Shown here: positions 1 to 64,000 of the stretch, piece by piece
Position numbering within the stretch: position 1 is the stretch's first letter
Layout of the letters: each line of letters begins with the position of its first letter
Source of the DNA: Metallosphaera tengchongensis
Lineage (GTDB): Archaea; Thermoproteota; Thermoprotei_A; Sulfolobales; Sulfolobaceae
DNA: 64,000 bases
NCBI RefSeq assembly: GCF_013343295.1
Contig: NZ_CP049074.1
Coordinates: 124,001 to 188,000 of the forward strand
Reading direction: 5' to 3'
Made by a program: the position numbers and the translations under genes
The notes under the pieces: model-generated
What the model saw: only the letters and a program-made list of their open reading frames with translations
What the model was told of the DNA's origin: nothing
The model's database searches: none

Positions 1-278
1 TTGACCCTCCTTATTATCACCGTCTCCCCCACGGGTAGGAGGTCAGTGACCTCCATCTTTCCCCTCTCGCTTTGAACCGTGGTGGTCAGGACCATAGGGG
101 TCTCATAACGCTGGTCTAGGTCGTAGGGTGGTTCAGGGAGGATGCTGAACTCTCCACCATGCTCGTCTAACAACTTGGAGAAGACTGACGGTGAGTCAAA
201 CTTTGGTACTGGGAACCATACAACTGAAGTTTCCTGTAATATGGCTGAGGTAAGTTGGTTAGAGATAAAGGCCAACAT
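1..278 (-). CDS. GH15 family glucoamylase/trehalase-like hydrolase, N-terminal part (cut by window edge)
   Basis: Reading the minus strand from the ATG at 278 gives an open frame of 92 complete codons that runs off the left edge. The residues around 25-45 read VVWFPVPKFDSPSVF followed by LLDEHGG, which is typical of the N-terminal beta-sandwich of archaeal GH15 enzymes (glucan 1,4-alpha-glucosidases and trehalases). A later VTDLLPVGE stretch also fits that domain. Known enzymes of the family release glucose from alpha-glucans or trehalose by inversion, and the catalytic (alpha/alpha)6 barrel would lie outside the window. The start is the first ATG in frame that allows the short archaeal N-terminus. 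The substrate cannot be told from this fragment. Confidence 0.8.
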   Translation of the reverse strand, partial: MLAFISNQLTSAILQETSVVWFPVPKFDSPSVFSKLLDEHGGEFSILPEPPYDLDQRYETPMVLTTTVQSERGKMEVTDLLPVGETVIIRRV

Positions 279-345
279 AAGATATAGTTGTTGGGTTGGA
301 TATAACCATTTGGAAGATAATGAGCATGCGCTGTGCTCTCTTGCT

Positions 346-379
346 GACCTCCTCCCTGCCCTGAAGGGTGAGGCTTTCG
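346..379 (-). repeat. IS200/IS605 (TnpB-type) right-end hairpin motif, copy 1
   Basis: The plus strand reads GACCTCCTCC, then a short inverted repeat around CCCTGAAGGG, then GAGGCTTTC. Read on the minus strand, this is the AAGCC-hairpin-GGGAGG-GTC form of TnpB element right ends. No transposase gene is attached. It lies just upstream of the GH15 gene. Confidence 0.6.
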
Positions 380-469
380 TTAACTGTGACCTGTAAAAGG
401 AGTCGTACTCTTATTAACTCCCCCTTAAGGGATGGCATCTCTCTAAAGTTACTTGTTATTTCTAAAACT

Positions 470-1018
470 CTAGTCTAATGGTTTGGAAGTATAAATCATC
501 TCTCTGCTCACGTAAACCGCGTTCTCCCTATAAACTCTATCTTTGCCTATAAGACAGAACTCAGGCGATGGTCCCATGGCCAACAGCCTCCTCCATAGGG
601 ATTGGTCTTTAATACCCAGCCTAGAGTAAAAGTCCTCGTACCTGACTCCCCTAGGTTTAGAGAACCACGTGACCTCGTCCCTCGACGTGACCTTTACATC
701 CCCTCCCTTGAGCTGAAGGAGAGTCCCCTTTCCCTCCATAGACATGGACGCTATTTCGTCATGCTCCACCCTTATTCTCTGCTCAACTTCCTCAATTAAC
801 CTGTCCAAAACACTCGAATCGGATATGTAGTACCAGTCCTCATAAATGTCGCCTTCAGGCATCCAAGGGATACCGTAAACCCTATAGGAAGAGGAGAAGT
901 GTAAACCATTTACCCCAGTTCTTCTCAAGACTTCATGGAACTTCTTCAGACCCTCCTCATACCTCTCTCTACTTGTCTCCGGGCTCCTCCTGTGCCAAAA
1001 GACGTACGCTTCCGTCAT
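470..1018 (-). CDS. Hypothetical 182-aa protein coupled to a muconolactone-isomerase-like gene
   Basis: I do not recognise the family. The protein is soluble, charged and rich in Trp and Tyr (YVFWHRR near the start, EDWYYISD near residue 60), with no signal peptide or membrane segment. Its ATG overlaps the stop codon of the upstream minus-strand gene by four bases (ATGA), so the two are very likely translated together. Because the partner is a dimeric alpha/beta-barrel (MIase-like) protein, a role in the same small catabolic or stress pathway is possible, but that is inference only. Confidence 0.75.
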   Translation of the reverse strand: MTEAYVFWHRRSPETSRERYEEGLKKFHEVLRRTGVNGLHFSSSYRVYGIPWMPEGDIYEDWYYISDSSVLDRLIEEVEQRIRVEHDEIASMSMEGKGTLLQLKGGDVKVTSRDEVTWFSKPRGVRYEDFYSRLGIKDQSLWRRLLAMGPSPEFCLIGKDRVYRENAVYVSREMIYTSKPLD

Positions 1019-1326
1019 GTGGCTATTTTCTTAACCAACTCATAAAAGCTTTCATAGGGATGGATCGCGTGGACCTCAATTTCCACAGCGTATCCCATCT
1101 CCTTCACTATGGGTAAGTTCTCCAAAATCTGGTCTATCTCCTCGTGGGACTCAGCGTCCAGGATGGCCACAACCTCCCTCTTCCCTGAGACCTTCCAGAG
1201 GCCCTTAATCTTCCCTTGTTTTACTGCAGGGAGAGCCGCCTCAGCCTCCCTCTGCCAGATCTGCATGAGGTGCCTCTGGGTCAAGGACTCCGGTTGCTTA
1301 ACCTTGAACCATAGTAGGAATAACAT
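1015..1326 (-). CDS. Muconolactone delta-isomerase-like small protein
   Basis: The 103-residue protein starts MLFLLWFKV and has a central VVAILDAESHEEID segment followed by LPIVKEM, a pattern typical of the muconolactone isomerase (MIase) ferredoxin-like fold. Family members isomerise muconolactone in the beta-ketoadipate pathway, but many archaeal homologues sit outside that pathway. No other catechol-degradation gene is visible here, so the reaction is uncertain. A TATA-like CTTTAATTT lies on the minus strand about 20-25 bases before the ATG, suggesting a near-leaderless message that also carries the downstream 182-aa gene. Confidence 0.7.
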   Translation of the reverse strand: MLFLLWFKVKQPESLTQRHLMQIWQREAEAALPAVKQGKIKGLWKVSGKREVVAILDAESHEEIDQILENLPIVKEMGYAVEIEVHAIHPYESFYELVKKIAT

Positions 1327-1430
1327 AAGATAATACCGAAATTAAAGTTAATAAGTACTCCTTTCAATACACGTCCTCTCAAGCTTGCACTATCCTTGGC
1401 CCAGCATCTCCACCCTTGAGGATACGTCAC

Positions 1431-1464
1431 TGAATTCCTCCCGGTCCTAAAGGGTGAGGCTCTC
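1431..1464 (-). repeat. IS200/IS605 right-end hairpin motif, copy 2
   Basis: The plus strand reads TGAATTCCTCCCGGTCC, then TAAAGGG and TGAGGCTCTCC: the same right-end motif and orientation as at 346-379, with a weakened hairpin. It sits in the 250-base gap before tenA. No transposase remnant is visible next to it. Confidence 0.5.
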
Positions 1465-1577
1465 CTCGTCTAACTTAAGCACTAGAACCACACTAAGACT
1501 TCTCGGGTCCCAACAGCTCTCTTTTTCCTATAACCTGATCCGAAACTCGTTTATATTCCACGGACTGACTCATCTAC

Positions 1578-2237
1578 ATGACAAGACAAGAGAGGTTCTG
1601 GTCTTCAATACAGGACATATTAAGGGGCATCGAGAGTCATCCATTTATTATTGGTCTCACTGATGGCTCCCTCCCCATGGACAGCTTCAAGCATTACATT
1701 ATACAAGATGCCCTCTACCTTAACGAGTTCTCAAAGGTCCTCCTCATGGCCTCCATCAAGGCTGAAACTCAAGAGCAGAGGATGAACTTCATGACCCATG
1801 TTCTTGACGCATCCAAGGTGGAGGAGGGCCTTCACTCCTCCTTTCTAAAAAAGTGGGGGGTTGATCTGAAACTACAGGAAATGTCTCCCGCAAACAAGGC
1901 TTACACTTCCTTCCTACTTAGCGTCGGCTACTCCTCAACTTTCCCAGAGATCCTCTCCGCGGTCCTCCCTTGTTATTGGATTTACATGCACGTAGGTAAA
2001 CTACTCTTAAAGAAGGGCTCTCCAGTTGAGGAGTACTCCAGATGGATAAACACCTACGGGGGAGAGGAGTATGAAAGGGGTGTCAGGTGGGCTGTCTCAC
2101 AACTGGACGAGGTGGAGGTAACCGAAGAGGTTGAAAAAAGGATGCTGTACAACTTTAGGCTGGCGTCCATCTACGAATACATGTTTTGGGACTCAGCGTA
2201 TAGGAAAGAAACCTTCCCTTTCTCACTTAGGGTTTAG
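1578..2237 (+). CDS. tenA: TenA-family thiaminase II / aminopyrimidine aminohydrolase
   Basis: The 219-residue, all-helical protein matches the usual TenA length. Family landmarks are visible: YIIQDALYL near residue 40 (the substrate-binding Asp), GYSSTFPEIL followed by LPCYWIYMHVG around 115-140 (the catalytic Cys with neighbouring Tyr), and SIYEYMFWDSAYR near the C-terminus (the conserved Glu). TenA enzymes hydrolyse aminopyrimidine breakdown products of thiamine for salvage, or cleave thiamine itself. A TATA box TTTATATT at 1550-1557 lies about 26 bases upstream, so the ATG at 1578 is probably the first base of a leaderless mRNA. No TPP riboswitch is seen. The gene converges with the SatP gene. 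Confidence 0.9.
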   Translation: MTRQERFWSSIQDILRGIESHPFIIGLTDGSLPMDSFKHYIIQDALYLNEFSKVLLMASIKAETQEQRMNFMTHVLDASKVEEGLHSSFLKKWGVDLKLQEMSPANKAYTSFLLSVGYSSTFPEILSAVLPCYWIYMHVGKLLLKKGSPVEEYSRWINTYGGEEYERGVRWAVSQLDEVEVTEEVEKRMLYNFRLASIYEYMFWDSAYRKETFPFSLRV

Positions 2238-2245
2238 GGTATAGG

Positions 2246-2806
2246 TCAAGACATGGGCGCTTTACCTAGGGGTGCCTTGGCTCCAAGGGCCTCCGCGACC
2301 ACTGAGGCTAGTCCAGTGTACCACGCAGCTATTGCAGTGAGGATACCGACGTAGCCCCCTGCGTGGAACAGGGGAGTGTTTCCCGTCATCGCTCCTATGC
2401 CCAAGAGGAAGAAGGTTATCCAAAGTAAGAGGAAGGTCGTAAATAAACCCATGTTGGCCTTAAAGGTACCGAACCACATTACCAACGTGAAGATCCCGAA
2501 GCCGACTAGGACGTATCCTATACCCACAGCCGTGACGTCACCGAATATGCCGAGGGAGGTTAAGAAGAACCACTCCCAGAAAGCACCGTAGGTAAAGAAC
2601 GCAACGTAACCGAAGGTGTTCCCCGCTCTCCACTCCAAGATACCTGCCAAGAGCTGAGCTAGACCTCCGTAAAAAGCTGCAAGACCTAGAACCGCGTTCT
2701 CTCCACTTGATAGGAGGCCTGCGTTATACGTGCTTAAAACAAGGGTGGTTAGGGCGAAGCCCGATAAACCTAGGGGGGCTGGATTTGCCCTTTTTTGTTC
2801 TGTCAT
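2246..2806 (-). CDS. satP: GPR1/FUN34/YaaH (SatP) family acetate/succinate transporter
   Basis: The 186-residue protein carries the family signature [14 protein letters not shown] at its N-terminus and about six hydrophobic segments, including the conserved [12 protein letters not shown] and YGAFWEWF stretches. Members form oligomeric channels or proton symporters for acetate and succinate in the cytoplasmic membrane. It is divergent from an acetyl-CoA synthetase gene across about 100 bases, so uptake and activation of acetate are probably co-controlled. A minus-strand TATA box (TTTTATATA, 2836-2844) precedes the ATG with a predicted leader of about eight bases. Confidence 0.92.
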
Positions 2807-2905
2807 GATATTTCCACTATATCTAGAATTTCAAATATATAAAAGCTTGTTCTTATGGTGTCTTATGGTTAAAGATTTATAATTATTTTTCTTGTATGTA
2901 TAGTC
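2807..2905. promoter_or_regulatory. Divergent promoter region of satP and acs
   Basis: This 99-base intergenic stretch holds two back-to-back archaeal promoters. For acs, TTTATAATTA at 2876-2885 is centred about 26 bases before the ATG at 2906, predicting a leaderless mRNA. For satP, TATATAAAAG at 2836-2845 (plus-strand reading) gives a start site about 8 bases before its ATG. The direct repeat TCTTATGGT at 2851-2859 and 2861-2869 lies between the two boxes and is a plausible regulator site, though no regulator can be named. Confidence 0.7.
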
Positions 2906-4909
2906 ATGAGTAAGTCTACAGATGAGATAAGCTTACCCTTTCAGGAGAAGGTACTCCCTGAAGTGCTGAGGCATAGGGTCGTCTCCGTGGGAGAGTACAT
3001 GGAACTTCACAAGAAAACTACAGAAAATTACCGAGAGTTCTGGGAGTCCGTAGCTAAAGATCTGGAGTGGTATAGGCCTTGGGATAAGACGTTAGATGAC
3101 AGCAACCCACCTTTCTACAAATGGTTTGTTGGAGGGCAGCTTAACGCCTCCCATCTAGCTGTGGACAGACACGCAAACTCTTGGAGAAGGAACAAGGTAG
3201 CGATTATATGGGAAGGTGAGCCTTGGGAAAACGGACCCAAGGAGGTTAGGAAACTCACCTATCTCGACCTTTTCAGAGAGGTCAACAGGGTTGCGTACGT
3301 TTTAAAGGAAGTTTACGGGCTAAAAAAAGGGGATGCCATAGGGATATACCTCCCTATGATCCCAGAACTGCCCATCTTTATGTTGGCAGCAGCTAGACTC
3401 GGGGTGACTTTTACAGTAGTTTTCTCAGGTTTCAGCTCCCAAGCCATTACGGACAGGATGAACGACGCTGAGGCAAAGCTAGTGGTCACCGCTGATGGGG
3501 GTTGGAGGAGAGGAAAGATTGTACCCCTAAAGGAGGTGGTGGACAAGGCCCTGGAGAACTCACCAACAGTTAAGCACGTTTTGGTTGTTAGGAGGGCAGG
3601 TATCAAGGTCAATATGGTGGAAGGTAGGGACAAGTACCTCGATGAAGTGCTCTCAAGTGTACCCCTGAACGTTTACGTCGAGCCTGAAAGAGTGAAAAGT
3701 GAAGACCCATTATACATTCTTTACACCTCAGGAACAACGGGGAAACCAAAGGGAATAGTCCACGATACCGGAGGGTATCTTACCTTACTGCATTACACCA
3801 TGAACCAAGTTTTCGACATAAGGGACACTGACGTGTACTGGTGCGCTGCGGACATAGGTTGGGTCACCGGTCACTCCTACATCGTCTTCGGTCCCCTAAT
3901 GGAAGGGGCTACCGAGGTCATGTACGAGGGGGCCTTGGACTACCCGGAACCGGATAGGTGGACCTCAATAATTGAGAGGTATCAGGTCTCAGTCCTTTAC
4001 ATTTCTCCCACAGCTATAAGGTCCTTTATGAAACAAGGAGAGAAATGGATTACAAAGCATGACGTGGGCAGCGTGAGACTTATGCATTCTGTGGGCGAAC
4101 CTATAAACCCCGAGGCGTGGAGGTGGTTCCATAAACATGTTGGTAGGAGCAAAATTCCCTTTGGGAGCACTTGGTGGATGACCGAGACAGGTGGAATATT
4201 GATATCCATAACTCCTGGAGGGCTACTGGTACCCATGAAACCAGGGACTAACGGTCCGCCCATCCCTGGAGTATCGGCCGAGGTAGTAGGAGAGGACGGA
4301 AAGCCTCTCCCGGAGGAACAGAAAGGATACCTGGTTATAACCAAACCCTGGCCTGGAATGCCACTCACCATCCATAAGGACCCGGAAAGGTACGTCAAGG
4401 TCTACTGGAGTAAGTTTCCTGGAATGTTCCTAGCTGGCGATTACGCCATAAAGGACAGGGATGACTACTTCTGGATATTGGGGAGAGCCGATGAGGTCCT
4501 TAAGATAGCTGGGCACAGGATAGGGACTTACGAGCTTGAGTCCGCCCTCATCCAACACCCTGCAGTTGCTGAGGCTGCTGTAGTTGGAGTCCCAGACCAA
4601 CTGAGGGGAGAGCTAGCTGAAGCCTTCGTCATACTTAAGGTAGGGTACAACCCAGATCAAAAACTAAAGGAAGAGCTGATGAAGACTGTAAGGGAGAACT
4701 ACGGGCCCATCGCAGTTTTCAAGGACATACATTTCGTGAGTAAACTTCCCAAGACCAGGAGCGGTAAGATAATGAGGAGGGTCGTAAAGGCAGTTGCAAC
4801 TGGCTCACCCATCGGGGACGTGACCACGTTAGAGGACGAGGCCGCCGTCGAGGAGGTAAAGAAGGCTTACCACGAACTGAGCGAAGAGGTCAATAGGGGG
4901 AAAGGTTAG
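2906..4909 (+). CDS. acs: Acetyl-CoA synthetase (AMP-forming)
   Basis: The 667-residue protein is full length for AMP-forming acyl-CoA synthetases. The P-loop YTSGTTGKPKG lies at about residues 272-282, the adenylate motif STWWMTETGG near 420, and the C-terminal lysine motif KTRSGKIMRR near 616-625. The N-terminus has the Acs-type WYRPWDKTLDDSNPPFYKWF. The enzyme makes acetyl-CoA from acetate, ATP and CoA. In Sulfolobales, related enzymes also use propionate or 3-hydroxypropionate, so substrate choice is not certain, but the divergent acetate carrier favours acetate. Its last 20 bases overlap the 3' end of the convergent helicase gene. Confidence 0.9.
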   Translation: MSKSTDEISLPFQEKVLPEVLRHRVVSVGEYMELHKKTTENYREFWESVAKDLEWYRPWDKTLDDSNPPFYKWFVGGQLNASHLAVDRHANSWRRNKVAIIWEGEPWENGPKEVRKLTYLDLFREVNRVAYVLKEVYGLKKGDAIGIYLPMIPELPIFMLAAARLGVTFTVVFSGFSSQAITDRMNDAEAKLVVTADGGWRRGKIVPLKEVVDKALENSPTVKHVLVVRRAGIKVNMVEGRDKYLDEVLSSVPLNVYVEPERVKSEDPLYILYTSGTTGKPKGIVHDTGGYLTLLHYTMNQVFDIRDTDVYWCAADIGWVTGHSYIVFGPLMEGATEVMYEGALDYPEPDRWTSIIERYQVSVLYISPTAIRSFMKQGEKWITKHDVGSVRLMHSVGEPINPEAWRWFHKHVGRSKIPFGSTWWMTETGGILISITPGGLLVPMKPGTNGPPIPGVSAEVVGEDGKPLPEEQKGYLVITKPWPGMPLTIHKDPERYVKVYWSKFPGMFLAGDYAIKDRDDYFWILGRADEVLKIAGHRIGTYELESALIQHPAVAEAAVVGVPDQLRGELAEAFVILKVGYNPDQKLKEELMKTVRENYGPIAVFKDIHFVSKLPKTRSGKIMRRVVKAVATGSPIGDVTTLEDEAAVEEVKKAYHELSEEVNRGKG

Positions 4910-6887
4910 ACGCGAACTTTTTCTTAGCCTGATTCAAAATTGCTAAGACATTTCTTTTCAAGAACTTCTCCTCGTCAGGGGAAACGCCGTAGTAGGATAT
5001 TTTCACCAGTGGGTATACAGTTATCCCGTTGGCTGACGCTCTCACTCTGGCTGTAAACGTTATTGACCTGTTCCTCTGGTTCGCGCTTGAACTTACCGCA
5101 ATATCTGGGTCGGGTTCGTAACTGAAAGATCTCTCCACCTCGCTCTGCCTGTCCTTAGTGAACAGTACCGTTAAGTACCTCAATAGATCCTTCCTTGATA
5201 TGTTGTAGCTCTTCATTTCCCCCAATCTTCTCAGCTCGTCGCTACATATGTCCATGCACTGCTCGCCTACGCAAAGTTGGCAGTACTTGGATAGGAGTAT
5301 TAAGTAGACTAGATGAGAAGTCTTCTCTGGGTCATAGTAGTACGACAACTCCCCGTCTGAGATCGCCATGTCCACAACGTCTGTGAACACGTTCTTGCTA
5401 TCGTTACCCTTCTCTTTAAAGTAGTTGAAGAGACTGGACTTTCCCCTCCTAAGGAGGAACTGGTCTAGATCCACCTCCTCCTCCAATAGACTTCCGAGGG
5501 TTGTGATTCCTCCCTTACTCCTGACCTGTTCAACCACTCTAGCTAAGGTGCCCTTCCCTTCCCTCCTTTCGAGGATGTAACTCACGTCAACTCCCTCGTT
5601 ACTCAGTGACCTCAACGCTTCATCTAAGTCGTCGTATTCAAAGGTCTTCGGGGTGAGGGTAACCACCAGGTACTTTATTTCGTTACCCTTGGTTTTCCTT
5701 ATTAACCTACCCAGTCTCTGGTAGAACCTCAGGGGACTTTTCGGTACGTCAGTCATCACAAGGAGCTTAGCTTCTGGTATATCTATGCCCTCCTCACCCA
5801 CCACAGTCGAGATTATGACGTCAACTTCCCCCCTTTTAGCCCTGTTGACTATGTCGAGCCTTTCCTCTTTCTTTAACTCCCCGGTTAAAATGGCCACGTT
5901 GTTGACTCCCATAGAGTTTAACACTACCTCAAACTCATGCGCTGTCATACGCCTTGACGTGAAAATGAGGACAGGTTTGTGCTCCTCTATGTCGTAAGAG
6001 CTCACTATCTCCTTTAAGGTTCTGGCCTTATGGCTAAACCCCGGGGAGGAGCAGAGGACTGAGAGGGAAGCGTGGTCATGGACCTTTTGACCAGTTGCAA
6101 GTTTATCTAGGCTTTCGCAAAACGCTCTCTTCCCGTAAGAGCTCAGGGTGGACCTTAAGAAACCTAGCACGTTCTTGTTCCCTTCTACCTTTCCCTTAAG
6201 GAGAGCGTCGTAGGCCACGTTCTCTATCCCGTCCATTTCCGCGTCAAATACGTCAGCTATGGCCTTGGGTAGGTTGAAGGAGGAGTCTATCTGTGACAGT
6301 TTCTTGAAGTCGTATGCAAGTACGTGAGGGGAACCGATCCTCTCTAGGACGGTAGTGTCAATGTTGTACCTCTTCTTGCTGGGTAGAAGGGCGGTGAAAC
6401 CTACCATGGCCTTAGGCTCCAGGGAGAGTATAGCCTCAGCGTACCTCGGATCCCCGAAGGCGTGGTGGACCTCGTCCAGGATCAATACGTCGACTTCAGG
6501 CTTACACTTGGAGGCGGTAAACGGAGTCGAGATCACAGGGTTTCTCCCGGTCCTAAAGCTGTCGCATTGCCCCTCATACTCCTCTCCCGCATCTGGGAAT
6601 AGTTTACTCCAAAAATTGTGAAACATCTGGTCACAGAGTATTCTAGTGGGTTCCAGGACCAGAACACGCCTCCTACTCCTCATGAGAAGGGAGACCACAG
6701 CGAGCTCAACTATGGTCTTCCCTGACCCCGTGGGCATCGAAACTACCACAAACTTCTTGTCCTTGAGTGACTCCATCACGTCGTTAACCACTATCTTTTG
6801 GTACGGGTAGAGGGAAATACCTAGAGCCGCCTCCAGTTCGTCGCTGAAGTTTTCTGAAATCACAGTACAGAAGGGATTAAAGACCAT
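4890..6887 (-). CDS. SF2 DEVH-box helicase with a cysteine-cluster C-terminal domain
   Basis: The N-terminal half is a superfamily 2 helicase resembling the Hef/Mph1 or ERCC3-like group: Walker A MPTGSGKT at residues 51-58, LEPTRIL, Walker B DEVH at 138-141, motif III-like GFTALLP, and motif VI YQRLGRLIRKT near 395. The C-terminal third (about 470-665) is not a domain I recognise. It contains a compact CQLCVGEQCMDIC cluster near residue 540 (CX2CX4CX3C), which could bind zinc or an Fe-S cluster, and no nuclease or HhH domain is evident. A role in DNA repair or recombination is inferred from the core only. The gene is convergent with acs. Confidence 0.8.
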   Translation of the reverse strand: MVFNPFCTVISENFSDELEAALGISLYPYQKIVVNDVMESLKDKKFVVVSMPTGSGKTIVELAVVSLLMRSRRRVLVLEPTRILCDQMFHNFWSKLFPDAGEEYEGQCDSFRTGRNPVISTPFTASKCKPEVDVLILDEVHHAFGDPRYAEAILSLEPKAMVGFTALLPSKKRYNIDTTVLERIGSPHVLAYDFKKLSQIDSSFNLPKAIADVFDAEMDGIENVAYDALLKGKVEGNKNVLGFLRSTLSSYGKRAFCESLDKLATGQKVHDHASLSVLCSSPGFSHKARTLKEIVSSYDIEEHKPVLIFTSRRMTAHEFEVVLNSMGVNNVAILTGELKKEERLDIVNRAKRGEVDVIISTVVGEEGIDIPEAKLLVMTDVPKSPLRFYQRLGRLIRKTKGNEIKYLVVTLTPKTFEYDDLDEALRSLSNEGVDVSYILERREGKGTLARVVEQVRSKGGITTLGSLLEEEVDLDQFLLRRGKSSLFNYFKEKGNDSKNVFTDVVDMAISDGELSYYYDPEKTSHLVYLILLSKYCQLCVGEQCMDICSDELRRLGEMKSYNISRKDLLRYLTVLFTKDRQSEVERSFSYEPDPDIAVSSSANQRNRSITFTARVRASANGITVYPLVKISYYGVSPDEEKFLKRNVLAILNQAKKKFASNLSPY

Positions 6888-7014
6888 TAATTTCTTTCGG
6901 TCTTAGATAGAAATTGAGCCCGTCAAGAGATCCAAGGTCATGTCATTACGTGAATAAAGCCCTGTGAAGGAAGTTTTTATATAAAAATAAAAGCCCAAAA
7001 TGAGACGTTATTCT

Positions 7015-7422
7015 ATGCCAACTTTAGATACTCCACACTCTATACTAAACGAGGTTATAAGGGACGTCCTAAAAAGATGGGGGAAATCAACGAGGGCTGA
7101 AGTGCAACTTATGCCTTTCAACCCCTCGATCCTTGGATTCGTTAGGGCTGGACAGGAAACGATATACGTAAACACTGTACCCCTATCAGGAGTAAACCAT
7201 GATAACCTCGGGCAATACCTTTACGTCGTAATCCTCCACGAATACTTACACCTGCTAGGTGTAGCTGACGAGAGGGAGGTAAGGAGGATGACCCTAGAGA
7301 TTGTTGACGAGAAGTTTGGGGAATCGAGCTTCGCCCACAACCTTTCCCTAAACCTGGCGGATCCCAGGGACGTCATGCTAATGAACTCTTGGAAGAACGG
7401 CAGACCGCACACCTACATGTGA
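7015..7422 (+). CDS. Small putative zinc metalloprotease (HExxH...D type)
   Basis: The protein of about 135 residues is built around HEYLHLLGVADE, an HExxHxxGxxD zinc-binding motif like that of metzincin-type or minimal peptidases. There is no signal peptide, so it would be cytoplasmic. The closest named families (archaemetzincins, minigluzincins) share only this motif, so the substrate is unknown. The TATA box TTTTATATAAAA (6975-6986) predicts transcription from about 7005, which favours the ATG at 7015; an in-frame ATG at 7000 would lie upstream of that start site. The gene stands alone between a helicase and an MFS transporter. Confidence 0.65.
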   Translation: MPTLDTPHSILNEVIRDVLKRWGKSTRAEVQLMPFNPSILGFVRAGQETIYVNTVPLSGVNHDNLGQYLYVVILHEYLHLLGVADEREVRRMTLEIVDEKFGESSFAHNLSLNLADPRDVMLMNSWKNGRPHTYM

Positions 7423-7508
7423 ATATGACGCGCAAGCCACCCTTTCTCCCTATTTCTATTGAATAGAAAAAGAAAATTAATACTACACCGTAATAACTAG
7501 ATTCTACC

Positions 7509-8636
7509 TTGAAGCCTCTAAGAACCTATGCTGTATTGAGAAGCATTGCCGCTGACCTTACCCAACCCTTTATCACCTTCACTGCTGCTTCCTCTGGGGT
7601 AATTAACGAATACTTAGGTATAATTAGCTCAGCCTCAACAGTCCTGACCGCGATCTCTGAGTTCGCCACGGCTCTGTTCCAGGTTAGAGCGTTGACCCTG
7701 CTAATTCTTGGGAGCTTGATCACTGGGCTTTCGTGGATAGTATTGTCTTTCCTACCGTTCACGGGGATAGACCTCACGTTAGGGTACTGCTTCGCAGAGT
7801 TGGGTCTGGGGATGTCGATAATGGGTTGGAACTTGATCATGGAGAAGCTGAGCTCCTCATCGAGAGGAGAGGTACTTACTCAGTACACAGCCTACGCCAA
7901 TGTAGGTGGCCTCATAGCCACTTTGGGTGCAGGGGTATTCGTGGGGTCCTCTACTGAGCTCATTAAGATCCCGTTCATACTAAGCGGTATCATTAGTTTA
8001 ACCTGTATCTTTATTTTATGGCGTTCAGACGTGGATTATGAAGATCCTTCCAGGAAGTTCCATTTACCTAAAGGGATTGGGAGGTTCCTAGCGTTGACTG
8101 GGACCTTTACCTTCATCTGGTCCTTTGCCTGGCCACTTTTCCCGGTGGCCCAAATATTCATCTTCCACATGAATTACACCAATATAGCTATCATGTCGTT
8201 CATAGCAGGGGTATCTTCCCTAGCTTTCAGGAGGACAGTGGCCCGTTTGATTACGACGAATAGAAAGTTAGCCATGTTTTTAGGAAGGGCCCTCCTTACC
8301 GTTTTTCCCCTCACTTACGCCATAGCTCCGTCCATCTACTTCATATACCTAGTTGAGATGGTAGCTGGTTTCACCAGTATGGTTGGCTCCACAGCTTACG
8401 TCAGCTACCTCTACGACTCCTCCAGTAAGGAAGACATGAAAGTAGCCTTAGGGTTTTACTCTGTCCTTCAGGGAATAGGAGCTCTAATGGGGTCAGTAGC
8501 GTCCAGCTTCATCATGAACTTGTTGATACCAGTCCTTGGTTTAGCCACTGATCTAAGGGTACTCCTTTTGGTCTCAGCCTTCTTGAGGTTGACTACTTCC
8601 TTCTGGTACCTTAAACTAAAGGAAATTAACAGATAG
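7509..8636 (+). CDS. MFS transporter
   Basis: The protein has 375 residues and about 12 hydrophobic segments, including FTFIWSFAWPLFPVAQIFIF in the middle, a typical major facilitator layout at the short end of the family. The substrate cannot be inferred. Translation most likely starts at TTG 7509 (MKPLRTYAVLRSIAAD), since a TATA-like AAAATTAATA lies about 26 bases before it and no ATG precedes the first membrane segment in frame. It reads in the same direction as the FAD enzyme that follows after 160 bases, with a separate promoter likely. Confidence 0.8.
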   Translation: MKPLRTYAVLRSIAADLTQPFITFTAASSGVINEYLGIISSASTVLTAISEFATALFQVRALTLLILGSLITGLSWIVLSFLPFTGIDLTLGYCFAELGLGMSIMGWNLIMEKLSSSSRGEVLTQYTAYANVGGLIATLGAGVFVGSSTELIKIPFILSGIISLTCIFILWRSDVDYEDPSRKFHLPKGIGRFLALTGTFTFIWSFAWPLFPVAQIFIFHMNYTNIAIMSFIAGVSSLAFRRTVARLITTNRKLAMFLGRALLTVFPLTYAIAPSIYFIYLVEMVAGFTSMVGSTAYVSYLYDSSSKEDMKVALGFYSVLQGIGALMGSVASSFIMNLLIPVLGLATDLRVLLLVSAFLRLTTSFWYLKLKEINR

Positions 8637-8796
8637 CGTAGCAGGCTAAGGCCTGAGCCTAAATGCTTACTGCTATCTAGTGAAAATAAATTTATGCCGT
8701 TAAAATCACTAAATAAACTATCCAGATAAATGCGGTTAATCAAGAAAATTGGTTCGCTTGAGAAAGTCATTTTACTCCATAGGATAATATCCTCAA

Positions 8797-10059
8797 ATGC
8801 GTGTCATCGTCATAGGTTCAGGTCATAACGGACTCATAGCTTCATACTACCTCAGAAAGCTAGGTTTGGAAGTTCGCGTCGTCGAGGCGTCAGACAGGAT
8901 CGGTGGAATGACAGAGAGCGTAAAGGTAGGGAATGCGGTCATAAGCAGGGCTTCCTATGTCCTAGGTGTTATGCCAGAGGAGCTCATCTCCGAGTTCTCC
9001 ATACCTATTTTGACCAGCGATATTTTCCAGACCATAGAATATGATGGTAAGCTCGTTCCCTTCCATAGGGACGATGAGAAGAGAAGGAAGAACCTTAAAA
9101 GGGTATTCGATTCGTATGACGAGTTCGAAAGGAAGATAACTAAGATGAAGGATGTCATGAGGAAGTTTACCTTCCTCTCCAGACCGCCAACTGAGGACGA
9201 GGTAATTGAAGTTGCAGAGAAGGAGGGTATCCCAGAGATCCTGAGGGAGACCTCCAGGGAATTTCTGTCCGACTACCTTCCGGCGGAGGTTCACAGATAC
9301 TTCGTTTATCCCTCCATGGAGGACTCCCCGGCATACATGGTTGCCTACTTCTTCAATAAGTGGAGCCTAGTCCCAGGGGGTATGGGCACGGTCTCCGAAG
9401 CGATAGCAGAAAAGGCTAGGGCAATAGGGGTAGATATTTTGACCAATATGAAAGTTGAGAGAGTAATTGAAAGAAATGGTAGGGTGGTGGGAGTAAAGGT
9501 AGGCGATAAGGAGATCAAGGCTGATATTGTGGTCTCGGCTGTAAGTCCGGTCTCCACACTGGCGATGGTAGATTCCCTCAGTCACTTGAGGCTTGATCCA
9601 GGTCATGGTGGTTGGGTCAAATATAACGTCGTCTTCAAGGAAACCCCCAAGATAGAGGAGAGACTGAGACCTTACCTTGAAGGTATAGTAGACCTGGAGA
9701 TAGGGGAGATCGTGATGCCTTCGTATCTGGACTCTAGGAGGGGAGGTCACGTCCTGGAGTTCATGGGAGATAGGGAGGAGGTACTAAGTGCCTTCAGGGG
9801 TGAAATCCTCTATGAAGAGAGAATAGACCCCTCCTTTGCATCTGCCCACTATAACCTACCTGGCGGGAACCTGAACCACTTGCCCATGAGACCTCCCTTC
9901 CTCTTTGACGGGAGACCAGTCAAGGGATGGGGGTATAGAACCCCAGTGAGGGGACTATACCTTACTGGTGCAGGTACCTACCCTGGAGGCCAGGTAACTG
10001 GAATCCCTGGTCGTAACGTTGCGTTGGCTGTTCAGGAGGACATTGGGCAGGGTTTTTAA
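8797..10059 (+). CDS. FAD-dependent phytoene-desaturase-like oxidoreductase
   Basis: The 420-residue protein opens with a dinucleotide-binding fold (VIVIGSGHNGLIASYYL, then VVEASDRIGGMTES). It ends with the FAD-contact stretch GLYLTGAGTYPGGQVTGIPG, typical of the CrtI/PDCR2-like NAD(P)/FAD amine-oxidase superfamily. CrtI enzymes are longer (about 490 residues), so this could be a retinol-saturase or PYROXD2-like relative rather than a true phytoene desaturase. A carotenoid hydratase-like gene lies 0.9 kb downstream on the other strand, which is suggestive of a carotenoid link but not proof. Confidence 0.8.
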   Translation: MRVIVIGSGHNGLIASYYLRKLGLEVRVVEASDRIGGMTESVKVGNAVISRASYVLGVMPEELISEFSIPILTSDIFQTIEYDGKLVPFHRDDEKRRKNLKRVFDSYDEFERKITKMKDVMRKFTFLSRPPTEDEVIEVAEKEGIPEILRETSREFLSDYLPAEVHRYFVYPSMEDSPAYMVAYFFNKWSLVPGGMGTVSEAIAEKARAIGVDILTNMKVERVIERNGRVVGVKVGDKEIKADIVVSAVSPVSTLAMVDSLSHLRLDPGHGGWVKYNVVFKETPKIEERLRPYLEGIVDLEIGEIVMPSYLDSRRGGHVLEFMGDREEVLSAFRGEILYEERIDPSFASAHYNLPGGNLNHLPMRPPFLFDGRPVKGWGYRTPVRGLYLTGAGTYPGGQVTGIPGRNVALAVQEDIGQGF

Positions 10060-10081
10060 TCCTTCAATACATGAGCTCAAT

Positions 10082-10552
10082 ATGGAACAAAAGATCAAGG
10101 AGTGGCTGGAGAACTTGGGAATGAAGGTGTGGACTCCAGAGGGCGCTAGGGAGTTCTTTCATGTAAGCGCGTCCCCAGCTCAAGGTGGTCCAGTCGTAGA
10201 CGTTGTCAAGCCTACAAGCTCCACCCCATTTTACATATTGGGGATGGGTATTGCTGTCCATCAGTCGCATCAGGACTCCCTCAGGAAACTGAGCACCCCT
10301 GAGAGGAAGCAGTTCATAGACGATCTAAAATATTACCTGCTTGAAATGGAGCTAGACGTTGTGTTCCTCCCAGCTAACCAAGAGATTCCACAACTGATTA
10401 ACGTCAGCAAGGTAGTGTACGAGGACGGACTAGACCCCAATGACTTCATTGATACCTACTACGCAGTGAGGAACGGGGGAACCTACGTTATAATGAGGTT
10501 TATCGATAGGTTCGGGTCCACCACGACCAGGACAGACACCAAGTATGGGTGA
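10082..10552 (+). CDS. DUF2299-like protein, first of a tandem pair
   Basis: The 156-residue cytoplasmic protein has a YILGMGIAVHQSHQDSLRKL core and a KVVYEDGLDPNDF segment, matching what I recall of DUF2299 archaeal proteins, whose function is unknown. The next gene is a clear paralogue with the same features in the same order. The ATG at 10082 is chosen because GGTTTTTAATCC at 10049-10060, inside the end of the upstream gene, is a TATA box at the right distance for a leaderless start. A longer frame beginning at 10019 would overlap that gene by 41 bases. Confidence 0.75.
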   Translation: MEQKIKEWLENLGMKVWTPEGAREFFHVSASPAQGGPVVDVVKPTSSTPFYILGMGIAVHQSHQDSLRKLSTPERKQFIDDLKYYLLEMELDVVFLPANQEIPQLINVSKVVYEDGLDPNDFIDTYYAVRNGGTYVIMRFIDRFGSTTTRTDTKYG

Positions 10553-10557
10553 TTTAG

Positions 10558-11016
10558 ATGGAAATCATGAATATATTCAGGTCTTTAGGCTTAAACGTTA
10601 AGGAGATTAGTCAACCCAACGAGTTTATGCACTTTGCCATATCCCCCCAGCAGGGAGGTCCGCAGATGGAGTTGATTAAGCCAAAGAGCGACTCCAAGAT
10701 ATACATTATGGGCATGGCGGTTGGAGTCCACCAATATCATGCCAGTAGGCTGAGAGAAATGGATAAGCCCGACAGGGCAGATTTCTTGAACGAGATGAAG
10801 TATAGACTCCTTAAGATGAAGGTTGACGTGGCTTTCACTCCTCCCAATGATGAGATCCCTCAAGTGATCTTCGTGAGTAGGGTACTTTACGATGACAACC
10901 TCGATCCCAATACGGTCCTAAGAGTTATGTACAAGGTCAGGAACGCAGGCACGCTAGTTATTTTCATGTTTGCTGACAGATTTGGGGTTCCTCAAGGCAG
11001 TATGAAGTTCATGTAG
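10558..11016 (+). CDS. DUF2299-like protein, second of a tandem pair
   Basis: This 152-residue protein is a paralogue of its upstream neighbour: SPQQGGPQMELIKPKS parallels the upstream SPAQGGPVVDVVKPTS, MGMAVGVHQYH parallels MGIAVHQSH, and VLYDDNLDPNTVL parallels VVYEDGLDPNDF. A Shine-Dalgarno GGTGAT lies five bases before the ATG, overlapping the stop of the first copy, so the pair forms a translationally coupled unit and may act as a heterodimer. The function is unknown. The last 63 bases overlap the 3' end of the convergent carotenoid gene, a long overlap that leaves no shared terminator. Confidence 0.75.
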   Translation: MEIMNIFRSLGLNVKEISQPNEFMHFAISPQQGGPQMELIKPKSDSKIYIMGMAVGVHQYHASRLREMDKPDRADFLNEMKYRLLKMKVDVAFTPPNDEIPQVIFVSRVLYDDNLDPNTVLRVMYKVRNAGTLVIFMFADRFGVPQGSMKFM

Positions 11017-11688
11017 AACAAGGAAAGTCACTGTTGAGACAGTTGTGGAGATCAAAGCTGGGTAGACCAGACCTGAGAAGTAGTCCTGTAAAGCCAAGTC
11101 CAGGATTAGTCCGTATACAAACCCAGACGCTCTGATATCGTAGTCACCTATCCCGTAAATTGTTTTCCTTTCGGGCTTCCATAACAGGTAGATGATCATG
11201 GATATTACAAACCAAGAAACGAAGTTCGTGATGGGGACCCCAAAGTACTGACCTGGGGATAACCAGTGCCAGTCAAACCTTGAGAAGAGGGGGTCTACTG
11301 TCAAGTCTACTAACACCATGAGCCAAGAGGAGATGACAGCGTTGTGGGACGGGAGGTATGAGAAGTAAGCCAGGGTAGCCCACAGTAGGGGAATTATGAC
11401 TGGGACGCCCAGGACCTCCATACCTAAACCCCCAGTGTAATAGTACCTACCGAACGGAAACCCAGTATGAACCCCAATGACTTCAAAGAGGAACCCTATG
11501 ACAAACGCAGTCATTAAGAACCTGATTGATCTCCAATGGAGGGTAACGTAGGAGTGTACTAGGTACAAGGCGACTAGGACTAGGATGGGCAGTCCCAGAT
11601 TGAAACCTGGTAAGTTCGTCAGTTGGGGTAAAGTAGCTAGGAAAAGGTAAAATAGATAGAGGTAGCTAACAGCCCATTTCTTATCCAT
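10954..11688 (-). CDS. Carotenoid biosynthesis membrane protein (CruF / bisanhydrobacterioruberin hydratase-like)
   Basis: The 244-residue protein has about seven membrane segments and the DUF422 signature: FEVIGVHTGFPFGRYYYT, then LGVPVIIPLLWATLAYF, then a VDPLF block. Characterised relatives hydrate the ends of C50 or C40 carotenoids (CruF, haloarchaeal bisanhydrobacterioruberin hydratase). In Sulfolobales the likely role is in synthesis of a hydroxylated carotenoid in the membrane. No other unambiguous carotenoid gene is adjacent, apart from the CrtI-like FAD enzyme at 8797. Confidence 0.82.
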   Translation of the reverse strand: MDKKWAVSYLYLFYLFLATLPQLTNLPGFNLGLPILVLVALYLVHSYVTLHWRSIRFLMTAFVIGFLFEVIGVHTGFPFGRYYYTGGLGMEVLGVPVIIPLLWATLAYFSYLPSHNAVISSWLMVLVDLTVDPLFSRFDWHWLSPGQYFGVPITNFVSWFVISMIIYLLWKPERKTIYGIGDYDIRASGFVYGLILDLALQDYFSGLVYPALISTTVSTVTFLVLHELHTALRNPKSVSKHENN

Positions 11689-11795
11689 ACCTTAAACAAG
11701 GTGTAGGGGCAAATAAATACTGTTTAAAGTGAGAAAATAAGGAATGACCTTTCCCCTTAGGGAGGGGAAGTAGTCAGCGACTCCTAGAGCCCGTC

Positions 11796-12995
11796 CTATA
11801 ACTTGCTATCACTCTGTTGTCTCATCTCCCTGGGTTTGCTCCCCCCTTGTCCTCCCCTTAGAAGTGCGAAATAAGTTATCCCACCAAGGAGTTGCACAAA
11901 ACCCCCTATTTCAAGGGGTAAGTCCACTCCAAACTCCATTATGTAACCGCTCAACCCTGAGCTCGTCTGGGAAAGCCTCGTGGCTACTCCTTGCAGGCTC
12001 GACGCTGTACCGAAGTCCTCCTCGGAGATGCCTCTGACGTTAACTGCAGTTCTATTGGGCATCCCGAGACCGGCGTTCAACCCTCTAACAATGTAAAGTA
12101 CGCTGGCTAGAACTAAGAATGGAGAGAGAGCCATCCCCATCAGGAGAACTCCGTTAATAATCCTCGTCATGGAGGCTAGTTTTAACGGACTTCCCTTAGT
12201 TAAGGTCGCTAGATATGACCCTAGGGCAGTACTTACGGAAGCCAAAGAGAAGGTAATCCCTATAACTAAGGGAGTGGCGTGGAACCTCAAGCTAAACCAA
12301 AGAGGCAATAACGGTATGGCTAGACCTATACCGGCACCCGAAAGGACGTTGGAAGCTATAACCTTAGAGATGTAGTTTAAACTACTCCTCTTCATGAACC
12401 TTGTGCTCTTTTTCTCACCCCTCTTTTCCTCAACTCGGAGCACGAAGAGCGAAGACGCCAGGAGGAGCAGGGAGGCCACTCCAAACAGAAACCTATAGTC
12501 GTTCAGGTTTCCAAAGGGGAGGTAGTCGTGAAACGCCAGGAGGAGCCCTCCTCCCATGCCTGAAAGAGCAGCCACTGAGGTGAGTTTCCCCATCTTTTCA
12601 ACCCTCTCCTCTTCCCCCCTCCAATTCCTAGCAACTATGGCTGTGAGGCCTGGAGAGAACGCGCCCCTAGCTCCTCCGGCCGTACCCCCTAAACCTGTAA
12701 CTATCATTGATGGTATTACTATCAATAGGTCCCTAGTGGAAACTAAGAGGGCTAAACCCAACGCAGGGATTAGATCCCCTAGGATTAGGGATTTCTTATA
12801 CCCGACCCTATCGCCCAACATACCTAGCCCTAAGCTGAACCCAGCGATGTACGCGGTCATTCCAAGGAACACTAGACCTATTAGAGCTGGTGGGAGGCCC
12901 AACGCTGAAAGGTAAAGAGAACTGGATACGGTGACGAACATAATGCCGACGCTTCTGGTAGCCCTGGAAAGGAGAAGCCAATTGAACTTATCCAA
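11796..12995 (-). CDS. MFS transporter
   Basis: The 399-residue protein has 12 predicted membrane segments in two halves. The first cytoplasmic loop GMLGDRVGYKKSL is the classical MFS motif A between segments 2 and 3. It starts 19 bases after the stop of the fumarylacetoacetase-like gene on the same strand, so the two are probably one operon and the carrier may import the substrate (or export the product) of that enzyme. The identity of that compound is unknown. Confidence 0.85.
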   Translation of the reverse strand: MDKFNWLLLSRATRSVGIMFVTVSSSLYLSALGLPPALIGLVFLGMTAYIAGFSLGLGMLGDRVGYKKSLILGDLIPALGLALLVSTRDLLIVIPSMIVTGLGGTAGGARGAFSPGLTAIVARNWRGEEERVEKMGKLTSVAALSGMGGGLLLAFHDYLPFGNLNDYRFLFGVASLLLLASSLFVLRVEEKRGEKKSTRFMKRSSLNYISKVIASNVLSGAGIGLAIPLLPLWFSLRFHATPLVIGITFSLASVSTALGSYLATLTKGSPLKLASMTRIINGVLLMGMALSPFLVLASVLYIVRGLNAGLGMPNRTAVNVRGISEEDFGTASSLQGVATRLSQTSSGLSGYIMEFGVDLPLEIGGFVQLLGGITYFALLRGGQGGSKPREMRQQSDSKL

Positions 12996-13014
12996 AAGTT
13001 TTCCCCAGGTACAC

Positions 13015-13920
13015 CTACTCCTCCACGACCCTGTTCCTTATGGTTCCCACTCCCTCAACGGTCGCCTCCATTACGTCACCGACCTTTAGGAATTTTCCCT
13101 TTGCGTACCCAACACCCGGAGGGGTACCCGTGGAAATTATATCTCCAGGTACTAGTGTTATGCCCATGGAAGCCCAGCTAACGAGCTCTTCAACCTTAAA
13201 TATTAGGTCCCTAGTATTACCCCTCTGTTCCTCAAATCCGTTTACCTTCAATGACATGGATAAGGAGTTGGGATCCTGGACCTCATCCTTAGTTACGACC
13301 ACCGGCCCTACGGGCGTGGAGCGGTCCATGGCCTTTCCCCACACCCAATTTTGACCGTAGGGGTTGAGAACTTTAGGCCACCCCTCTGGAAATTGCCAGT
13401 CCCTAGCTGAGACGTCGTTCAACACCGTGAACCCAAAGACGTAATCTAGGGCTCTCCTAACGTCTATGTACTCTCCGGGTTTACCTATTACTATCCCTAG
13501 CTCAACTTCCCAATCAAGCTTGTTAACTATTTTATGTTTGACCACAGGCTTCTCATGGCCCACTAGGGAGCTAGCGAACTTGGTGAAGAAGTAAGGCTTT
13601 GACGGTGGGGGCGTTGAGACCTCCTGTCCGTGAGCTCGGTAATTTACAGCAGGGCAGAGAACCTTGTCCGGTGATGTTATCGGTGGTTGCCAGTCTATCT
13701 CACCCAGTTCGGCCTCCAAAGGCCACTCCGCTTCCAGCTCCTTGGCAACCTCCAAGGCTGGCTTCCCTAGGGAAATCAGCTTCTTTAGGTCTAGGAGAAA
13801 CCCTGGGGACTCCACAGTTTCGTAAAGTTTCCTGTACGCTTCATATAGGTCCAGGGCCTTACCGTCCTTCAGAACACCTACCCTCTCAAGTCCTCCTTTC
13901 TTAAAGGTGAAAAACTTCAT
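13015..13920 (-). CDS. Fumarylacetoacetate hydrolase (FAH) superfamily enzyme
   Basis: The 301-residue protein has an N-terminal domain followed by the FAH core. The metal site residues are visible in DWEVELGIVIGK (ExE) and FTVLNDVSARDWQ, and the end of the core reads GDIISTGTPPGVG. Family members cleave or dehydrate 2-keto acids; in Sulfolobales one relative is 2-keto-3-deoxy-D-arabinonate dehydratase, while others are acylpyruvases. The sequence alone does not choose between them. An MFS gene follows after 19 bases, pointing to an uptake-plus-catabolism pair. Confidence 0.85.
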   Translation of the reverse strand: MKFFTFKKGGLERVGVLKDGKALDLYEAYRKLYETVESPGFLLDLKKLISLGKPALEVAKELEAEWPLEAELGEIDWQPPITSPDKVLCPAVNYRAHGQEVSTPPPSKPYFFTKFASSLVGHEKPVVKHKIVNKLDWEVELGIVIGKPGEYIDVRRALDYVFGFTVLNDVSARDWQFPEGWPKVLNPYGQNWVWGKAMDRSTPVGPVVVTKDEVQDPNSLSMSLKVNGFEEQRGNTRDLIFKVEELVSWASMGITLVPGDIISTGTPPGVGYAKGKFLKVGDVMEATVEGVGTIRNRVVEE

Positions 13921-13952
13921 GGTCTAAATATAAGATATAAAAGGAAAAAAGT

Positions 13953-14294
13953 TTACCTTGCGACTTCCATTAACGTCTTAAATATATCGTTAAAGTCGGC
14001 CTCAGCCATCTTTACGAAAACTCCGTAGTGTCCCATAACGCATACGGCGTAGTCGCCAGCAGCCACCGCCCAACCATGGAACGGGGTCCATTTCATTCCC
14101 GTAAGTTTAGTGAAACCTTCAGCCTGCATTTTTCCCATCATCGTGTTCGCAGCCACCATCATGGCTACCATCTCAGCTATATCCTTGGGGATGTTGCCCT
14201 TGTATTCAACCACTTTGCCCTCCATAGAATACTTACCTGCTGCTACAGCTCCTTTTAATTTCATGAGACGGTCTAACTTCGCGGATTCGGACAT
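13953..14294 (-). CDS. DUF2173 (roadblock-like) small protein
   Basis: The 113-residue protein matches the DUF2173 family as I recall it: LDRLMKLKGAVAAGKYS at the start, a Met-rich centre (EMVAMMVAANTMMGKMQAE), then KWTPFHGWAVAAGDYAVC. Family members occur in acidophiles and thermophiles and their role is unknown; a roadblock/LC7-like fold is a possibility. It is monocistronic, 33 bases before the FAH gene, and its AT-rich upstream region contains several TATA-like stretches. Confidence 0.75.
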   Translation of the reverse strand: MSESAKLDRLMKLKGAVAAGKYSMEGKVVEYKGNIPKDIAEMVAMMVAANTMMGKMQAEGFTKLTGMKWTPFHGWAVAAGDYAVCVMGHYGVFVKMAEADFNDIFKTLMEVAR

Positions 14295-14587
14295 GTTTAT
14301 CTACTTAATATTATATCAATCATATATATAAGTTTAATGATTAAACATTTCAAAAAATGCGATTTGCGAAAATTAAACTATAAAAGGGTAGAAGGGTAGT
14401 CAAAACCATATGTTTAGCTTTAACGGGGTTTAATGGAAGAGGTTTCTAGCGATATATTTAAATAATACAAAATTCTCAAAAGATTGATTTTCTGTACCAA
14501 ATATGTTCAGATTTCCTCCTAGGCCTGAGGGGATGGGTTTTCTTTTTCGTTTACAAGGTCAGGACTAGACCCTAGTTCGTCTTGTAA

Positions 14588-14773
14588 TTACACCAGCTTA
14601 GCGTTGCAATATAGACAAGTCTCTCTGGAAGCCGGGTTTGACCTAGCGCACTTTGGACATATCTTCACCGGCAAGGAGGTGAACCTTGAGGGCAGTGTAG
14701 ACCCGCACTTTCTACAGTTGGTGAGGACGTCAGGGTTCATCTCCCCACAGACGCTGCACCTTAGTTTTCCCAT
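14588..14773 (-). CDS. Double zinc-ribbon mini-protein
   Basis: The 61-residue protein contains two CxxC...CxxC ribbons: CSVCGEMN with CRKCG (residues about 6-23), and CPKCARSN with CLYCNAK (about 39-58). Such archaeal proteins often bind RNA, ribosomes or other proteins, but no partner is shown here. It lies alone between DUF2173 and the GMP synthase subunit, divergent from the latter. Confidence 0.75.
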   Translation of the reverse strand: MGKLRCSVCGEMNPDVLTNCRKCGSTLPSRFTSLPVKICPKCARSNPASRETCLYCNAKLV

Positions 14774-14903
14774 CTAAGAATTTTCGTTGTTTTAATTTAA
14801 AAGTCTAATCTTAATATTTCAAAAGAAGTTAGGCACTAAATAAGGGTAACAGGGAGTAACGTATCTTTGTAAGGTTTTTAAGCCAAAGGGCTTTTCTGTA
14901 GTT

Positions 14904-15470
14904 GTGAGAGTAGGACTCATTTACTTTGGCGGTCAGTATAACCACCTTATACTCAAGAACGTAAAGTACCTTGGAGGAAACATAGAGACCATAGACCCGT
15001 CGCTACCTGTGGAGAAGGTAAAGTCCTTTGATTGCCTCATATTCAGTGGTGGTCCTCAGTCGGTAAAGGAGGAGATCCACAGGATGGGCAACTCTCCACT
15101 TTACGTGAGGGAAATTCACGTCCCTAAATTGGGGATTTGTCTAGGTCATCAACTTATTGCATACGTTTCTGGGGGATTGGTTGAGAGGGCTGAAAGTCCT
15201 GAGTTCGGTCTAGTTAAAATAATGGTCGATGATAACGATACCATCCTGAATGGAGTTCCAAAGGAGTTCAACGCATGGGAGAGTCATAATGATGAGGTTA
15301 AGTCACCTCCTCCCGGTTTCAGGGTCTTAGCTAGGAGCGAAACCACCAGGGTTCAGTCCATGGTGAACTCGGACAACACCACGTTCACAGTCCAATTTCA
15401 CCCTGAGGTGAAACATACGGAGCACGGGGTACAGATACTTAAAAACTTCCTTGAGGTATGTAAGAAGTAG
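14904..15470 (+). CDS. guaAA: GMP synthase glutamine amidotransferase subunit
   Basis: The 188-residue class I glutamine amidotransferase is the length of archaeal two-subunit GMP synthase subunit A. The nucleophile lies in GICLGHQ at about residues 79-85, the His and Glu of the triad in [11 protein letters not shown] near the C-terminus, and FSGGPQSV forms the oxyanion loop. It supplies ammonia to the GuaAB ATP-pyrophosphatase for XMP to GMP, and guaAB is not in this window. GTG at 14904 is chosen because the TATA box GTTTTTAAG near 14877 predicts a leaderless start there. Confidence 0.9.
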
Positions 15471-15514
15471 ATGAAGAACAGCGGATCAACTGAGGTGACA
15501 TCATCACGTATTGG

Positions 15515-15988
15515 GTGAGGAAAGGTAGAATTGGCGGATCCCACTTACCATCTCACGTGGAGGAAATTATGGAGTGGAGAAGGAGTGGGGTCAATAAGGT
15601 ATTGATATTGGCTGAAGACTGGGAAATAGAGGAGAACTGGGGTAACGCGGGTTACTACTATGCTCAATTATCAGATAACGGCATGAAGTACCTCCATGTC
15701 CCCATCCCTGACGGATACGGCCCTTCCCTTGAGGGGTTTCGGGAGATCGTGAGCTGGTTAGATAGTGGGTCTAATCTTGTTCATTGTGTCGGAGGTATTG
15801 GGAGGACTGGGACAGTGATAGCAGGATACCTCATGGTGAGGGAGGGTCTGAGCTTAAACGATGCAGTGGAAGAGGTGAGGTCCTACAGGCCTGGAGCCGT
15901 GCAGACCATGCAACAGTTCTCCTTTCTAATGGAGCTAGCCAATAGGAGGTCTGAAGTTTTGAAGAGTAAGACAGAGGGAATGGACTGA
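15515..15988 (+). CDS. Small dual-specificity-type protein tyrosine phosphatase
   Basis: The 157-residue protein contains the CX5R active-site loop in VHCVGGIGRTGT (Cys near residue 91) and a general-acid Asp in PIPDGYGP. It resembles the crystallised Sulfolobus solfataricus PTP, including a PGAVQTMQQ segment. It hydrolyses phosphotyrosine and possibly phosphoserine in the cytoplasm. GTG 15515 is the first canonical start, but the frame is open upstream and encodes YW before it, matching the N-terminus I remember for the S. solfataricus enzyme; ACG at 15506 sits where its Met would be, 7 bases after a GAGGTGA Shine-Dalgarno. It follows guaAA by about 40 bases. Confidence 0.88.
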   Translation: MRKGRIGGSHLPSHVEEIMEWRRSGVNKVLILAEDWEIEENWGNAGYYYAQLSDNGMKYLHVPIPDGYGPSLEGFREIVSWLDSGSNLVHCVGGIGRTGTVIAGYLMVREGLSLNDAVEEVRSYRPGAVQTMQQFSFLMELANRRSEVLKSKTEGMD

Positions 15989-16216
15989 CTCTAGCTAGAG
16001 GGCGTGGGGGAACACGAGGATCCATAGTTTGGTGGAAGGGATCATGACTACTCTTTGTCATAAAACTTGACGTATAACCCGTTCACGAGAGAAAACGAGT
16101 TCTAGCACAAGGGAACCAACGGAACCCTATACCCCGTTTCCTCAGGATGAGTCTGTTCTACACTAGTTCGTGTCAGAAGCCAAATAACTTGAATAAAGCA
16201 TAAGAAGTTGAACCTT

Positions 16217-16810
16217 ATGGAAAAACAAGACTTCCTATACGACTTTCTGATCCTTCTTCAGAGACTTGTAGCGAAGCAAGTCAAGTTTCAAAGGTTAGGC
16301 AATGTGAAAAGAGTGTGCGCTGTGGACGTAGCTTACAAAGGGAACACGGGAATTGCTGTAGCTGTCTGTGACGGTGATGAAAAGGAGGTACATAAGGTCA
16401 CAGGAAAAGTGTCGTTCCCCTATATACCTGGTCTACTTTTCATAAGGGAAGCTCCTATAATGTTAAAGGCGTTGGAAGGAACACATCCAGAATTACTTCT
16501 GGTTGACGGGCATGGTATAGCTCACCCTAGGAGGAGTGGAATAGCAACAGTCCTGGGAGTGCTACTCGAAGTTCCCACTATAGGTATAGCAAAATCCAGG
16601 TTGGTGGGAGATATAGTAGAGGAGAACGGTGTGAAATATCTAGTTATTCAAGGGGAAAGGGTAGGGGTGAAACAGGGGAAGTACTACTTCAGTCCAGGTA
16701 ACCTAGTTACGTTAGAGGACGTAGTCCAGTTCAGTAGATCAGGGTACCCCGAACTCTTAAGGGAAGCGGACAAGTTAAGTAAGGAGTACAGGAGGGAGTT
16801 AGAGCCCTAA
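16217..16810 (+). CDS. nfi: Endonuclease V
   Basis: The protein of about 197 residues shows the endonuclease V landmarks: CAVDVAYKG (catalytic Asp), FPYIPGLLFIREAP, VDGHGIAHPRRSGIA (second metal-site Asp) and PTIGIAKSRL. The enzyme nicks DNA on the 3' side of deaminated bases, chiefly inosine, which matters in a hot acidic habitat. I choose the ATG at 16217 over the in-frame TTG at 16208 because a weak AT-rich box near 16187 predicts a start site close to 16213. The gene is monocistronic. Confidence 0.9.
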   Translation: MEKQDFLYDFLILLQRLVAKQVKFQRLGNVKRVCAVDVAYKGNTGIAVAVCDGDEKEVHKVTGKVSFPYIPGLLFIREAPIMLKALEGTHPELLLVDGHGIAHPRRSGIATVLGVLLEVPTIGIAKSRLVGDIVEENGVKYLVIQGERVGVKQGKYYFSPGNLVTLEDVVQFSRSGYPELLREADKLSKEYRRELEP

Positions 16811-16922
16811 ACTTTAACCTACTCCACGGAGGCAACTTCAGTAAAACCCTCATCGTCACCTGTCAGCCGGGCAAGTTGTCATCCCAAAATGATATAAAGG
16901 AAATGGGCTATTAAAATTAATA

Positions 16923-17330
16923 ATGAGAAGAGTTTTAAGGATTCCTAGGTTCACCAAGGAAGGAAAACCAAAAGTACTGGAACTCCTCGTTGACTCACCT
17001 ATAGTGAACGATAAGGGGTTCGCCCAGGAAGGGAAGCTACTTCTAGTTATAGACGATGGAGCCAAGAGGGTTGGATTCCAGTTAAGCACTGCTGAGGCAG
17101 CCCTGTTGCATCAGAGGCTGAGCTACATTTTAAACGAGTCGGCAAAGGAGTACATGGAAGCTGAGGAAAAAACCAGAAAAAGCTATGAGTCCTCTAAAGC
17201 TGGTTCTAAAAGGGGAAGGACCGAACGTGAATTTGAAGATAGCTCAGAGGGTAAAGAGGAGGATATAGGGCCAGACGATAGCGAGATTCCTGAAGATTAC
17301 CTTGACGAACTGAACTCTGATAAATTGTAG
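16923..17330 (+). CDS. Hypothetical basic-acidic protein with disordered C-terminal tail
   Basis: The 135-residue protein has a folded N-terminal half (about 1-75) containing FTKEGKPKVLELLVDSP and LLVIDDGAKRVGFQLSTAEA. It is followed by a helical, highly charged linker and an acidic tail ending in SEIPEDYLDELN. I do not recognise the family. A short acidic tail of this kind is often a protein-interaction segment. ATATAAAGG near 16895 suits a leaderless ATG at 16923. Its last 125 bases overlap, antisense, the coding end of the PNGase-like gene. Confidence 0.65.
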   Translation: MRRVLRIPRFTKEGKPKVLELLVDSPIVNDKGFAQEGKLLLVIDDGAKRVGFQLSTAEAALLHQRLSYILNESAKEYMEAEEKTRKSYESSKAGSKRGRTEREFEDSSEGKEEDIGPDDSEIPEDYLDELNSDKL

Positions 17331-19158
17331 ACTCCGTTTGCCCTCCGCTATTTGTCGAGTTTATTGGCGACAACCTCACCTGCAACTTTACGTAGTACCC
17401 AGTGGTGTTTACTGTACTGTTCTGGACAGCCTCAGCGTAAAAGGACTCGTGGAACCCCTTAAGGCTACTAAGTTGTCCTGAGAGGAAGAGAAAGTTCAGA
17501 TCCTTCTGCGTCACAGCGTTGTTGGATGTTAGCTTGACAAGGATAGCCCCTCCGTAGCTATTGATGACCTCAATTACACCGGAGAACCCTCCCTCCGCTG
17601 ACGCATTCTCGTTTACGGTCTGTGAAGTCCTAAAGCCGTTAAACGTGAAATTATACGCGTAGTCAACACCTAGGCTCAAGGTACCGTTTTGGGCGTAGGA
17701 CAGATTGAACGGTATAACAGAGGGTGAGGAAATTGGCGTTAGGAAAGCTGACAACTGAAGCGTGATAGGGAAGTTGCCCTGAACTGTCATGGATGAGTTG
17801 TAAACCCCGCTCTCTGTGGAGACCTCATGGAAGCTCTCGTCGAGATACGCAAGCTCGTATATGGAGTTGAAGCTCTGGTAGGAAGAGAATCTCCCGCTCT
17901 GGACCACTGTCGCCACCTCTATCCCGTCAGAGAAGTGAAGAGTTGAGGAGTATTCCAAGAGATAGTTTCCTCCCTCTTGATAATGCACGCCCGAGAAACC
18001 TCCGGCAAATAGTGGTGTTGAGTCTACAAACCTTGAATAAGCTACGTTAAGTTGACCTCCGAGCAAGACATTTGACTGGTTTACCCAGAGTAGAATAACT
18101 CCAGATAGATCCCAATCGAAGGCCGGACTGTGGTTTATTTGCTCTGCAGTCTTCAAATTGGACATGGTCACAGTGACGTTGGCATGGTTACCTAGAGCTA
18201 GGAAGGGCGTTAAGTCCACTTGGTAGGGTGTATGGAATGCTAGGGTGTTTATGCTGGTAAGGGGCTTCCACCAGAAGAGATCTATCCCTCCAGTGTATAT
18301 TGTCTCATAGGGTGGTATGACTGAACCTAGGAGACCATTGTAGTAGAGCAGGATGTCCCTAGTCGCTGGCTCATTGGAGTACCAAAACTCGTCCAAGCCA
18401 CCTCCTTCCTCATAGAGGAGGGCCGTCATCCTGTATGTCCCCTTGGGGACAGTAAAGTGGGTAGTTATAGAGTCCATGGTGGGAGTTAATATCACGTAAG
18501 AGTAGTTGTAGTTGAAAGTTCCGTTGACGAAGAGTGGGATGAACCCGTTTGGTAGCCCTGGAGGCTCAGCCCCTGGATACAAGGTGAGAGTAACGTTCAT
18601 TAGATATACCCCAGTTACGTTATCCTTTGCACTGTAGAAGTTAACCAGAACAGGTTCGAAGGTTACGTTTCCCTCTAACAGGTTCTCAAAGGTTGTCAGG
18701 TCTACAGCAGCTGTTGAGTTCTCTATCTCTTGTGTTGATCCCCAGAAAACCGGTACGCCATCAACAAACACATAGAGGGGTCTATCGAACTGGGTACCGT
18801 TAACTTCCTTGACTGATACGTTCATGAGGATAAGGCTGTAGTTCCCTCTGGGTACGTCGACCTTGATGTAGTATGGCTTCCACGCTGTGTCGTTAAAGAC
18901 CAGGTTCTCCCCAACGATAATTTTGACTGGGGTGACGTTCGGGGTAAGGTACGATAGCGCACTAAACGAATAGAAGCTGGGGTCGACTCCCAAGGACTTA
19001 AGTGTTGAGCTCCCGACTGTCAAGTTGTACGGAATATAGTGACTTACGGCTTGGTCAGAGGTTGAACCCACGGCTTGGGGCAGTGCACCCAGCGTCCCCA
19101 TTAGGACGATAGAAAACGCTACGACCAACGCTTTCCTAAACGTGGGGTCTAGCCTCAT
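17206..19158 (-). CDS. Secreted PNGase A-like peptide:N-glycanase
   Basis: The 650-residue protein begins with a signal peptide (KALVVAFSIVLMGTLGALPQA) and resembles the peptide N-glycosidase A (PNGase A) family, with the GGLDEFWYSNEPA block near residue 255 and many N-glycosylation sequons. A Sulfolobus solfataricus relative has been reported to release N-glycans from glycoproteins. There is no C-terminal anchor, so it is probably free outside the cell. Its ATG overlaps the stop of the sedolisin gene by four bases (ATGA), so protease and deglycosylase are made together. The last 40 or so residues are antisense to another gene and look unrelated to the fold, so the true 3' end may have shifted. 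Confidence 0.75.
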   Translation of the reverse strand: MRLDPTFRKALVVAFSIVLMGTLGALPQAVGSTSDQAVSHYIPYNLTVGSSTLKSLGVDPSFYSFSALSYLTPNVTPVKIIVGENLVFNDTAWKPYYIKVDVPRGNYSLILMNVSVKEVNGTQFDRPLYVFVDGVPVFWGSTQEIENSTAAVDLTTFENLLEGNVTFEPVLVNFYSAKDNVTGVYLMNVTLTLYPGAEPPGLPNGFIPLFVNGTFNYNYSYVILTPTMDSITTHFTVPKGTYRMTALLYEEGGGLDEFWYSNEPATRDILLYYNGLLGSVIPPYETIYTGGIDLFWWKPLTSINTLAFHTPYQVDLTPFLALGNHANVTVTMSNLKTAEQINHSPAFDWDLSGVILLWVNQSNVLLGGQLNVAYSRFVDSTPLFAGGFSGVHYQEGGNYLLEYSSTLHFSDGIEVATVVQSGRFSSYQSFNSIYELAYLDESFHEVSTESGVYNSSMTVQGNFPITLQLSAFLTPISSPSVIPFNLSYAQNGTLSLGVDYAYNFTFNGFRTSQTVNENASAEGGFSGVIEVINSYGGAILVKLTSNNAVTQKDLNFLFLSGQLSSLKGFHESFYAEAVQNSTVNTTGYYVKLQVRLSPINSTNSGGQTESTIYQSSVRQGNLQESRYRLALYPPLYPLSYLQIHVRSFPF

Positions 19159-22100
19159 CTTTTTCCCCTCCTTAATAAGAGGATAAACAATATAACCACC
19201 ACTACAACCAAAACCCCTAACACCACCTCTAGGACAGCGATGTCTTGGGAGAAAACGACGTCGTGATAAAGGTTGTTAACCTCAAAGGTTACGTTATACT
19301 TTAACCCGTTCTTTAACTGTAAGGTATAAATATACAACCCTGAAGGTAAGGAAGAGGCCTTAACCGGCACGTGAATTATAAGGGAGCCGTTCAGTCTAGA
19401 GTAGGTGAAGTTCTGGGGGACTCCATCCATGTATAACGAGATCGGTGTGAGGTATGGGCTCACCGTGACGTTGACTACGGAGAACCCGGATGTGACGTTG
19501 AGGATAGCAGGGGTCACTCTAGGTGGCTGGGCCACGGACAACGAGGGAGATAGGACGGGTGAGCCTTGCAGTATAACGTTCCCGCCGGATACGTTGAAGG
19601 CATAAGGTGAGGACTCTAAGGTGGAGGATACAAAGGTAAGGTTCGAATCCGTTGAGGTAATGCCCACAGGACTCCCTACTACCAATGTGTTAACTAACGT
19701 TACTGTGGAGTTAACAGCTACTATCTCGCCTATGGAAGAGGAGGAAACGTTAACTTCCCCATCTACTACTTTCAGAACTCCTACGGTGGATCCAACCAAG
19801 TTCAGAGATGTACCATCGACCGTTAGATTCGGGGAGTAGACCTGGTAGAGGGAATAGGGTTCTCCGTATTGTCCCAAAGGCTGAGTCCTATTGAGCACTA
19901 TGTTGCCTAAATAGGTCTGATCCATGACCTGAACGTCCTGATGGACCATTTCAGTGTAACCTAGAGGGGAGGTACCTGCAACTATGACTGTCCACGGTCC
20001 TGCTATCACGCCAGGCTCGTTCCCCCCTAAAAGCTGACTGTTCTGGAAAGAGGGTACGGTGTAATATCCGACCCACTCGCCTTCACTGGAGTTATACTGA
20101 AGGGGAACCTCATAACTAGACTCGTACACTAGAGATCTAGAGGTCTGTCCAGCTGGAACTAGGACGGCAGAGAAAGTGCCAGATTTTACTGGGGTACCGT
20201 TACTGAAGGTGATGTTCACGTGTATTGGAACCTTTTCACCTTGGTATAGGGGACCTGGTATCGAAACTGAGGAACTTAGCGCAGGAGCTACGTAGAACCA
20301 TGTGGTAAAGTTACCGGTTTGAATTCCAACAGAGGTATTTGCCCTAGTTTCAAAAACGACCTTGTAAATTCCTGGGGTGAAATTACCTGGAATGGTGAAG
20401 TTAGCTTCCTTGAGGCCGAATAGGCTGAAGACGCCAAACTGAGTAACCTCAGGTGCGGAGACCATGGGAACCTCCGCCACAAGTGTGGTATTATGGTAAA
20501 CTAATGCCGTGACGTTAGTGGTGAAAAGACCTAGTCCAAAGCTTGTAAACACCTCAGCAAAGAAAGTAACGTTCTCTCCTGGAGAGGCTCCGGGGTATCC
20601 ATCTATTACAGGGGTATATACAGCACCGTAAATTAAGTTACCAACGTAAACGTAGGAGTAAGTTGATCCCAAGGTTGAGTTTACCAGTAGTAAGTAGGTT
20701 CCTTGAGGCATGTTCGGCAAGACCGTGAACTGACCAGAGTAAATACCCTGTCCAACTGGTAGCAACTTAACGCTAAGTAAAACCTTACCGTCCTTGATAA
20801 GGTAAGCGTTAACGCTGGAGTTAACCAATGGAGTACCGTTTGGATACGTAACCTGAGCCTGGATTGGGATTGGTTCGTTGCTCGGATAAGGAAGGGATAT
20901 GGGATAGGGGGTAGGCTGAGAGATAACAACAGAACCCCCCACATCTATATCAGTCTGACCTATCCCATTAAGGTTTTGGGAAGAGCCGTTTACGATTATT
21001 GACCAGATGTTTGCAGGTTGTCCTTGTTGTACTTGAACATCTCCCTTCCAGAACGTTCCATTGAAAGTCAGTGGAACTTTCTCCAAAAACCCCTGAGTGG
21101 TGTAGATGTATGCGTTAAACTGACCTCCCCTTACTATCGTACCGTTCTGGAAAGTGATGTACGCAGTTATCCCAACGGTGGTATTGTAGGAGTACCAGGG
21201 TATAGTAGTGTTTTCAGAGAAAGTAGATACAGATATCTCCAGTCCCTTCTGCATCAGGTAGTCCCTTACAGCGTTTAGAAGTCCAGGGTAATATGGTGAC
21301 CCTAACCCCGTGACCATGTTGTAACCCATTTTTGAGTTATACACACCGTTGAACCCTACCGTGATTGAATGGAAGGCTTCATGGTACAGTGAGGAGTTGG
21401 AATATATCCAATAAAGGATTGGGTTGATCAAACCCAACGAGGAGTTTAGAGAGGAATCCATATCTGCAGCTATTCCAGCCCATATGGGGGATGCCAAGCT
21501 TGTACCTCCTATCACTTCCTGGGCCCCCTCCACTGTGACTACCATACCTGTGTAGGGATTAGCGTCAGCACTTACATCAGGTACCTCCCTAGCTGAGGCG
21601 TTGAGGTACTTCAACTGATACCATGGGGCTGGGAATAGCGTGCTAACTCCACCCCCTGAGGACACAGTTGAAGGTCCAGGTTCAAAGTATTGAGGCAATA
21701 CGCTCCAGGCCGTCTCGTACTGGTAGCTCACCGTAGCGTTCCTATCCTGAACGTACCCCGATCTCACGTTTAGGTATAGAGACGTTCCTCCTACTGCAGT
21801 AACAAAGGGAGAAGAGGCTGGGAAAGAGACCCCTCCGTAGCTAGTAGTTGTGCCTCCGAAGGCCCCTTGATCTCCTGAAGAGGCGAAGAACGAAATGCCC
21901 TCAGCTGTGCCCAGCTCAAAGTAGTAATCCAGGTAGGGATAGTTTGGCGTAGAGCTTCCCTGGAAATAAGCGTAATACCCAGACGACCCTATCAGGTTTT
22001 CAGGTAGACCCCAACTCATTGACACGACGTTTGCTAGATCCTCCGACACAACCAGGTCAACTGCCTGGAAAAGCAAGCTGGGGCTCGAGGCTATCACCGC

Positions 22101-22961
22101 CAAGACATGGGCGTACGGAGCTACGCTGTGCACAGCCTCGACGTCAAGGGCTGTCTCCACGTCCCACCCTGAAAATATCCCAAAGATAGGGTGATAGGGA
22201 CCTAAAGGAAGTATAGTCAGATTTATTGGTGGCAGTCCGTTCTGGGAGTCGAACGCCTTTAAATCCTGATAGAGCTCCGGGTCCCCGTAGGCGTCAATCA
22301 CAGCTACCGTCACGTTTCTACCACCAGGGGTCACGTTGTAGGCTTGCTGAATTTCCTTTCCGCTGTAATACAGCGCAGAAAATTGGAAACCAAAGTAGTT
22401 CGGAAAGCTGCTACCCACGAGCCCCGTTGATGTGAGGTTACCTAGAGGTATCAGTTGAGGTTTAATTAATGTGAAGTTTGTTAATCCCATTACTAGGGAA
22501 TTGGCCAAGTCGTGGGGAATATAGGGAGTAGAGATCGGTCTATAGTAGACTTCACCTTGATACTTGTATAGCTCTAGATTTGTCTTAAAGACACTCTCTA
22601 CAGTGGAGGCGCTTGCAACTCCAACAACTAGGAAGGGACTCTTATAGACCACGGAAAAACCGTCACTCTCTAAGTAGTTCACCACCTCCAGTTCCTGTTG
22701 AACGTTCCCAAAATCAGATATTAGCTGATCCTTGCTCAAGGGCTTAGCCTGATGGTTTCCTATCTCCTGAACCAGAAGGTTAAGGTAATTGGTGTCCTTT
22801 GGAGGAATGAGGACTGAAATGCACACTTGAGACGAACTTGGCACCGTGCCTAAAGGCGTTCCCTGAAGTGAAGGTCCAAAGTACTGAGCATAGGAGTAAC
22901 TAGGTGGAGTGAAAAATGCAGAAAAAATAACCAAGATAAATACCAATAAACTTAGCCTCAC
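19155..22961 (-). CDS. Membrane-anchored S53 sedolisin (pro-kumamolisin-type acid protease)
   Basis: The protein has about 1268 residues. After a signal peptide come an activation domain (about 40-190) and an S53 catalytic domain. The latter holds WDVETALDVEAVH (catalytic Glu and Asp near 268 and 272), FFASSGDQGAFGG (oxyanion Asp near 364) and IGGTSLASPIWAG (nucleophile Ser near 488). A long beta-sandwich region with many sequons follows, ending in a transmembrane helix and RRGKR anchor. Sedolisins are active at acid pH, suiting a cell-surface protease of an acidophile. GTG 22961 is preferred to GTG 22979: the TATA box TTAAATATT predicts transcription from about 22960, and it yields the cleaner signal peptide MRLSLLVFILVIFSAFF. 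Confidence 0.88.
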   Translation of the reverse strand: MRLSLLVFILVIFSAFFTPPSYSYAQYFGPSLQGTPLGTVPSSSQVCISVLIPPKDTNYLNLLVQEIGNHQAKPLSKDQLISDFGNVQQELEVVNYLESDGFSVVYKSPFLVVGVASASTVESVFKTNLELYKYQGEVYYRPISTPYIPHDLANSLVMGLTNFTLIKPQLIPLGNLTSTGLVGSSFPNYFGFQFSALYYSGKEIQQAYNVTPGGRNVTVAVIDAYGDPELYQDLKAFDSQNGLPPINLTILPLGPYHPIFGIFSGWDVETALDVEAVHSVAPYAHVLAVIASSPSLLFQAVDLVVSEDLANVVSMSWGLPENLIGSSGYYAYFQGSSTPNYPYLDYYFELGTAEGISFFASSGDQGAFGGTTTSYGGVSFPASSPFVTAVGGTSLYLNVRSGYVQDRNATVSYQYETAWSVLPQYFEPGPSTVSSGGGVSTLFPAPWYQLKYLNASAREVPDVSADANPYTGMVVTVEGAQEVIGGTSLASPIWAGIAADMDSSLNSSLGLINPILYWIYSNSSLYHEAFHSITVGFNGVYNSKMGYNMVTGLGSPYYPGLLNAVRDYLMQKGLEISVSTFSENTTIPWYSYNTTVGITAYITFQNGTIVRGGQFNAYIYTTQGFLEKVPLTFNGTFWKGDVQVQQGQPANIWSIIVNGSSQNLNGIGQTDIDVGGSVVISQPTPYPISLPYPSNEPIPIQAQVTYPNGTPLVNSSVNAYLIKDGKVLLSVKLLPVGQGIYSGQFTVLPNMPQGTYLLLVNSTLGSTYSYVYVGNLIYGAVYTPVIDGYPGASPGENVTFFAEVFTSFGLGLFTTNVTALVYHNTTLVAEVPMVSAPEVTQFGVFSLFGLKEANFTIPGNFTPGIYKVVFETRANTSVGIQTGNFTTWFYVAPALSSSVSIPGPLYQGEKVPIHVNITFSNGTPVKSGTFSAVLVPAGQTSRSLVYESSYEVPLQYNSSEGEWVGYYTVPSFQNSQLLGGNEPGVIAGPWTVIVAGTSPLGYTEMVHQDVQVMDQTYLGNIVLNRTQPLGQYGEPYSLYQVYSPNLTVDGTSLNLVGSTVGVLKVVDGEVNVSSSSIGEIVAVNSTVTLVNTLVVGSPVGITSTDSNLTFVSSTLESSPYAFNVSGGNVILQGSPVLSPSLSVAQPPRVTPAILNVTSGFSVVNVTVSPYLTPISLYMDGVPQNFTYSRLNGSLIIHVPVKASSLPSGLYIYTLQLKNGLKYNVTFEVNNLYHDVVFSQDIAVLEVVLGVLVVVVVILFILLLRRGKR

Positions 22962-23053
22962 AACATGGATTAATAACACATAATATTTAACTTTGAGCCA
23001 GATAACAATTCCCCAAGGGATTTACTTAAAAATATTTAGAAAATCTTAAAAAA

Positions 23054-24208
23054 TTATAATTCACTTAGCAAACCTTGAAGGTACCCGGTTAACAAGGATT
23101 GGCTTGCAACCTTTGCGTAGTTGAGCTCTAGCACAAGATATTGCCCGGAAACTGATCCTAGAACTAGGGTGTTATTGTTTATGGGATACGGGTTCGCAAC
23201 GAAGTATGGCGCACCGTCTATGTTGCCTTGCGTTACAATCGCATTCATCCCAGTAATGTTCTTGATCATCTCATAGTTACTCAGAAGTTGGTTGTACTTG
23301 TTTTGAGCATCTTGTTGTGTCTTGAACTGCGTAACCTGAACTGTCAGCAGAGATGAACTGTTAGCGTAAACTGCTAAGTATCCTGTACTTACATTCAGAG
23401 TCAAGTTTCCGTAGTAATGACCTTGACCTCCCATCATTCCGTATTGATTGAAGTTCTTAAAGTGGTACATCCCGAACCCGTTAAAGTTCCCTAGGCCTAA
23501 TATATCGGTGTAGTTTAACTGGTGTAACGCGGTGTAATTTACGTATGACCAGTAGGCTATTTTCATGTCGGGTACGCTACTGAAGATTGATGGGGGAGAG
23601 ACGAGGCCTACTCCGGACGTCACTGCGTCCTGGTACTGGTTCATGAACAAGTTCAGGGCAGACTGCGCTGGATCGTTAACTCCCTTAACTACTATTGCAA
23701 CTAGGTATTTACCGTCGTACCCTGTTGCTATCCCGTAAGAGGAGATATTTCCGTAAACGTACTCCAGGTTCCCGGACTTGTTAACGTTAAAGTTGTACCC
23801 TGCTACTAGGATTAGGGCGAGTTTCCTAAAGTAGTTGGTCACGTTCTCTGAAGTAACCTTGGATACCAGGGATACGGCGTAGGAAGAGCTGTTGTGTACT
23901 AGAACTTCACCAAAGGTGACTCCAAGGTTTTGGCTCAAATTATCTAAATAATATGAAGGTATAGTACCCATAGGGGCAATACCAGAGAGGTTGTTCAGCT
24001 CAGCCCATACACCTACCGTATACCCCTGAACTCCAGTAGAAGCTTCGGCCTGGACGGGGCTTAGAATGAAGTTAGCGCTTGGAGAAGACACTAGGTTAAC
24101 TGAGCTCTTAGCTGGTGAGCTAACGTGAGTAGTAGTATTTACAAAGGCTATAACTGAAATCACCACTATAATTACACCTATTGTACCAATTACTATTGTC
24201 TTATTCAT
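23054..24208 (-). CDS. Anchored extracellular protein of unknown function
   Basis: The 384-residue protein has one N-terminal membrane helix (VIGTIGVIIVVISVIAFV) and an otherwise extracellular, Asn/Ser/Tyr-rich sequence with more than ten N-glycosylation sequons. A Gly/Tyr/Met-rich stretch (YGMMGGQGHYYGN) lies near residue 255. It has no enzymatic motif I can see and no C-terminal anchor. It lies directly upstream of the sedolisin gene on the same strand, about 90 bases away with its own promoter between, so it belongs to the same surface-protein neighbourhood. Confidence 0.75.
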   Translation of the reverse strand: MNKTIVIGTIGVIIVVISVIAFVNTTTHVSSPAKSSVNLVSSPSANFILSPVQAEASTGVQGYTVGVWAELNNLSGIAPMGTIPSYYLDNLSQNLGVTFGEVLVHNSSSYAVSLVSKVTSENVTNYFRKLALILVAGYNFNVNKSGNLEYVYGNISSYGIATGYDGKYLVAIVVKGVNDPAQSALNLFMNQYQDAVTSGVGLVSPPSIFSSVPDMKIAYWSYVNYTALHQLNYTDILGLGNFNGFGMYHFKNFNQYGMMGGQGHYYGNLTLNVSTGYLAVYANSSSLLTVQVTQFKTQQDAQNKYNQLLSNYEMIKNITGMNAIVTQGNIDGAPYFVANPYPINNNTLVLGSVSGQYLVLELNYAKVASQSLLTGYLQGLLSEL

Positions 24209-24850
24209 ACTTTCATGTAAGGTTGACTAGTTAAAAATATTCTCCATATAAATCATCAAGAAGAGGAACAATTTTAATTTAGATTAATGCAATTTTCTGT
24301 AACATCCTCTCGTCAGGTCAGGTCTAGGGTCATAAAAAGAAGGATAATGAAGGGGGTCGGCCTCAGGAAATTATCGTTCCTAGGGGAGTACCGACGGAAG
24401 TCCCGATATTGTAGCTTTGCCCAGGAAAGGAGGGCTAGATCCTTCATAGCTCTTCAAATGTATGGATCCTGAATCCGCCAACACGAAGAAACCAGTCTCG
24501 AATAGGTAAGTGTATTGGGATACTAAAGGAAAGGATACATCTCATCAAAGGGCAATGCTCAAGAGTTTAGTGAAGGCCCATGACAAAGTGACCAAGCAGT
24601 GAAGGTAGCTGTTCCAGTTAGTAATATACCCGTTAGATGGAGTTTGTTTTCCGGATTTAACAACCGCGCTCTGTAAAACCATGAAGAACTAATTATTTTT
24701 AGTAAAAGTCTCCCTGGAGAATCTTTAAATCCTTTCAATGGCAGGATCAATTCGACTATTGATAGAATAGGCACGGAGATCTAGGGCATCAAATGTCAGG
24801 AGCCGTGGTCAACAGTTTCTCTGAGCCGATTGGGTTCACATGATCTGGGT
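24209..24850. other. Gene-poor region, probably decayed coding DNA
   Basis: No intact gene is visible in these 640 bases. Short open stretches on the plus strand (about 24520-24602 and 24600-24770) encode plausible but interrupted peptides such as KGKDTSHQRAMLKSLVKA and VPVSNIPVRWSLFSGF, in different frames separated by stops. This looks like a decayed gene next to the mobile-element remnant that follows, but I could not assign a family. Confidence 0.4.
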
Positions 24851-24854
24851 TGTT

Positions 24855-25085
24855 GAGGGCTTTATATACCGCCAAAGGGTCTTGCCCCGGATGTGGGCCT
24901 GTATCCTGAAAGGTAGGTAAGACAATATAAAAGGTCCAAGGTGTGCGGGTTCCCCCACCGCCTAGGTGGGTCGGGGTCACTCCTTGGGGAGTGAGAGCGA
25001 GTCTTCCGCTCGACTCCCGTGAAGCCTAAGGGTCGGGGGTAGATATCAAACAACATGAAATTCTAAGAGACCCAAACCCCTAAGA
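24855..25085 (+). repeat. Decayed mobile-element 3' end, family PDVGLYPER, copy A
   Basis: This copy contains a short coding relic, APDVGLYPER (24884-24913), followed by three consecutive perfect hairpins: CCCACC/GGTGGG at 24954-24970, TCACTCC/GGAGTGA at 24977-24994, and GAGCG/CGCTC at 24995-25011. It then has the conserved core CGTGAAGCC with a GGGT partner, and ends ACCCAAACCCCT. Two related copies lie at 53905-54165 and 57085-57230. It is probably the 3' end of an IS200/IS605-type element; the family name is inference. Confidence 0.55.
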
Positions 25086-25123
25086 CTTCTCTGGATCCCT
25101 CAAGTCGAATATCCGCCTAAACC

Positions 25124-26500
25124 CTAGAAAGAAGCTTTATCCTCCCTACCCTCTCCCTTCATCTCATGCTTTTCTTCCTCTTCTTTGCTCATTTCAATTA
25201 TTTCCGCTGCTAGGAACCCCAAGATGATAGTACCCATGAAGAAGTACACTACTGAAGGGGGAGACGAACCTATGGATTGGAAAAGTTCGTATCCGGAAAA
25301 GGATGTGGCAAACACAGATAACACGAACCACTTTATCCTCTTGGAAAACTTCGTCAGGGAGAGCTTCATCAAGGAGAAATCTGATGACAGATGAACGAAA
25401 ATATTGGCAAATAATGATACTAGTCCTGCTATGGTGAAGGCAACGAAAGCGTTGGTACCTACAATCAAGAATCCTCCCAACAATATTGCAAAGTATATCC
25501 CCACCGAGAGCAGAACAGCGTTCATGGGCCCCCTCCCTGACTCAAGCTTACTCAATGCTTCTGGGAGGAACTTACCCCTAGCCATTGCGAAAATGGTCCT
25601 AGACGTTGCAGTAAGGAACGTTAAGGTAGCTAGAATACCATCGTTGGCCGCGGCAAATAGGACGAACACTAGAGTTAAGAGACCAAATCTGTCCTCAACC
25701 AGCTGAATAAGGTTCAATTGATTTGCTGCTAAGTGGAAAAATATAATGTGGTCTGTTATTCCGTAAATATCGAAGGCAGCCAATAGTCCACCCAGAAGTA
25801 TAACAGTTACTATGGCTGTAGGCACGCTCTTCTTCGGGTTCTTGACCTCTCCTGATAGAGGTGTAATAGAACCGTAACCTGTTGGGATGCTTGAGCCAAA
25901 AAGAATGGCTAAGGCTATTGAAGAAAGAGAAAGATTTGAAGGAACTGGGTTGTACAATTTGAAGCCAGTGGAGGACATGAAGAGCACTGCAAGTGTAGTC
26001 ATCATCCCTATTTCTATTAGGCTCGCCACTATCGCGTACTTGGCTGTGGGTCTTATACCTAGAATAGCGAAAGCACTGGAGACTCCTAAGATTATCAAAC
26101 CTATAACATAAGAAGGTACAGGAAGGATGGAAGACAGAATAAACGAGGCGCCAAAGACATAGGCTGACCCATAGAGAGAGGAATATAAAAGATATAACCA
26201 CCCGGTCTCAAATCCCAGTCTTTTTGTCAAAGTGTAATAGGCATAAGTGTAGTATCCTCCCGCTTTCGTAAATTTATTAGAAAGAATATAAACAACCATA
26301 CCATTGACCAATACCAAGACTGTACCTAGAATTACCGCTAGGGCCGCACCTCTCCCTACCACGTCGTATGCTGCAACCCCGTAAGTTAATACGCTAAGAA
26401 ACGGAGACTGCCCCCCTAGGCTTATGAATATGAGGTCAAGGACACCAATCTCACGCCTCGGCTCTGAATCTCTCTGCTCCTTTTGGAAGCCCTTATACAT
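25124..26500 (-). CDS. APC-superfamily amino acid permease
   Basis: The 458-residue protein has 12 membrane segments and the APC N-terminal glycine motif (FISLGGQSPFLSVLTYG). A close paralogue lies at 61681, with the same SFGGQSPF start and the same KFTKAGGYYTYA loop. It probably imports amino acids or polyamines with protons; the substrate is unknown. The C-terminus is a charged cytoplasmic tail (EMSKEEEEKHEMKGEG). AATATCC about 30 bases before the ATG is a candidate TATA box. Confidence 0.85.
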   Translation of the reverse strand: MYKGFQKEQRDSEPRREIGVLDLIFISLGGQSPFLSVLTYGVAAYDVVGRGAALAVILGTVLVLVNGMVVYILSNKFTKAGGYYTYAYYTLTKRLGFETGWLYLLYSSLYGSAYVFGASFILSSILPVPSYVIGLIILGVSSAFAILGIRPTAKYAIVASLIEIGMMTTLAVLFMSSTGFKLYNPVPSNLSLSSIALAILFGSSIPTGYGSITPLSGEVKNPKKSVPTAIVTVILLGGLLAAFDIYGITDHIIFFHLAANQLNLIQLVEDRFGLLTLVFVLFAAANDGILATLTFLTATSRTIFAMARGKFLPEALSKLESGRGPMNAVLLSVGIYFAILLGGFLIVGTNAFVAFTIAGLVSLFANIFVHLSSDFSLMKLSLTKFSKRIKWFVLSVFATSFSGYELFQSIGSSPPSVVYFFMGTIILGFLAAEIIEMSKEEEEKHEMKGEGREDKASF

Positions 26501-26926
26501 CTAGGATACTCTATAGAATGGAAAAGGATATTAAAATCTTCCAGATATTTTCGATTTTTTTTAAAAAATATACTGCCACGTTTAAAAGTGAAAAATCTTC
26601 AAAAGTTAGACCACGCTAAATATATTATTAAAAGATTAGGTAAGGGGAAAAGAAATGGGTTTTGCCCCATGGAGTTCCTAAACTTTCTCGCAGTCCTAGG
26701 TTTTAGAATAAGAAGTAATTTTCAGCTTATTATTTATTGGAGAACAGAGAATAAATTGAAACTGATCGCAGTATCAGGTAGACTAAATGTCAGAATGACG
26801 TGCACTCCCTGGAGGTATATTAAGGTATAAGTCTTGTAGATTTCCACGTTGTTAGAAGTCCTTCCCAATAGTAGGTCCTAAAGTCCCATACATTATTAAT
26901 TGGACAAAGCACCAAGTTATACCGTA
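26501..26926. other. Divergent intergenic region between APC permease and Hel308 genes
   Basis: The region is AT-rich. It holds the permease promoter near 26530 on the minus strand and a TATA-like CATTATTAAT at 26891-26900 for the helicase. An open frame runs through 26483-26830, but it overlaps the permease start, has a lysine/isoleucine composition typical of AT-rich spacer, and matches nothing I know. I see no other feature. Confidence 0.5.
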
Positions 26927-29023
26927 ATGAAAGTTGTAGACTTGAACGACCTTCCAGTGAAGGAGGAAATAAAGGTCATCTTGAAGAGGAGGGGAATTGT
27001 ATCCCTGAACCCCGTCCAGTCGGAGGCAGTGGAAAAGGGACTCCTTGAAGGTAAACGTTTACTCCTGACCTCTCCAACCGGGTCTGGAAAGACGCTCATT
27101 GCAGAGTTGGGCATGCTCTCCCATCTAATGAGGGGAGAAAGGAGGGCAGTATATGTGACGCCTTTGAGGGCCCTTACGTCAGAGAAATTCGTAACTTTCA
27201 AGGACTGGGAAGCCCTGGGCATAAAGGTCGGGATGACCTCAGGGGACTACGACACCGACGATAGATACCTCAGCAGATACGACCTAGTAGTAACTACCTA
27301 TGAAAAACTTGACTCCCTGTGGAGGCATAAACCAGAGTGGTTACTTGAGACCGACTACTTCGTCCTTGACGAGTTCCATTACCTAAACGATGGAACCAGA
27401 GGTCCAGTAGTAGAGAGCGTTGCCATTAGAGCTAAGAGAAATTTCCTTCTTGCCTTGAGCGCCACTGTCAGCAACAGTTCCCAAATAGCTCAATGGTTAA
27501 GTGCAATCCCCATTACCACCAACTGGAGACCCGTCCCATTAAAGGAGGGAATCCTGGTTAACGAAAGGAGAAGGAGCCAGATCTACTATTCTGATGGTTC
27601 CTCATATCCCCTCGCTGGGAGCGATCCTATTCTGTCCTATACTGAGAAGGTGGTCAACGAAGGAGGGCAAGTCCTAGTGTTCAGGAACTCTAGAAAGATG
27701 GCTGAAACTACAGCGTGGAAGATAAAGGAGCTCGACTTAAAGCTCAAGAAGGATGAGATAAAAGGGCTCCTCTCTAGGTTGGAGGAGGTCGAAGACGCTG
27801 GATCAACAGAGAAGGAAGCCCTAAAGGAGCTAATAGCGAGTGGGGTGGCGTTCCATCACGCTGGACTTTCTAGAGGACTAAGGGAGGTTATAGAGGACGG
27901 GTTCAGGAGAAGAATCATCAAGGTGATTACTGCAACCCCAACGCTGGCTGCGGGTGTCAACTTACCAGCCCGATCAGTAGTGGTAGGGGACATCTACAGG
28001 TTCAATAAGAAAATCCTTGGATATCAGGAGGAGATCTCCGTAATGGAGTACAAACAGATGAGCGGGAGAGCCGGCAGACCTGGATACGATACGGAAGGGG
28101 AGTCGGTCATAGTCGTGAGGAACCGAAAGGATGCGGAGAGGGTGGCAAGGAAGTACATCCTATCCCCACCTGAACCTATTGAATCCAAATTGGGTAACGA
28201 GTCAGCTTTCTACTCCTTCCTCCTAGGTATAGCCTCTGATGTAAGTTCCGAGGACGAGATCACGGAGGTGGCCCAGGAGTCCTTACTTGATAAGGAGCTG
28301 GTCAAGAATTACATAGAGAAGGGGCTAGCCTGGCTCAGGGAGAACGGATTCCTAGAAGGAGTTAAGCTCACCAGGTTCGGGAGGAGAGTGGCTGACCTCT
28401 ACATAAAGCCCTTCACGGCTAGAGTGATAAAGGACACTATCTCCATGAACTCCAGCGAAAACTGCGATATAGCCTATTTCCACATGCTTTCCATGACCCC
28501 TGACGCTCCAGTCGTGAACGTGTCAGAGCAAGAGGGAGAGGACCTTATTGACATGGCCTACTGCCCACCGTTCGTTGACCCTGAAGAAGGAGATGAGGGT
28601 GAGGAGTATTACTCCGCGCTCAAAATTGCGCTAATTCTTCACGACTGGATAGAGGAGGTTGAGGAGGACCAAATACTTTCCAAGTATAGGATTGGGTCAG
28701 GGGATCTAAGGTCCATTGTAGAGACCATGGATAGGTTAACGTACTCCGGGTATCAACTGGCCCAAGTATTGGATCTGAAAGACCACGAAAAAATCCTCCT
28801 AAACCTAAATAGGAGAGTTAGCGATGGAGTGAAAGAGGAACTTGTTGACCTGGTCAAGGTCAGCGGAGTAGGTAGGAAGAGGGGGAGGCTACTTTACGAA
28901 AGAGGAATAAGAAAACCGGAGGATATAGTTATGAACCCTGACAAGGTGAAAGCCCTCTTGGGGGAGAAGTTAGGTGAGAGAATTGTCAAGGAAGCTGCAA
29001 GACTACTTGGAGGAGTTCTTTAG
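26927..29023 (+). CDS. hel308: Hel308/Hjm Ski2-like DNA helicase
   Basis: The protein has about 698 residues in the order expected for archaeal Hel308: Q-motif, Walker A TSPTGSGKT near 49-57, Walker B DEFH near 148, motif VI QMSGRAGRPG, winged helix, ratchet domain, and a C-terminal helix-hairpin-helix (VSGVGRKRGRLLYERGI). Hel308 unwinds lagging-strand forks and works with Hjc in replication restart. A TTG at 26900 would add nine residues; I prefer ATG 26927 because the TATA-like box at 26891-26900 predicts transcription from about 26921. The 3' end overlaps a small downstream gene by 50 bases. Confidence 0.92.
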   Translation: MKVVDLNDLPVKEEIKVILKRRGIVSLNPVQSEAVEKGLLEGKRLLLTSPTGSGKTLIAELGMLSHLMRGERRAVYVTPLRALTSEKFVTFKDWEALGIKVGMTSGDYDTDDRYLSRYDLVVTTYEKLDSLWRHKPEWLLETDYFVLDEFHYLNDGTRGPVVESVAIRAKRNFLLALSATVSNSSQIAQWLSAIPITTNWRPVPLKEGILVNERRRSQIYYSDGSSYPLAGSDPILSYTEKVVNEGGQVLVFRNSRKMAETTAWKIKELDLKLKKDEIKGLLSRLEEVEDAGSTEKEALKELIASGVAFHHAGLSRGLREVIEDGFRRRIIKVITATPTLAAGVNLPARSVVVGDIYRFNKKILGYQEEISVMEYKQMSGRAGRPGYDTEGESVIVVRNRKDAERVARKYILSPPEPIESKLGNESAFYSFLLGIASDVSSEDEITEVAQESLLDKELVKNYIEKGLAWLRENGFLEGVKLTRFGRRVADLYIKPFTARVIKDTISMNSSENCDIAYFHMLSMTPDAPVVNVSEQEGEDLIDMAYCPPFVDPEEGDEGEEYYSALKIALILHDWIEEVEEDQILSKYRIGSGDLRSIVETMDRLTYSGYQLAQVLDLKDHEKILLNLNRRVSDGVKEELVDLVKVSGVGRKRGRLLYERGIRKPEDIVMNPDKVKALLGEKLGERIVKEAARLLGGVL

Positions 29024-29171
29024 GGCTAAGGAAGGGGAGGAGATTGAATTTGAGGGGGAGGAAAAGGTGATTAGGGATCTGTCATTAATACTAAGGGCGT
29101 TATCACAAGAAGTAGGGATTGAGGAAAAAAACGGGAGGTATTTTCTACATGTCAGGAAAAAAAGACCTTAG
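28974..29171 (+). CDS. Small charged protein overlapping hel308
   Basis: The 65-residue frame is opened by GTG 28974 (TTG 28983 and TTG 29001 are alternatives) in a different frame from the end of hel308. The portion beyond hel308 encodes EEGEEIEFEGEEKVIRDL-like acidic helices, then VGIEEKNGRYFLHVRKK, which looks like genuine coding sequence rather than spacer. No family is recognised. Its stop overlaps the convergent carboxylase gene by four bases. Coupling to hel308 suggests a linked role, but that is inference. Confidence 0.55.
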   Translation: MRELSRKLQDYLEEFFRAKEGEEIEFEGEEKVIRDLSLILRALSQEVGIEEKNGRYFLHVRKKRP

Positions 29172-30742
29172 AGGGGTATGTTTCCATGCTTCTTGGGGTA
29201 CCTGAACTCCCTCTTGTTCTTCAACATGGCTAGTGCGGAGACCACGACCTTTCTAGTATCCTTGGGCTCTATGACGTCATCTATTAACCCCTTCTCTGCT
29301 GCCCAGTATGGGTTAGCAAATAGTTTCTTGTACTCCGCAATTCTTTCCTTGATAAGGTCATCTGGAGTCTTGCTATTCTGAATTTCCCTCCTATACAGGA
29401 TCCTCACAGCCCCCTCAGGACCCGTCACTGCTATTTCAGCTGAAGGCCAAGCGTAGATCAAGTCCGCACCTAAGCTCTTTATACTCATGGCAATGTGAGC
29501 CCCTCCATAAGATCTCCTCACCACTACCGTTACCTTGGGCACTGTAGCTTCAGCGAAGGCGTAGAGCATTTTGGCCCCGTGCCTTATTATCCCTTTATAC
29601 TCTTGGTCTGTGCCTGGCATATACCCTGGAGTATCAACTACGCTTATTAGAGGTATATTGAAGGCGTCACAGAACCTGATAAACCTCGCGGACTTATCCG
29701 CTGCATCTATGTCTATCGCTGCTCCTAAGTGTGCTGAATTGTTGGCTACAATGCCTACTACGTTGCCAGCCATTCTGGCAAAACCCACGACCATGTTCTG
29801 AGCCCAGTGCTTCTGAACCTCCATGAACTCTCCGTTGTCAACCATTCTATAGATGACCTCTCTTATATCAAAGGGCTTTACGGTGTCTGTTGGGACAACC
29901 TCTTCCACGTCCTTCATCTCCCTGTCAGCGGGATCCCCTAGATCCACAAACGGGGGTTCCTCCATGTTATTAGAGGGCAAGTAGGACAGTAACCTCTTCG
30001 TGATGTTTATGGAGTCCTGTTCGTTCTCAGCTATGAAGTGGACAACTCCGGACTTCGTAGCGTGGATAACTGCACCACCCAAGTCCTGGAAGGAAACATC
30101 CTCCCCAAGAACCACCTTAGTGATCTCTGGTCCGGTGACGAACATGTAATAGGCATCCCCCTTGATCATTATTATGAAATCAGTGAGGGCAGGGGAGTAC
30201 ACAGCACCTCCCGCAGCGGGTCCGGCCATAATTGTTATTTGTGGGACTACCCCTGAAGCCATCACATTTGATCTGAAAACCGCGCCATAACCTTCTAGGG
30301 CTACTGCACCTTCCTGTATTCTGGCTCCACCAGAGTCGTTGATTCCAACAACTGGCGCACCAACCTTAAGGGCTAGCTCGTATACCCTCGTTATCTTGGA
30401 GGCGTGGGTCTCGCCTAAGGTTCCGCCTATGGAGGTGAAATCCTGGGCGAAGGCGAAAACAGTCCTTCCCTCAACCAGTCCCCATCCTGTGACCACACCG
30501 TCACCATAGACTCTGTTCTTATCCAAGCCAAACTCTGTCGCCTTTGTTGTGGCGAAAGTCATTACCTCATTGAAGGTACCTTCATCGAAAAGTAGGTTCA
30601 ACCTCTCCCTTGCGGTGAGCTTCCCCTTATTGTGCTGGAACTGGATTCTCTCCTCTCCCCCACCCATGTATGCTTTAGATTTCAGAGCCCTGAGCTCTTC
30701 AATTAGTTTTGCCATATCTGGCTTTTCATATGTGGCTGTCAT
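29168..30742 (-). CDS. pccB: Acetyl-CoA/propionyl-CoA carboxylase, carboxyltransferase (beta) subunit
   Basis: The protein of about 524 residues is a full-length biotin-dependent carboxyltransferase: GVVTGWGLVEGRTVFAFAQDF near residue 85, INDSGGARIQEG near 140, AGPAAGGAVYSPALTDF near 180 and VDTPGYMPGTDQE near 365. In Sulfolobales a single beta subunit, with biotin carboxylase and BCCP encoded elsewhere, carboxylates acetyl-CoA and propionyl-CoA in the 3-hydroxypropionate/4-hydroxybutyrate cycle. Neither partner gene is in this window. ATG 30742 is chosen over TTG 30748 because ATTTTAAGA near 30771 predicts transcription from about 30745. Confidence 0.92.
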   Translation of the reverse strand: MTATYEKPDMAKLIEELRALKSKAYMGGGEERIQFQHNKGKLTARERLNLLFDEGTFNEVMTFATTKATEFGLDKNRVYGDGVVTGWGLVEGRTVFAFAQDFTSIGGTLGETHASKITRVYELALKVGAPVVGINDSGGARIQEGAVALEGYGAVFRSNVMASGVVPQITIMAGPAAGGAVYSPALTDFIIMIKGDAYYMFVTGPEITKVVLGEDVSFQDLGGAVIHATKSGVVHFIAENEQDSINITKRLLSYLPSNNMEEPPFVDLGDPADREMKDVEEVVPTDTVKPFDIREVIYRMVDNGEFMEVQKHWAQNMVVGFARMAGNVVGIVANNSAHLGAAIDIDAADKSARFIRFCDAFNIPLISVVDTPGYMPGTDQEYKGIIRHGAKMLYAFAEATVPKVTVVVRRSYGGAHIAMSIKSLGADLIYAWPSAEIAVTGPEGAVRILYRREIQNSKTPDDLIKERIAEYKKLFANPYWAAEKGLIDDVIEPKDTRKVVVSALAMLKNKREFRYPKKHGNIPL

Positions 30743-31307
30743 ATCCAATCACTCTACATATCAAGTTCTCTCTTAAAATTTTTACCATTTAAACATTAGG
30801 ATTATTAGTCCTATTGAATTCTTATAATTATAATGACCTCAGAGTTCGCGCATGGAGACCTCATAGATCGGTTCCCGGATTCCTCATCACTGGTATGGAG
30901 AGTGAAGGACGAGAGGCTAAATATTTTTATCCAGGAACAAGGATGAGAGAAACCCTGATCCCTAGAGCTAGTTTAATCTTTAAATGTTGGTACGCTCAGT
31001 CCACGTTTTTTGTTTGCTCTCGTGTCATTCATTCGACCTTTAAAGTGTAGAAGGTCGAATATGAGACCCTTATATATCCCATACAACCACACCCAGCGTT
31101 CAATGTAACTCCTGTAGCACCCCTTAAAGGGTCAGTAAACCCCATTTAGGCCTACTGGCGAATATGTTTTATGGTTAGATTTGTTTCCTATTCTGATCTA
31201 TTTTTACAAAGCAAGGAACAGCTCACTTATCAGGGTGGGGAGGGAGTCAGAATCTAGACCCTCCATGGATTGACAGTGTCTGTCTATTTCAAAAACAGCT
31301 ATTCTGT
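30743..31307. other. 565-base intergenic region between pccB and an ABC permease gene
   Basis: The pccB promoter lies near 30771. Further out is the inverted repeat at 31031-31060, followed by a TATA-like CTTATATATCC at 31069-31079. No open frame here looks real: the plus-strand one at 30814-31050 has spacer-like composition and no homology I know. A short CCCCTTAAAGGG palindrome lies near 31120. The TATA box could drive a small RNA rightward from about 31100, but nothing proves that. Confidence 0.4.
31031..31060. promoter_or_regulatory. Perfect 10-base inverted repeat beside a TATA-like box
   Basis: ATTCGACCTT and its exact complement AAGGTCGAAT are separated by ten bases (31041-31050), one helical turn apart centre to centre of each arm pair. 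The repeat sits nine bases before CTTATATATCC. It could be a dimeric regulator operator or the stem of a transcript end. The regulated gene is unclear, since pccB starts about 290 bases to the left and transcribes away. Confidence 0.45.
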
Positions 31308-32924
31308 TTACGCTGCATATATACCCTCTTCAGCGACGTATTTTTCCCTAGCTAGATCCATCAGTTTCCTGGTGAACACAATCGAGTACACGACAACGAT
31401 GATGGCAAATAATACTGACAGCCAACCCACTAGGAGCAGGTTCCCTGTACTATCAGCTATGGCAAGCTCTTTCATTAGGCCCTGATGGACCTGGAGGGTT
31501 CTCCCGTCATAGATGTTGGTCCAATATTCCCCTATAGCAAGCCCTCCCCAGGCGCTATTGACCGTGCTCGTCAGACCTGTAATCAAATACGGCATCGCCG
31601 ACGGGATAACAATTTTCCTGAGCCTGTCCCACCAGGATAGATTCAAGTTATCCATCACTTCCCAGTACTCCTTGGGTAGGTTCTTTACACCCATCCAGTA
31701 ACTATAGAAAACGTAATAGAAAGTTGAGATGAAACCAAGAAACAAAACGTAAAACTCGTCTGTCAATCCGCCAAAGACTCGAGAAAAGATTGGGTAAGTG
31801 AACCCAAATAGAAGAGGGAAGTAAGCCGGTGCAGGGAAGGAGGCAAGTGATTGGATTACTGGGATGAGAACCATTTCCACCTTATGGTGTAGGGATACCC
31901 AGTAACCAACAAAAATTGCAATTATCAACGATATTAAAGCTATAATTGCGACACGGAGGTAGTCAATGCCAATCAGGATTAGATCGTAAGGGGTGGAGTC
32001 GACTACGGAGAACCACGCGGAAGAAGGAACTGAACTCACAAGAGTGAACACGGAATATGAGATAGCTAAGAGGAATCCTATTGCGAAGATTTTACCTAGG
32101 ATTCCCCATTTAGCCGTAGACTCCCTATCCTCATCGAAGTCCTCTACCTTTGACCTACCCTTAGACACGTACTTAGCGACCTTAGTCACGGGAGCAATCG
32201 CATTACTCAGTTTGGCTGAATATCTTATTCTGAACCTTCCCCTTCTCATAGCCATGTTGACGGACTCGGTGTCTAGACCGTATCTCTGAACTGAATACAT
32301 GGCGTACTCCCTTAAACCTAAAGTTACACCCGTAGTGACTATAGCCAAGATAAGGAGAGAGTACAAAGCTTGAGTATATAGCCCCAGTGAGGTGTACTTA
32401 TAGATCAGAGACCCTATTCCAAAGACCGCGAATTGCGAATTTCCGACGCTAAATACCTCACTAACGGTAATATAAAACATGGCGTCAGCGAAACTCGGAA
32501 TCAGGTTCGCCGCAATCCTTGGTATGGAGAAAGGGATGTAAAGCTTACTCATTCTTTCAAGAAAACTGAGCCTTAGGTTTTCTGTAACTTCCCTTAGGTT
32601 ATCTGGAACAGTCTTAAAAGCCTGGTAGATCCCCATCCATATGTTCCAAACAACAGCAGTGAAAACTAGAAATATCACAGCCAACTCCACACCCAAGTAA
32701 CCTCCGATATCAGTAACAAAGAAGATTAAGACTACAGGAAAGAAGGATATGACGGGGACTGACTCTAGAACCTCAGACAAGGATATGTAGACGTTCTCAA
32801 AGGTCCTGTTCTTTATGGCAATATATCCAAGTAACCACCCTGTCACAATGGAGAGAATAATAGTGACGAAGACCCTACCAATGGTAACACCAACAGCTAG
32901 AAAGGAGAGAAGGACGAAGTTCAA
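31308..32924 (-). CDS. ABC importer permease, fused double-domain (nitrate/sulfonate/taurine type)
   Basis: The 538-residue protein contains two tandem binding-protein-dependent permease domains, each about six membrane segments. The halves are joined by a charged linker near residues 225-285 (KYVSKGRSKVEDFDEDRES). EAA-loop-like stretches appear in both (NLRLSFLERMSKLYIPFSIP and NLNLSWWDRLRKIVIPSAMP). A single fused polypeptide therefore replaces the usual permease dimer. TTG 32924 overlaps the stop of the ATPase gene (TTGA). No substrate-binding protein gene is nearby. Confidence 0.85.
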   Translation of the reverse strand: MNFVLLSFLAVGVTIGRVFVTIILSIVTGWLLGYIAIKNRTFENVYISLSEVLESVPVISFFPVVLIFFVTDIGGYLGVELAVIFLVFTAVVWNIWMGIYQAFKTVPDNLREVTENLRLSFLERMSKLYIPFSIPRIAANLIPSFADAMFYITVSEVFSVGNSQFAVFGIGSLIYKYTSLGLYTQALYSLLILAIVTTGVTLGLREYAMYSVQRYGLDTESVNMAMRRGRFRIRYSAKLSNAIAPVTKVAKYVSKGRSKVEDFDEDRESTAKWGILGKIFAIGFLLAISYSVFTLVSSVPSSAWFSVVDSTPYDLILIGIDYLRVAIIALISLIIAIFVGYWVSLHHKVEMVLIPVIQSLASFPAPAYFPLLFGFTYPIFSRVFGGLTDEFYVLFLGFISTFYYVFYSYWMGVKNLPKEYWEVMDNLNLSWWDRLRKIVIPSAMPYLITGLTSTVNSAWGGLAIGEYWTNIYDGRTLQVHQGLMKELAIADSTGNLLLVGWLSVLFAIIVVVYSIVFTRKLMDLAREKYVAEEGIYAA

Positions 32925-33640
32925 GTTTCCTTCATCCCCTTTACCTTTTTCACTGGTGTAAGTAACTTGTACAGGATATCGAGATATTCCTGGAATTTTG
33001 GATCCTTCAAGTTCCTAGGCCTATCTAGGTCAATTATAACCTCACCAACAACCGTTGCTGGACTCCCGTTAAGAACGTAAACCTTATCCGACAGCTCAAC
33101 AACTTCGTTCATGTTATGCGACACAAGTACTGCAGATTTCAAAGACGTTTCCTCATTAAACAGCGTAGAGTAAATCTCTTGCCTTAATCCCTCCGCAGTC
33201 AGCTCATCTAAGTGAGCGAAGGGCTCATCCATCAGAAGAACGTAAGGGTCCGCTGCCAACGCTCTCGCTATGGCAACTCTCTGTCTCATTCCACCGCTCA
33301 TCTGTTTAGGGTAAAAATCCTCGAATCCTTGTAGACCCACTACCTCAAGCATTTTCCTAGCTATTTTGTCCTCCTCCTCCCTGGGGAGCTTCCTATACTT
33401 GATTCCCAGCTTCACGTTTTCAAGGGCAGTTAGCCAAGGAAAAGTAGCAATGGACTGATGAATGAGGGCTATCCTGGGAGTGGGATGGGAAACCTTCCTT
33501 CCCATTAGCCTCACTTCACCATTGTTGGGCTTTACGAACCCACCTAGAATCCTAAGAAGGGTTGACTTTCCTACTCCGGAGGGTCCTACTATTGCTGTTA
33601 ATTCATTCTCTCCAGACCTTAAATTCACGTTCTCAAACAC
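32921..33640 (-). CDS. ABC importer ATP-binding protein (nitrate/sulfonate/taurine type), N-terminus unclear
   Basis: This is the ATPase of the adjacent fused permease: Walker A GPSGVGKST, Q-loop ALIHQSIATFPWLT, signature MSGGMRQRVAIARAL, Walker B LLMDEPFAHLD, and H-loop SHNMNEVVEL. The first canonical start, GTG 33640, would begin at FENVNLRSG and delete the first beta strand. The frame stays open to about 33750 and encodes a normal ABC N-terminus (GINLAFSYSNNYKVFENVN), but contains no ATG, GTG or TTG. Either a near-cognate start is used or the start was lost. TATA-like boxes lie near 33735-33750. Confidence 0.82.
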   Translation of the reverse strand: MFENVNLRSGENELTAIVGPSGVGKSTLLRILGGFVKPNNGEVRLMGRKVSHPTPRIALIHQSIATFPWLTALENVKLGIKYRKLPREEEDKIARKMLEVVGLQGFEDFYPKQMSGGMRQRVAIARALAADPYVLLMDEPFAHLDELTAEGLRQEIYSTLFNEETSLKSAVLVSHNMNEVVELSDKVYVLNGSPATVVGEVIIDLDRPRNLKDPKFQEYLDILYKLLTPVKKVKGMKET

Positions 33641-34070
33641 CTTGTAATTATTTGAGTAGCTAAAGGCTAGGTTTATCCCCTCTAGGATTGTTCCATCTGA
33701 CCATCCCAGTTTTCGGTCTTGTTCAATTCTTAAAAGCTTATCTATATTCTAAAACGACATTTGTATCAGTGAGGAGTAACTCAAAAACAGGTTGAGATCT
33801 TAAAATGAGTGTCCTTTGAAATTCAATTAATATTATTTTAATACAAATATTTTAGTTAACAGATATAGATGTAATAGAATTCTTGAAAAACAATAAATTA
33901 GTATTTATACAAAAATTAATAAACATGATTATATTACCAATGACTATTTCCTGGAGGTAACATGAAGATTCCAAGAGTAATCTTTAAATTTTATAGAAAT
34001 CATATAGTCTTGTAACAGGATATAATGATAACAATGCTATCTACTTTCTCGCGGGTGATTTACATTGCTT
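33641..34070. other. AT-rich divergent intergenic region
   Basis: The left 110 bases continue the open frame of the ABC ATPase gene. The remainder (33760-34050) is very AT-rich with many TATA-like stretches (for example AAATTTTATAG near 33987 and GGATATAATG near 34018). A GGTGA element at 34054-34058 could serve as a ribosome-binding site for the following gene. Nothing else is seen. Confidence 0.5.
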
Positions 34071-34379
34071 ATGCCTGAAACTATGGAGAGGAGGGACAAT
34101 GTAGAAATTGAACCCGAGTTGTTAACATTATTGTCGTCTCTGGGAGTTAACTCCTCTCCGAAAAGAATACCCCTCAAAACGGTTTCTAGTCTAGAGAAAA
34201 TACTCTCGCTAATACTTCCAAAGAATGTGTCAGACATGGTTATAGTGCTGTCTAAAGATCACGTCGGCTCACAGGGTAAATTTTCCTCGGCCACTAGAGC
34301 AGCCTTCCCCAGCTCTAAGGTCACCGTTTTATTCAGCCACAAATTAGATAAGGACGTTACGTTAGTATATTTTAAGTGA
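34071..34379 (+). CDS. First half of a gene interrupted by an in-frame UGA (unknown domain)
   Basis: The 102-residue frame ends at TGA 34377-34379 and continues in exactly the same frame into a nucleotidyltransferase-like sequence. The residues read like a folded domain (VSSLEKILSLILPKN, then SKVTVLFSHKLDKDVTLVYFK) of no family I know. ATG 34071 follows a GGTGA element by 12 bases; TTG 34065 is an alternative. It may be an independent gene, or the N-terminal half of one protein broken by, or read through at, the UGA. Confidence 0.5.
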   Translation: MPETMERRDNVEIEPELLTLLSSLGVNSSPKRIPLKTVSSLEKILSLILPKNVSDMVIVLSKDHVGSQGKFSSATRAAFPSSKVTVLFSHKLDKDVTLVYFK

Positions 34380-34448
34380 ACGTCCCTGGAAAGTCACCTT
34401 TTTGAAATATGTAAAAGGGTCACAGCACTCCTATACTTCGGCTCTTAT

Positions 34449-35003
34449 GTGAGAGAGGACTTCGTTGAGGGAATCTCCGACATCAATGTGCTAGCTGTTA
34501 CAAACGATAGAGACGTCATGTTTGAGCTGGCTTCCACAAACTTGACGCCGATAGTAGTTAGTTCAGAACAGCTCAGAAAGATCTGTAACGATGGTGATCC
34601 GCTATGCTACTTTATTCTTTACGATTCCAAGGTAATTTGCGGATCTCTGCCGTCAGTCCAGTTTAAGAAGTCAGATAGTACGTGTAAGAAGCTTTTGGAT
34701 TACTCCAGGGCACAACTGAGGATAAGCGCTGAAGGGTACATGAGAGGGGATGAAGTTTCAGCCCTCAACTATCTATTCAGGTCGGTGCGGTCTTTCATCA
34801 GGGCCAAGTGTTGCTTGGCAGGTTCAATACCCGTATCTAATCAGCAAGTGATGGAGTGCTGTAAGGAGCGTGTACAGAATGAAGTATGTGACATTTTTTC
34901 CACTACGGTCTCTTTAAGAAAGGACAAAAGCCCTGTGAACTTGACCCTAATTAATAATTTTAAGAAGATCTTAGATAATTCATTTGACTTGTCATCTAAT
35001 TAA
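34449..35003 (+). CDS. Nucleotidyltransferase-like protein (start unclear; possibly second half of an interrupted gene)
   Basis: The frame contains LYFGSYVREDFVEGISDIN, close to the GSxxx...SDID motif of Pol-beta-fold minimal nucleotidyltransferases (SDIN replaces SDID), followed by a helical domain with several Cys residues (CCLAGS, MECCKERVQ). The first canonical start, GTG 34449, lies inside the motif. The frame is open back to the UGA at 34377 with no ATG, GTG or TTG between, so the GSY motif needs translation from further upstream. Role unknown; relatives modify RNA or antibiotics or act in toxin-antitoxin pairs. Confidence 0.55.
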   Translation: MREDFVEGISDINVLAVTNDRDVMFELASTNLTPIVVSSEQLRKICNDGDPLCYFILYDSKVICGSLPSVQFKKSDSTCKKLLDYSRAQLRISAEGYMRGDEVSALNYLFRSVRSFIRAKCCLAGSIPVSNQQVMECCKERVQNEVCDIFSTTVSLRKDKSPVNLTLINNFKKILDNSFDLSSN

Positions 35004-35316
35004 TGAATTGATAGATGCGATGCGATTGAGACCGCATGGATAACGATTGAATATGAAAGTCGTCATAGATCAGAGTTCAGTTGACCTAGAAGACGTTCGC
35101 TCTTTGCGGATCCTCCTTTACCCCTACTGGTTACTATTTTAAGTCTTCATCGATTTGTACAAAACTAAATGCGCTTGATGAAGCGTTAATATAGATGTCC
35201 GGAAATTACACTGACCCCTTCCCTGCTCCAAAGGGCTGGGTCTGCCGTTCTTCTGTCGTTGAAAGTTTTCCTTTCTACTAGAATGACTTATTTTGTCCAA
35301 CTCCTCCTTTAAGGCG
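35004..35316. other. Intergenic region with a TnpB-type end relic
   Basis: It contains the hairpin relic at 35213-35246 and a short open stretch at 35053-35140 encoding MKVVIDQSSVDLEDV, too short to judge. TTATTTTG at 35289-35296 is a candidate TATA box for the M28 peptidase gene. No RNA gene is recognised. Confidence 0.4.
35213..35246 (-). repeat. Degenerate IS200/IS605 right-end hairpin motif, copy 3
   Basis: The plus strand reads GACCCCTTCCCTGCTCC, AAAGGGC, then TGGGTCTGCCG. Aligned with the copy at 346-379 it keeps the GACC start, the CCCTGC arm, the AAAGGG loop side and the order of elements, with several substitutions. Orientation is the same as most other copies. Confidence 0.4.
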
Positions 35317-36411
35317 ATGAACCCTTCCGTTTTTGAGTTTCTTGAACTAGGAGAAGCAACGCATGGAAGCCCTCAGGAATCAAAAATCCTGGATACAATT
35401 AGCCATGGATTTCCTGAGCATACGGTAGTAAACATAACAACGAAGTACTGGGAGGTCAACAGCTCTGCAGTATACGTCAACGGTGAGAGACTGGAGGGAG
35501 TTGTAATGCCTTATACAAAGGGATGCGTAAAAGGGAAAATAGGGAGGGAGATCGGTCTGTTCCAAATGCCTTCCCATCCCTTCCTTTTGAAGAGTTTACC
35601 ATTATCCCAGTACGAAGGGGTGCTCATTTATGAGGAAGGGAAATTGAGGAAAATAGTCTTACCACAGGGATCTCCCCCTTCCTTCTTCATCCCTAGGAAG
35701 GTGGAGGGGATTGCGGAGATCTGTTCCGAAAATGAGCTGGTTACTGTGAGCTCAAGGAACGTGGAGGTAAAGGTAAGGGATGGCGACTCCTATATCCTTT
35801 TCCTAGCCCATGTAGACCATTGGCTTACAGGGTTTCACGACAACCTATTCTCTGTTGGCCTTCTCATGGACCTGAAAAAGGACTTAGAGAAGCTTAACCT
35901 CAAACACGGAGTAAAGATAGTTTTTCTTAGCTCTGAGGAGGGCCCAAGATGCTGTACGGGATCCATGCAGTATCCGACTAAAGACGTGTTCTCTGTAATC
36001 TCAATCGATGCGACCTATCCCAGTAGGGTGGTCTACTCCTCTACCCCAGATCTATGGTCACTTTCATCTCATTTCAACCTAAAGAGGGTGGAGATGCCCA
36101 CTCCTTTCTCAGATCATTTCCCCTTCGTTGCGAAAGGTATTCCAGGATTAGTCCTATACAACGATGACATGATAGGGGTATATCATTCCAACACTGATCT
36201 TCCCATCCCATCTGACGATGGGTATTACAAGGAGCTCAAAAGTTCCTTAATAAAGTTCACTTTAGAGTTGGATTCCAAGACGAAGGAGGAGCTAGACGAA
36301 AAATTCTTCGAGGTAGCTAGGCAGAGGGGGTATAGGGGAGATGTCAGGGATGGCGCCCTAGTTCCAGATCCTGAGACCTTGCTGACCAAATTCAGGGTTG
36401 AATCCTCTTGA
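35317..36411 (+). CDS. M28-family zinc aminopeptidase-like protein
   Basis: The protein of about 364 residues has the co-catalytic zinc ligands of M28 peptidases in order: LAHVDHW (first His/Asp), GFHDNLFSVG (bridging Asp), LSSEEGPRCC (Glu-Glu), SIDATYPS (Asp), and VYHSNTD (final His). The N-terminal 150 residues form a less conserved domain. It is cytoplasmic, as there is no signal peptide. ATG 35317 is chosen over TTG 35293 because a TATA-like TTATTTTG about 26 bases upstream predicts a leaderless start. Confidence 0.8.
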   Translation: MNPSVFEFLELGEATHGSPQESKILDTISHGFPEHTVVNITTKYWEVNSSAVYVNGERLEGVVMPYTKGCVKGKIGREIGLFQMPSHPFLLKSLPLSQYEGVLIYEEGKLRKIVLPQGSPPSFFIPRKVEGIAEICSENELVTVSSRNVEVKVRDGDSYILFLAHVDHWLTGFHDNLFSVGLLMDLKKDLEKLNLKHGVKIVFLSSEEGPRCCTGSMQYPTKDVFSVISIDATYPSRVVYSSTPDLWSLSSHFNLKRVEMPTPFSDHFPFVAKGIPGLVLYNDDMIGVYHSNTDLPIPSDDGYYKELKSSLIKFTLELDSKTKEELDEKFFEVARQRGYRGDVRDGALVPDPETLLTKFRVESS

Positions 36412-36538
36412 TAGATCCTTTAAACTCACTCGTAACCTCATGGTCTTCGCTAGGTTACTTAGGTTACGGGTTACCTCACCCCACTATTAAACATGTTTAC
36501 AATTGACTAAAGTATAGTCCCTTGAGGCAGGAGGAACT

Positions 36539-36570
36539 GACATCCTCCCCGTCCTAAAGGTGGGGCTTTC
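36539..36570 (-). repeat. IS200/IS605 right-end hairpin motif, copy 4
   Basis: The plus strand reads GACATCCTCCCCGTCC, TAAAGG, TGGGGCTTTC, followed by CTCAACTTTGTAA. This is one of the best preserved copies, including the CTTTGTAA flank shared with 44270 and 51688. No transposase is attached. It lies 75 bases before the next gene. Confidence 0.6.
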
Positions 36571-36646
36571 CTCAACTTTGTAAAATACTTGTTAGTTCAG
36601 GAATCGAAACATGTCTTTATATTGATCTAAGGCATAATTATATGTG

Positions 36647-37177
36647 ATGAGTATAGAGCTCTTCAACGACATGTCTAGGTACAAAAACAGGGCGACCCAT
36701 TTCTTGAGATTTGGAGAGTACTCTGATGACATTCCGTTTAACCAAGCTGACGATGTATTTGGAACAGTGATATATCTTAAGGTGCCGGATAGCGAACAAA
36801 TAATTGAAAGTAGCCAAGAAATAACTCGGATAATAAGACAGGCTTTGAACGTCAAGGTAAGGGAGTTGATCTCCAGGGACCCTGAGAAAGCTAGGGAAGT
36901 TTCCGAAGTCCTAGAGGACTCTGAGACTATAGACGAGTTCATGGAAAAATTCAAAACCGTAGTAGTAGCGTATGTACTATCCACCATGGACGGGAAAGGT
37001 GTGGATACCGTGATTGACCTGAAATCGTCAGCGCTGGACCTCATGGAGGCTACGGAAACTCTATTCTTGAAATCGGTTCCTTACTTAGATGAAGTGCAAA
37101 GTATCGGAAGACTGCTTGACAATATGAGGTTTAGTGTGGAGTCTCTCAAGGTTAAAGTAAACTCTCTGGTCGTCTAG
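36647..37177 (+). CDS. Hypothetical helical cytoplasmic protein
   Basis: The 176-residue protein is almost entirely predicted helix and charged, with VRELISRDPEKAREVSEV and ETIDEFMEKFKTVVVAYVL in the middle. It has no signal peptide, cysteine or recognised motif. The TATA box CTTTATATTG (36615-36624) puts transcription close to 36644, so both GTG 36644 and ATG 36647 are possible leaderless starts. It appears monocistronic. Confidence 0.65.
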   Translation: MSIELFNDMSRYKNRATHFLRFGEYSDDIPFNQADDVFGTVIYLKVPDSEQIIESSQEITRIIRQALNVKVRELISRDPEKAREVSEVLEDSETIDEFMEKFKTVVVAYVLSTMDGKGVDTVIDLKSSALDLMEATETLFLKSVPYLDEVQSIGRLLDNMRFSVESLKVKVNSLVV

Positions 37178-37387
37178 TTCTCTACAGGTTCTTTTGAAAC
37201 CTACGCCCTGAAGGTTCTGAGAGCTTAGAGTTGACGTAGATAAACTAGATTTTAACTGTCTTGACTCCTGTGAATCATTCCTCCAGATTAAAAACCCAGT
37301 TCAATGAAAGATAAGTTTCGTACAAGTAGGGCCATTAGTTTGACCGACAGACCTAAAATTTAAACTTCTAAAGTACATTATATCTTC

Positions 37388-38287
37388 ATGATAGTTGTAG
37401 GTGTTGATGGAGGGGGTACCAAGACTAAGGCTACGTGTATAGAGTGCAGGGGAGGAGTCGGAACGTTAGTCTCCTCCTATGAGACAGAAGGCTCGAATTT
37501 CCACAACGTGGGGATAAAGACAGCCACCAAAAGGATAAAGGAAGCCATAGATAGGTGTACCGAAGGGAGGACCCCAGACCTGGTTGTCATGGGACTTGCG
37601 GGACTGGACTCCAGATACGACTTCAACGTATTGCGGGAAAACCTTTCCTCGGTTGGAAAGGAGGTGATCATGGACAACGACTCTTTCTTTATCCTTTACG
37701 GCGAAACGCGGGGAAAAAACGGCGTGATCGCCATATCCGGTACTGGTAGCGTTGTACTGGGCATAAAAGATGGAGAGAAAGTGAGGGCTGAGGGAGCTGG
37801 ATGGTTTCTATCCGATACCGGTTCAGCGTATTGGGTGGGTAGGGAGACCTTGAGATATTTGACCAGGTGTCTTCAGGGAATAGAAAGTAGCTCCATGCTG
37901 TCTGAGACCGTAATGAGAAGTTTAAAGCTAAAGGACCTTGACGATCTGATTTACTGGACTTACCACAGGAAGCATAGGGTGGAAATGGTGGCCTCGATAT
38001 CCAGGCTCGTGGATAAGGCATCTTCAAGGGGAGATGAGATCGCTCAGGGAATCCTCAAGAGGGCCTCAAGGGAATTCGGCAGGTCAGTGTTACACGTTGT
38101 GAGGAAGACCAACGTTAGTGAGGTTTACGTCCTAGGCGGAATGTTCAAATCCAAGGCGTACATGGAAGAATTCAAAAACCTTATGGGAGAGAACAACGTT
38201 CGCGTACTCCCAGTTGATAAGGACCCGTCCATGGGGTCTGTACTCTATGGATTGGACAAGGTTAATTGTAAGCTGAACGGTTATTAA
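37388..38287 (+). CDS. ATP-dependent sugar kinase (BadF/NAGK family hexokinase)
   Basis: The 299-residue protein belongs to the ASKHA fold: phosphate-1 loop GVDGGGTKTKA at residues 5-15, catalytic region VMGLAGLDSR, phosphate-2 AISGTGSVVLG near 120 and GWFLSDTGSAYWVG near 140. Length and motifs match the broad-specificity hexokinase characterised from Sulfolobus tokodaii, which phosphorylates glucose, glucosamine and N-acetylglucosamine. TTTAAACT around 37362 predicts a leaderless start at the ATG. It converges with the dCTP deaminase gene, with only four bases between the stops. Confidence 0.85.
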   Translation: MIVVGVDGGGTKTKATCIECRGGVGTLVSSYETEGSNFHNVGIKTATKRIKEAIDRCTEGRTPDLVVMGLAGLDSRYDFNVLRENLSSVGKEVIMDNDSFFILYGETRGKNGVIAISGTGSVVLGIKDGEKVRAEGAGWFLSDTGSAYWVGRETLRYLTRCLQGIESSSMLSETVMRSLKLKDLDDLIYWTYHRKHRVEMVASISRLVDKASSRGDEIAQGILKRASREFGRSVLHVVRKTNVSEVYVLGGMFKSKAYMEEFKNLMGENNVRVLPVDKDPSMGSVLYGLDKVNCKLNGY

Positions 38288-38291
38288 CACT

Positions 38292-38771
38292 CTATATCAG
38301 TCTACCGCCCTGGTACTTCCCCTGATAGGGTCTCTCCGTGGACGATTCCAGCTTCATGAAGATGAGATGAATTACTCCCATCCCCTTTCTGAGCTTCCCA
38401 CCTCGAGTAGTTGAGATTGCTATGGTTATTTTCCCGTAATAGCCTGCATCTATGACCGTTGGCGGAGAAAGGAAGCCGTTTCTAGCTAGGGTGCTCCTCA
38501 TAGTCATCAGTCCGATCGTGTCGTTGGGCATCCTTACTTCTTCACAACTTTCAAACAGGTAAGTGTTTCCAGGCTCAAGGACTGCGATATCCTTAAACTC
38601 GCGCTCCTCCAGGTCGCTCCTCTTGTCTGGGAGTTCTGAATTTCCCGTTACCCTCCAATACTTCTCACCACAGATTCGGAGGTCGTACCCGTTTTCCTTT
38701 ACATTATCCTCTACGTAGTTCAACAGTAAGGTGCCTAAAGACTTCTTAATAGTCTGGTGGGTGTAAATCAT
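38292..38771 (-). CDS. dCTP deaminase / dUTPase family protein
   Basis: The 159-residue protein keeps the family core: a VRMPNDTIGLMTMRSTLARNG-like block near residue 80 (MRSTLARNG is the signature), PPTVIDAGYYGKITIAI near 105, and the C-terminal TERPYQGKYQGG nucleotide lid. Enzymes of this trimeric family deaminate dCTP, hydrolyse dUTP, or do both, keeping uracil out of DNA. The Glu that separates deaminases from plain dUTPases cannot be assigned with confidence by eye, so I leave the two open. Confidence 0.85.
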   Translation of the reverse strand: MIYTHQTIKKSLGTLLLNYVEDNVKENGYDLRICGEKYWRVTGNSELPDKRSDLEEREFKDIAVLEPGNTYLFESCEEVRMPNDTIGLMTMRSTLARNGFLSPPTVIDAGYYGKITIAISTTRGGKLRKGMGVIHLIFMKLESSTERPYQGKYQGGRLI

Positions 38772-38872
38772 TGAAATAATCCTTCTTCAATTCGCCTTAT
38801 AATCGCGAGTCCTCATAAAACGTGTAGTTAGAAAGTAAGGAAAGTATCGCCCAGCGTGGATGTAAGAGTATA

Positions 38873-38990
38873 ATGGGTAGAGGGGCTAAAAAGAGTTGGA
38901 TTGAAATTAGAGCTACAGTTCCAATGAGGTTTCCCCTACCACCCCTCTGCCCAGCCTCCTCTCTAGTCATGGTAAAGACCTACATTTTGT
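38873..38990 (+). pseudogene. tnpB: TnpB N-terminal fragment (IS200/IS605)
   Basis: In the 349-base gap between two genes, the plus strand from ATG 38873 encodes MGRGAKKSWIEIRATVPMR, almost the same as MGRGAKESGIEIRPTVSMR at the start of the TnpB pseudogene at 43089-44234. The similarity fades after about 35 codons (SSLVMVKT). The rest of the gene is missing, so this is a broken end of a tnpB on the opposite strand to the larger pseudogene. Confidence 0.65.
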
Positions 38991-39120
38991 CCTCTTTTGG
39001 TTGAAAGAAAATAACTATATCTAAAGTTTTCAACTATCCTCGCCCCACTAATATTTAATAAGGCTCAGGACTCTTAGTTCTTCATTTAACCTTTATATCC
39101 TTGCTCTTCTCATAACATTA

Positions 39121-39705
39121 GTGGTACACATGGATGTTCTCATATTCTCTTCGAGCAGAGAGGCCGAGATGGAGGAACCAGTTTTCTGTGACAGGGACAC
39201 AGTGAAGGTGGATGAAAGTAAGTGCAAAGGCAGGAGTCTAGGGATAGCTCCCATAGTCGCTAGGATGCTTAAGATGCTGGGTTACAAGGTTACTGTCGTT
39301 GATCCCTTTGCAGAGGAGGGAGAGTATGAGGCAGATCAGGTCATTAGGGGGAACACATTTCAAATACCTGATGAGCTTGTCAAGGGCAAATACGTGGTGG
39401 TAGCGACTAAGCACGTTTACGACACTTGGGCTCTTATGAAGGCGATTCTAGGCGAGGCGAAGGAAGTGTCTGCTGTAATGAGCGTTAAGAGGGCGAAGGT
39501 AATACTCAAGAGGTTAATCGAAGCAGGGATTTCCAAGGATAAGCTTCTCCCCCTAAGGATACCTGCAGGATTGGACCTCAACGGCCAGGACGAGAACGAA
39601 ATAGCCCTCAGTATAGTGGCAGAAATTGTAGCTGTAAATAGGGGAGGGACAGGAATTCCATTGAGGGACAAGAAGGGATTGTCTAAAGTCGTTGAGGAAC
39701 TTTGA
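39121..39705 (+). CDS. XdhC/CoxI C-terminal (Rossmann) domain-like protein
   Basis: The 194-residue protein has a beta-alpha-beta pattern (GYKVTVVDPFAEEGEYEADQ), YVVVATKHVYDTWALMKAIL, and a C-terminus LRIPAGLDLNGQDENEIALSIVAEIVAV, which is the hallmark of XdhC-family proteins. XdhC delivers or sulfurates the molybdenum cofactor for xanthine dehydrogenase or CO dehydrogenase-like enzymes. The N-terminal XdhC domain is missing, and no molybdoenzyme gene is in the window. The TATA box CTTTATATCC at 39091-39100 supports the leaderless GTG at 39121 (ATG 39130 is the alternative). The TGA overlaps the next start. Confidence 0.7.
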   Translation: MVHMDVLIFSSSREAEMEEPVFCDRDTVKVDESKCKGRSLGIAPIVARMLKMLGYKVTVVDPFAEEGEYEADQVIRGNTFQIPDELVKGKYVVVATKHVYDTWALMKAILGEAKEVSAVMSVKRAKVILKRLIEAGISKDKLLPLRIPAGLDLNGQDENEIALSIVAEIVAVNRGGTGIPLRDKKGLSKVVEEL

Positions 39706-40100
39706 TTTCCTATAGACCCATTGGTTACATTGAGGTGGAAGGCGAACCGTCTAGAGGAAAGGAATCGTTAATAGTTATACACGAGGAGTTTGTTGAAGGA
39801 TTGGTGGGGTTAGATCAGTTCTCCCACTGTATCGTTATCTATCACTTAGATAGGACCAACTCCTTCGAACTAATTAAAAGAAGAAATGGGCACGAGGTTG
39901 GAGTTTTTGCCACTAGAAGTCCAAACAGACCTAACCCCATTGGAATTTCGGTTGCGGAGATACTAGAGGTAACTGAGAACAAGGTAAAGGTGAGGGGAGT
40001 AAACGCTTACAACGGAACCCCAGTGCTTGACCTTAAACCCTACGACAGATGGGATAGCGTACAAAACCCTAAGGTTCCTAGCTGGCATCAAGTTCAGTAG
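39702..40100 (+). CDS. trmO: TrmO/TsaA (YaeB-like) tRNA t6A N6-methyltransferase
   Basis: The 132-residue beta-barrel protein has the UPF0066 signature FATRSPNRPNPIGISV (about residues 66-81), GLVGLDQFSHCIVIYHLDR before it, and DLKPYDRW near the end. TrmO methylates t6A at position 37 of tRNA using SAM. The start is TTG 39702, overlapping the upstream stop (TTGA), so it is coupled to the XdhC-like gene. Its 3' end overlaps the convergent TldD/PmbA gene by seven bases. Confidence 0.88.
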   Translation: MISYRPIGYIEVEGEPSRGKESLIVIHEEFVEGLVGLDQFSHCIVIYHLDRTNSFELIKRRNGHEVGVFATRSPNRPNPIGISVAEILEVTENKVKVRGVNAYNGTPVLDLKPYDRWDSVQNPKVPSWHQVQ

Positions 40101-41119
40101 AGAAACCTTGCCCTCAGCCTAACAAACGGAGCTAGAGCTCCATGGTCGTCATCAAGATAGACGAAGCGGGAATCTGCGGTAACCGCGTCCAACGTAGACA
40201 GTTCAGCCAAGGGAACTGCTAACTCTCTCAAACTTATCTCCCCACCCCCCAATTGGATTACTCTCCTAGGTCTTATCCTTAGGCTTTTCTTGACAAGTTC
40301 TGAGCCATGAGAGCCCATGACTAAGAACGCGTTCTTTGACTCCTGAATAAGCTCGTTTAACTTCCAATCTCCGGGCTTAAGAACCATATTAAAGAAGTCA
40401 GGTTTAGGAACAAATCCCCTTGCGTTACCTGGAGAGCCCACCTTAGTAGTCCTTGTACCTAAGTAATTAATAACCTGCCCGTTTCCTATCAGTTCTTTCC
40501 TATTGGTTGCAACGCCCTCATCATCAAAGTACGCAAAGGCATGGGAGTAAGGAATTGTCGGTTCGTCGTAGAGTGTGATGTCCGGTAGCCCCCTCTCGTC
40601 GCTGGAGATCTGGGGAGAGTCTCCCCTCAGCATTGACACCAAACCTACAAGGAGATTGGAGACAGCGTCTGGGTCTAGAATCACGGTGGCCTTCTCCACA
40701 AAGACAGGGGAAGGTCTGAAATCTTTCTCCTCTCTCAGGAACTCCAACACACTTGGAATATCATTTGGATCTCCAGTGTAGGCGAACTTCCTACCCTTGA
40801 AGGAGATGAAATTAACGACTTTTTCCTCTACACATTCATAGTCCTCCCATTGAACTTTTCTCGTTACTTTTCTTATTTCAATCCTATTCCCTTCGTTTAT
40901 CCTTTCGAGGACTTTTCTTGCCTTTTCCCAGGACGAAACTGAATTGTGGATGAAAGACTTGCAGAGAGGTTCAGGTTTTGGATCCCTGGTTACTGAGGGG
41001 GTCCAACCAGATTCGCTGATGTACCTGGTCACCGTCGTTTCCGATTTAGACTCGTAAGTTATCCAAGTACCCCCGTTACTTTCCTTTATTATCTGCTCTT
41101 GAGATACTGTGAGCCTCAT
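40094..41119 (-). CDS. TldD/PmbA (TldE) family protein
   Basis: The protein of about 341 residues matches the TldD/TldE metalloprotease family: DITLYDEPTIPYSHAFAYFDDEGVAT in the middle is the diagnostic block, followed by GTRTTKVGSPGNARGF. The HExxxH zinc motif of true TldD is not seen, so this looks like the PmbA/TldE-type partner, usually paired with TldD in a peptide-processing protease. No tldD gene is visible here. ATG 41119 is chosen because the TATA box CTTAATTAT predicts a leaderless start there; the frame is open 17 codons further upstream. Confidence 0.8.
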   Translation of the reverse strand: MRLTVSQEQIIKESNGGTWITYESKSETTVTRYISESGWTPSVTRDPKPEPLCKSFIHNSVSSWEKARKVLERINEGNRIEIRKVTRKVQWEDYECVEEKVVNFISFKGRKFAYTGDPNDIPSVLEFLREEKDFRPSPVFVEKATVILDPDAVSNLLVGLVSMLRGDSPQISSDERGLPDITLYDEPTIPYSHAFAYFDDEGVATNRKELIGNGQVINYLGTRTTKVGSPGNARGFVPKPDFFNMVLKPGDWKLNELIQESKNAFLVMGSHGSELVKKSLRIRPRRVIQLGGGEISLRELAVPLAELSTLDAVTADSRFVYLDDDHGALAPFVRLRARFLY

Positions 41120-41290
41120 AATTATCTTGTAGCAGTTAAGGATAATTAAGAGGTTTTCCTTAACTTTCACCTTTCGAATACTCTAGACCATAACAAAACA
41201 CGTTTGACAAGGGTTGGATTACTTTAATAAAATTTCTAAGAATCCCTAAATAGGATAAGACTTAAACACTAAGAAATCCCATATTCTAGT

Positions 41291-42457
41291 ATGGGACTTT
41301 CAGTTATGTTTAACGTGAGTCACAGCAGGAGTTTCTCACAGGAAGTCAAGGCAATGTTTAGAATAGTCCTTGTACCGGAGTCCAAGTTCGAAGCTAAGAG
41401 GTTTCACTACATAATCCTTCTGGACAGAAGTTACTCCATGGAAGGAGCGAAACTGGAGATGGCTAAGAGGGGGGCTGAACTCCTCATGGATAATTTGCCC
41501 GAGGATAGTTACCTTTCACTCATTTCGTTCAACGAAAAGGTAAGCGTGATTAAGGAACACGTCAGCTCGCTTTCCATGGAGGAATTGGACGAGGCGCATG
41601 AAGCCCTGAGCACAATTAAGCCAGGTAGCGGAACAAGTTTATATAAGGCACTTCAGGAGGCTTTCAAGATCTCAAAGAGATACCGAGATCCAACTTACCT
41701 AATCCTGCTGACCGACGGAGTGCCCACCGACATGGGATGCGTTTCTAGAGTGAGCAATAAATTCCGCTTGGAAGAGTGCCTCGAAGTATACGAGAAACTA
41801 GAAGTCCCTGAGGTAGTAGAGACCATATCCTTCGGTATAGGAGACGACTACAGTCCAGAGATACTCAGTAAGATATCAGAAAGGGGGAACGGTTTCTTCT
41901 ACCATATAAGCGACCCCTCAGAGATACCAGAAAAGATGCCCAAGATGGTCAAATCCAAGGTTGCTGCCAAGAACGTTGTGGTTGACCTTGTATCTGAGTC
42001 TCCCGTTAAGCTTCTCAACTACGAACAGTTACCTGTGAAGATAAATGCCGTCGAGGGAGTCGTGAAGATATTTGGAGAGGCTACAATCCCACCAAACTTT
42101 TCAGGGAAATTCATGGCTCTAAAGGTTAAGTATCAGGATGAAGGAGGGGAACAGAGAAAGGAGATTGATTTTAACCTAAAGGTAGCCAAAGATCAAAGTG
42201 AATTCCTGCAAGGTGTTGATAGGGACGTAATTATGGAATACCAATACATGCAGACCCTTAAGGGTTACTCGGAAGCACTTGAGAGCCAGAACCTAGTGGA
42301 AGCTACAAAGAGATTGGATAAGCTAAGGGAAATAGCAGAACAAACTAGGAGGCAGGACCTTATGGAGAGCACTAATGAAATGACTAAAAAGATGAACACA
42401 GGAGACGTCAAGGGAATTACCAGCGAGATTACAAGAAAGATGAGATCTCAAGAGTAG
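41291..42457 (+). CDS. VWA-domain protein
   Basis: The 388-residue protein has a von Willebrand factor A domain at about 35-225 with an intact MIDAS site: DRSYSM (DxSxS), GSGTSLYKAL (Thr), and LLTDGVPTD. A beta-rich segment follows, then a C-terminal helical region (EATKRLDKLREIAEQTRRQD), the layout of TerF- or YfbK-like VWA proteins. It is cytoplasmic. Such proteins often work with MoxR AAA ATPases or in signalling, but none is adjacent. The TATA box ACTTAAAC about 26-30 bases upstream suits ATG 41291. Confidence 0.85.
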   Translation: MGLSVMFNVSHSRSFSQEVKAMFRIVLVPESKFEAKRFHYIILLDRSYSMEGAKLEMAKRGAELLMDNLPEDSYLSLISFNEKVSVIKEHVSSLSMEELDEAHEALSTIKPGSGTSLYKALQEAFKISKRYRDPTYLILLTDGVPTDMGCVSRVSNKFRLEECLEVYEKLEVPEVVETISFGIGDDYSPEILSKISERGNGFFYHISDPSEIPEKMPKMVKSKVAAKNVVVDLVSESPVKLLNYEQLPVKINAVEGVVKIFGEATIPPNFSGKFMALKVKYQDEGGEQRKEIDFNLKVAKDQSEFLQGVDRDVIMEYQYMQTLKGYSEALESQNLVEATKRLDKLREIAEQTRRQDLMESTNEMTKKMNTGDVKGITSEITRKMRSQE

Positions 42458-42639
42458 TGACTATCTTCATGGAGTCTATCGGTCAATTTTCGGGTAAAGT
42501 TACTCGCTTAATTATCCATGTGGACGTCAGATCCTCTTATTATTGAGGTATTCATACCAGAATAATTCAGTTAAATCCGTGCTTTAGGACAATAATGTTA
42601 TATGAAAAATGTTATTACTCAAACAAGCAAGTTATAGCG

Positions 42640-43053
42640 ATGATTGAGTTCCTGGTTGTAAGGAGCTTCAAACCCCTAAGAAGAGAAACGGTTTGGGAAG
42701 TGATACGAGAAGTCAACTCCATGCCCCAGTATTGGAAGGGAATAAGGGAACTCAACGTAAGGCAAGTCTCTGATAGAACCTATGAGGGGGCAGTTAGATT
42801 TGCCTTTCCCTCGTCCTCCGACGTGAGGATAGATTTAGGCGAATTTTCCCTAACCATGAACTTCCTAAAAGGGATACTGAAGGGAATGAATAGGATCGAG
42901 GTCTCATCTACAGAGGTAACGTCCCACTGGAAAGTAGAGATGCCTCTCTACATGAAGCCGTTTGAAAAGAGGAACGAGGAACACTTCAGATCCGGTACGG
43001 AACACGCACTTGATAGGATATTAGAAGAAGCAAAGAGGAGAAGTCAAGGCTAA
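42640..43053 (+). CDS. SRPBCC (START-like) domain protein
   Basis: The 137-residue protein begins IEFLVVRSFKPLRRETVWEV, includes NSMPQYWKGIRELNV, and ends in a long helix (HFRSGTEHALDRILEEAKRR), the helix-grip layout of SRPBCC/polyketide-cyclase-like proteins that bind hydrophobic ligands. The ligand is unknown. ATG 42640 places the first strand right at the N-terminus, as usual in the family; the ATG at 42595 would add 15 residues unlike the fold. The gene lies beside the TnpB pseudogene. Confidence 0.65.
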   Translation: MIEFLVVRSFKPLRRETVWEVIREVNSMPQYWKGIRELNVRQVSDRTYEGAVRFAFPSSSDVRIDLGEFSLTMNFLKGILKGMNRIEVSSTEVTSHWKVEMPLYMKPFEKRNEEHFRSGTEHALDRILEEAKRRSQG

Positions 43054-43088
43054 TATGCGACTGGGTCGTTGAAAACCCGCTTGCTACT

Positions 43089-44234
43089 GACTTCCTCCTA
43101 GCCATGTGTTGATCCCCTCACCTGTCCGGAGTTACATCCCTAGTGTGGGGGCAGTCGAGAGGGCCAGAGAAACCCTCCCATAGAGGTTCATGACTGCGAT
43201 GACGTCAAGGTCGTTCTCATAACAGTATGGAGAACGGAAGTACCTGTAGGCGACCTCCTTCACTTTGTGACCCCACATATGGCAGCGAGTAGAGGAGTAG
43301 TGTGGGTCAACGTAGACTACTTTAAGCCAGTGTTTTTCCCTATCATTTAATACAGTACTGCGGTCTACGGTACTGCGTCGAGTACAGCCTGTCCCTAAAC
43401 TCTCCCGGAAGCTTCTTCACATTTTTGATGAGGTCGTTGAGGTCTTCAAGGGAGATGGTTGAGACTTTTAATGAGTTAGCTGTGTCTACTAACTACTTAC
43501 CTTTTTTATCGAGTCCCCTAAGACGTCCCTAGCTCTCTTGTGGTGAGACCTTGTCCTGCGTAGGATTATGTCCCCTTCCACCTCTTATCGTACTTCTGTA
43601 GGGACTCAGCTAGTGACTTGTTGTGGTGGGCGTTATCTAGCCCGGTCGTTACCCTGACGTACTTTTCGTCGTCTTTACCTAGTTCGAGTTCACCCATGAT
43701 GTCGGCTGCAACTCCGTTCTCAACTTCTAGTCCTTTCCACTCCTTGAGGAAGGAGACCTTGAAGTAGGCTTTTCAATCCCTCAGCATTAACCTACTCCCT
43801 CATTTGACAGTCCTTGTACTCTGGTAAGTCCATTAAATAACCTTCTATTGCGGTTCGCCAACTCCTGCTACCTTTACGATATTTTTGCCGAAGTCGGTTG
43901 AAGAGATAGGGTTGGGTTAACCATACAGAGACGTTAAGTACACTCAAATACCTACCGCATGCGCTGTTTAACCAGGATTTGTATACTGCGATGACGTCGC
44001 TATAGCAGTCTTGGGCAGCTTTAGAGGGTAGGTTGGACTTCTCTAAATGTCTCGTAAGTCCCCTTGTGCGTCTGTTAACAGGTTCTTTGGTCTATTTTCC
44101 CTTAACCAGTTGCGGACGAAACGTAGACCTTTTTCGTAACTAGATACGAGCGCGAGTAGAGGGGCGGTACGGGAAACCCTCATTGAAACCGTAGGTCTGA
44201 TTTCGATCCCACTCTCTTTAGCCCCTCTGCCCAT
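43089..44234 (-). pseudogene. tnpB: IS200/IS605 TnpB pseudogene, multiple frameshifts and stops
   Basis: On the minus strand most of a tnpB can be followed through several frames: the start (VSMRVSRTAPLLALVSSYEK, 44234-44043), SNLPSKAAQDCYSDVIAVYKSW (44020-43960), EKYVRVTTGLDNAHHNKSLAE (43665-43600), [20 protein letters not shown] (43445-43390), and the zinc-finger end [17 protein letters not shown] followed by [12 protein letters not shown] (43320-43190). Stops and shifts break it repeatedly, and CxxC has become CHMW. The right-end motif GACTTCCTCC lies at 43089. It cannot make an active RNA-guided nuclease. Confidence 0.85.
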
Positions 44235-44269
44235 AGACAGAAGTAGGGGAAAGGGTTTATGTCATTTGC

Positions 44270-44293
44270 CATCCCCGTAGGGCGAGGCTTTCC
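44270..44293 (-). repeat. Shortened IS200/IS605 right-end motif, copy 5
   Basis: The plus strand reads CATCCCCGTAGGGCGAGGC then TTTC, with the flank CCTACTTTGTAACAAC shared with other copies. The hairpin has lost about six bases of its stem. It lies 36 bases upstream of the tnpB pseudogene start in the same orientation, so it belongs to a separate, earlier insertion. Confidence 0.5.
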
Positions 44294-44370
44294 CTACTTT
44301 GTAACAACTGGACAACCCCTAACAAGTATATAGATAAGTTTTTTATGGATATCTTTGTTACCTACCAACT

Positions 44371-45576
44371 ATGAAATCCAAGATACTTTTCACCACATCC
44401 ATATCGCACTTCATAAATGACGGCAACTCGTGGTTTTTACCAGTAACTTTCACTTTCCTGATAGAATTTCTCGGTATATCTAAGTTAACCATAGGTATCC
44501 TAGGAAGCGTATTTTTCGCTGTATCGGCCTTGGCTGCACCGTTTATCACAAAAATAGCAGACAGATCCAAGAGGTACTCTGTAATCATGGGGTTAGGTAT
44601 CCTACTCTGGGGCTTGAGTTTGATCCTCTTCGGCATTTCTATAAGTGCTAAATCGCTCTTAGCCATAGTGATCTCAGTAGCTCTCGCAGGCTTTTCCTCA
44701 GCTTTCTATCACCCTTTGGGAGCAGCGATGCTCTCCATTACCTACAGAGGGAGTGCGGGTTCTGCTCTAGGCATTAACGGCTCCATGGGAAGTTTAGGGA
44801 GGGCCATTTACCCTACCCTGACCTTGATCCTCTTTACCTTATTCCATAAGGATATGTTATACAGTTCCCTGATCTTAGGCGTGATCTCCATTCTAGCCTC
44901 CATGACAGCGTTTCTAGCTACTGAAAAATTACAGGAGTACCCTGACCCAAAGGAACCAAGATCGGAGGAAAAGGAGGTGAATAAGGGCCAAGGTATGCTG
45001 AGGAGCACAATGGGGATAGTTATACTCCTCACAATAATAGCGCTTCTTAGAAGCGTTTTCACACAGGGAATATCCCAGTTCTTACCTACACTGTTAGTGG
45101 AGAACTTTAACTACTCATACGGGGTGAACTTGGGAGAAGCGACCTCGCTGGCCTTAGCTGCTGCAGTAGTAGGTCAACCAATCCTTGGATTACTCTCCGA
45201 CAGGGTCGGGAGGAGGTTAATCTTTAGTATATCTACCTTAGGGGCAGTAATTGCGTTAATGGCCTTTCTGAAGTTCGCCGATATAGTGTACCTAGTAATC
45301 TTTGGACTCTTCACTTATAGCGCGTTCCCGCTGATGCTTTCTCTAGTAGGAGATTTCGTTCCTAGAGGGTCCACGGGATTCGCCAACTCACTAGTTTGGG
45401 GGCTCGGAGTTACTGGAGGAGGCGTAATAGGTCCCATAATTGTGGGAATTCTCTCCCAGATAAATGGTCTAGTTTTCGCGTCCTACAGTATAGCGATCGT
45501 AGGACTGCTATCGGCGATCCTAGTAGTCCTAATCCCTAAGCCAGCGAAGAGGAGCAAGGTACCCCTATTTGGGTGA
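44371..45576 (+). CDS. MFS transporter next to a PadR regulator
   Basis: The 401-residue protein has 12 membrane segments. ITKIADRSKRYSV and LSDRVGRRL are the loop motifs of the two halves, and a charged central loop runs through KLQEYPDPKEPRSEEKEVN. It resembles fosmidomycin-resistance-type and related drug or metabolite carriers, but the substrate is unknown. TTTTTTATGG about 28 bases upstream is a candidate TATA box. Its TGA is embedded in the ribosome-binding site of the PadR gene, so the two are co-expressed and the regulator probably controls this pump. Confidence 0.85.
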   Translation: MKSKILFTTSISHFINDGNSWFLPVTFTFLIEFLGISKLTIGILGSVFFAVSALAAPFITKIADRSKRYSVIMGLGILLWGLSLILFGISISAKSLLAIVISVALAGFSSAFYHPLGAAMLSITYRGSAGSALGINGSMGSLGRAIYPTLTLILFTLFHKDMLYSSLILGVISILASMTAFLATEKLQEYPDPKEPRSEEKEVNKGQGMLRSTMGIVILLTIIALLRSVFTQGISQFLPTLLVENFNYSYGVNLGEATSLALAAAVVGQPILGLLSDRVGRRLIFSISTLGAVIALMAFLKFADIVYLVIFGLFTYSAFPLMLSLVGDFVPRGSTGFANSLVWGLGVTGGGVIGPIIVGILSQINGLVFASYSIAIVGLLSAILVVLIPKPAKRSKVPLFG

Positions 45577-45581
45577 AAGCC

Positions 45582-45962
45582 ATGAGAAAAACAGAAATGA
45601 TACTTAGAGGTATTTTAACCCTCTACGTCCTAAGCGAGATCATGGAGAGCCCAATGACAGGATATGAACTGGAAAAGACAATTTCGAGAAAGTTCAACGT
45701 AAAGCTACCAAAGGGGTCAATATACGTTATCCTTAGAAATGCAGAGAGGAAAAACCTGCTCAGGTATAAAGAGGACAAGAATAGAAAAGGCCAGATCTTA
45801 AAAAAATACGTGATAACGGAAGAGGGAAGGAAATTCTTCTTAGAGCATGAGGAGCCTTTATCCATAGCCAAAGAGGTAATGAGTGACCTCCTTAAGAAAA
45901 TGGAGATTAAAAGAACTGAAGCCTCAGCCCCTCCTAACGGTCTCCGGCAGGAGAAGGACTGA
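45582..45962 (+). CDS. PadR-family transcriptional regulator
   Basis: The 126-residue winged-helix protein contains LYVLSEIMESPMTGYELEKTI, KLPKGSIYVILRNAERKNLL and a wing ending KKYVITEEGRKFF, as in PadR repressors that sense small toxic molecules and control efflux pumps. A GGGTGA ribosome-binding site at 45571-45576, inside the upstream stop, lies five bases before ATG 45582, which I prefer to GTG 45573. The last 39 bases overlap the convergent MFS gene. Confidence 0.85.
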   Translation: MRKTEMILRGILTLYVLSEIMESPMTGYELEKTISRKFNVKLPKGSIYVILRNAERKNLLRYKEDKNRKGQILKKYVITEEGRKFFLEHEEPLSIAKEVMSDLLKKMEIKRTEASAPPNGLRQEKD

Positions 45963-47033
45963 TCCAAGGACCAACAATGTAGAAGTTAAGAGGCCTACCC
46001 CCAAGTCCTCCTTCAGCCCGAAGGGCATGAGGAGTATGATACTTACCCCAAACCCACCTCCTATAAGGCGTCCTAGGAAAAATACTATGTTCGTACCTGT
46101 GGCTCTCACCTCTGGTGGGAAAACTTCACTCATCCAAACCCCGAAGTAGGCGAAAAATGAGGACCCGACCATAAGGAGAGTCACGAGAACTCCTATTAGC
46201 GATGTAGGTACTTGGAGGAGCATCATAACGGAGGAGACTAGGGAGATAACTATGAAAATGAATGTAGTCCTCTTCCTACCCCATCGGTCGGATAGTCTCC
46301 CTGCTAAACTGAAACCAATAAGACCCAACAGTAACGCCAATGACAGAAGCGAAAATGCAGGTAACCTAAAAAATGAGAAGAGAGTAAAGCTCAGAGAGAC
46401 TAAAGGGACTACAAAAAGGAAGGAACCAACTGCGAAAACGGAGCCTAGGACTAGAACTTTGGTTAGGTTTTTAGATCTCAAAGAGCTGAATGATCCTCTT
46501 GACCTTACCTTTGACTCTGGTATTGAGAACCACAGCAAGTACGATACCAGAGACAGTAAACCTAAGGTGAGAAAATAGGTCTCTATGGACCTGAAAATAT
46601 CAGCCCAGAGAAGTCCGAGTAGTCCCCCGATGAAGTATAGACCCTGCATAATACTTCCAACAAATCCCCTGTAGCTAGGAGGAGAGATCTCTGCAGCGTA
46701 AACGTAGCTTAAGCCGTTCTCCCCGTTTACTCCAAACCCAATTAGGAACCAAAGGAAATAAAACAAGAACAAGTTTCTGGTGAATACATTTAGAAAAAGT
46801 GGGACAGTAAATAAAAAAATAGAAATTAAAAGGGAGAGCTTCCTACTCCACTTGTCTGCGAGTATAGACAGCAAGAGACCTCCAATGGCACCACCTATCC
46901 AGCTAGCTGGAATAGTAAGATATATCCCATCTCCGTAGATCTGGGCAAGTGCAGGTAAAACGAAGCTAATTGAGTACACTGCTAATGCTGAAATCAAAAA
47001 AATTAGTAGTAAGGAGACTGTAGCCCTAATCAT
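45924..47033 (-). CDS. MFS transporter (sugar-porter/metabolite type)
   Basis: The 369-residue protein has about 12 membrane segments. Loop motifs LADKWSRKLSL and LSDRWGRKRTT are present in both halves, and a third, FLGRLIGGGFG, comes near the end. It is shorter than usual (about 420), mainly because the N-terminal and central cytoplasmic loops are brief. The substrate is unknown. It is convergent and overlapping with the PadR gene and lies just downstream of PEPCK on the same strand, with a promoter-sized gap of 57 bases. Confidence 0.8.
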   Translation of the reverse strand: MIRATVSLLLIFLISALAVYSISFVLPALAQIYGDGIYLTIPASWIGGAIGGLLLSILADKWSRKLSLLISIFLFTVPLFLNVFTRNLFLFYFLWFLIGFGVNGENGLSYVYAAEISPPSYRGFVGSIMQGLYFIGGLLGLLWADIFRSIETYFLTLGLLSLVSYLLWFSIPESKVRSRGSFSSLRSKNLTKVLVLGSVFAVGSFLFVVPLVSLSFTLFSFFRLPAFSLLSLALLLGLIGFSLAGRLSDRWGRKRTTFIFIVISLVSSVMMLLQVPTSLIGVLVTLLMVGSSFFAYFGVWMSEVFPPEVRATGTNIVFFLGRLIGGGFGVSIILLMPFGLKEDLGVGLLTSTLLVLGSVLLLPETVRRG

Positions 47034-47089
47034 AAACTTTCATAGTAGCTCCATGACTTATATTAATTGTTAGTCCTCATTTACTCTTG

Positions 47090-48913
47090 TCACTCTATTA
47101 CTTTAAGTCTGAATGGTGAGACCACGTCCCCCATGCTCTTCCTATATTCCTCTATACGTTGTATTTGTCTCTCTATGATGTGTAATATATCTTTGGGCGT
47201 ATCAATCTTAGAGTATATATCCAGGATACGCTCATACTTCTCCTTGTAGCCTCGGAGTCTCAAGGAAAACTGAGCCTCGTAATCCTTTTCAGAGTACTCC
47301 TTCCCGAGAGCTTCCCCAAAGAGCCTCCTTAAGTCTTCGTACAGAGGAATCTTCCCTATTGGCGTCTCTAGGGCTTTGGACCTACCTTCTAGCCTTTCTA
47401 CAACCCATCTTAGCCACACCCTCTTGTCCTCCTTACTATTGACGTATTTGTCGCCATCTTTTAGGAAATAGTTAACCCCAAAAATTTTAGGTGGATTTCT
47501 TAACCTTTTACCAAAATTAATGTAATTCTGCACGTATTTCCCCAAGGGAACGGAAATGAAGTCCAGCAAAGCCATGGGATTGAACTCCATCTCGTCCTGT
47601 TTTCCAATCACAGCGCTAGTCCTAGCTGACTCCATGGAGGCTCCCATTGTGACAACGCCATGCTCCCAATCGAAGGCTTCAGCAATGGGTACTAGAGTCT
47701 TGTAATCCCTAACGCCAAAGATTACAGCATCTATCTTTACTCCGTTAGGGTTATCATAGTTAGGATCCAGGTTGTCAAAGGATTTTAGGGAGACAGTAAA
47801 CCTAGCGTTAGGATGACTTGGAGGGACTGGTTTTCCTTGGTCATCCTTCTTACCCTTCCACCATTCCCCCGAGAAATTGATCCCCTTTTCTGGTTCAGGT
47901 AAACCGCTCCCGTCCCAGTAAGCCGAACGCTCTGGAGTCATTAGGACGTTTGAGAAAATCACCTCGCCAGGGGTATGTAGAACCTTCCAGACTATCGGAT
48001 CGTCCTTACTGTTAATACCTTGGATAATCCCAAAAACGCCGGCCTCTGGGTTCCACGCCCTCACATCTCCGTCTATACCCATAATGAAGGCTAGATCATC
48101 ACTGATGAGTCTACCCATCATGGAAGTGCTAGTCTTCCCCGATCCTGACGGAAACGCCGCAGTAACGTAATGAACACCGTTTGAACCTTCCAGACCCACT
48201 ATCGCCATGTGCTCAGATAGCCAACCTTCCCTAACTGCCCTATTCAGCGTCAATCTCAATGCTAGCTTCTTTAAACCGACGCTATTCCCTGCGTAAGTTG
48301 TGTTGACGCTGTAAACAACACCGTCAAGATCTATGACGATCCTCCTCTTTTTCACGTCCTGAGAGCCTTTAGAGTGAATGAACTTCAAGAAATCCTTATC
48401 GCCCTCGAATTCCCTGTAGGCGTTCCTGTATAGAATATTCTCGCTGTGTATAACGTAAGGTGAATCCGTAATCTGAACTGCAAGAATTTGAGCGGGTGAA
48501 CCTACAGGTCCTAGGGAGTATAAACCTACGTACATCACTCTGCCTTTCATGGCGCCTTTAAGAATGGATTTGACTTCCTCTAGCCCCTCCTTTCGGGGCT
48601 TTGTATTAACGAAGGGTATCCTGTCCCCAAGAATGAAAGTATCCTCTCTAGCTCTCGCTTGGTCTAGAGCGTGATCAAAATGTATAGTATGCCCCTTCAC
48701 GTTAAGCTCTGTCTCTTCCTTTGTCAGAAGGGCCCTATTCCTAATTTCTGATATATCCTCCTCAGTTCCCTCCACTATATAAACGCTTTCAGGCTCGCAA
48801 AGATCCACAGCTTCCTCAAGAAAATGTAATAATTTGACGTTTCTTAACTTGAGCAACCTAGTCTCCATGATTGGAGATAGCTTGCCCTTCAAGAAAGAGG
48901 GTAAAACTTCCAT
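47090..48913 (-). CDS. pckG: Phosphoenolpyruvate carboxykinase (GTP)
   Basis: The protein has about 607 residues. The kinase loop [14 protein letters not shown] near residue 250 is the archaeal version of the GTP-PEPCK P-loop. [12 protein letters not shown], the substrate-site segment [10 protein letters not shown], and [15 protein letters not shown] with a following [11 protein letters not shown] are also characteristic. The enzyme converts oxaloacetate and GTP to PEP and CO2, the entry to gluconeogenesis from the carbon-fixation cycle. ATG 48913 is chosen over TTG 48928 because the minus-strand TATA box AATATAAG predicts transcription from about 48912. Confidence 0.93.
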
Positions 48914-49191
48914 ATTAATTGTACTCAACCGTTACTTATATTCTTTAAATAATACGAAAGGATGAAAGCTATCTAGACATGTTAATAGGTAACATTCAAA
49001 AAATTATTTGTTTCATAAAGTTCTACCTCAGTTAAAACGAGGAAAGCTCTCTTTATTTTTGCTTTTCTCTTTTCTCATACAATATACTTTCCCTTTTTTA
49101 TTTATATACTCCTAGATTGGTTTATATTCATAAACGTGTTAAAATGAAGAAAGGTATTTAAGACATTAGAAAAAATTTTAATAGATATTCT

Positions 49192-50600
49192 ATGTCAGAA
49201 GAGTTAAATAAGAAAATAGCCGAATTGGCTTCAAGGGTTGATAGACTTCCTACCATAGTCTTACCCGTTTCCGTAATATTATCTTTAGCATTCGGCTACT
49301 TTATAGCGCTCTATGACGTAATAGATATCGGTCTCGCGTTCTCACCTGCATCTATAAGCTACACTGGCCTCACATCAAGTGAAGCTACAACCGTAGTTTC
49401 CATGGGGCTCTTTGGCTACATCCCAGGTGCTATAATCCTTGGATATTTAGCTGACAGGATTGGGAGAAAACCCACGTTAATACTAACCGCGTTGTTAACT
49501 GGTATAGGAAGTCTGGGCAACGCTTTGTCCGTTAATTTCGCAACCTTCATCATCTTCAGGTTCATAACAGGAATGGGAATTGGTGGAGATTTGATCCTAG
49601 TCCCAGTATATCTTGTGGAAATGGTTCCTGCCATAAAGAGGCCTCCTACTTTAACCTAGTTTACATAGCAGGTTGGGCTGGATTGGGTCTGGGTCCGTTC
49701 TTAGCTTCGGAGATAGTGCTCATTAACCCGGCTATAGGCTGGAGAGTAGTCTTCGGTATAGGTGCTACCTTAGCCTTCATAGTGCTTGTTATAAGATCCC
49801 ATGCCTCAGAGACCGTAAGGATGCTTGGCCTCAAGGGACATGTAGATCAGGCCGAAAAGGTTGTGAAGGAGATGGAGGAGAAGGCTATGAAAAGGACGGG
49901 ACTTAAGGAGTTGCCACCACCTCAGCCTCTTTCATTCCAAGTTAAGAAGGTAGATCCGTTCTACGTGTTCAAAAACCCAGTGTACAGGATAAGAGTGCTT
50001 GCAGTCATGCTAGCGATATTCTTCTTTTACTTCGGCGAGTATCCCTATTTGACGGAGTATCCGCTGTGGACTTCCACTTTCTTAGGTTACAAAGGTTCAC
50101 TAGGCGACGAGATCACTTTTCTGTTTGGACTAGCAGGAGTAGCTACGTTTCTGGGAGCTATCGGTCTAAGGTTCGTTGTGGAGAGAGTAAGGAGACCCAT
50201 CCTAGTTACTCTCAGTTACTTTGTAGGCATGCTACTTGGGGTGCTAGTGGCAGTTTATGGTGCCATAATAAAGGATGTAAACCTAGCTTTCGTAGGCATG
50301 TTACTAACGAACTTCATAGGAGTTGGCTGGAGTAACCAGCTGAACTACTTAAACGGGACTGAGAACGTGCCAACTTACGCAAGGGCTACGTCGTTTGCCT
50401 TCTCTGATGGCTTCGCTCATCTAGGGGCAGCCATATCTACTGCGATAATGTTCTCCATTATACCATTATTGGGGAGCTTAGGGACTTGGGTTCTGTTCCA
50501 AATACCGATGGTCATCATGGGGATCATACTCATTAAAGTATTGCCAAACACCATAGGCAAAAGCCTTGAAAGCGTTAACGAATCCCAGGCGGGAATATAG
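49192..50600 (+). pseudogene. MFS transporter interrupted by a -1 frameshift
   Basis: An MFS gene is read in one frame from ATG 49192 (LADRIGRKPTLI loop near residue 88) to VEMVPAIKR, where a stop follows at 49657-49659. The sequence continues in the -1 frame from about 49638 with EASYFNLVYIAGWAGLGLG and runs to 50600. Together the parts give a normal carrier of about 469 residues. Loss of one base in the AAGAGG run at 49636-49641 explains the break. It could be a recent pseudogene, a sequencing error or, less likely, programmed shifting. The promoter GTATTTAAG near 49158 looks intact. Confidence 0.8.
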
Positions 50601-50849
50601 AAAGTGTTTTAGTTATATTATACAGTTTTTCTCCTCTTGGTTAAGACATCTCCGGTAAATCCTGAATAAAAGCAGAGCCAGCTTTGGTCTTACTCCACCC
50701 TCAAGGTTTGCCTTTCTTTTATCAAGACTCAAGAACTCATTTTTAGTGTTCCTCCTTGGTAATCACATGTCGTTAGTCTAATCTGAACTAATGTCTTGCG
50801 CAAGTTAGAATCTTACATCTCAGAGAAAATTGCTCAAAAATGGTTGGAG

Positions 50850-51596
50850 CTAAACTTCAATATCTAGAGTGACTGGGGCATGATCAGAACCTGTCAAGTC
50901 GGTCAGTATATCAGCTTTCCTCACCCTTGACTTTAACTCCTCAGAGACCAAGCAATAATCTATTCTCCACCCTACGTTCCTTTCCCTAGCATGAAAGCGG
51001 TAAGACCACCACGTGTAGTGACCTCCTTCTTTCACGAAGAGTCGGTAAGTATCTACAAAACCTGACAAGAGAAATTGGTGAAACCATTCCCGCTCCTGGG
51101 AAGTGAACCCAGCGTGATTTTCGTTTTCCTTAGGTCTAGCTATGTCAATTTCTTCGTGTGCCACGTTGAAATCTCCGCAAATTACCGCAGGTTTAGGTAA
51201 CGACGTGACAAACTTTTGGAACTCATGATTAAATCTGATCTTATATTCTAGCCGCTTAAGCTCCTCTCCTGAGTTTGGAAAGTAAACGTTTATAACGTAA
51301 AGGGATGAAAACTCCAAGGAGATCACCCTACCCTCAGAATCGAATTCCTCATTTCCTATGCCATACTTCACGGATATTGGTTCGGTGTTGGACAAGGTTA
51401 AGGTTCCACTGTAACCCTTTCGCCTAGACGCGTTTAGGAAAACTTTGTAGGGGATAGCTAGAAAATCAATTGGAATTTGGTTCGTTTTAACCTCCTGGAA
51501 CATCAAAACATCATATGACGTTTTCCTGACAAGGTCCATCAATCCTTTAGACAGGGCAGACCTTAAGCCATTTACATTCCAGGAAAGAATCCTCAA
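50850..51596 (-). CDS. xthA: Exodeoxyribonuclease III / AP endonuclease
   Basis: The 248-residue protein has all EEP-nuclease landmarks: LSWNVNGLRS at the start, MFQEVKTN (metal Glu), NVYFPNSG, VICGDFNVAHEEIDIA (catalytic Asp/Asn), TWWSYR, WRIDYCLVS and the terminal GSDHAPVTLDI (catalytic His). It cleaves abasic sites and trims 3' blocked ends in base-excision repair. The start is TTG 51596; no in-frame ATG precedes the first strand. It is monocistronic. Confidence 0.93.
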   Translation of the reverse strand: MRILSWNVNGLRSALSKGLMDLVRKTSYDVLMFQEVKTNQIPIDFLAIPYKVFLNASRRKGYSGTLTLSNTEPISVKYGIGNEEFDSEGRVISLEFSSLYVINVYFPNSGEELKRLEYKIRFNHEFQKFVTSLPKPAVICGDFNVAHEEIDIARPKENENHAGFTSQEREWFHQFLLSGFVDTYRLFVKEGGHYTWWSYRFHARERNVGWRIDYCLVSEELKSRVRKADILTDLTGSDHAPVTLDIEV

Positions 51597-51687
51597 CTTA
51601 CGTAGTAGATTGTTTCGAGAAACCTCTTAAAGTTTTTAGACGTCCTCACCACGTTATATCCTGCCCCTTACTCGTAACAGGGCTAAC

Positions 51688-51718
51688 CTACTCCCTACCC
51701 TGACGGGCGAAGACTTTT
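51688..51718 (-). repeat. Degenerate IS200/IS605 right-end motif, copy 6
   Basis: The plus strand reads CTACTCCCTACCCTGACGGGC then GAAGACTTTTGTC, with CACTTTGTAAC following. Hairpin arms CCCT/ACGGG are partly kept. It lies 80 bases from the better copy at 51798 in the same orientation. Confidence 0.45.
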
Positions 51719-51797
51719 GTCACTTTGTAACTTCCTTTACGCGAATGTGAACTGGAAGGTTGTTTTAGAAGTAGGTCGCTGTTAACAAAAGTTCTCT

Positions 51798-51829
51798 GAC
51801 CTCCTCCCCGCCCTAAAGGGCAAGGCCTG
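51798..51829 (-). repeat. IS200/IS605 right-end hairpin motif, copy 7
   Basis: The plus strand reads GACCTCCTCCCCGCCC, TAAAGGGC, AAGGCCTG: a well kept stem (GCCC/GGGC) with TAAA loop. It overlaps no gene and ends about 30 bases downstream of the Ski2-like helicase stop. No transposase is attached. Confidence 0.6.
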
Positions 51830-51857
51830 TCCTTCCTCTGTCAGACGATGCTATGTA

Positions 51858-53831
51858 CTACACCGTTCTCTGGGTGCCCACGATTACGAACCTGTCGCCT
51901 CTTCTCTGCAGGAGTTTCATTCTCATCAATTTTGCCAGAGTGTCCCTACCATACCTTGAAACTAGCTCACCTAATTCAAACTCCTTACCTTCATACTGCT
52001 GTAAAGCCATCCTCGCATCGAAAATCGACGGATCGTCGGAGTAGACTTTCCTGCATATCACCTCTATCTCGACGTCATGTTTCCTCATTTGTTCCCTTAT
52101 CCCTTTAAGTCCCACAAGGACGCATAAATCTGTTAAGTCACTCACGTTGAATCTTAGAAGATCCACGATGATCTCACGGGGAATGCCGGCTCTGGCTAGG
52201 TTGATTCCTTGGACAGGTACTCCGTACTTTATACTCAAGTGAATGTCTAGGGCCTTTCTGAACCTATCATCATTTAGAGCTCTCATTACCCTATACATGG
52301 CGAAGGATATCCAACGAGAATTGGAGATGAATTCGCCTATGTCCTTGTGGGAAAGCTTTACGCATAACCCTTCAATGCTCTCACCATTCATCCACTTGGA
52401 GAGAAGTTCCTTACCTTCCTTGCAACCCCTCAGGCTTGGGGCAACTTCTGGAGAAGAGACGATAGCGGTTATCAAGTCCTGCTCCTTGTTCTCTATGGGA
52501 AAACCCTTTAGCGCCTTCACATCAATGTAACTAATGGCAACAGCTCGCCCTAGGGGAGTTATACTGAGATGGTCTCTAAGCTCAAGAAGCTTCATTTCCC
52601 TGAGGCTTGTTACTGATCTCTCAACTTCGCTCTCATCAACTCCACGGAAGTTAAAGGTAGAGTTTATGGAATCCTTGAGCTTTTGAAAGTCTACTCTCTG
52701 GTTCCACGAAATGAACGCTAAAGAGAGTGTATCCAAATCTGGCCTACTCACCTCAGGGTTGGCAGTGCCTCTGAAGTACTTCCTAGAGTAGATCTCGGCG
52801 AAGACCTTATTGCTGGCAATGAGTATGGTCAAACCCTCCTTGTCGTACTTAGGCCTCCCTGCCCTTCCGGCTATCTGAAGGAACTCAGATCTCGAGATGT
52901 CCTTCCAACCCTTGAATTCCCCCTTCTCGTCTACTAGGGGAAGCTTCATCTCATAGAATACCACTGCGTAAACTGGGAGGTTAACTCCCTGTCCCAAAGC
53001 TGTCGTCGACACTACGGCGTTTAAGGAACCTTTGTATAGAAGGTCTAAGACCTTCTTCCTGTCCTCTTGAGACATCCCACTGTGGTAAAAAGAGGTTCTC
53101 AAACCCATCTTGTTCAGCTTGTCTGCAAGGATCTCCGCCGACTTCCTGCTCTTCACGAAAACCAGAGCGTTCTTTCCCATGGAGGAGATTTTCTCTAAGA
53201 CGTTGTAGAGAAGCTCCAGTTTGGGGAGGTTTCTAGTAGGCTTTACCTTAAAATTTTCTTCAATTCCATTGCTACATTTTAAGGTATATGGGTACGCTAT
53301 ACACTCGTGAAGCGGAACGGTTCTTTCCTTGTGGGAGATCAGCTTAGCGTCCAACCACTTAACGTATTTTTCAGGATTACTTAGGGTGGCGCTTAATGAG
53401 ATGAGCGGGACACCCTTTTCCTTTGCCCATAGGACTATGTTCTCAATCGCTAGGCTTCTCTCACCCTCCACGTTATGGATCTCGTCAATTATTACCCTCT
53501 TCACGTTCCCCAACCAACTGTAATCATGTCTGATTGCGCTGTCCAACTTCTCGTATGTTGCCAAGAGGACATCGCCCTTGAAGTGTCTCAAATCGTCTTC
53601 ATAGACGTCCGAGTCAGCTATCACTGCCCTGGTCCTGTCCTTAACATCAAGGTAAACTTCCCTTGAAAGGGCCTTGAGGGGAGAGACGTAGATTGATATC
53701 CCACCTCCCTCCAGTAGAACCACTTTAGCTAGATGAGTTTTACCTGAACCAGTTGGTGCAGAAACCAGGTAATTGCTGTTGGGATCCCTTCTGTAAGACG
53801 AGAAGAACATCTCTGCAAGAGGAAATGACAT
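51858..53831 (-). CDS. Ski2-like SF2 helicase, second Hel308-related protein
   Basis: The 657-residue protein shares the Ski2 layout: Walker A SAPTGSGKT near 24-32, YVSPLKALSREV, Walker B DEIH at 116-119, LSATLSNP, VFVKSRKSAE, STTALGQGVNLP and motif VI IAGRAGRPKYD, followed by winged-helix and ratchet-like segments (ITPLGRAVAISYI). Compared with Hel308 at 26927 it lacks most of the N-terminal Q-motif region and the last helix-hairpin-helix is less clear, though ARAGIPREIIVDLLRF resembles one. A DNA- or RNA-processing role is likely. The gene is divergent from the ABC cluster. Confidence 0.82.
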   Translation of the reverse strand: MSFPLAEMFFSSYRRDPNSNYLVSAPTGSGKTHLAKVVLLEGGGISIYVSPLKALSREVYLDVKDRTRAVIADSDVYEDDLRHFKGDVLLATYEKLDSAIRHDYSWLGNVKRVIIDEIHNVEGERSLAIENIVLWAKEKGVPLISLSATLSNPEKYVKWLDAKLISHKERTVPLHECIAYPYTLKCSNGIEENFKVKPTRNLPKLELLYNVLEKISSMGKNALVFVKSRKSAEILADKLNKMGLRTSFYHSGMSQEDRKKVLDLLYKGSLNAVVSTTALGQGVNLPVYAVVFYEMKLPLVDEKGEFKGWKDISRSEFLQIAGRAGRPKYDKEGLTILIASNKVFAEIYSRKYFRGTANPEVSRPDLDTLSLAFISWNQRVDFQKLKDSINSTFNFRGVDESEVERSVTSLREMKLLELRDHLSITPLGRAVAISYIDVKALKGFPIENKEQDLITAIVSSPEVAPSLRGCKEGKELLSKWMNGESIEGLCVKLSHKDIGEFISNSRWISFAMYRVMRALNDDRFRKALDIHLSIKYGVPVQGINLARAGIPREIIVDLLRFNVSDLTDLCVLVGLKGIREQMRKHDVEIEVICRKVYSDDPSIFDARMALQQYEGKEFELGELVSRYGRDTLAKLMRMKLLQRRGDRFVIVGTQRTV

Positions 53832-53904
53832 TCAACGAATTCTCTTGAATCCCTCATATAAGATTTTCTCGATAGTTAAGTCGTATAAGATTCATGGACG
53901 GGAG

Positions 53905-54165
53905 CTGCTCTAAGGAGTTTGGGTTCCATAGGATTTTATATTAATATAGTCCTCAACCCTTGGACTTCACGAAATTCGAGGAGGGCTCCCCCCCACATCA
54001 ACCTCATTAGCAAGAGGATCCTAACTCACTAGGTTGGGAAAGCCGCAAATCTCTGGCCCGGCAAGCTAGGCCCCTTTCGGGATATAAGCCCACGTCTGGG
54101 CAGGTCTCAGGATCCAGGTTTGATCATGTACAGCATAATAGCTTTATTATGAGACTATATAAACT
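53905..54165 (-). repeat. Decayed mobile-element 3' end, family PDVGLYPER, copy B
   Basis: Read on the minus strand it encodes ETCPDVGLYPERGLACRARD, uninterrupted up to a stop about 20 codons later, then has the structured core CGTGAAGTCCAAGGGTTGAGG and ends ACCCAAACTCCT. The PDVGLYPER codons differ from copy A only at synonymous positions, so it was coding until recently. A TTTATATAG box precedes it. It fills the divergent gap between a helicase and the ABC permease gene. Confidence 0.55.
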
Positions 54166-54256
54166 CAAGAGTCTGGGAAAACTGCTAACTACAATGTGTT
54201 AAAATTTTATGTAAGGAAAAAACTAAATTTAGATAAGGTGACTTTTTAGGTAAAAA

Positions 54257-55471
54257 GTGAAGTCTTGCTTTATGAAATCATTGGTGCTCGTGGTCATTTC
54301 CATTCTCTTGGTAATGCTAGGGATCACTCTTTCGATTTATGCCTCACAGACTCAGAGAATGTCAGTGGTCTCCTACGGATTTGGAAGCGTAGCCTATCCG
54401 CCCAACTATCAAGATCAATACTGGGCTGTACTATCAAAAGGCAGCCCAACTGGTCAAATAGTTTTAAACGGAACTGACATCCTCAACGTTTCTAATATCT
54501 CGCCAGTTAAGCTCAACTCCTCCTACTTTTACGTCTACGTCGTCACAGGGTATGTGGAGAATCTCGCCCCATTATCCCTCTTGGGTATACTTTTAGTTTT
54601 CACTGGAACGGCTATGGGATTTAGGGGAACGGTGCTTTTAGTCCAGGAAAAGGAGATAGGGAATTTAGCTAAATCTGAAATCCATGGATCAGTTAGTAAC
54701 TACATCCTGAAGAGGGTGTTGTCGTTCCTCGTTTCTATTTTGATCGTATCCACCGTTACGGCTGGGCTTGAGATAGTTTCCGGTGAGGGGATATCTAAGG
54801 TCGCTTCTGAGCTACTCACCTTTAACTTCGGGTACAGCAGGCATTTTTCCATTAGCGTAGACTCCCTTCTGTTGACCTCTCTGCCATACACAAGCATGTT
54901 GTCCGGGATTTCCTTCGCTTTGTCAGTATATCTCGGTTCGTACCTCGCTATAAGGAGCGTTACACAGAAGGGGATCTTGAGTAAGATCATTTCAAAGTGG
55001 AAGTATGTAGGGAACGCCTTAGCCTCCTGGGTCATAGCCTTGACCCTGATATATGCGTTCCACCTTAGGGTAGAGAACGGAGAGAGCATAGTGTTCCCCA
55101 TCGTTTCCCTTTTCTTTCCCTTCGTAGGTACATTTGCCAACAGGCTCTTTCTGCCAACAGCTTTGCCTAACCCCATAAAAGCCAAGGGACTGTCGAGGTC
55201 TATCATTATCTACAGACACGTTTTAGGAAACGCATCGGTGGTTGCTCTATCCACTATTTCAACCGCCTTCATTGACATGCTCATCTCCGAGTTCCTGGTT
55301 GAATCCATCTTTTATTGGCCTGGGCTTGGTCTCCTTCTGAGGATAGGTGCCCTATATGGAGATTTCAAGTTAATTGAGGGAGTTCTCATTTTCTACTCTT
55401 CAATAGTGCTTCTGTCAGGACTGATAGGAGACATTTTTTACGGGTTCATTGACCCCAGGGTGAGACGATGA
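54257..55471 (+). CDS. Dipeptide/oligopeptide-type ABC permease (DppB-like)
   Basis: The 404-residue protein has an N-terminal signal-anchor helix (VVISILLVMLGITLSIYAS), an extracellular loop with N-glycosylation sequons (about 35-100), and then five or six membrane segments. The C-terminal block ALSTISTAFIDMLISEFLVE then FYWPGLGLLLRIGA resembles the DppB EAA region. GTG 54257 is the first start and agrees with an AT-rich box near 54225; ATG 54272 is an alternative. The stop overlaps the second permease (ATGA), and three genes form one operon. Confidence 0.75.
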   Translation: MKSCFMKSLVLVVISILLVMLGITLSIYASQTQRMSVVSYGFGSVAYPPNYQDQYWAVLSKGSPTGQIVLNGTDILNVSNISPVKLNSSYFYVYVVTGYVENLAPLSLLGILLVFTGTAMGFRGTVLLVQEKEIGNLAKSEIHGSVSNYILKRVLSFLVSILIVSTVTAGLEIVSGEGISKVASELLTFNFGYSRHFSISVDSLLLTSLPYTSMLSGISFALSVYLGSYLAIRSVTQKGILSKIISKWKYVGNALASWVIALTLIYAFHLRVENGESIVFPIVSLFFPFVGTFANRLFLPTALPNPIKAKGLSRSIIIYRHVLGNASVVALSTISTAFIDMLISEFLVESIFYWPGLGLLLRIGALYGDFKLIEGVLIFYSSIVLLSGLIGDIFYGFIDPRVRR

Positions 55472-56217
55472 GGAAAACTGTTCTAGCTCTTAGCGTTTAC
55501 CTAGCGTGGGCTTTGATTTTCTCCCTATACCACCTCCCTTCAGGCAAGCCCCTCCTTCCGCCGTCAATTTCTCATCCCTTAGGAACGTATGTAAATGGTT
55601 TAGACATGATAAACGTTAACGCCAGGGCAGTTGTAGATACTTTATTATTCGGCCTTTTGGTGTCGTCTGTGGAAGTGGCAATAGGGATCACGTATGGAGC
55701 GCTTGCAGGTAACCTATGTGGTACTGTCAGATCCGTAATGATGAGGGTAGCTGATGGTGTAAACTCCCTCCCTAGAGTACCTCTTCTCATGGCTATCATA
55801 CTCCTCTTCGCCACACCTGAGATAACTTTCGTTAAGGCCAACTTTTTCCTGACGGCGATTGTGGTAGCTCTCACGGGCTGGCCTGTAATCTCGAGGCAGG
55901 CATCAGAAATCCTTTGCAAGCAAAATCCAATATCAGGGGTGGATGTAATTCCGCTTATGGATAAACTGAAAAGCAGCTACGGTTACGTACTACCCATAAT
56001 TAAAAGGTACTCCATTATTTCTGTCATAGACGGTGTAGCCGTTTACACTGCCCTTGGAGTCATAGCTGGGGTTGGTGACCCGAACTACCCAACGCTGACT
56101 ACTCTATTAAATAGTTCAAGACTGTTCGCCTACTGGTGGCTCTTCCTACCCCCAGCAGCTTTCAGAGCGCTTTTCCTAGTTCTTCTATTCTTGGTATCTG
56201 ATTATGTGGTGAAATGA
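55468..56217 (+). CDS. Dipeptide/oligopeptide-type ABC permease (DppC-like)
   Basis: The 249-residue protein has about six membrane segments. LLFGLLVSSVEVAIGITYGALAG, then RVADGVNSLPRVPLLMAIILL, matches DppC-type permeases, and ILCKQNPISGVDVIPLMD occupies the EAA-loop position. Compared with usual DppC (about 280-300 residues) it has a short N-terminus. Its ATG overlaps the upstream stop by four bases, and the next gene starts one base after its own stop. Confidence 0.75.
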   Translation: MRKTVLALSVYLAWALIFSLYHLPSGKPLLPPSISHPLGTYVNGLDMINVNARAVVDTLLFGLLVSSVEVAIGITYGALAGNLCGTVRSVMMRVADGVNSLPRVPLLMAIILLFATPEITFVKANFFLTAIVVALTGWPVISRQASEILCKQNPISGVDVIPLMDKLKSSYGYVLPIIKRYSIISVIDGVAVYTALGVIAGVGDPNYPTLTTLLNSSRLFAYWWLFLPPAAFRALFLVLLFLVSDYVVK

Positions 56218-56218
56218 G

Positions 56219-57061
56219 TTGTTAAAGTACGATTGTTTGACGGTAGGGACTGAATTACATTGCCTCACTGCTGAGATCGATAAGACGTCAGTAGGGATCC
56301 TGGGGGAAAGGGATAGCGGGAAGGAGCTTCTCATTCCTGCTACTCTGGGTTTGATAGATGGAGTAAGCGGTTCGATATACTTAGATAACATCGACTTGGT
56401 TAAGTCTAGAGACTTGCTAGATAGGATCAGGTGGAGGAGAATTTCCGCGGTATTTTACGATCCCTTCACCATGTTCAACCCACTCTACGATGTCGCTTCA
56501 CATTTCTCTGAAATCGTAGTCTCACATAACTTAGGTAATGAGGAGTTTGGAATAGAGGTTGGATTGGAATACGTTAAACTTCTCGGTTTAGATGGCACGA
56601 TAATGAGTAAACTCCCCCATCAACTATCTCCTCTCCATGCCAAGAAAGTTGCCATAGCCCTCGCCACCTTTCTGGAGCCAGACTACATCCTTATAGACGA
56701 CATAGAATTTGGTTTGAGTGATATTGGAAGAGCGTCCTTGATTAACTCCCTTATAGACCTGATGGGGACTGTGAGGAGCACATTCGTGTTCTTGGATAAC
56801 AACCCTGCAATCCTATCGAGACTCACGGATTACGTTATTGTCCTTTTCAAGGGAAGGACCGTGGAAGAGGGATACAGAATCTTGGAAAACCCGCTGCACC
56901 CTTACCTCATTGATCTGATAAGAGGAGAAATTAAGGACACCAATGTTTTGGGTGAGGGGTGCCCTTACTCATCCCAGTGTCGTTTTTCAACTAGTAAATG
57001 CAAAACTGAAGTTCCGTGGGTTTCGTTGGATGGGCGTAAGGTGAGGTGCCTAGGGGTCTGA
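56219..57061 (+). CDS. Degenerate ABC ATPase-like protein (DppD-type) with four-cysteine C-terminus
   Basis: The 280-residue protein aligns along its length with DppD/OppD ATPases, but the catalytic motifs are altered. Walker A is GERDSGKE (for GESGSGKS), the signature LSGGQ is LSPLH (HQLSPLHAKKVAIAL), Walker B ends LIDDIEFGLSD (for DEPTSALD) and the H-loop His is missing (FLDNNPA). The C-terminal oligopeptide-transporter domain is well kept, with four cysteines spaced CX5CX6CX15C (GCPYSSQC...C...VRC). It starts at TTG 56219, one base after the permease stop. It may bind nucleotide poorly or not at all, and regulate or scaffold the transporter. Confidence 0.75.
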   Translation: MLKYDCLTVGTELHCLTAEIDKTSVGILGERDSGKELLIPATLGLIDGVSGSIYLDNIDLVKSRDLLDRIRWRRISAVFYDPFTMFNPLYDVASHFSEIVVSHNLGNEEFGIEVGLEYVKLLGLDGTIMSKLPHQLSPLHAKKVAIALATFLEPDYILIDDIEFGLSDIGRASLINSLIDLMGTVRSTFVFLDNNPAILSRLTDYVIVLFKGRTVEEGYRILENPLHPYLIDLIRGEIKDTNVLGEGCPYSSQCRFSTSKCKTEVPWVSLDGRKVRCLGV

Positions 57062-57084
57062 CCAGAAGGAAAGGCAAGATAAAG

Positions 57085-57230
57085 ACTGCAGGGGTTTGGG
57101 TTTCATCTTTCATACTGTCTAATATCAATCCTTAACCCATGGGCTTCACTGGAGTCAAGGAAACTACTTCCACTCACCTTCCACCTGTTTAGCGAGATAA
57201 CATACTATTAAGATATATGTGCCACATGGT
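57085..57230 (-). repeat. Decayed mobile-element 3' end, family PDVGLYPER, copy C
   Basis: On the minus strand this short copy keeps only the end of the family: a degenerate ATGTGG...TATATCTTAATAG segment, then AGTGAAGCCCATGGGTTAAGG, GATATTAGACAGTATGAAA and ACCCAAACCCCTG. It lies between two convergent genes. Together with copy B, in the same orientation, it brackets the two permease genes and the ATPase-like gene. Confidence 0.5.
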
Positions 57231-57251
57231 TTACGAGAACTCGTTAGATCT

Positions 57252-58049
57252 TCATTGGTGCCAATATTTCCAGCACTTTACCTTTGACGCACCTAAATCC
57301 CACATTGGTGGCTTTTCTAGCCTGCACTTTCTTTGCAGGACCTTATCGACCTTGAGGAACTGACAGTAGTCGTGAAAGACACATCCGCTTGGGCTTCCTC
57401 TGCCAACTTCCACTACGTTTAACTTCTCACCTTTTCTTCCTATTTTAGTTGATGAGTTGTTAAGAGCCATTGTGTAGGGATGCAACAGACCTCCGCCCTC
57501 TTCTACAATTTCTCCGTCATACATAACATAAATTTGATCACACGGGAACAGTAAATCGGTAGTGCTTATCATTAACAATGCGTCCATCCTTTTGCTCCTC
57601 AAGATTTTGAAAAGATATTTTAGCGCCCTAAATTTTCCCTGTTCTTCAATTAACTGAAAGAAGTCCTCTATTACCGCGAACTTTACATTTTCCTTAAGCA
57701 ACGGGGACATGTAAACCTTTGACAAATTAACGTCACTAATATTGTTCAGATTGTCGTCTGGGATATCAAGAAGAAACATGACCTCCTCAGCCCTCTTACT
57801 AGACCTAAACCATCCTGCAAGAAGGTCCTTGGAGTTCATGTTTCCCCTTCTCATCTCCCTGGGAACTACGTAAGTCGCCTTGGCTCCCTCAGATTTGCTT
57901 AAGTAAGCCCCAGTGTAGGGATCTAGATATTGGATTTCTCCAATACCTTTCCTTAGTTTTAAGGATAGGTTACTCTTGTCCTCTCCCCATTCCCCCAAAA
58001 TACAGGTGACGTTTTTTACTTCAATTGATGGGTCTTTAAGGGAAATCAT
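57252..58049 (-). CDS. Degenerate ABC ATPase-like protein (DppF-type) with four-cysteine C-terminus
   Basis: The 265-residue protein keeps the frame of a DppF/OppF ATPase but has lost its motifs. The Walker A position reads GEWGEDKSN, there is no LSGGQ (NLSKVYMSPLLKENVKFAVIEDFF), Walker B is VIEDFF (Asp-Glu order changed), and no H-loop His is present. What remains normal is the end: DGEIVEEGG, HPYTMAL, and SGCVFHDYC...C...VKCW with spacing CX5CX12CX16C. It is convergent with the DppD-like gene, so it is transcribed separately. The promoter TTTTTATATTT lies near 58087. It probably partners the DppD-like protein. Confidence 0.7.
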   Translation of the reverse strand: MISLKDPSIEVKNVTCILGEWGEDKSNLSLKLRKGIGEIQYLDPYTGAYLSKSEGAKATYVVPREMRRGNMNSKDLLAGWFRSSKRAEEVMFLLDIPDDNLNNISDVNLSKVYMSPLLKENVKFAVIEDFFQLIEEQGKFRALKYLFKILRSKRMDALLMISTTDLLFPCDQIYVMYDGEIVEEGGGLLHPYTMALNNSSTKIGRKGEKLNVVEVGRGSPSGCVFHDYCQFLKVDKVLQRKCRLEKPPMWDLGASKVKCWKYWHQ

Positions 58050-58159
58050 AGTGTAGCTCTTAACTGAACTTCAGTTGTGAGAAATATAAAAACGAGCCGA
58101 ACTAGCTACAGAGGTTCGCACTACTGTTGCTAACATGTATATACCTAGGTCGATAGATG

Positions 58160-58524
58160 CTACCTTGTTACCTATGGGCGAGTCTATTTGTGTTTTGCCC
58201 CCCACCGTGAATTATGAGGGAGTCCTTGATGGGCTTACCAGACCTCTTTGTTATAACTCTACCCACGTCCATGGGTGTGTGGGCTTAGAACTTGTTATCT
58301 ATGCGTATCTCTAGCCTACCTTGAGTACCAGACCGCCTTTACCTTCCTGAGGAGGGTGTCTCCATCTTCCAGTCCTTCAGAATTAGCACGTGTTTCTCTT
58401 CGTCAACCTCGTAGCGGTCTTGCCTAACTACGAGGATTAGCTTCCTCTTCCCGTCCTCTGTCCAGTGACCCGGTGGCGGTACGTAGTTGACGAAGGGCGG
58501 TAGACTATCTTCATTCTTCAGCAA
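58160..58524 (-). pseudogene. tnpB: TnpB central fragment (IS200/IS605)
   Basis: The minus strand encodes [14 protein letters not shown], then RKLILVVRQDRYEVDEEKHV and LKDWKMETPSSGR, followed after a stop by TQGRLEIRIDNK and THTPMDVGRVITKRSG-like sequence (first residue uncertain). These are the central beta-domain segments of Sulfolobales TnpB. The start and the nuclease part are missing, and it directly abuts the plus-strand fragment at 58526. Confidence 0.7.
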
Positions 58525-58525
58525 T

Positions 58526-58703
58526 GAAGTATCCCACAGATATTTTCGTCGTGTTGATTGTGGTTATGAGAATGACCGCGATGTCATCGCAATAATCAAC
58601 CTTTATGGGAGGATCCTTGAGCCTCTCGGCTGCCCCTCAAATGAGAGATGTAAACCCGAATCGATGAGGGACTCTCACCTTTTAGGGCTTGGAGGAAGTC
58701 AGC
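58526..58703 (+). pseudogene. tnpB: TnpB C-terminal zinc-finger fragment with its right end (IS200/IS605)
   Basis: The plus strand encodes [20 protein letters not shown] then IINLYGR, the end of the TnpB zinc finger and the last RuvC Asp region (the first Cys of CPSC has become Arg-Val-Asp). After further decayed sequence it reaches the right-end motif at 58671-58703 (ACTCTCACCTTTTAGGGCTT, then GGAGGAAGTCAGC), here on the plus strand. It and the minus-strand fragment beside it meet head to head, implying an inversion plus deletion. Confidence 0.7.
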
Positions 58704-58861
58704 ACAAGTAAGCAGACTCTACATTCTCGACCTAGACCTCATTACCGTCGTTTCCTTGTGGGGTGGAACCATCTTGGACTACCTCAAGAGGGACTTGCGC
58801 GAGGCACTAAATCACCCTTATATAGTTTGAGCTTAACTTCAATACGATCGTGTGATTTTCC

Positions 58862-59548
58862 ATGAAGAAACCAATAATTCTAGTCAACTATAAGACCTAT
58901 GAGACATCTTATGGGAAAAGGGGATTGGAACTAGCCAAGACGTTAGAGAGAGTATCCATCGATACGTCCACAGAGATAATTATAGCAGTACCAGCTACCA
59001 TGATCACTAGAATAAGCCAGGAGGTCTCCATTCCAGTATACGCTCAACACGTAGACGGTCTTCCAGAAGGTGCACACACTGGGGCAGTTCTCCCCGAGCA
59101 CATAAAGGATGCAGGTGCCAGAGGTAGCCTCCTAAATCACAGCGAGAGAAGAGTGAGGTTAGACGAAATGGACGACGCGCTCAAGAGAATGAAAAAGTTA
59201 GGACTGGAGTCGGTGGTTTGTGTAGATAGATACGAACTTGTAGTCCCTATGGGACTTCTCTACCCCACAGCAATCCTGATAGAGCCTCCAGAACTCATTG
59301 GGAGCGGAGTCTCAGTGTCAAAGGCTAAACCAGAAGTTATTACCAACGCTGTTAAGGAAATTAGAAAAGTAGAGGGAGTTTACCTGATAGCCGGGGCAGG
59401 AATAAGTTCAGGGGAGGACGTTTTCATTTCCATTAAGTTGGGTTCAGATGGCATAGGTGTAGCCAGTGCTGTCATGAAGGCTAAGGACCCTAAGAAAGTT
59501 GTGGAGAGCTTCGTGTTGGAGGCTTTGAAAGCTATAGATCAGAAGTAA
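58862..59548 (+). CDS. tpiA: Triosephosphate isomerase
   Basis: The 228-residue protein has the short archaeal form of TIM: NYKTYE at residues 8-13 (Asn and Lys of the active site), LLNHSERR near 92 (catalytic His), and [10 protein letters not shown] near 141 (catalytic Glu and flexible loop). [11 protein letters not shown] and [16 protein letters not shown] form the phosphate site. It interconverts DHAP and glyceraldehyde-3-phosphate, serving gluconeogenesis together with the PEPCK encoded at 47090. The TATA box CTTATATAG (58818-58826) predicts a leader of about 14 bases. Confidence 0.95.
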
Positions 59549-59550
59549 AC

Positions 59551-59889
59551 TCACTGTTTCATTTCCTCTTCCAGGAGCTGAGAGTACTTCTCTAAAACTC
59601 TCTTTACTTCCTCCTGAGCTTGCTCATAAAGCCTTACTATTCTTAAAACCTTGGGGTCAATCTCCGTACCCCCCGCGTTCTTACCTCCCTTCCTCATGGC
59701 TATTCCTCCTATCTCTCCGTTTATTCGCCTTATGTACTGCCAGGCGAACTTGTAGGATACGTTCATTTCCTCTGACGCCTTGGCAATGGAACCGGAGTCA
59801 AGAATGGCTTTCACTAGGGTTACTCCCCCCTTCCCCATAACTGGCTTTCCATCCTTATCCTCAATCCATATCTTGAAATTAAACTTCAT
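59551..59889 (-). CDS. ModE-like winged-helix regulator (N-terminal domain only)
   Basis: The 112-residue protein matches the DNA-binding domain of Mod[21 protein letters not shown], then [25 protein letters not shown] and a [10 protein letters not shown] wing. Full ModE has two extra molybdate-binding domains, which are absent. In archaea such single-domain proteins may sense molybdate or tungstate differently or act as general repressors. It overlaps the purK stop by four bases, so it is the last gene of the purE-purK unit. Confidence 0.8.
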
Positions 59890-60965
59890 AGATCCAAACC
59901 ATTAGGATATAATATCTTCATGACTTTTTCAATTTTTGCCTTGACATCCAGTAGGTTCTCACCTATTACGTTTATATGTCCCATTTTCCTCCTCTTAGTC
60001 GCACTATTCTTTCCGTACCAATATAGGGTTCCGTACTGCAGAACGCTTAACGGAGGTTCTTGAATTCCCAGTACGTTAACAGTTCCTGAGAACGACATAA
60101 CCTCAGTCGAACCCAGCTCTAGCCCTGAAAGAGCCCTCACATGTTGTTCAAACTGTGAGACCTCCGCTCCGTCTAGGGTGTAGTGTCCAGTGTTGTGGAC
60201 CCTCGGGGCGAACTCATTTATCATCACCTTACCTTCCTTCACAAAAAATTCTATACCAATAACACCAGTGTAGTTCAACCTACTAGTCAATTCCTTTGCT
60301 ATGTCCCTCATTTGCTGGTTCTCATAGGGACCATAGTTGTACACTAGAATGCCCTTCTCGTTGTAGTTAAAAGTACCTGGGTAGGACTTGAACTCACCCC
60401 CTCTCCTCACCGCGATAATGGAAGCCTCATAATCAAAGTCCACAAATTCCTCCACGACGAAGTAACCCCCTTCCTTCTCTAAAAACCTGAAGTCCTCTAC
60501 GTTACCCTTAACGAAGTACTGTCCCTTACCGTCATACCCTCCTTCGGATTTTTTGATTACCCCAACTCCGCCAAATTCATCGCGAAGAACCCTAAGGGCC
60601 TCATCTCCATTCTCCACAGTAATAAACCTAGGGACTGGGAAACCCTCCTTCCTAAGGTACTCTTTCTCCAGATGTCTAGCCCTCTTCAGGTTAACTGAGT
60701 TTAAGCCTGGTAAAAGCTTTCCTAAATCATGGGCAAGTGTAAGGGGGCCTTCATCTACGTGCTCAAACTCAAACGTGACCACGTCGCACTCTTCGATAAT
60801 TTTCTTGTAATCTTCCTTGAAACATCTAGCTACTCTGCATGCGGGCTCCTCTCGGTCAGCGTAAACGTAAAAGTTTATTGGGAACTTAGAGCCCTCCAGA
60901 ACCATCATCCAGCCCAGTTGCCCCCCACCCAGTATGCAGAAGTTAAAGTGTGGTCGATAGGACAT
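59886..60965 (-). CDS. purK: N5-carboxyaminoimidazole ribonucleotide synthase
   Basis: The 359-residue ATP-grasp protein has GGGQLGWMM near the start, [18 protein letters not shown] near 135, [14 protein letters not shown] near 180, and [20 protein letters not shown] near 260, all typical of PurK. It carboxylates AIR with ATP and bicarbonate in purine synthesis, and the product goes to PurE, encoded immediately upstream. Its ATG lies inside the purE coding end (23-base overlap). Confidence 0.95.
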
Positions 60966-61413
60966 CCCTCCTCATCCCCTCCATGAACTGTTGAATCTTG
61001 TTCACAAGTTCAGGGTGCTTTAAGGATAATATTCTGACTGCTAGGAGAGCAGCATTCTTAGCCCCACCAATGGCCACAGTAGCTACTGGAACCCCATAGG
61101 GCATCTGAACTATGGAAAGAAGAGAATCTAGACCGTTGAGGTTTCTTGTGGGGATTGGAACTCCGATAACAGGTAAGTGAGTGAGAGATGCTACCATGCC
61201 CGGAAGGTGTGCAGCGCCTCCCGCTCCTGCAATTATGACCTCTATCCCCTTGCTGTGCGCCTCCTTCGCGTATTCCATCATGAACTCCGGAGTTCTGTGG
61301 GCTGACACAACCCTCGCTTCATAAGATACGTTGAAGTTGCTCAACACTTCTGCTGCCTCCTTCATAACCTCCCAGTCGTTCTTACTTCCCATTATGACTC
61401 CGACCAATGGCAT
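60943..61413 (-). CDS. purE: N5-carboxyaminoimidazole ribonucleotide mutase
   Basis: The 156-residue protein contains the class I PurE landmarks: [40 protein letters not shown] and [20 protein letters not shown]. It moves the carboxylate of N5-CAIR to C4. I use ATG 61413, since PurE normally starts one or two residues before [10 protein letters not shown]; the open frame extends 22 codons further to 61479 but that part is unlike PurE. It is the first gene of purE-purK-modE-like. Confidence 0.93.
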
Positions 61414-61680
61414 GTTTACCAATTGATATTCTAAATTCCTCTCTTTAATTGATTCTGTCTTCACGTTTCTTCGGTACAAATCTCACATTCAGCCGGAAAC
61501 CTTCAAAATATTGGCTAGTCTAAGCTCAAATACCAATCCCCAGAGGCCAACGTTTTCTCTACCATTTATAACTCATTGATACGGACTCTAAATTCTAAAA
61601 GTCTAACATTTATTATAACATTTGTAGTAAAAAGATACACTTTGCTCAATTTATTACCTAGAACATGTTAGAGATAGGTA

Positions 61681-62952
61681 ATGAGCGACAGAACGAAGAT
61701 TTCGCCCACTGAGGTCTTCTTCCTTTCCTTCGGAGGTCAGTCACCTTTTATCTCACTTATTGCATTCGGGACAGAGATGATCCTATATGTTGGGACTGAC
61801 TCGGGCTTCGCCATGATGGTTACGACCTTGCTGGTTATGGCCAACGCGTCGGTGATTTACTCGCTGTCTAAAAGGTTTACGAAGGGGGGTGGATATTACA
61901 CTTACGCTCTACATGCACTGACTAGTGATTTAGGAATTACGACTGGATGGATGTACATCCTTTACTCACTGAGCTACGGAGGTACTCTGATGCTGGGAGG
62001 AGTTTACGTGTTAGAACAGCTTACCGGAATTGATCCCCTTTTACTATCCCTCCTAGTCACAATCATAGCCTCGGCTATAGTAATAGGTGGAGTTAAGCTG
62101 TCTGCAAGGTATGCAGTTGCAGTTGGTATACTAGAAATTATTGCCATCCTAGGTTTATCTTTCTATTTCCTTTTTCTTTCAGGATTTAAATTCTATAACC
62201 CTATCCCCTCAAAATTACCGGAAAATCTTCCGGAGGCGATCTTGTTCGGTATAGGAATTCCATCCGGTTACTCCAGCGTCGTTAGTTTCCCTGAAGAGAT
62301 ACAGAACGCTGCGAAAACCGTAAGCAGGACTTCCATCCTAGTACCCCTTCTAGGGGGAGGGCTAGCGTCACTCTTCTTTTACTCCTTAGCTGCAATGAAT
62401 TTTCAAGGAAACATGGTATCCCTATTGCTCTCTCTCTTTGGGACGGTCGGTGGCATATTTATAGCTGCCATTGCCATGAGCGACGCAGTACTGGGAGGAA
62501 TAGCGTATCTTTTGGCTGGGTCAAGAACGCTGTTCAATATGGCTAAAAATCAACATTTCACGAGCCTCTTCTCAATTGAATATAAGGGACAGCCCAAGGT
62601 AGCGGAGGTAATAGTTTCGATATTCGTTGTCTTGACTTCATTTTTCCTAGTACGTTATTTTGGGATTTTTACTTCCCTAGGTCTAATAGCAGGAATTGCA
62701 GGCCTGAGTAACCTCTACATACACATGGCTGCCTCTGTGTCCCTTGCGAGGATGGGTAGAAGGAAACCCAGGAAGCACGTCCACGAAATAGTTTTCTCCG
62801 TTTTCTCACTAGTTCTATCCTCTTGGATACTCTTCGTATCCTTTGGCCAGTTGGAAAAATACGTAGTGTACTTCTTCTTAGGATGGATCATACTAGGATT
62901 TCTCCTCGCCGAGAGCTTAGAAATGCTTAGGGAAGAGGAAAGTGGAAAATGA
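61681..62952 (+). CDS. APC-superfamily amino acid permease, paralogue of the one at 25124
   Basis: The 423-residue protein has 12 membrane segments and the same FFLSFGGQSPFISL start, FTKGGGYYTYALHAL loop and C-terminal VVYFFLGWIILGFLLAE as the permease at 25124, so the two arose by duplication. It lacks the long charged tail of that paralogue. The substrate is unknown. The stop overlaps the DUF429 gene by four bases (ATGA). Confidence 0.85.
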   Translation: MSDRTKISPTEVFFLSFGGQSPFISLIAFGTEMILYVGTDSGFAMMVTTLLVMANASVIYSLSKRFTKGGGYYTYALHALTSDLGITTGWMYILYSLSYGGTLMLGGVYVLEQLTGIDPLLLSLLVTIIASAIVIGGVKLSARYAVAVGILEIIAILGLSFYFLFLSGFKFYNPIPSKLPENLPEAILFGIGIPSGYSSVVSFPEEIQNAAKTVSRTSILVPLLGGGLASLFFYSLAAMNFQGNMVSLLLSLFGTVGGIFIAAIAMSDAVLGGIAYLLAGSRTLFNMAKNQHFTSLFSIEYKGQPKVAEVIVSIFVVLTSFFLVRYFGIFTSLGLIAGIAGLSNLYIHMAASVSLARMGRRKPRKHVHEIVFSVFSLVLSSWILFVSFGQLEKYVVYFFLGWIILGFLLAESLEMLREEESGK

Positions 62953-63461
62953 GCCCTAGCTATTGTGGAATAGACCTCGCTGTGAAAAGGGAAAGTGCTG
63001 TTGCGGTGATGACGGGAAACCTGATTGAAGTCCAGTTTCTACTTGCTGACGAAGAAATAATAAACGCCTGTGAGGAGGCAAAGGTGGTCGCCATTGACGC
63101 GCCCTTGACCTATAAGGAGGGATACAGGGAAGTTGACCTGTTGTTGGTAAGGAGGGGGCTAAGGGTTTTTCCTCCCTCTTTTATTAAGGCATTGACCTAT
63201 AGGGGAATGGAACTATCTAAAAGCTTGAACGCCATAGAGACGCACCCTACCTCCTCCTTCAAGATCCTAGGATGGGATTGGAAGGATCTGAGTAACAACA
63301 AGGATGAGGCGGACTCGGTCATAAGCGCAGTGACCGCATACCACTATACCATGGGTAAAACACTATCCTTCAAAGCAGTTGATGGAGAAATACACCTCCT
63401 TAAGCCTCCAAGACCATCCATCTCAAGTGTAGGTAGAAGAAGATATATTATAGAAGACTAG
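62949..63461 (+). CDS. DUF429 family protein (predicted RNase H-fold nuclease)
   Basis: The 170-residue protein starts CGIDLAVKRESAVAVMT, followed by VAIDAPLTY, a long helical region, and the signature ETHPTSSFKILG and NKDEADSVISAVTAYHY. The arrangement (Asp near 9, Asp in IDAP, Glu in ETHP, Asp in DEADS) fits an RNase H-like acidic active site proposed for DUF429. No biochemical role is established. It is translationally coupled to the APC permease, an unexplained pairing. Confidence 0.78.
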   Translation: MSPSYCGIDLAVKRESAVAVMTGNLIEVQFLLADEEIINACEEAKVVAIDAPLTYKEGYREVDLLLVRRGLRVFPPSFIKALTYRGMELSKSLNAIETHPTSSFKILGWDWKDLSNNKDEADSVISAVTAYHYTMGKTLSFKAVDGEIHLLKPPRPSISSVGRRRYIIED

Positions 63462-63706
63462 GGAGAATGTATATTCAAAATTTTAAAAGCTAATAAGTAG
63501 AAATTTCAAATTAAAATCTAAACCGGTGCTCAAGTTAGTATCATAAAATGTCCCATCTTTCTTTTACAATAACCAAAAATCCTGCGAGGAAGGATTGAAA
63601 CTTGAGGCAATCATAACGTAAACCGCTTAAGATATTAACAATCAGGGTTTACCAGTACTAATGAAGTCAGTATATTTTTTATATGATTTAGGTATTTTAG
63701 TAAACT

Positions 63707-64000
63707 ATGAAAAGACATTCTCATTTTGATCGTCTTCTAGACGAAAGGAGAAAAAATTTCGAAAACCCAGAGAACTTTATTCCCAAGCTTCTTCGAGGAG
63801 ATGAGATTGTAGTCGATATGGGATGCGGCCCTGGATACTACTGCCCGGAGCTGGAGAAATACTCTTCAAAGCTCTATTGTGTTGACTTTAACAAGGAGGC
63901 GTTAGATATTGCAAAGACCAGGATAAAGAAGCCAAACACCGAACTCCTTTACGAAGAGTCATCAAGAACCTCAATACCCCCGTCCTCAGTTGACGTGGTT
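63707..64000 (+). CDS. SAM-dependent methyltransferase, N-terminal part (cut by window edge)
   Basis: The frame from ATG 63707 encodes 98 residues and continues past the window. IVVDMGCGPGYYCPEL near 35-50 is the glycine-rich SAM motif I, and LYCVDFNKEALDIAKTR is motif II, both typical of class I methyltransferases of the UbiE/SmtA type. The substrate is unknown. TTTATATGATT about 30 bases upstream is the probable promoter. Confidence 0.85.
   Translation, partial: MKRHSHFDRLLDERRKNFENPENFIPKLLRGDEIVVDMGCGPGYYCPELEKYSSKLYCVDFNKEALDIAKTRIKKPNTELLYEESSRTSIPPSSVDVV

Follow-up and report, generated by a model that had tools for sequence, protein, structure and literature searches.

A selectively maintained pseudo-ABC gene set of the Sulfolobaceae, probably derived from a Dpp/Opp-type peptide importer

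Peptide importers of the Dpp/Opp type, such as DppABCDF and OppBCDF of Escherichia coli, the system of Thermoanaerobacter DppD (4FWI), and DppABCD and OppABCD of Mycobacterium tuberculosis, combine two permeases with two ATPase-fold proteins that carry C-terminal four-cysteine domains of the [4Fe-4S] type, in the gene order B-C-D-F. In the E. coli Dpp system, both catalytic glutamates together are required for ATPase activity, DppA is needed for that activity and is contacted by the scoop, and coupling helices connect the permeases with the ATPases (PMC12136057). The [4Fe-4S] ligands of DppD/DppF in this system are Cys284/290/297/315 and Cys293/299/306/323, and cysteine-to-serine changes or oxidation of the clusters dissociate the complex (PMC12136057). 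Degenerate ABC sites as such are already well known. TAP/ABCB2-B3, CFTR/ABCC7, TM287/288 and Pdr5 show a selective and conserved catalytic loss within an ABC pair under purifying selection, and transporters of these types keep one canonical hydrolysing site (PMC7756269). Here, we describe a Dpp/Opp-derived set of four genes, perm1, perm2, atpD and atpF, which lies in a stretch of 64,000 nucleotides (hereafter the window) comprising bases 124001-188000 of the single-contig, 2.18-Mb genome of Metallosphaera tengchongensis. The Dpp/Opp systems are the best sequence and fold matches of this set, which shares their subunit composition, their four-cysteine domains and, in its relatives, their gene order. 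Unlike them, it lacks an intact ATP site, a scoop loop and a binding protein, its coupling helices are eroded, and its DppB-like subunit carries an extra N-terminal domain. The features of the set are listed in Table 1.

Table 1. Features of the four-gene set in the window (positions are those of the window)
Feature	Position	Strand	Description
perm1	54257..55471	+	DppB-derived permease, 404 aa; PF00528; orthologues 42-67%
perm1 N-terminal extension	54257..54700	+	residues 1-148; without known family
perm2	55468..56217	+	DppC-derived permease, 249 aa; Opp4C match and alignments
atpD	56219..57061	+	DppD-like pseudo-ATPase, 280 aa; PDB profile matches to OppD/DppD
atpD P-loop GERDSGKE	56303..56326	+	residues 29-36
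atpD signature position LSPLH (canonical LSGGQ)	56621..56635	+	residues 135-139
atpD Walker B YILIDD (LIDDIE region)	56684..56701	+	alignment of 17 copies
atpD H-loop FVFLDNNPA	56783..56809	+	alignment of 17 copies
atpD C-terminal four-cysteine domain	56960..57049	+	C248/C254/C261/C277, CX5CX6CX15C
atpF	57252..58049	-	DppF-like pseudo-ATPase, 265 aa; orthologues 27-55%
atpF P-loop remnant GEWGEDKSN	57969..57995	-	alignment of 17 copies
atpF C-terminal four-cysteine domain	57273..57383	-	C223/C229/C242/C259, CX5CX12CX16C
TATA-like element	58082..58093	-	possible own promoter of relocated atpF; read from sequence

Both ATPase-like subunits are homologous to DppD and DppF over their full length, including the C-terminal oligo_HPY region. 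For atpD, ABC_tran scores 32.8 bits, oligo_HPY matches weakly, and the profile match to 4FWI has an E-value of 7.6e-43, while atpF matches the same structure along its whole length (E=6.1e-15) and gave a weak oligo_HPY match as its sole Pfam-type match; the oligo_HPY scores of the two proteins, 20.9 and 23.4, lie under the gathering cut-off of 27.1. A predicted model of atpD, which is of low confidence overall (pLDDT 56) and good at residues 80-190, likewise has 4fwi as its best PDB match in Foldseek (E=1.5e-11). PADLOC returned only weak generic ABC matches.

The permeases form a pair of the BPD_transp_1 type, perm1 by its Pfam match (PF00528, 54.4 bits, residues 224-404, within the C-terminal two thirds of the protein) and perm2 by alignment together with a match to the NCBIfam model Opp4C that is far under the cut-off (E=1.3e-13), models of the DppC type also scoring below theirs. 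Their membrane cores are highly conserved, with a mean column identity of 61%. The initial annotation of the locus held that the permeases look functional, a view not borne out as stated, given the absence of elements through which a Dpp importer is coupled to its ATPases and its binding protein. In perm1, the stretch from TM1 to the NxG motif, which contains the scoop in canonical DppB, is about 31-53 residues shorter than in the canonical proteins of the same genome or of related ones, and the coupling helix is shortened as well, so that KGL...YRH alone remains of the canonical DYIxxARAKG-type sequence. Similarly, perm2 is without the coupling-loop sequence (canonical YVEAAxxxGxxxxRIxFRH) and without the GDxLRDxLDPR-type C-terminus of DppC; neither permease thus has a canonical coupling (EAA) helix, and the DppB-like subunit has no scoop loop. 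No match to SBP_bac_5 occurs in the window, as had been said of substrate-binding proteins at the outset, and the two SBP_bac_5 (PF00496) proteins of the genome adjoin its two intact systems, which leaves no spare or orphan binding protein of that family. Because the genome also holds two intact pairs of Dpp ATPases, it is conceivable that perm1 and perm2 borrow these active ATPases, with atpD and atpF regulating assembly. This is very unlikely, since neither permease has the coupling-helix sequences gripped by canonical ATPases, and atpD has a strongly conserved permease-facing segment of its own (residues 77-103, permease contact by homology; conservation of 0.75 versus 0.52 in intact paralogues, in groups that differ in diversity).

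At its N-terminus, perm1 carries an extension of about 148 residues, which is absent from the canonical DppB of the same genomes, perm1 matching OppB/DppB structures solely from profile position 175 onward. The extension consists of a hydrophobic helix, a segment of about 75 residues predicted to be extracytoplasmic, and a second hydrophobic helix, as judged from hydrophobicity and the positive-inside rule, and its central segment bears the conserved motifs YG.G..A.PP..WQ..YW and FYVY..GY. It has no match in Pfam or in the PDB, and among 398 genomes of the phylum it is confined to this gene set, apart from two marginal partial matches. The predicted structure of perm1 (pLDDT 37.5) was unusable.

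The ATP-site motifs of 17 copies each of atpD and atpF were compared with those of 39 canonical paralogues, all of which are intact (39/39), their catalytic positions being conserved wherever they are aligned. In the set, by contrast, the signature, the Q-loop glutamine and the H-loop histidine are replaced in every copy of both subunits, and the P-loop serine or threonine is replaced nearly always, the substitutes in atpD being mostly the same residues across copies. In atpD, the P-loop lysine is kept in 17/17 copies and the adjoining serine/threonine has become glutamate in 16 of them, the Q-loop glutamine has become tyrosine, serine or proline, the first glycine of the signature proline (15/17), the D-loop aspartate serine, asparagine or glycine (16/17), and the H-loop (switch) histidine asparagine (16/17) or serine (1/17). 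In its Walker B motif, the canonical D-E corresponds to D160-D161, and the catalytic glutamate is aspartate at position 161 in all 17 copies, in a register that is ungapped and backed by a conserved leucine before the D-loop and in which a shift by one residue is improbable; this register speaks against the reading of Glu to Ile that had been considered. The second subunit, atpF, is more degenerate: its signature is absent from 17/17 copies, the histidine is lost as well, no Q-loop glutamine is aligned, the Walker B region reads VIEDFF, and the P-loop lysine is kept in just 11 of the 17. The motif strings and both cysteine spacings given in the initial annotation are all present; its statement that Walker A, signature and Walker B had been lost stands for the altered P-loop and signature, and is to be softened for atpD, where the lysine is kept and Walker B is altered from Glu to Asp instead of being lost in full.

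Since the signature is lost from both subunits, neither composite site, made up of a P-loop and the partner's signature, is canonical. The set therefore differs both from Dpp/Opp importers, in which Walker A/B, signature, Q-loop and H-loop are functional, and from degenerate-site transporters, which retain one consensus ATP site, a canonical signature being found in 0/17 genomes in either subunit. Productive ATP hydrolysis is very probably absent. The retention of the P-loop lysine and two Walker B acids makes nucleotide binding or slow hydrolysis by atpD possible by sequence, and atpD may bind nucleotide. It could accordingly be argued that the set remains an ABC importer with unorthodox ATPases, in which ATP is bound and slowly hydrolysed via Lys35, Asp160 and Asp161 of atpD; the lysine and the second Walker B acid are each present in 17/17 copies, and among the changes in degenerate human sites Glu to Asp ranks second in frequency, such sites being still able to bind ATP (PMC7756269). 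We consider this reading unlikely, because degenerate-site transporters have their other site canonical, whereas here the signature is found in neither subunit, the P-loop serine/threonine is glutamate, the Q-loop, D-loop and H-loop residues are replaced, and the coupling helices and scoop needed for using ATP are eroded too.

Of the 31 Sulfolobaceae genomes, 17 carry orthologous sets with the gene order perm1-perm2-atpD-atpF; these are all the sampled members of 5 of the 11 genera, and the remaining six genera have none. They are present in 6/6 genomes of the genus of the window, one of them strongly diverged, and in four further genera, g3 (2/2), g7 (2/2), g10 (3/3) and g11 (4/4); named matches are Metallosphaera javensis, Candidatus Aramenus sulfurataquae and 'Sulfolobus sp. 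UBA167'. When the 398 phylum genomes were searched with an atpD profile, the members of the set scored 423-475 bits and all others at most about 170 bits, and neither an orthologous set in other sampled Thermoproteota nor a close orthologue with intact motifs was found, the next-best matches (<=170 bits) having canonical motifs in those inspected. The seventeenth copy (genome G005, L107:3808-7400), which belongs to the genus of the window, is detected by the profile search and missed at the first BLAST threshold, and its pseudo-ATPases are even more degenerate, with the P-loop region GLLALDQIMKREL. In 200/200 bootstrap trees, the atpD copies fall on one side of a branch, as do the atpF copies, a grouping which indicates that each set of motif changes is ancestral and has been kept; judged from these sequences, the atpD and atpF lineages have a single origin each. 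The best explanation, and a probable one, is that the set was derived once, within the Sulfolobaceae, from a Dpp/Opp-type peptide importer.

In close pairs (dS 0.04-0.39), the permeases had pairwise dN/dS values (NG86) of 0.08-0.14, while atpD ranged over 0-0.10 and atpF over 0.07-0.28; more distant pairs, in which dS is near saturation, gave 0.03-0.11. In one species pair, atpD gave 0.029 and atpF 0.055, whereas four intact Dpp ATPases fell within 0.012-0.030 and the helicase next to the set had 0.068. All four genes are under purifying selection, and atpD is as constrained as its intact paralogues. That the set is the decaying remnant of a peptide transporter might be suspected from the motif loss and from the position of atpF in M. 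tengchongensis, where it is displaced and inverted beside repeats. The comparative data refute this, leaving it a practically negligible chance, since the frames are intact in 17 genomes, dN/dS is far below 1 and the replacement residues are themselves conserved. A changed job rather than decay had been proposed from the outset. The case against decay holds, as the altered motifs are common to close relatives (16-17 genomes, versus 39 intact paralogues) and each of the four genes has dN/dS values well under 1; the jobs named at that time, a channel, sensor or redox-gated complex, are candidates.

The genes of the set overlap or lie at most about 50 bases apart, which makes them an operon in all genomes with the set except M. 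tengchongensis, in which atpF is inverted. Here, positions 51858-58049 of the window are rearranged: in relatives, perm1, perm2, atpD, atpF and a helicase gene are all co-directional, and atpF directly follows atpD in every other copy, whereas in M. tengchongensis the helicase gene is upstream on the minus strand. The ancestral neighbours, an ArnB-like VWA gene and an SRPBCC-like gene, are now at 41291-43044. Dispersed repeats that are about 69-74% identical edge the rearranged segments (53909-53980, 57090-57159 and 25009-25085; 58563-58702 and 43087-43223), and a putative insertion-sequence remnant, for which Pfam gave no confirmation, is located at about 58150-58850; repeats and remnant are a possible cause of the atpF inversion. 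A gene for a sugar-type MFS transporter, also in the window (49192-50600), is frameshifted and probably broken: it is split into one frame at 49192-49659 and another at 49683-50600, and these cover successive portions of PF00083.

The four C-terminal cysteines are invariant in 16/16 aligned copies of both atpD and atpF, and in alignments both regions correspond to the 4FWI [4Fe-4S] domain. The cysteine spacing of atpD is close to that of the E. coli ligands, and Metallosphaera atpF has a longer middle gap. The fit to the ligand pattern of solved DppD/DppF agrees with the initial suggestion of a [4Fe-4S] site, and by analogy with E. coli the clusters of atpD and atpF would be structural and possibly redox-sensitive. 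Two further cysteines of atpD, C6 and C15 (window 56234-56263, residues 6-15), are on the first two predicted beta-strands and are invariant in 16/16 orthologues, and they are found neither in intact DppD nor in the diverged copy of G005; they possibly form a disulfide or a metal site.

On the best reading of these sequences, the four genes would now serve another membrane job than ATP-driven peptide import, and together they probably encode an ancient, selectively maintained pseudo-ABC complex that arose from a Dpp/Opp-type importer. In such a complex, atpD and atpF would dock beneath perm1 and perm2 as a heterodimeric cap held together by the [4Fe-4S]-type C-terminal domains, and this cap would act as a structural element or gate, with transport not powered by ATP hydrolysis. 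On the outside, the N-terminal domain of perm1 would stand in for the binding protein. The complex would most likely be a passively gated facilitator or channel, or a receptor, with an external ligand, and possibly cluster oxidation as well, determining its state. A gated permeation path has, in our judgement, an even chance of being correct. The same holds for the fuller proposal, in which a whole importer has become a channel or receptor that needs neither ATP nor a binding protein and is gated by redox state or by a ligand. Its two pseudo-ATPases would be Fe-S-capped, its DppB-like subunit would have a new sensory domain fused to it, and it would form a stable pseudo-transporter family specific to the Sulfolobaceae. 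The location of atpF outside the operon in M. tengchongensis is a point against a four-protein assembly.

A receptor, sensor or scaffold devoid of transport, in which ligand sensing falls to the extracytoplasmic domain of perm1 and the two pseudo-ATPases jointly offer a regulated cytoplasmic surface to a partner protein, is a tentative and less likely reading. It draws on the conserved perm1 extension that is unique to this gene set, and on the conserved Glu36, signature-position proline and Asn194 on the former nucleotide face of atpD, as would be expected of a new binding surface. However, no conserved partner gene adjoins the set across the genera examined, and the conserved membrane cores would be explained no less well if a path or a ligand site had been retained. 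Neighbouring genes considered as functional hints, namely those for an M28 or M32 peptidase and a P-type ATPase and the ArnB-like, helicase, MFS and regulator genes, were set aside, being genus-specific with none in common.

The proposed gated complex resembles CFTR, an ABC protein turned channel whose gating still uses ATP, in employing an ABC scaffold as a gated path, but CFTR is an exporter-type single chain, and the kinship is at superfamily level only. The set also differs from the degenerate-site transporters in that the signature is missing from both composite sites and the loss reaches the permeases. Within the open-licence PMC literature searched, no maintained importer lineage was found that has lost both ATP sites, the coupling machinery and the binding-protein dock, nor anything relevant to this family in the Sulfolobales. 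The set is a natural test of what the ABC scaffold is able to do without ATP hydrolysis, and since the cluster ligands have outlived catalysis here, it also bears on the purpose of the [4Fe-4S] clusters of Dpp ATPases.
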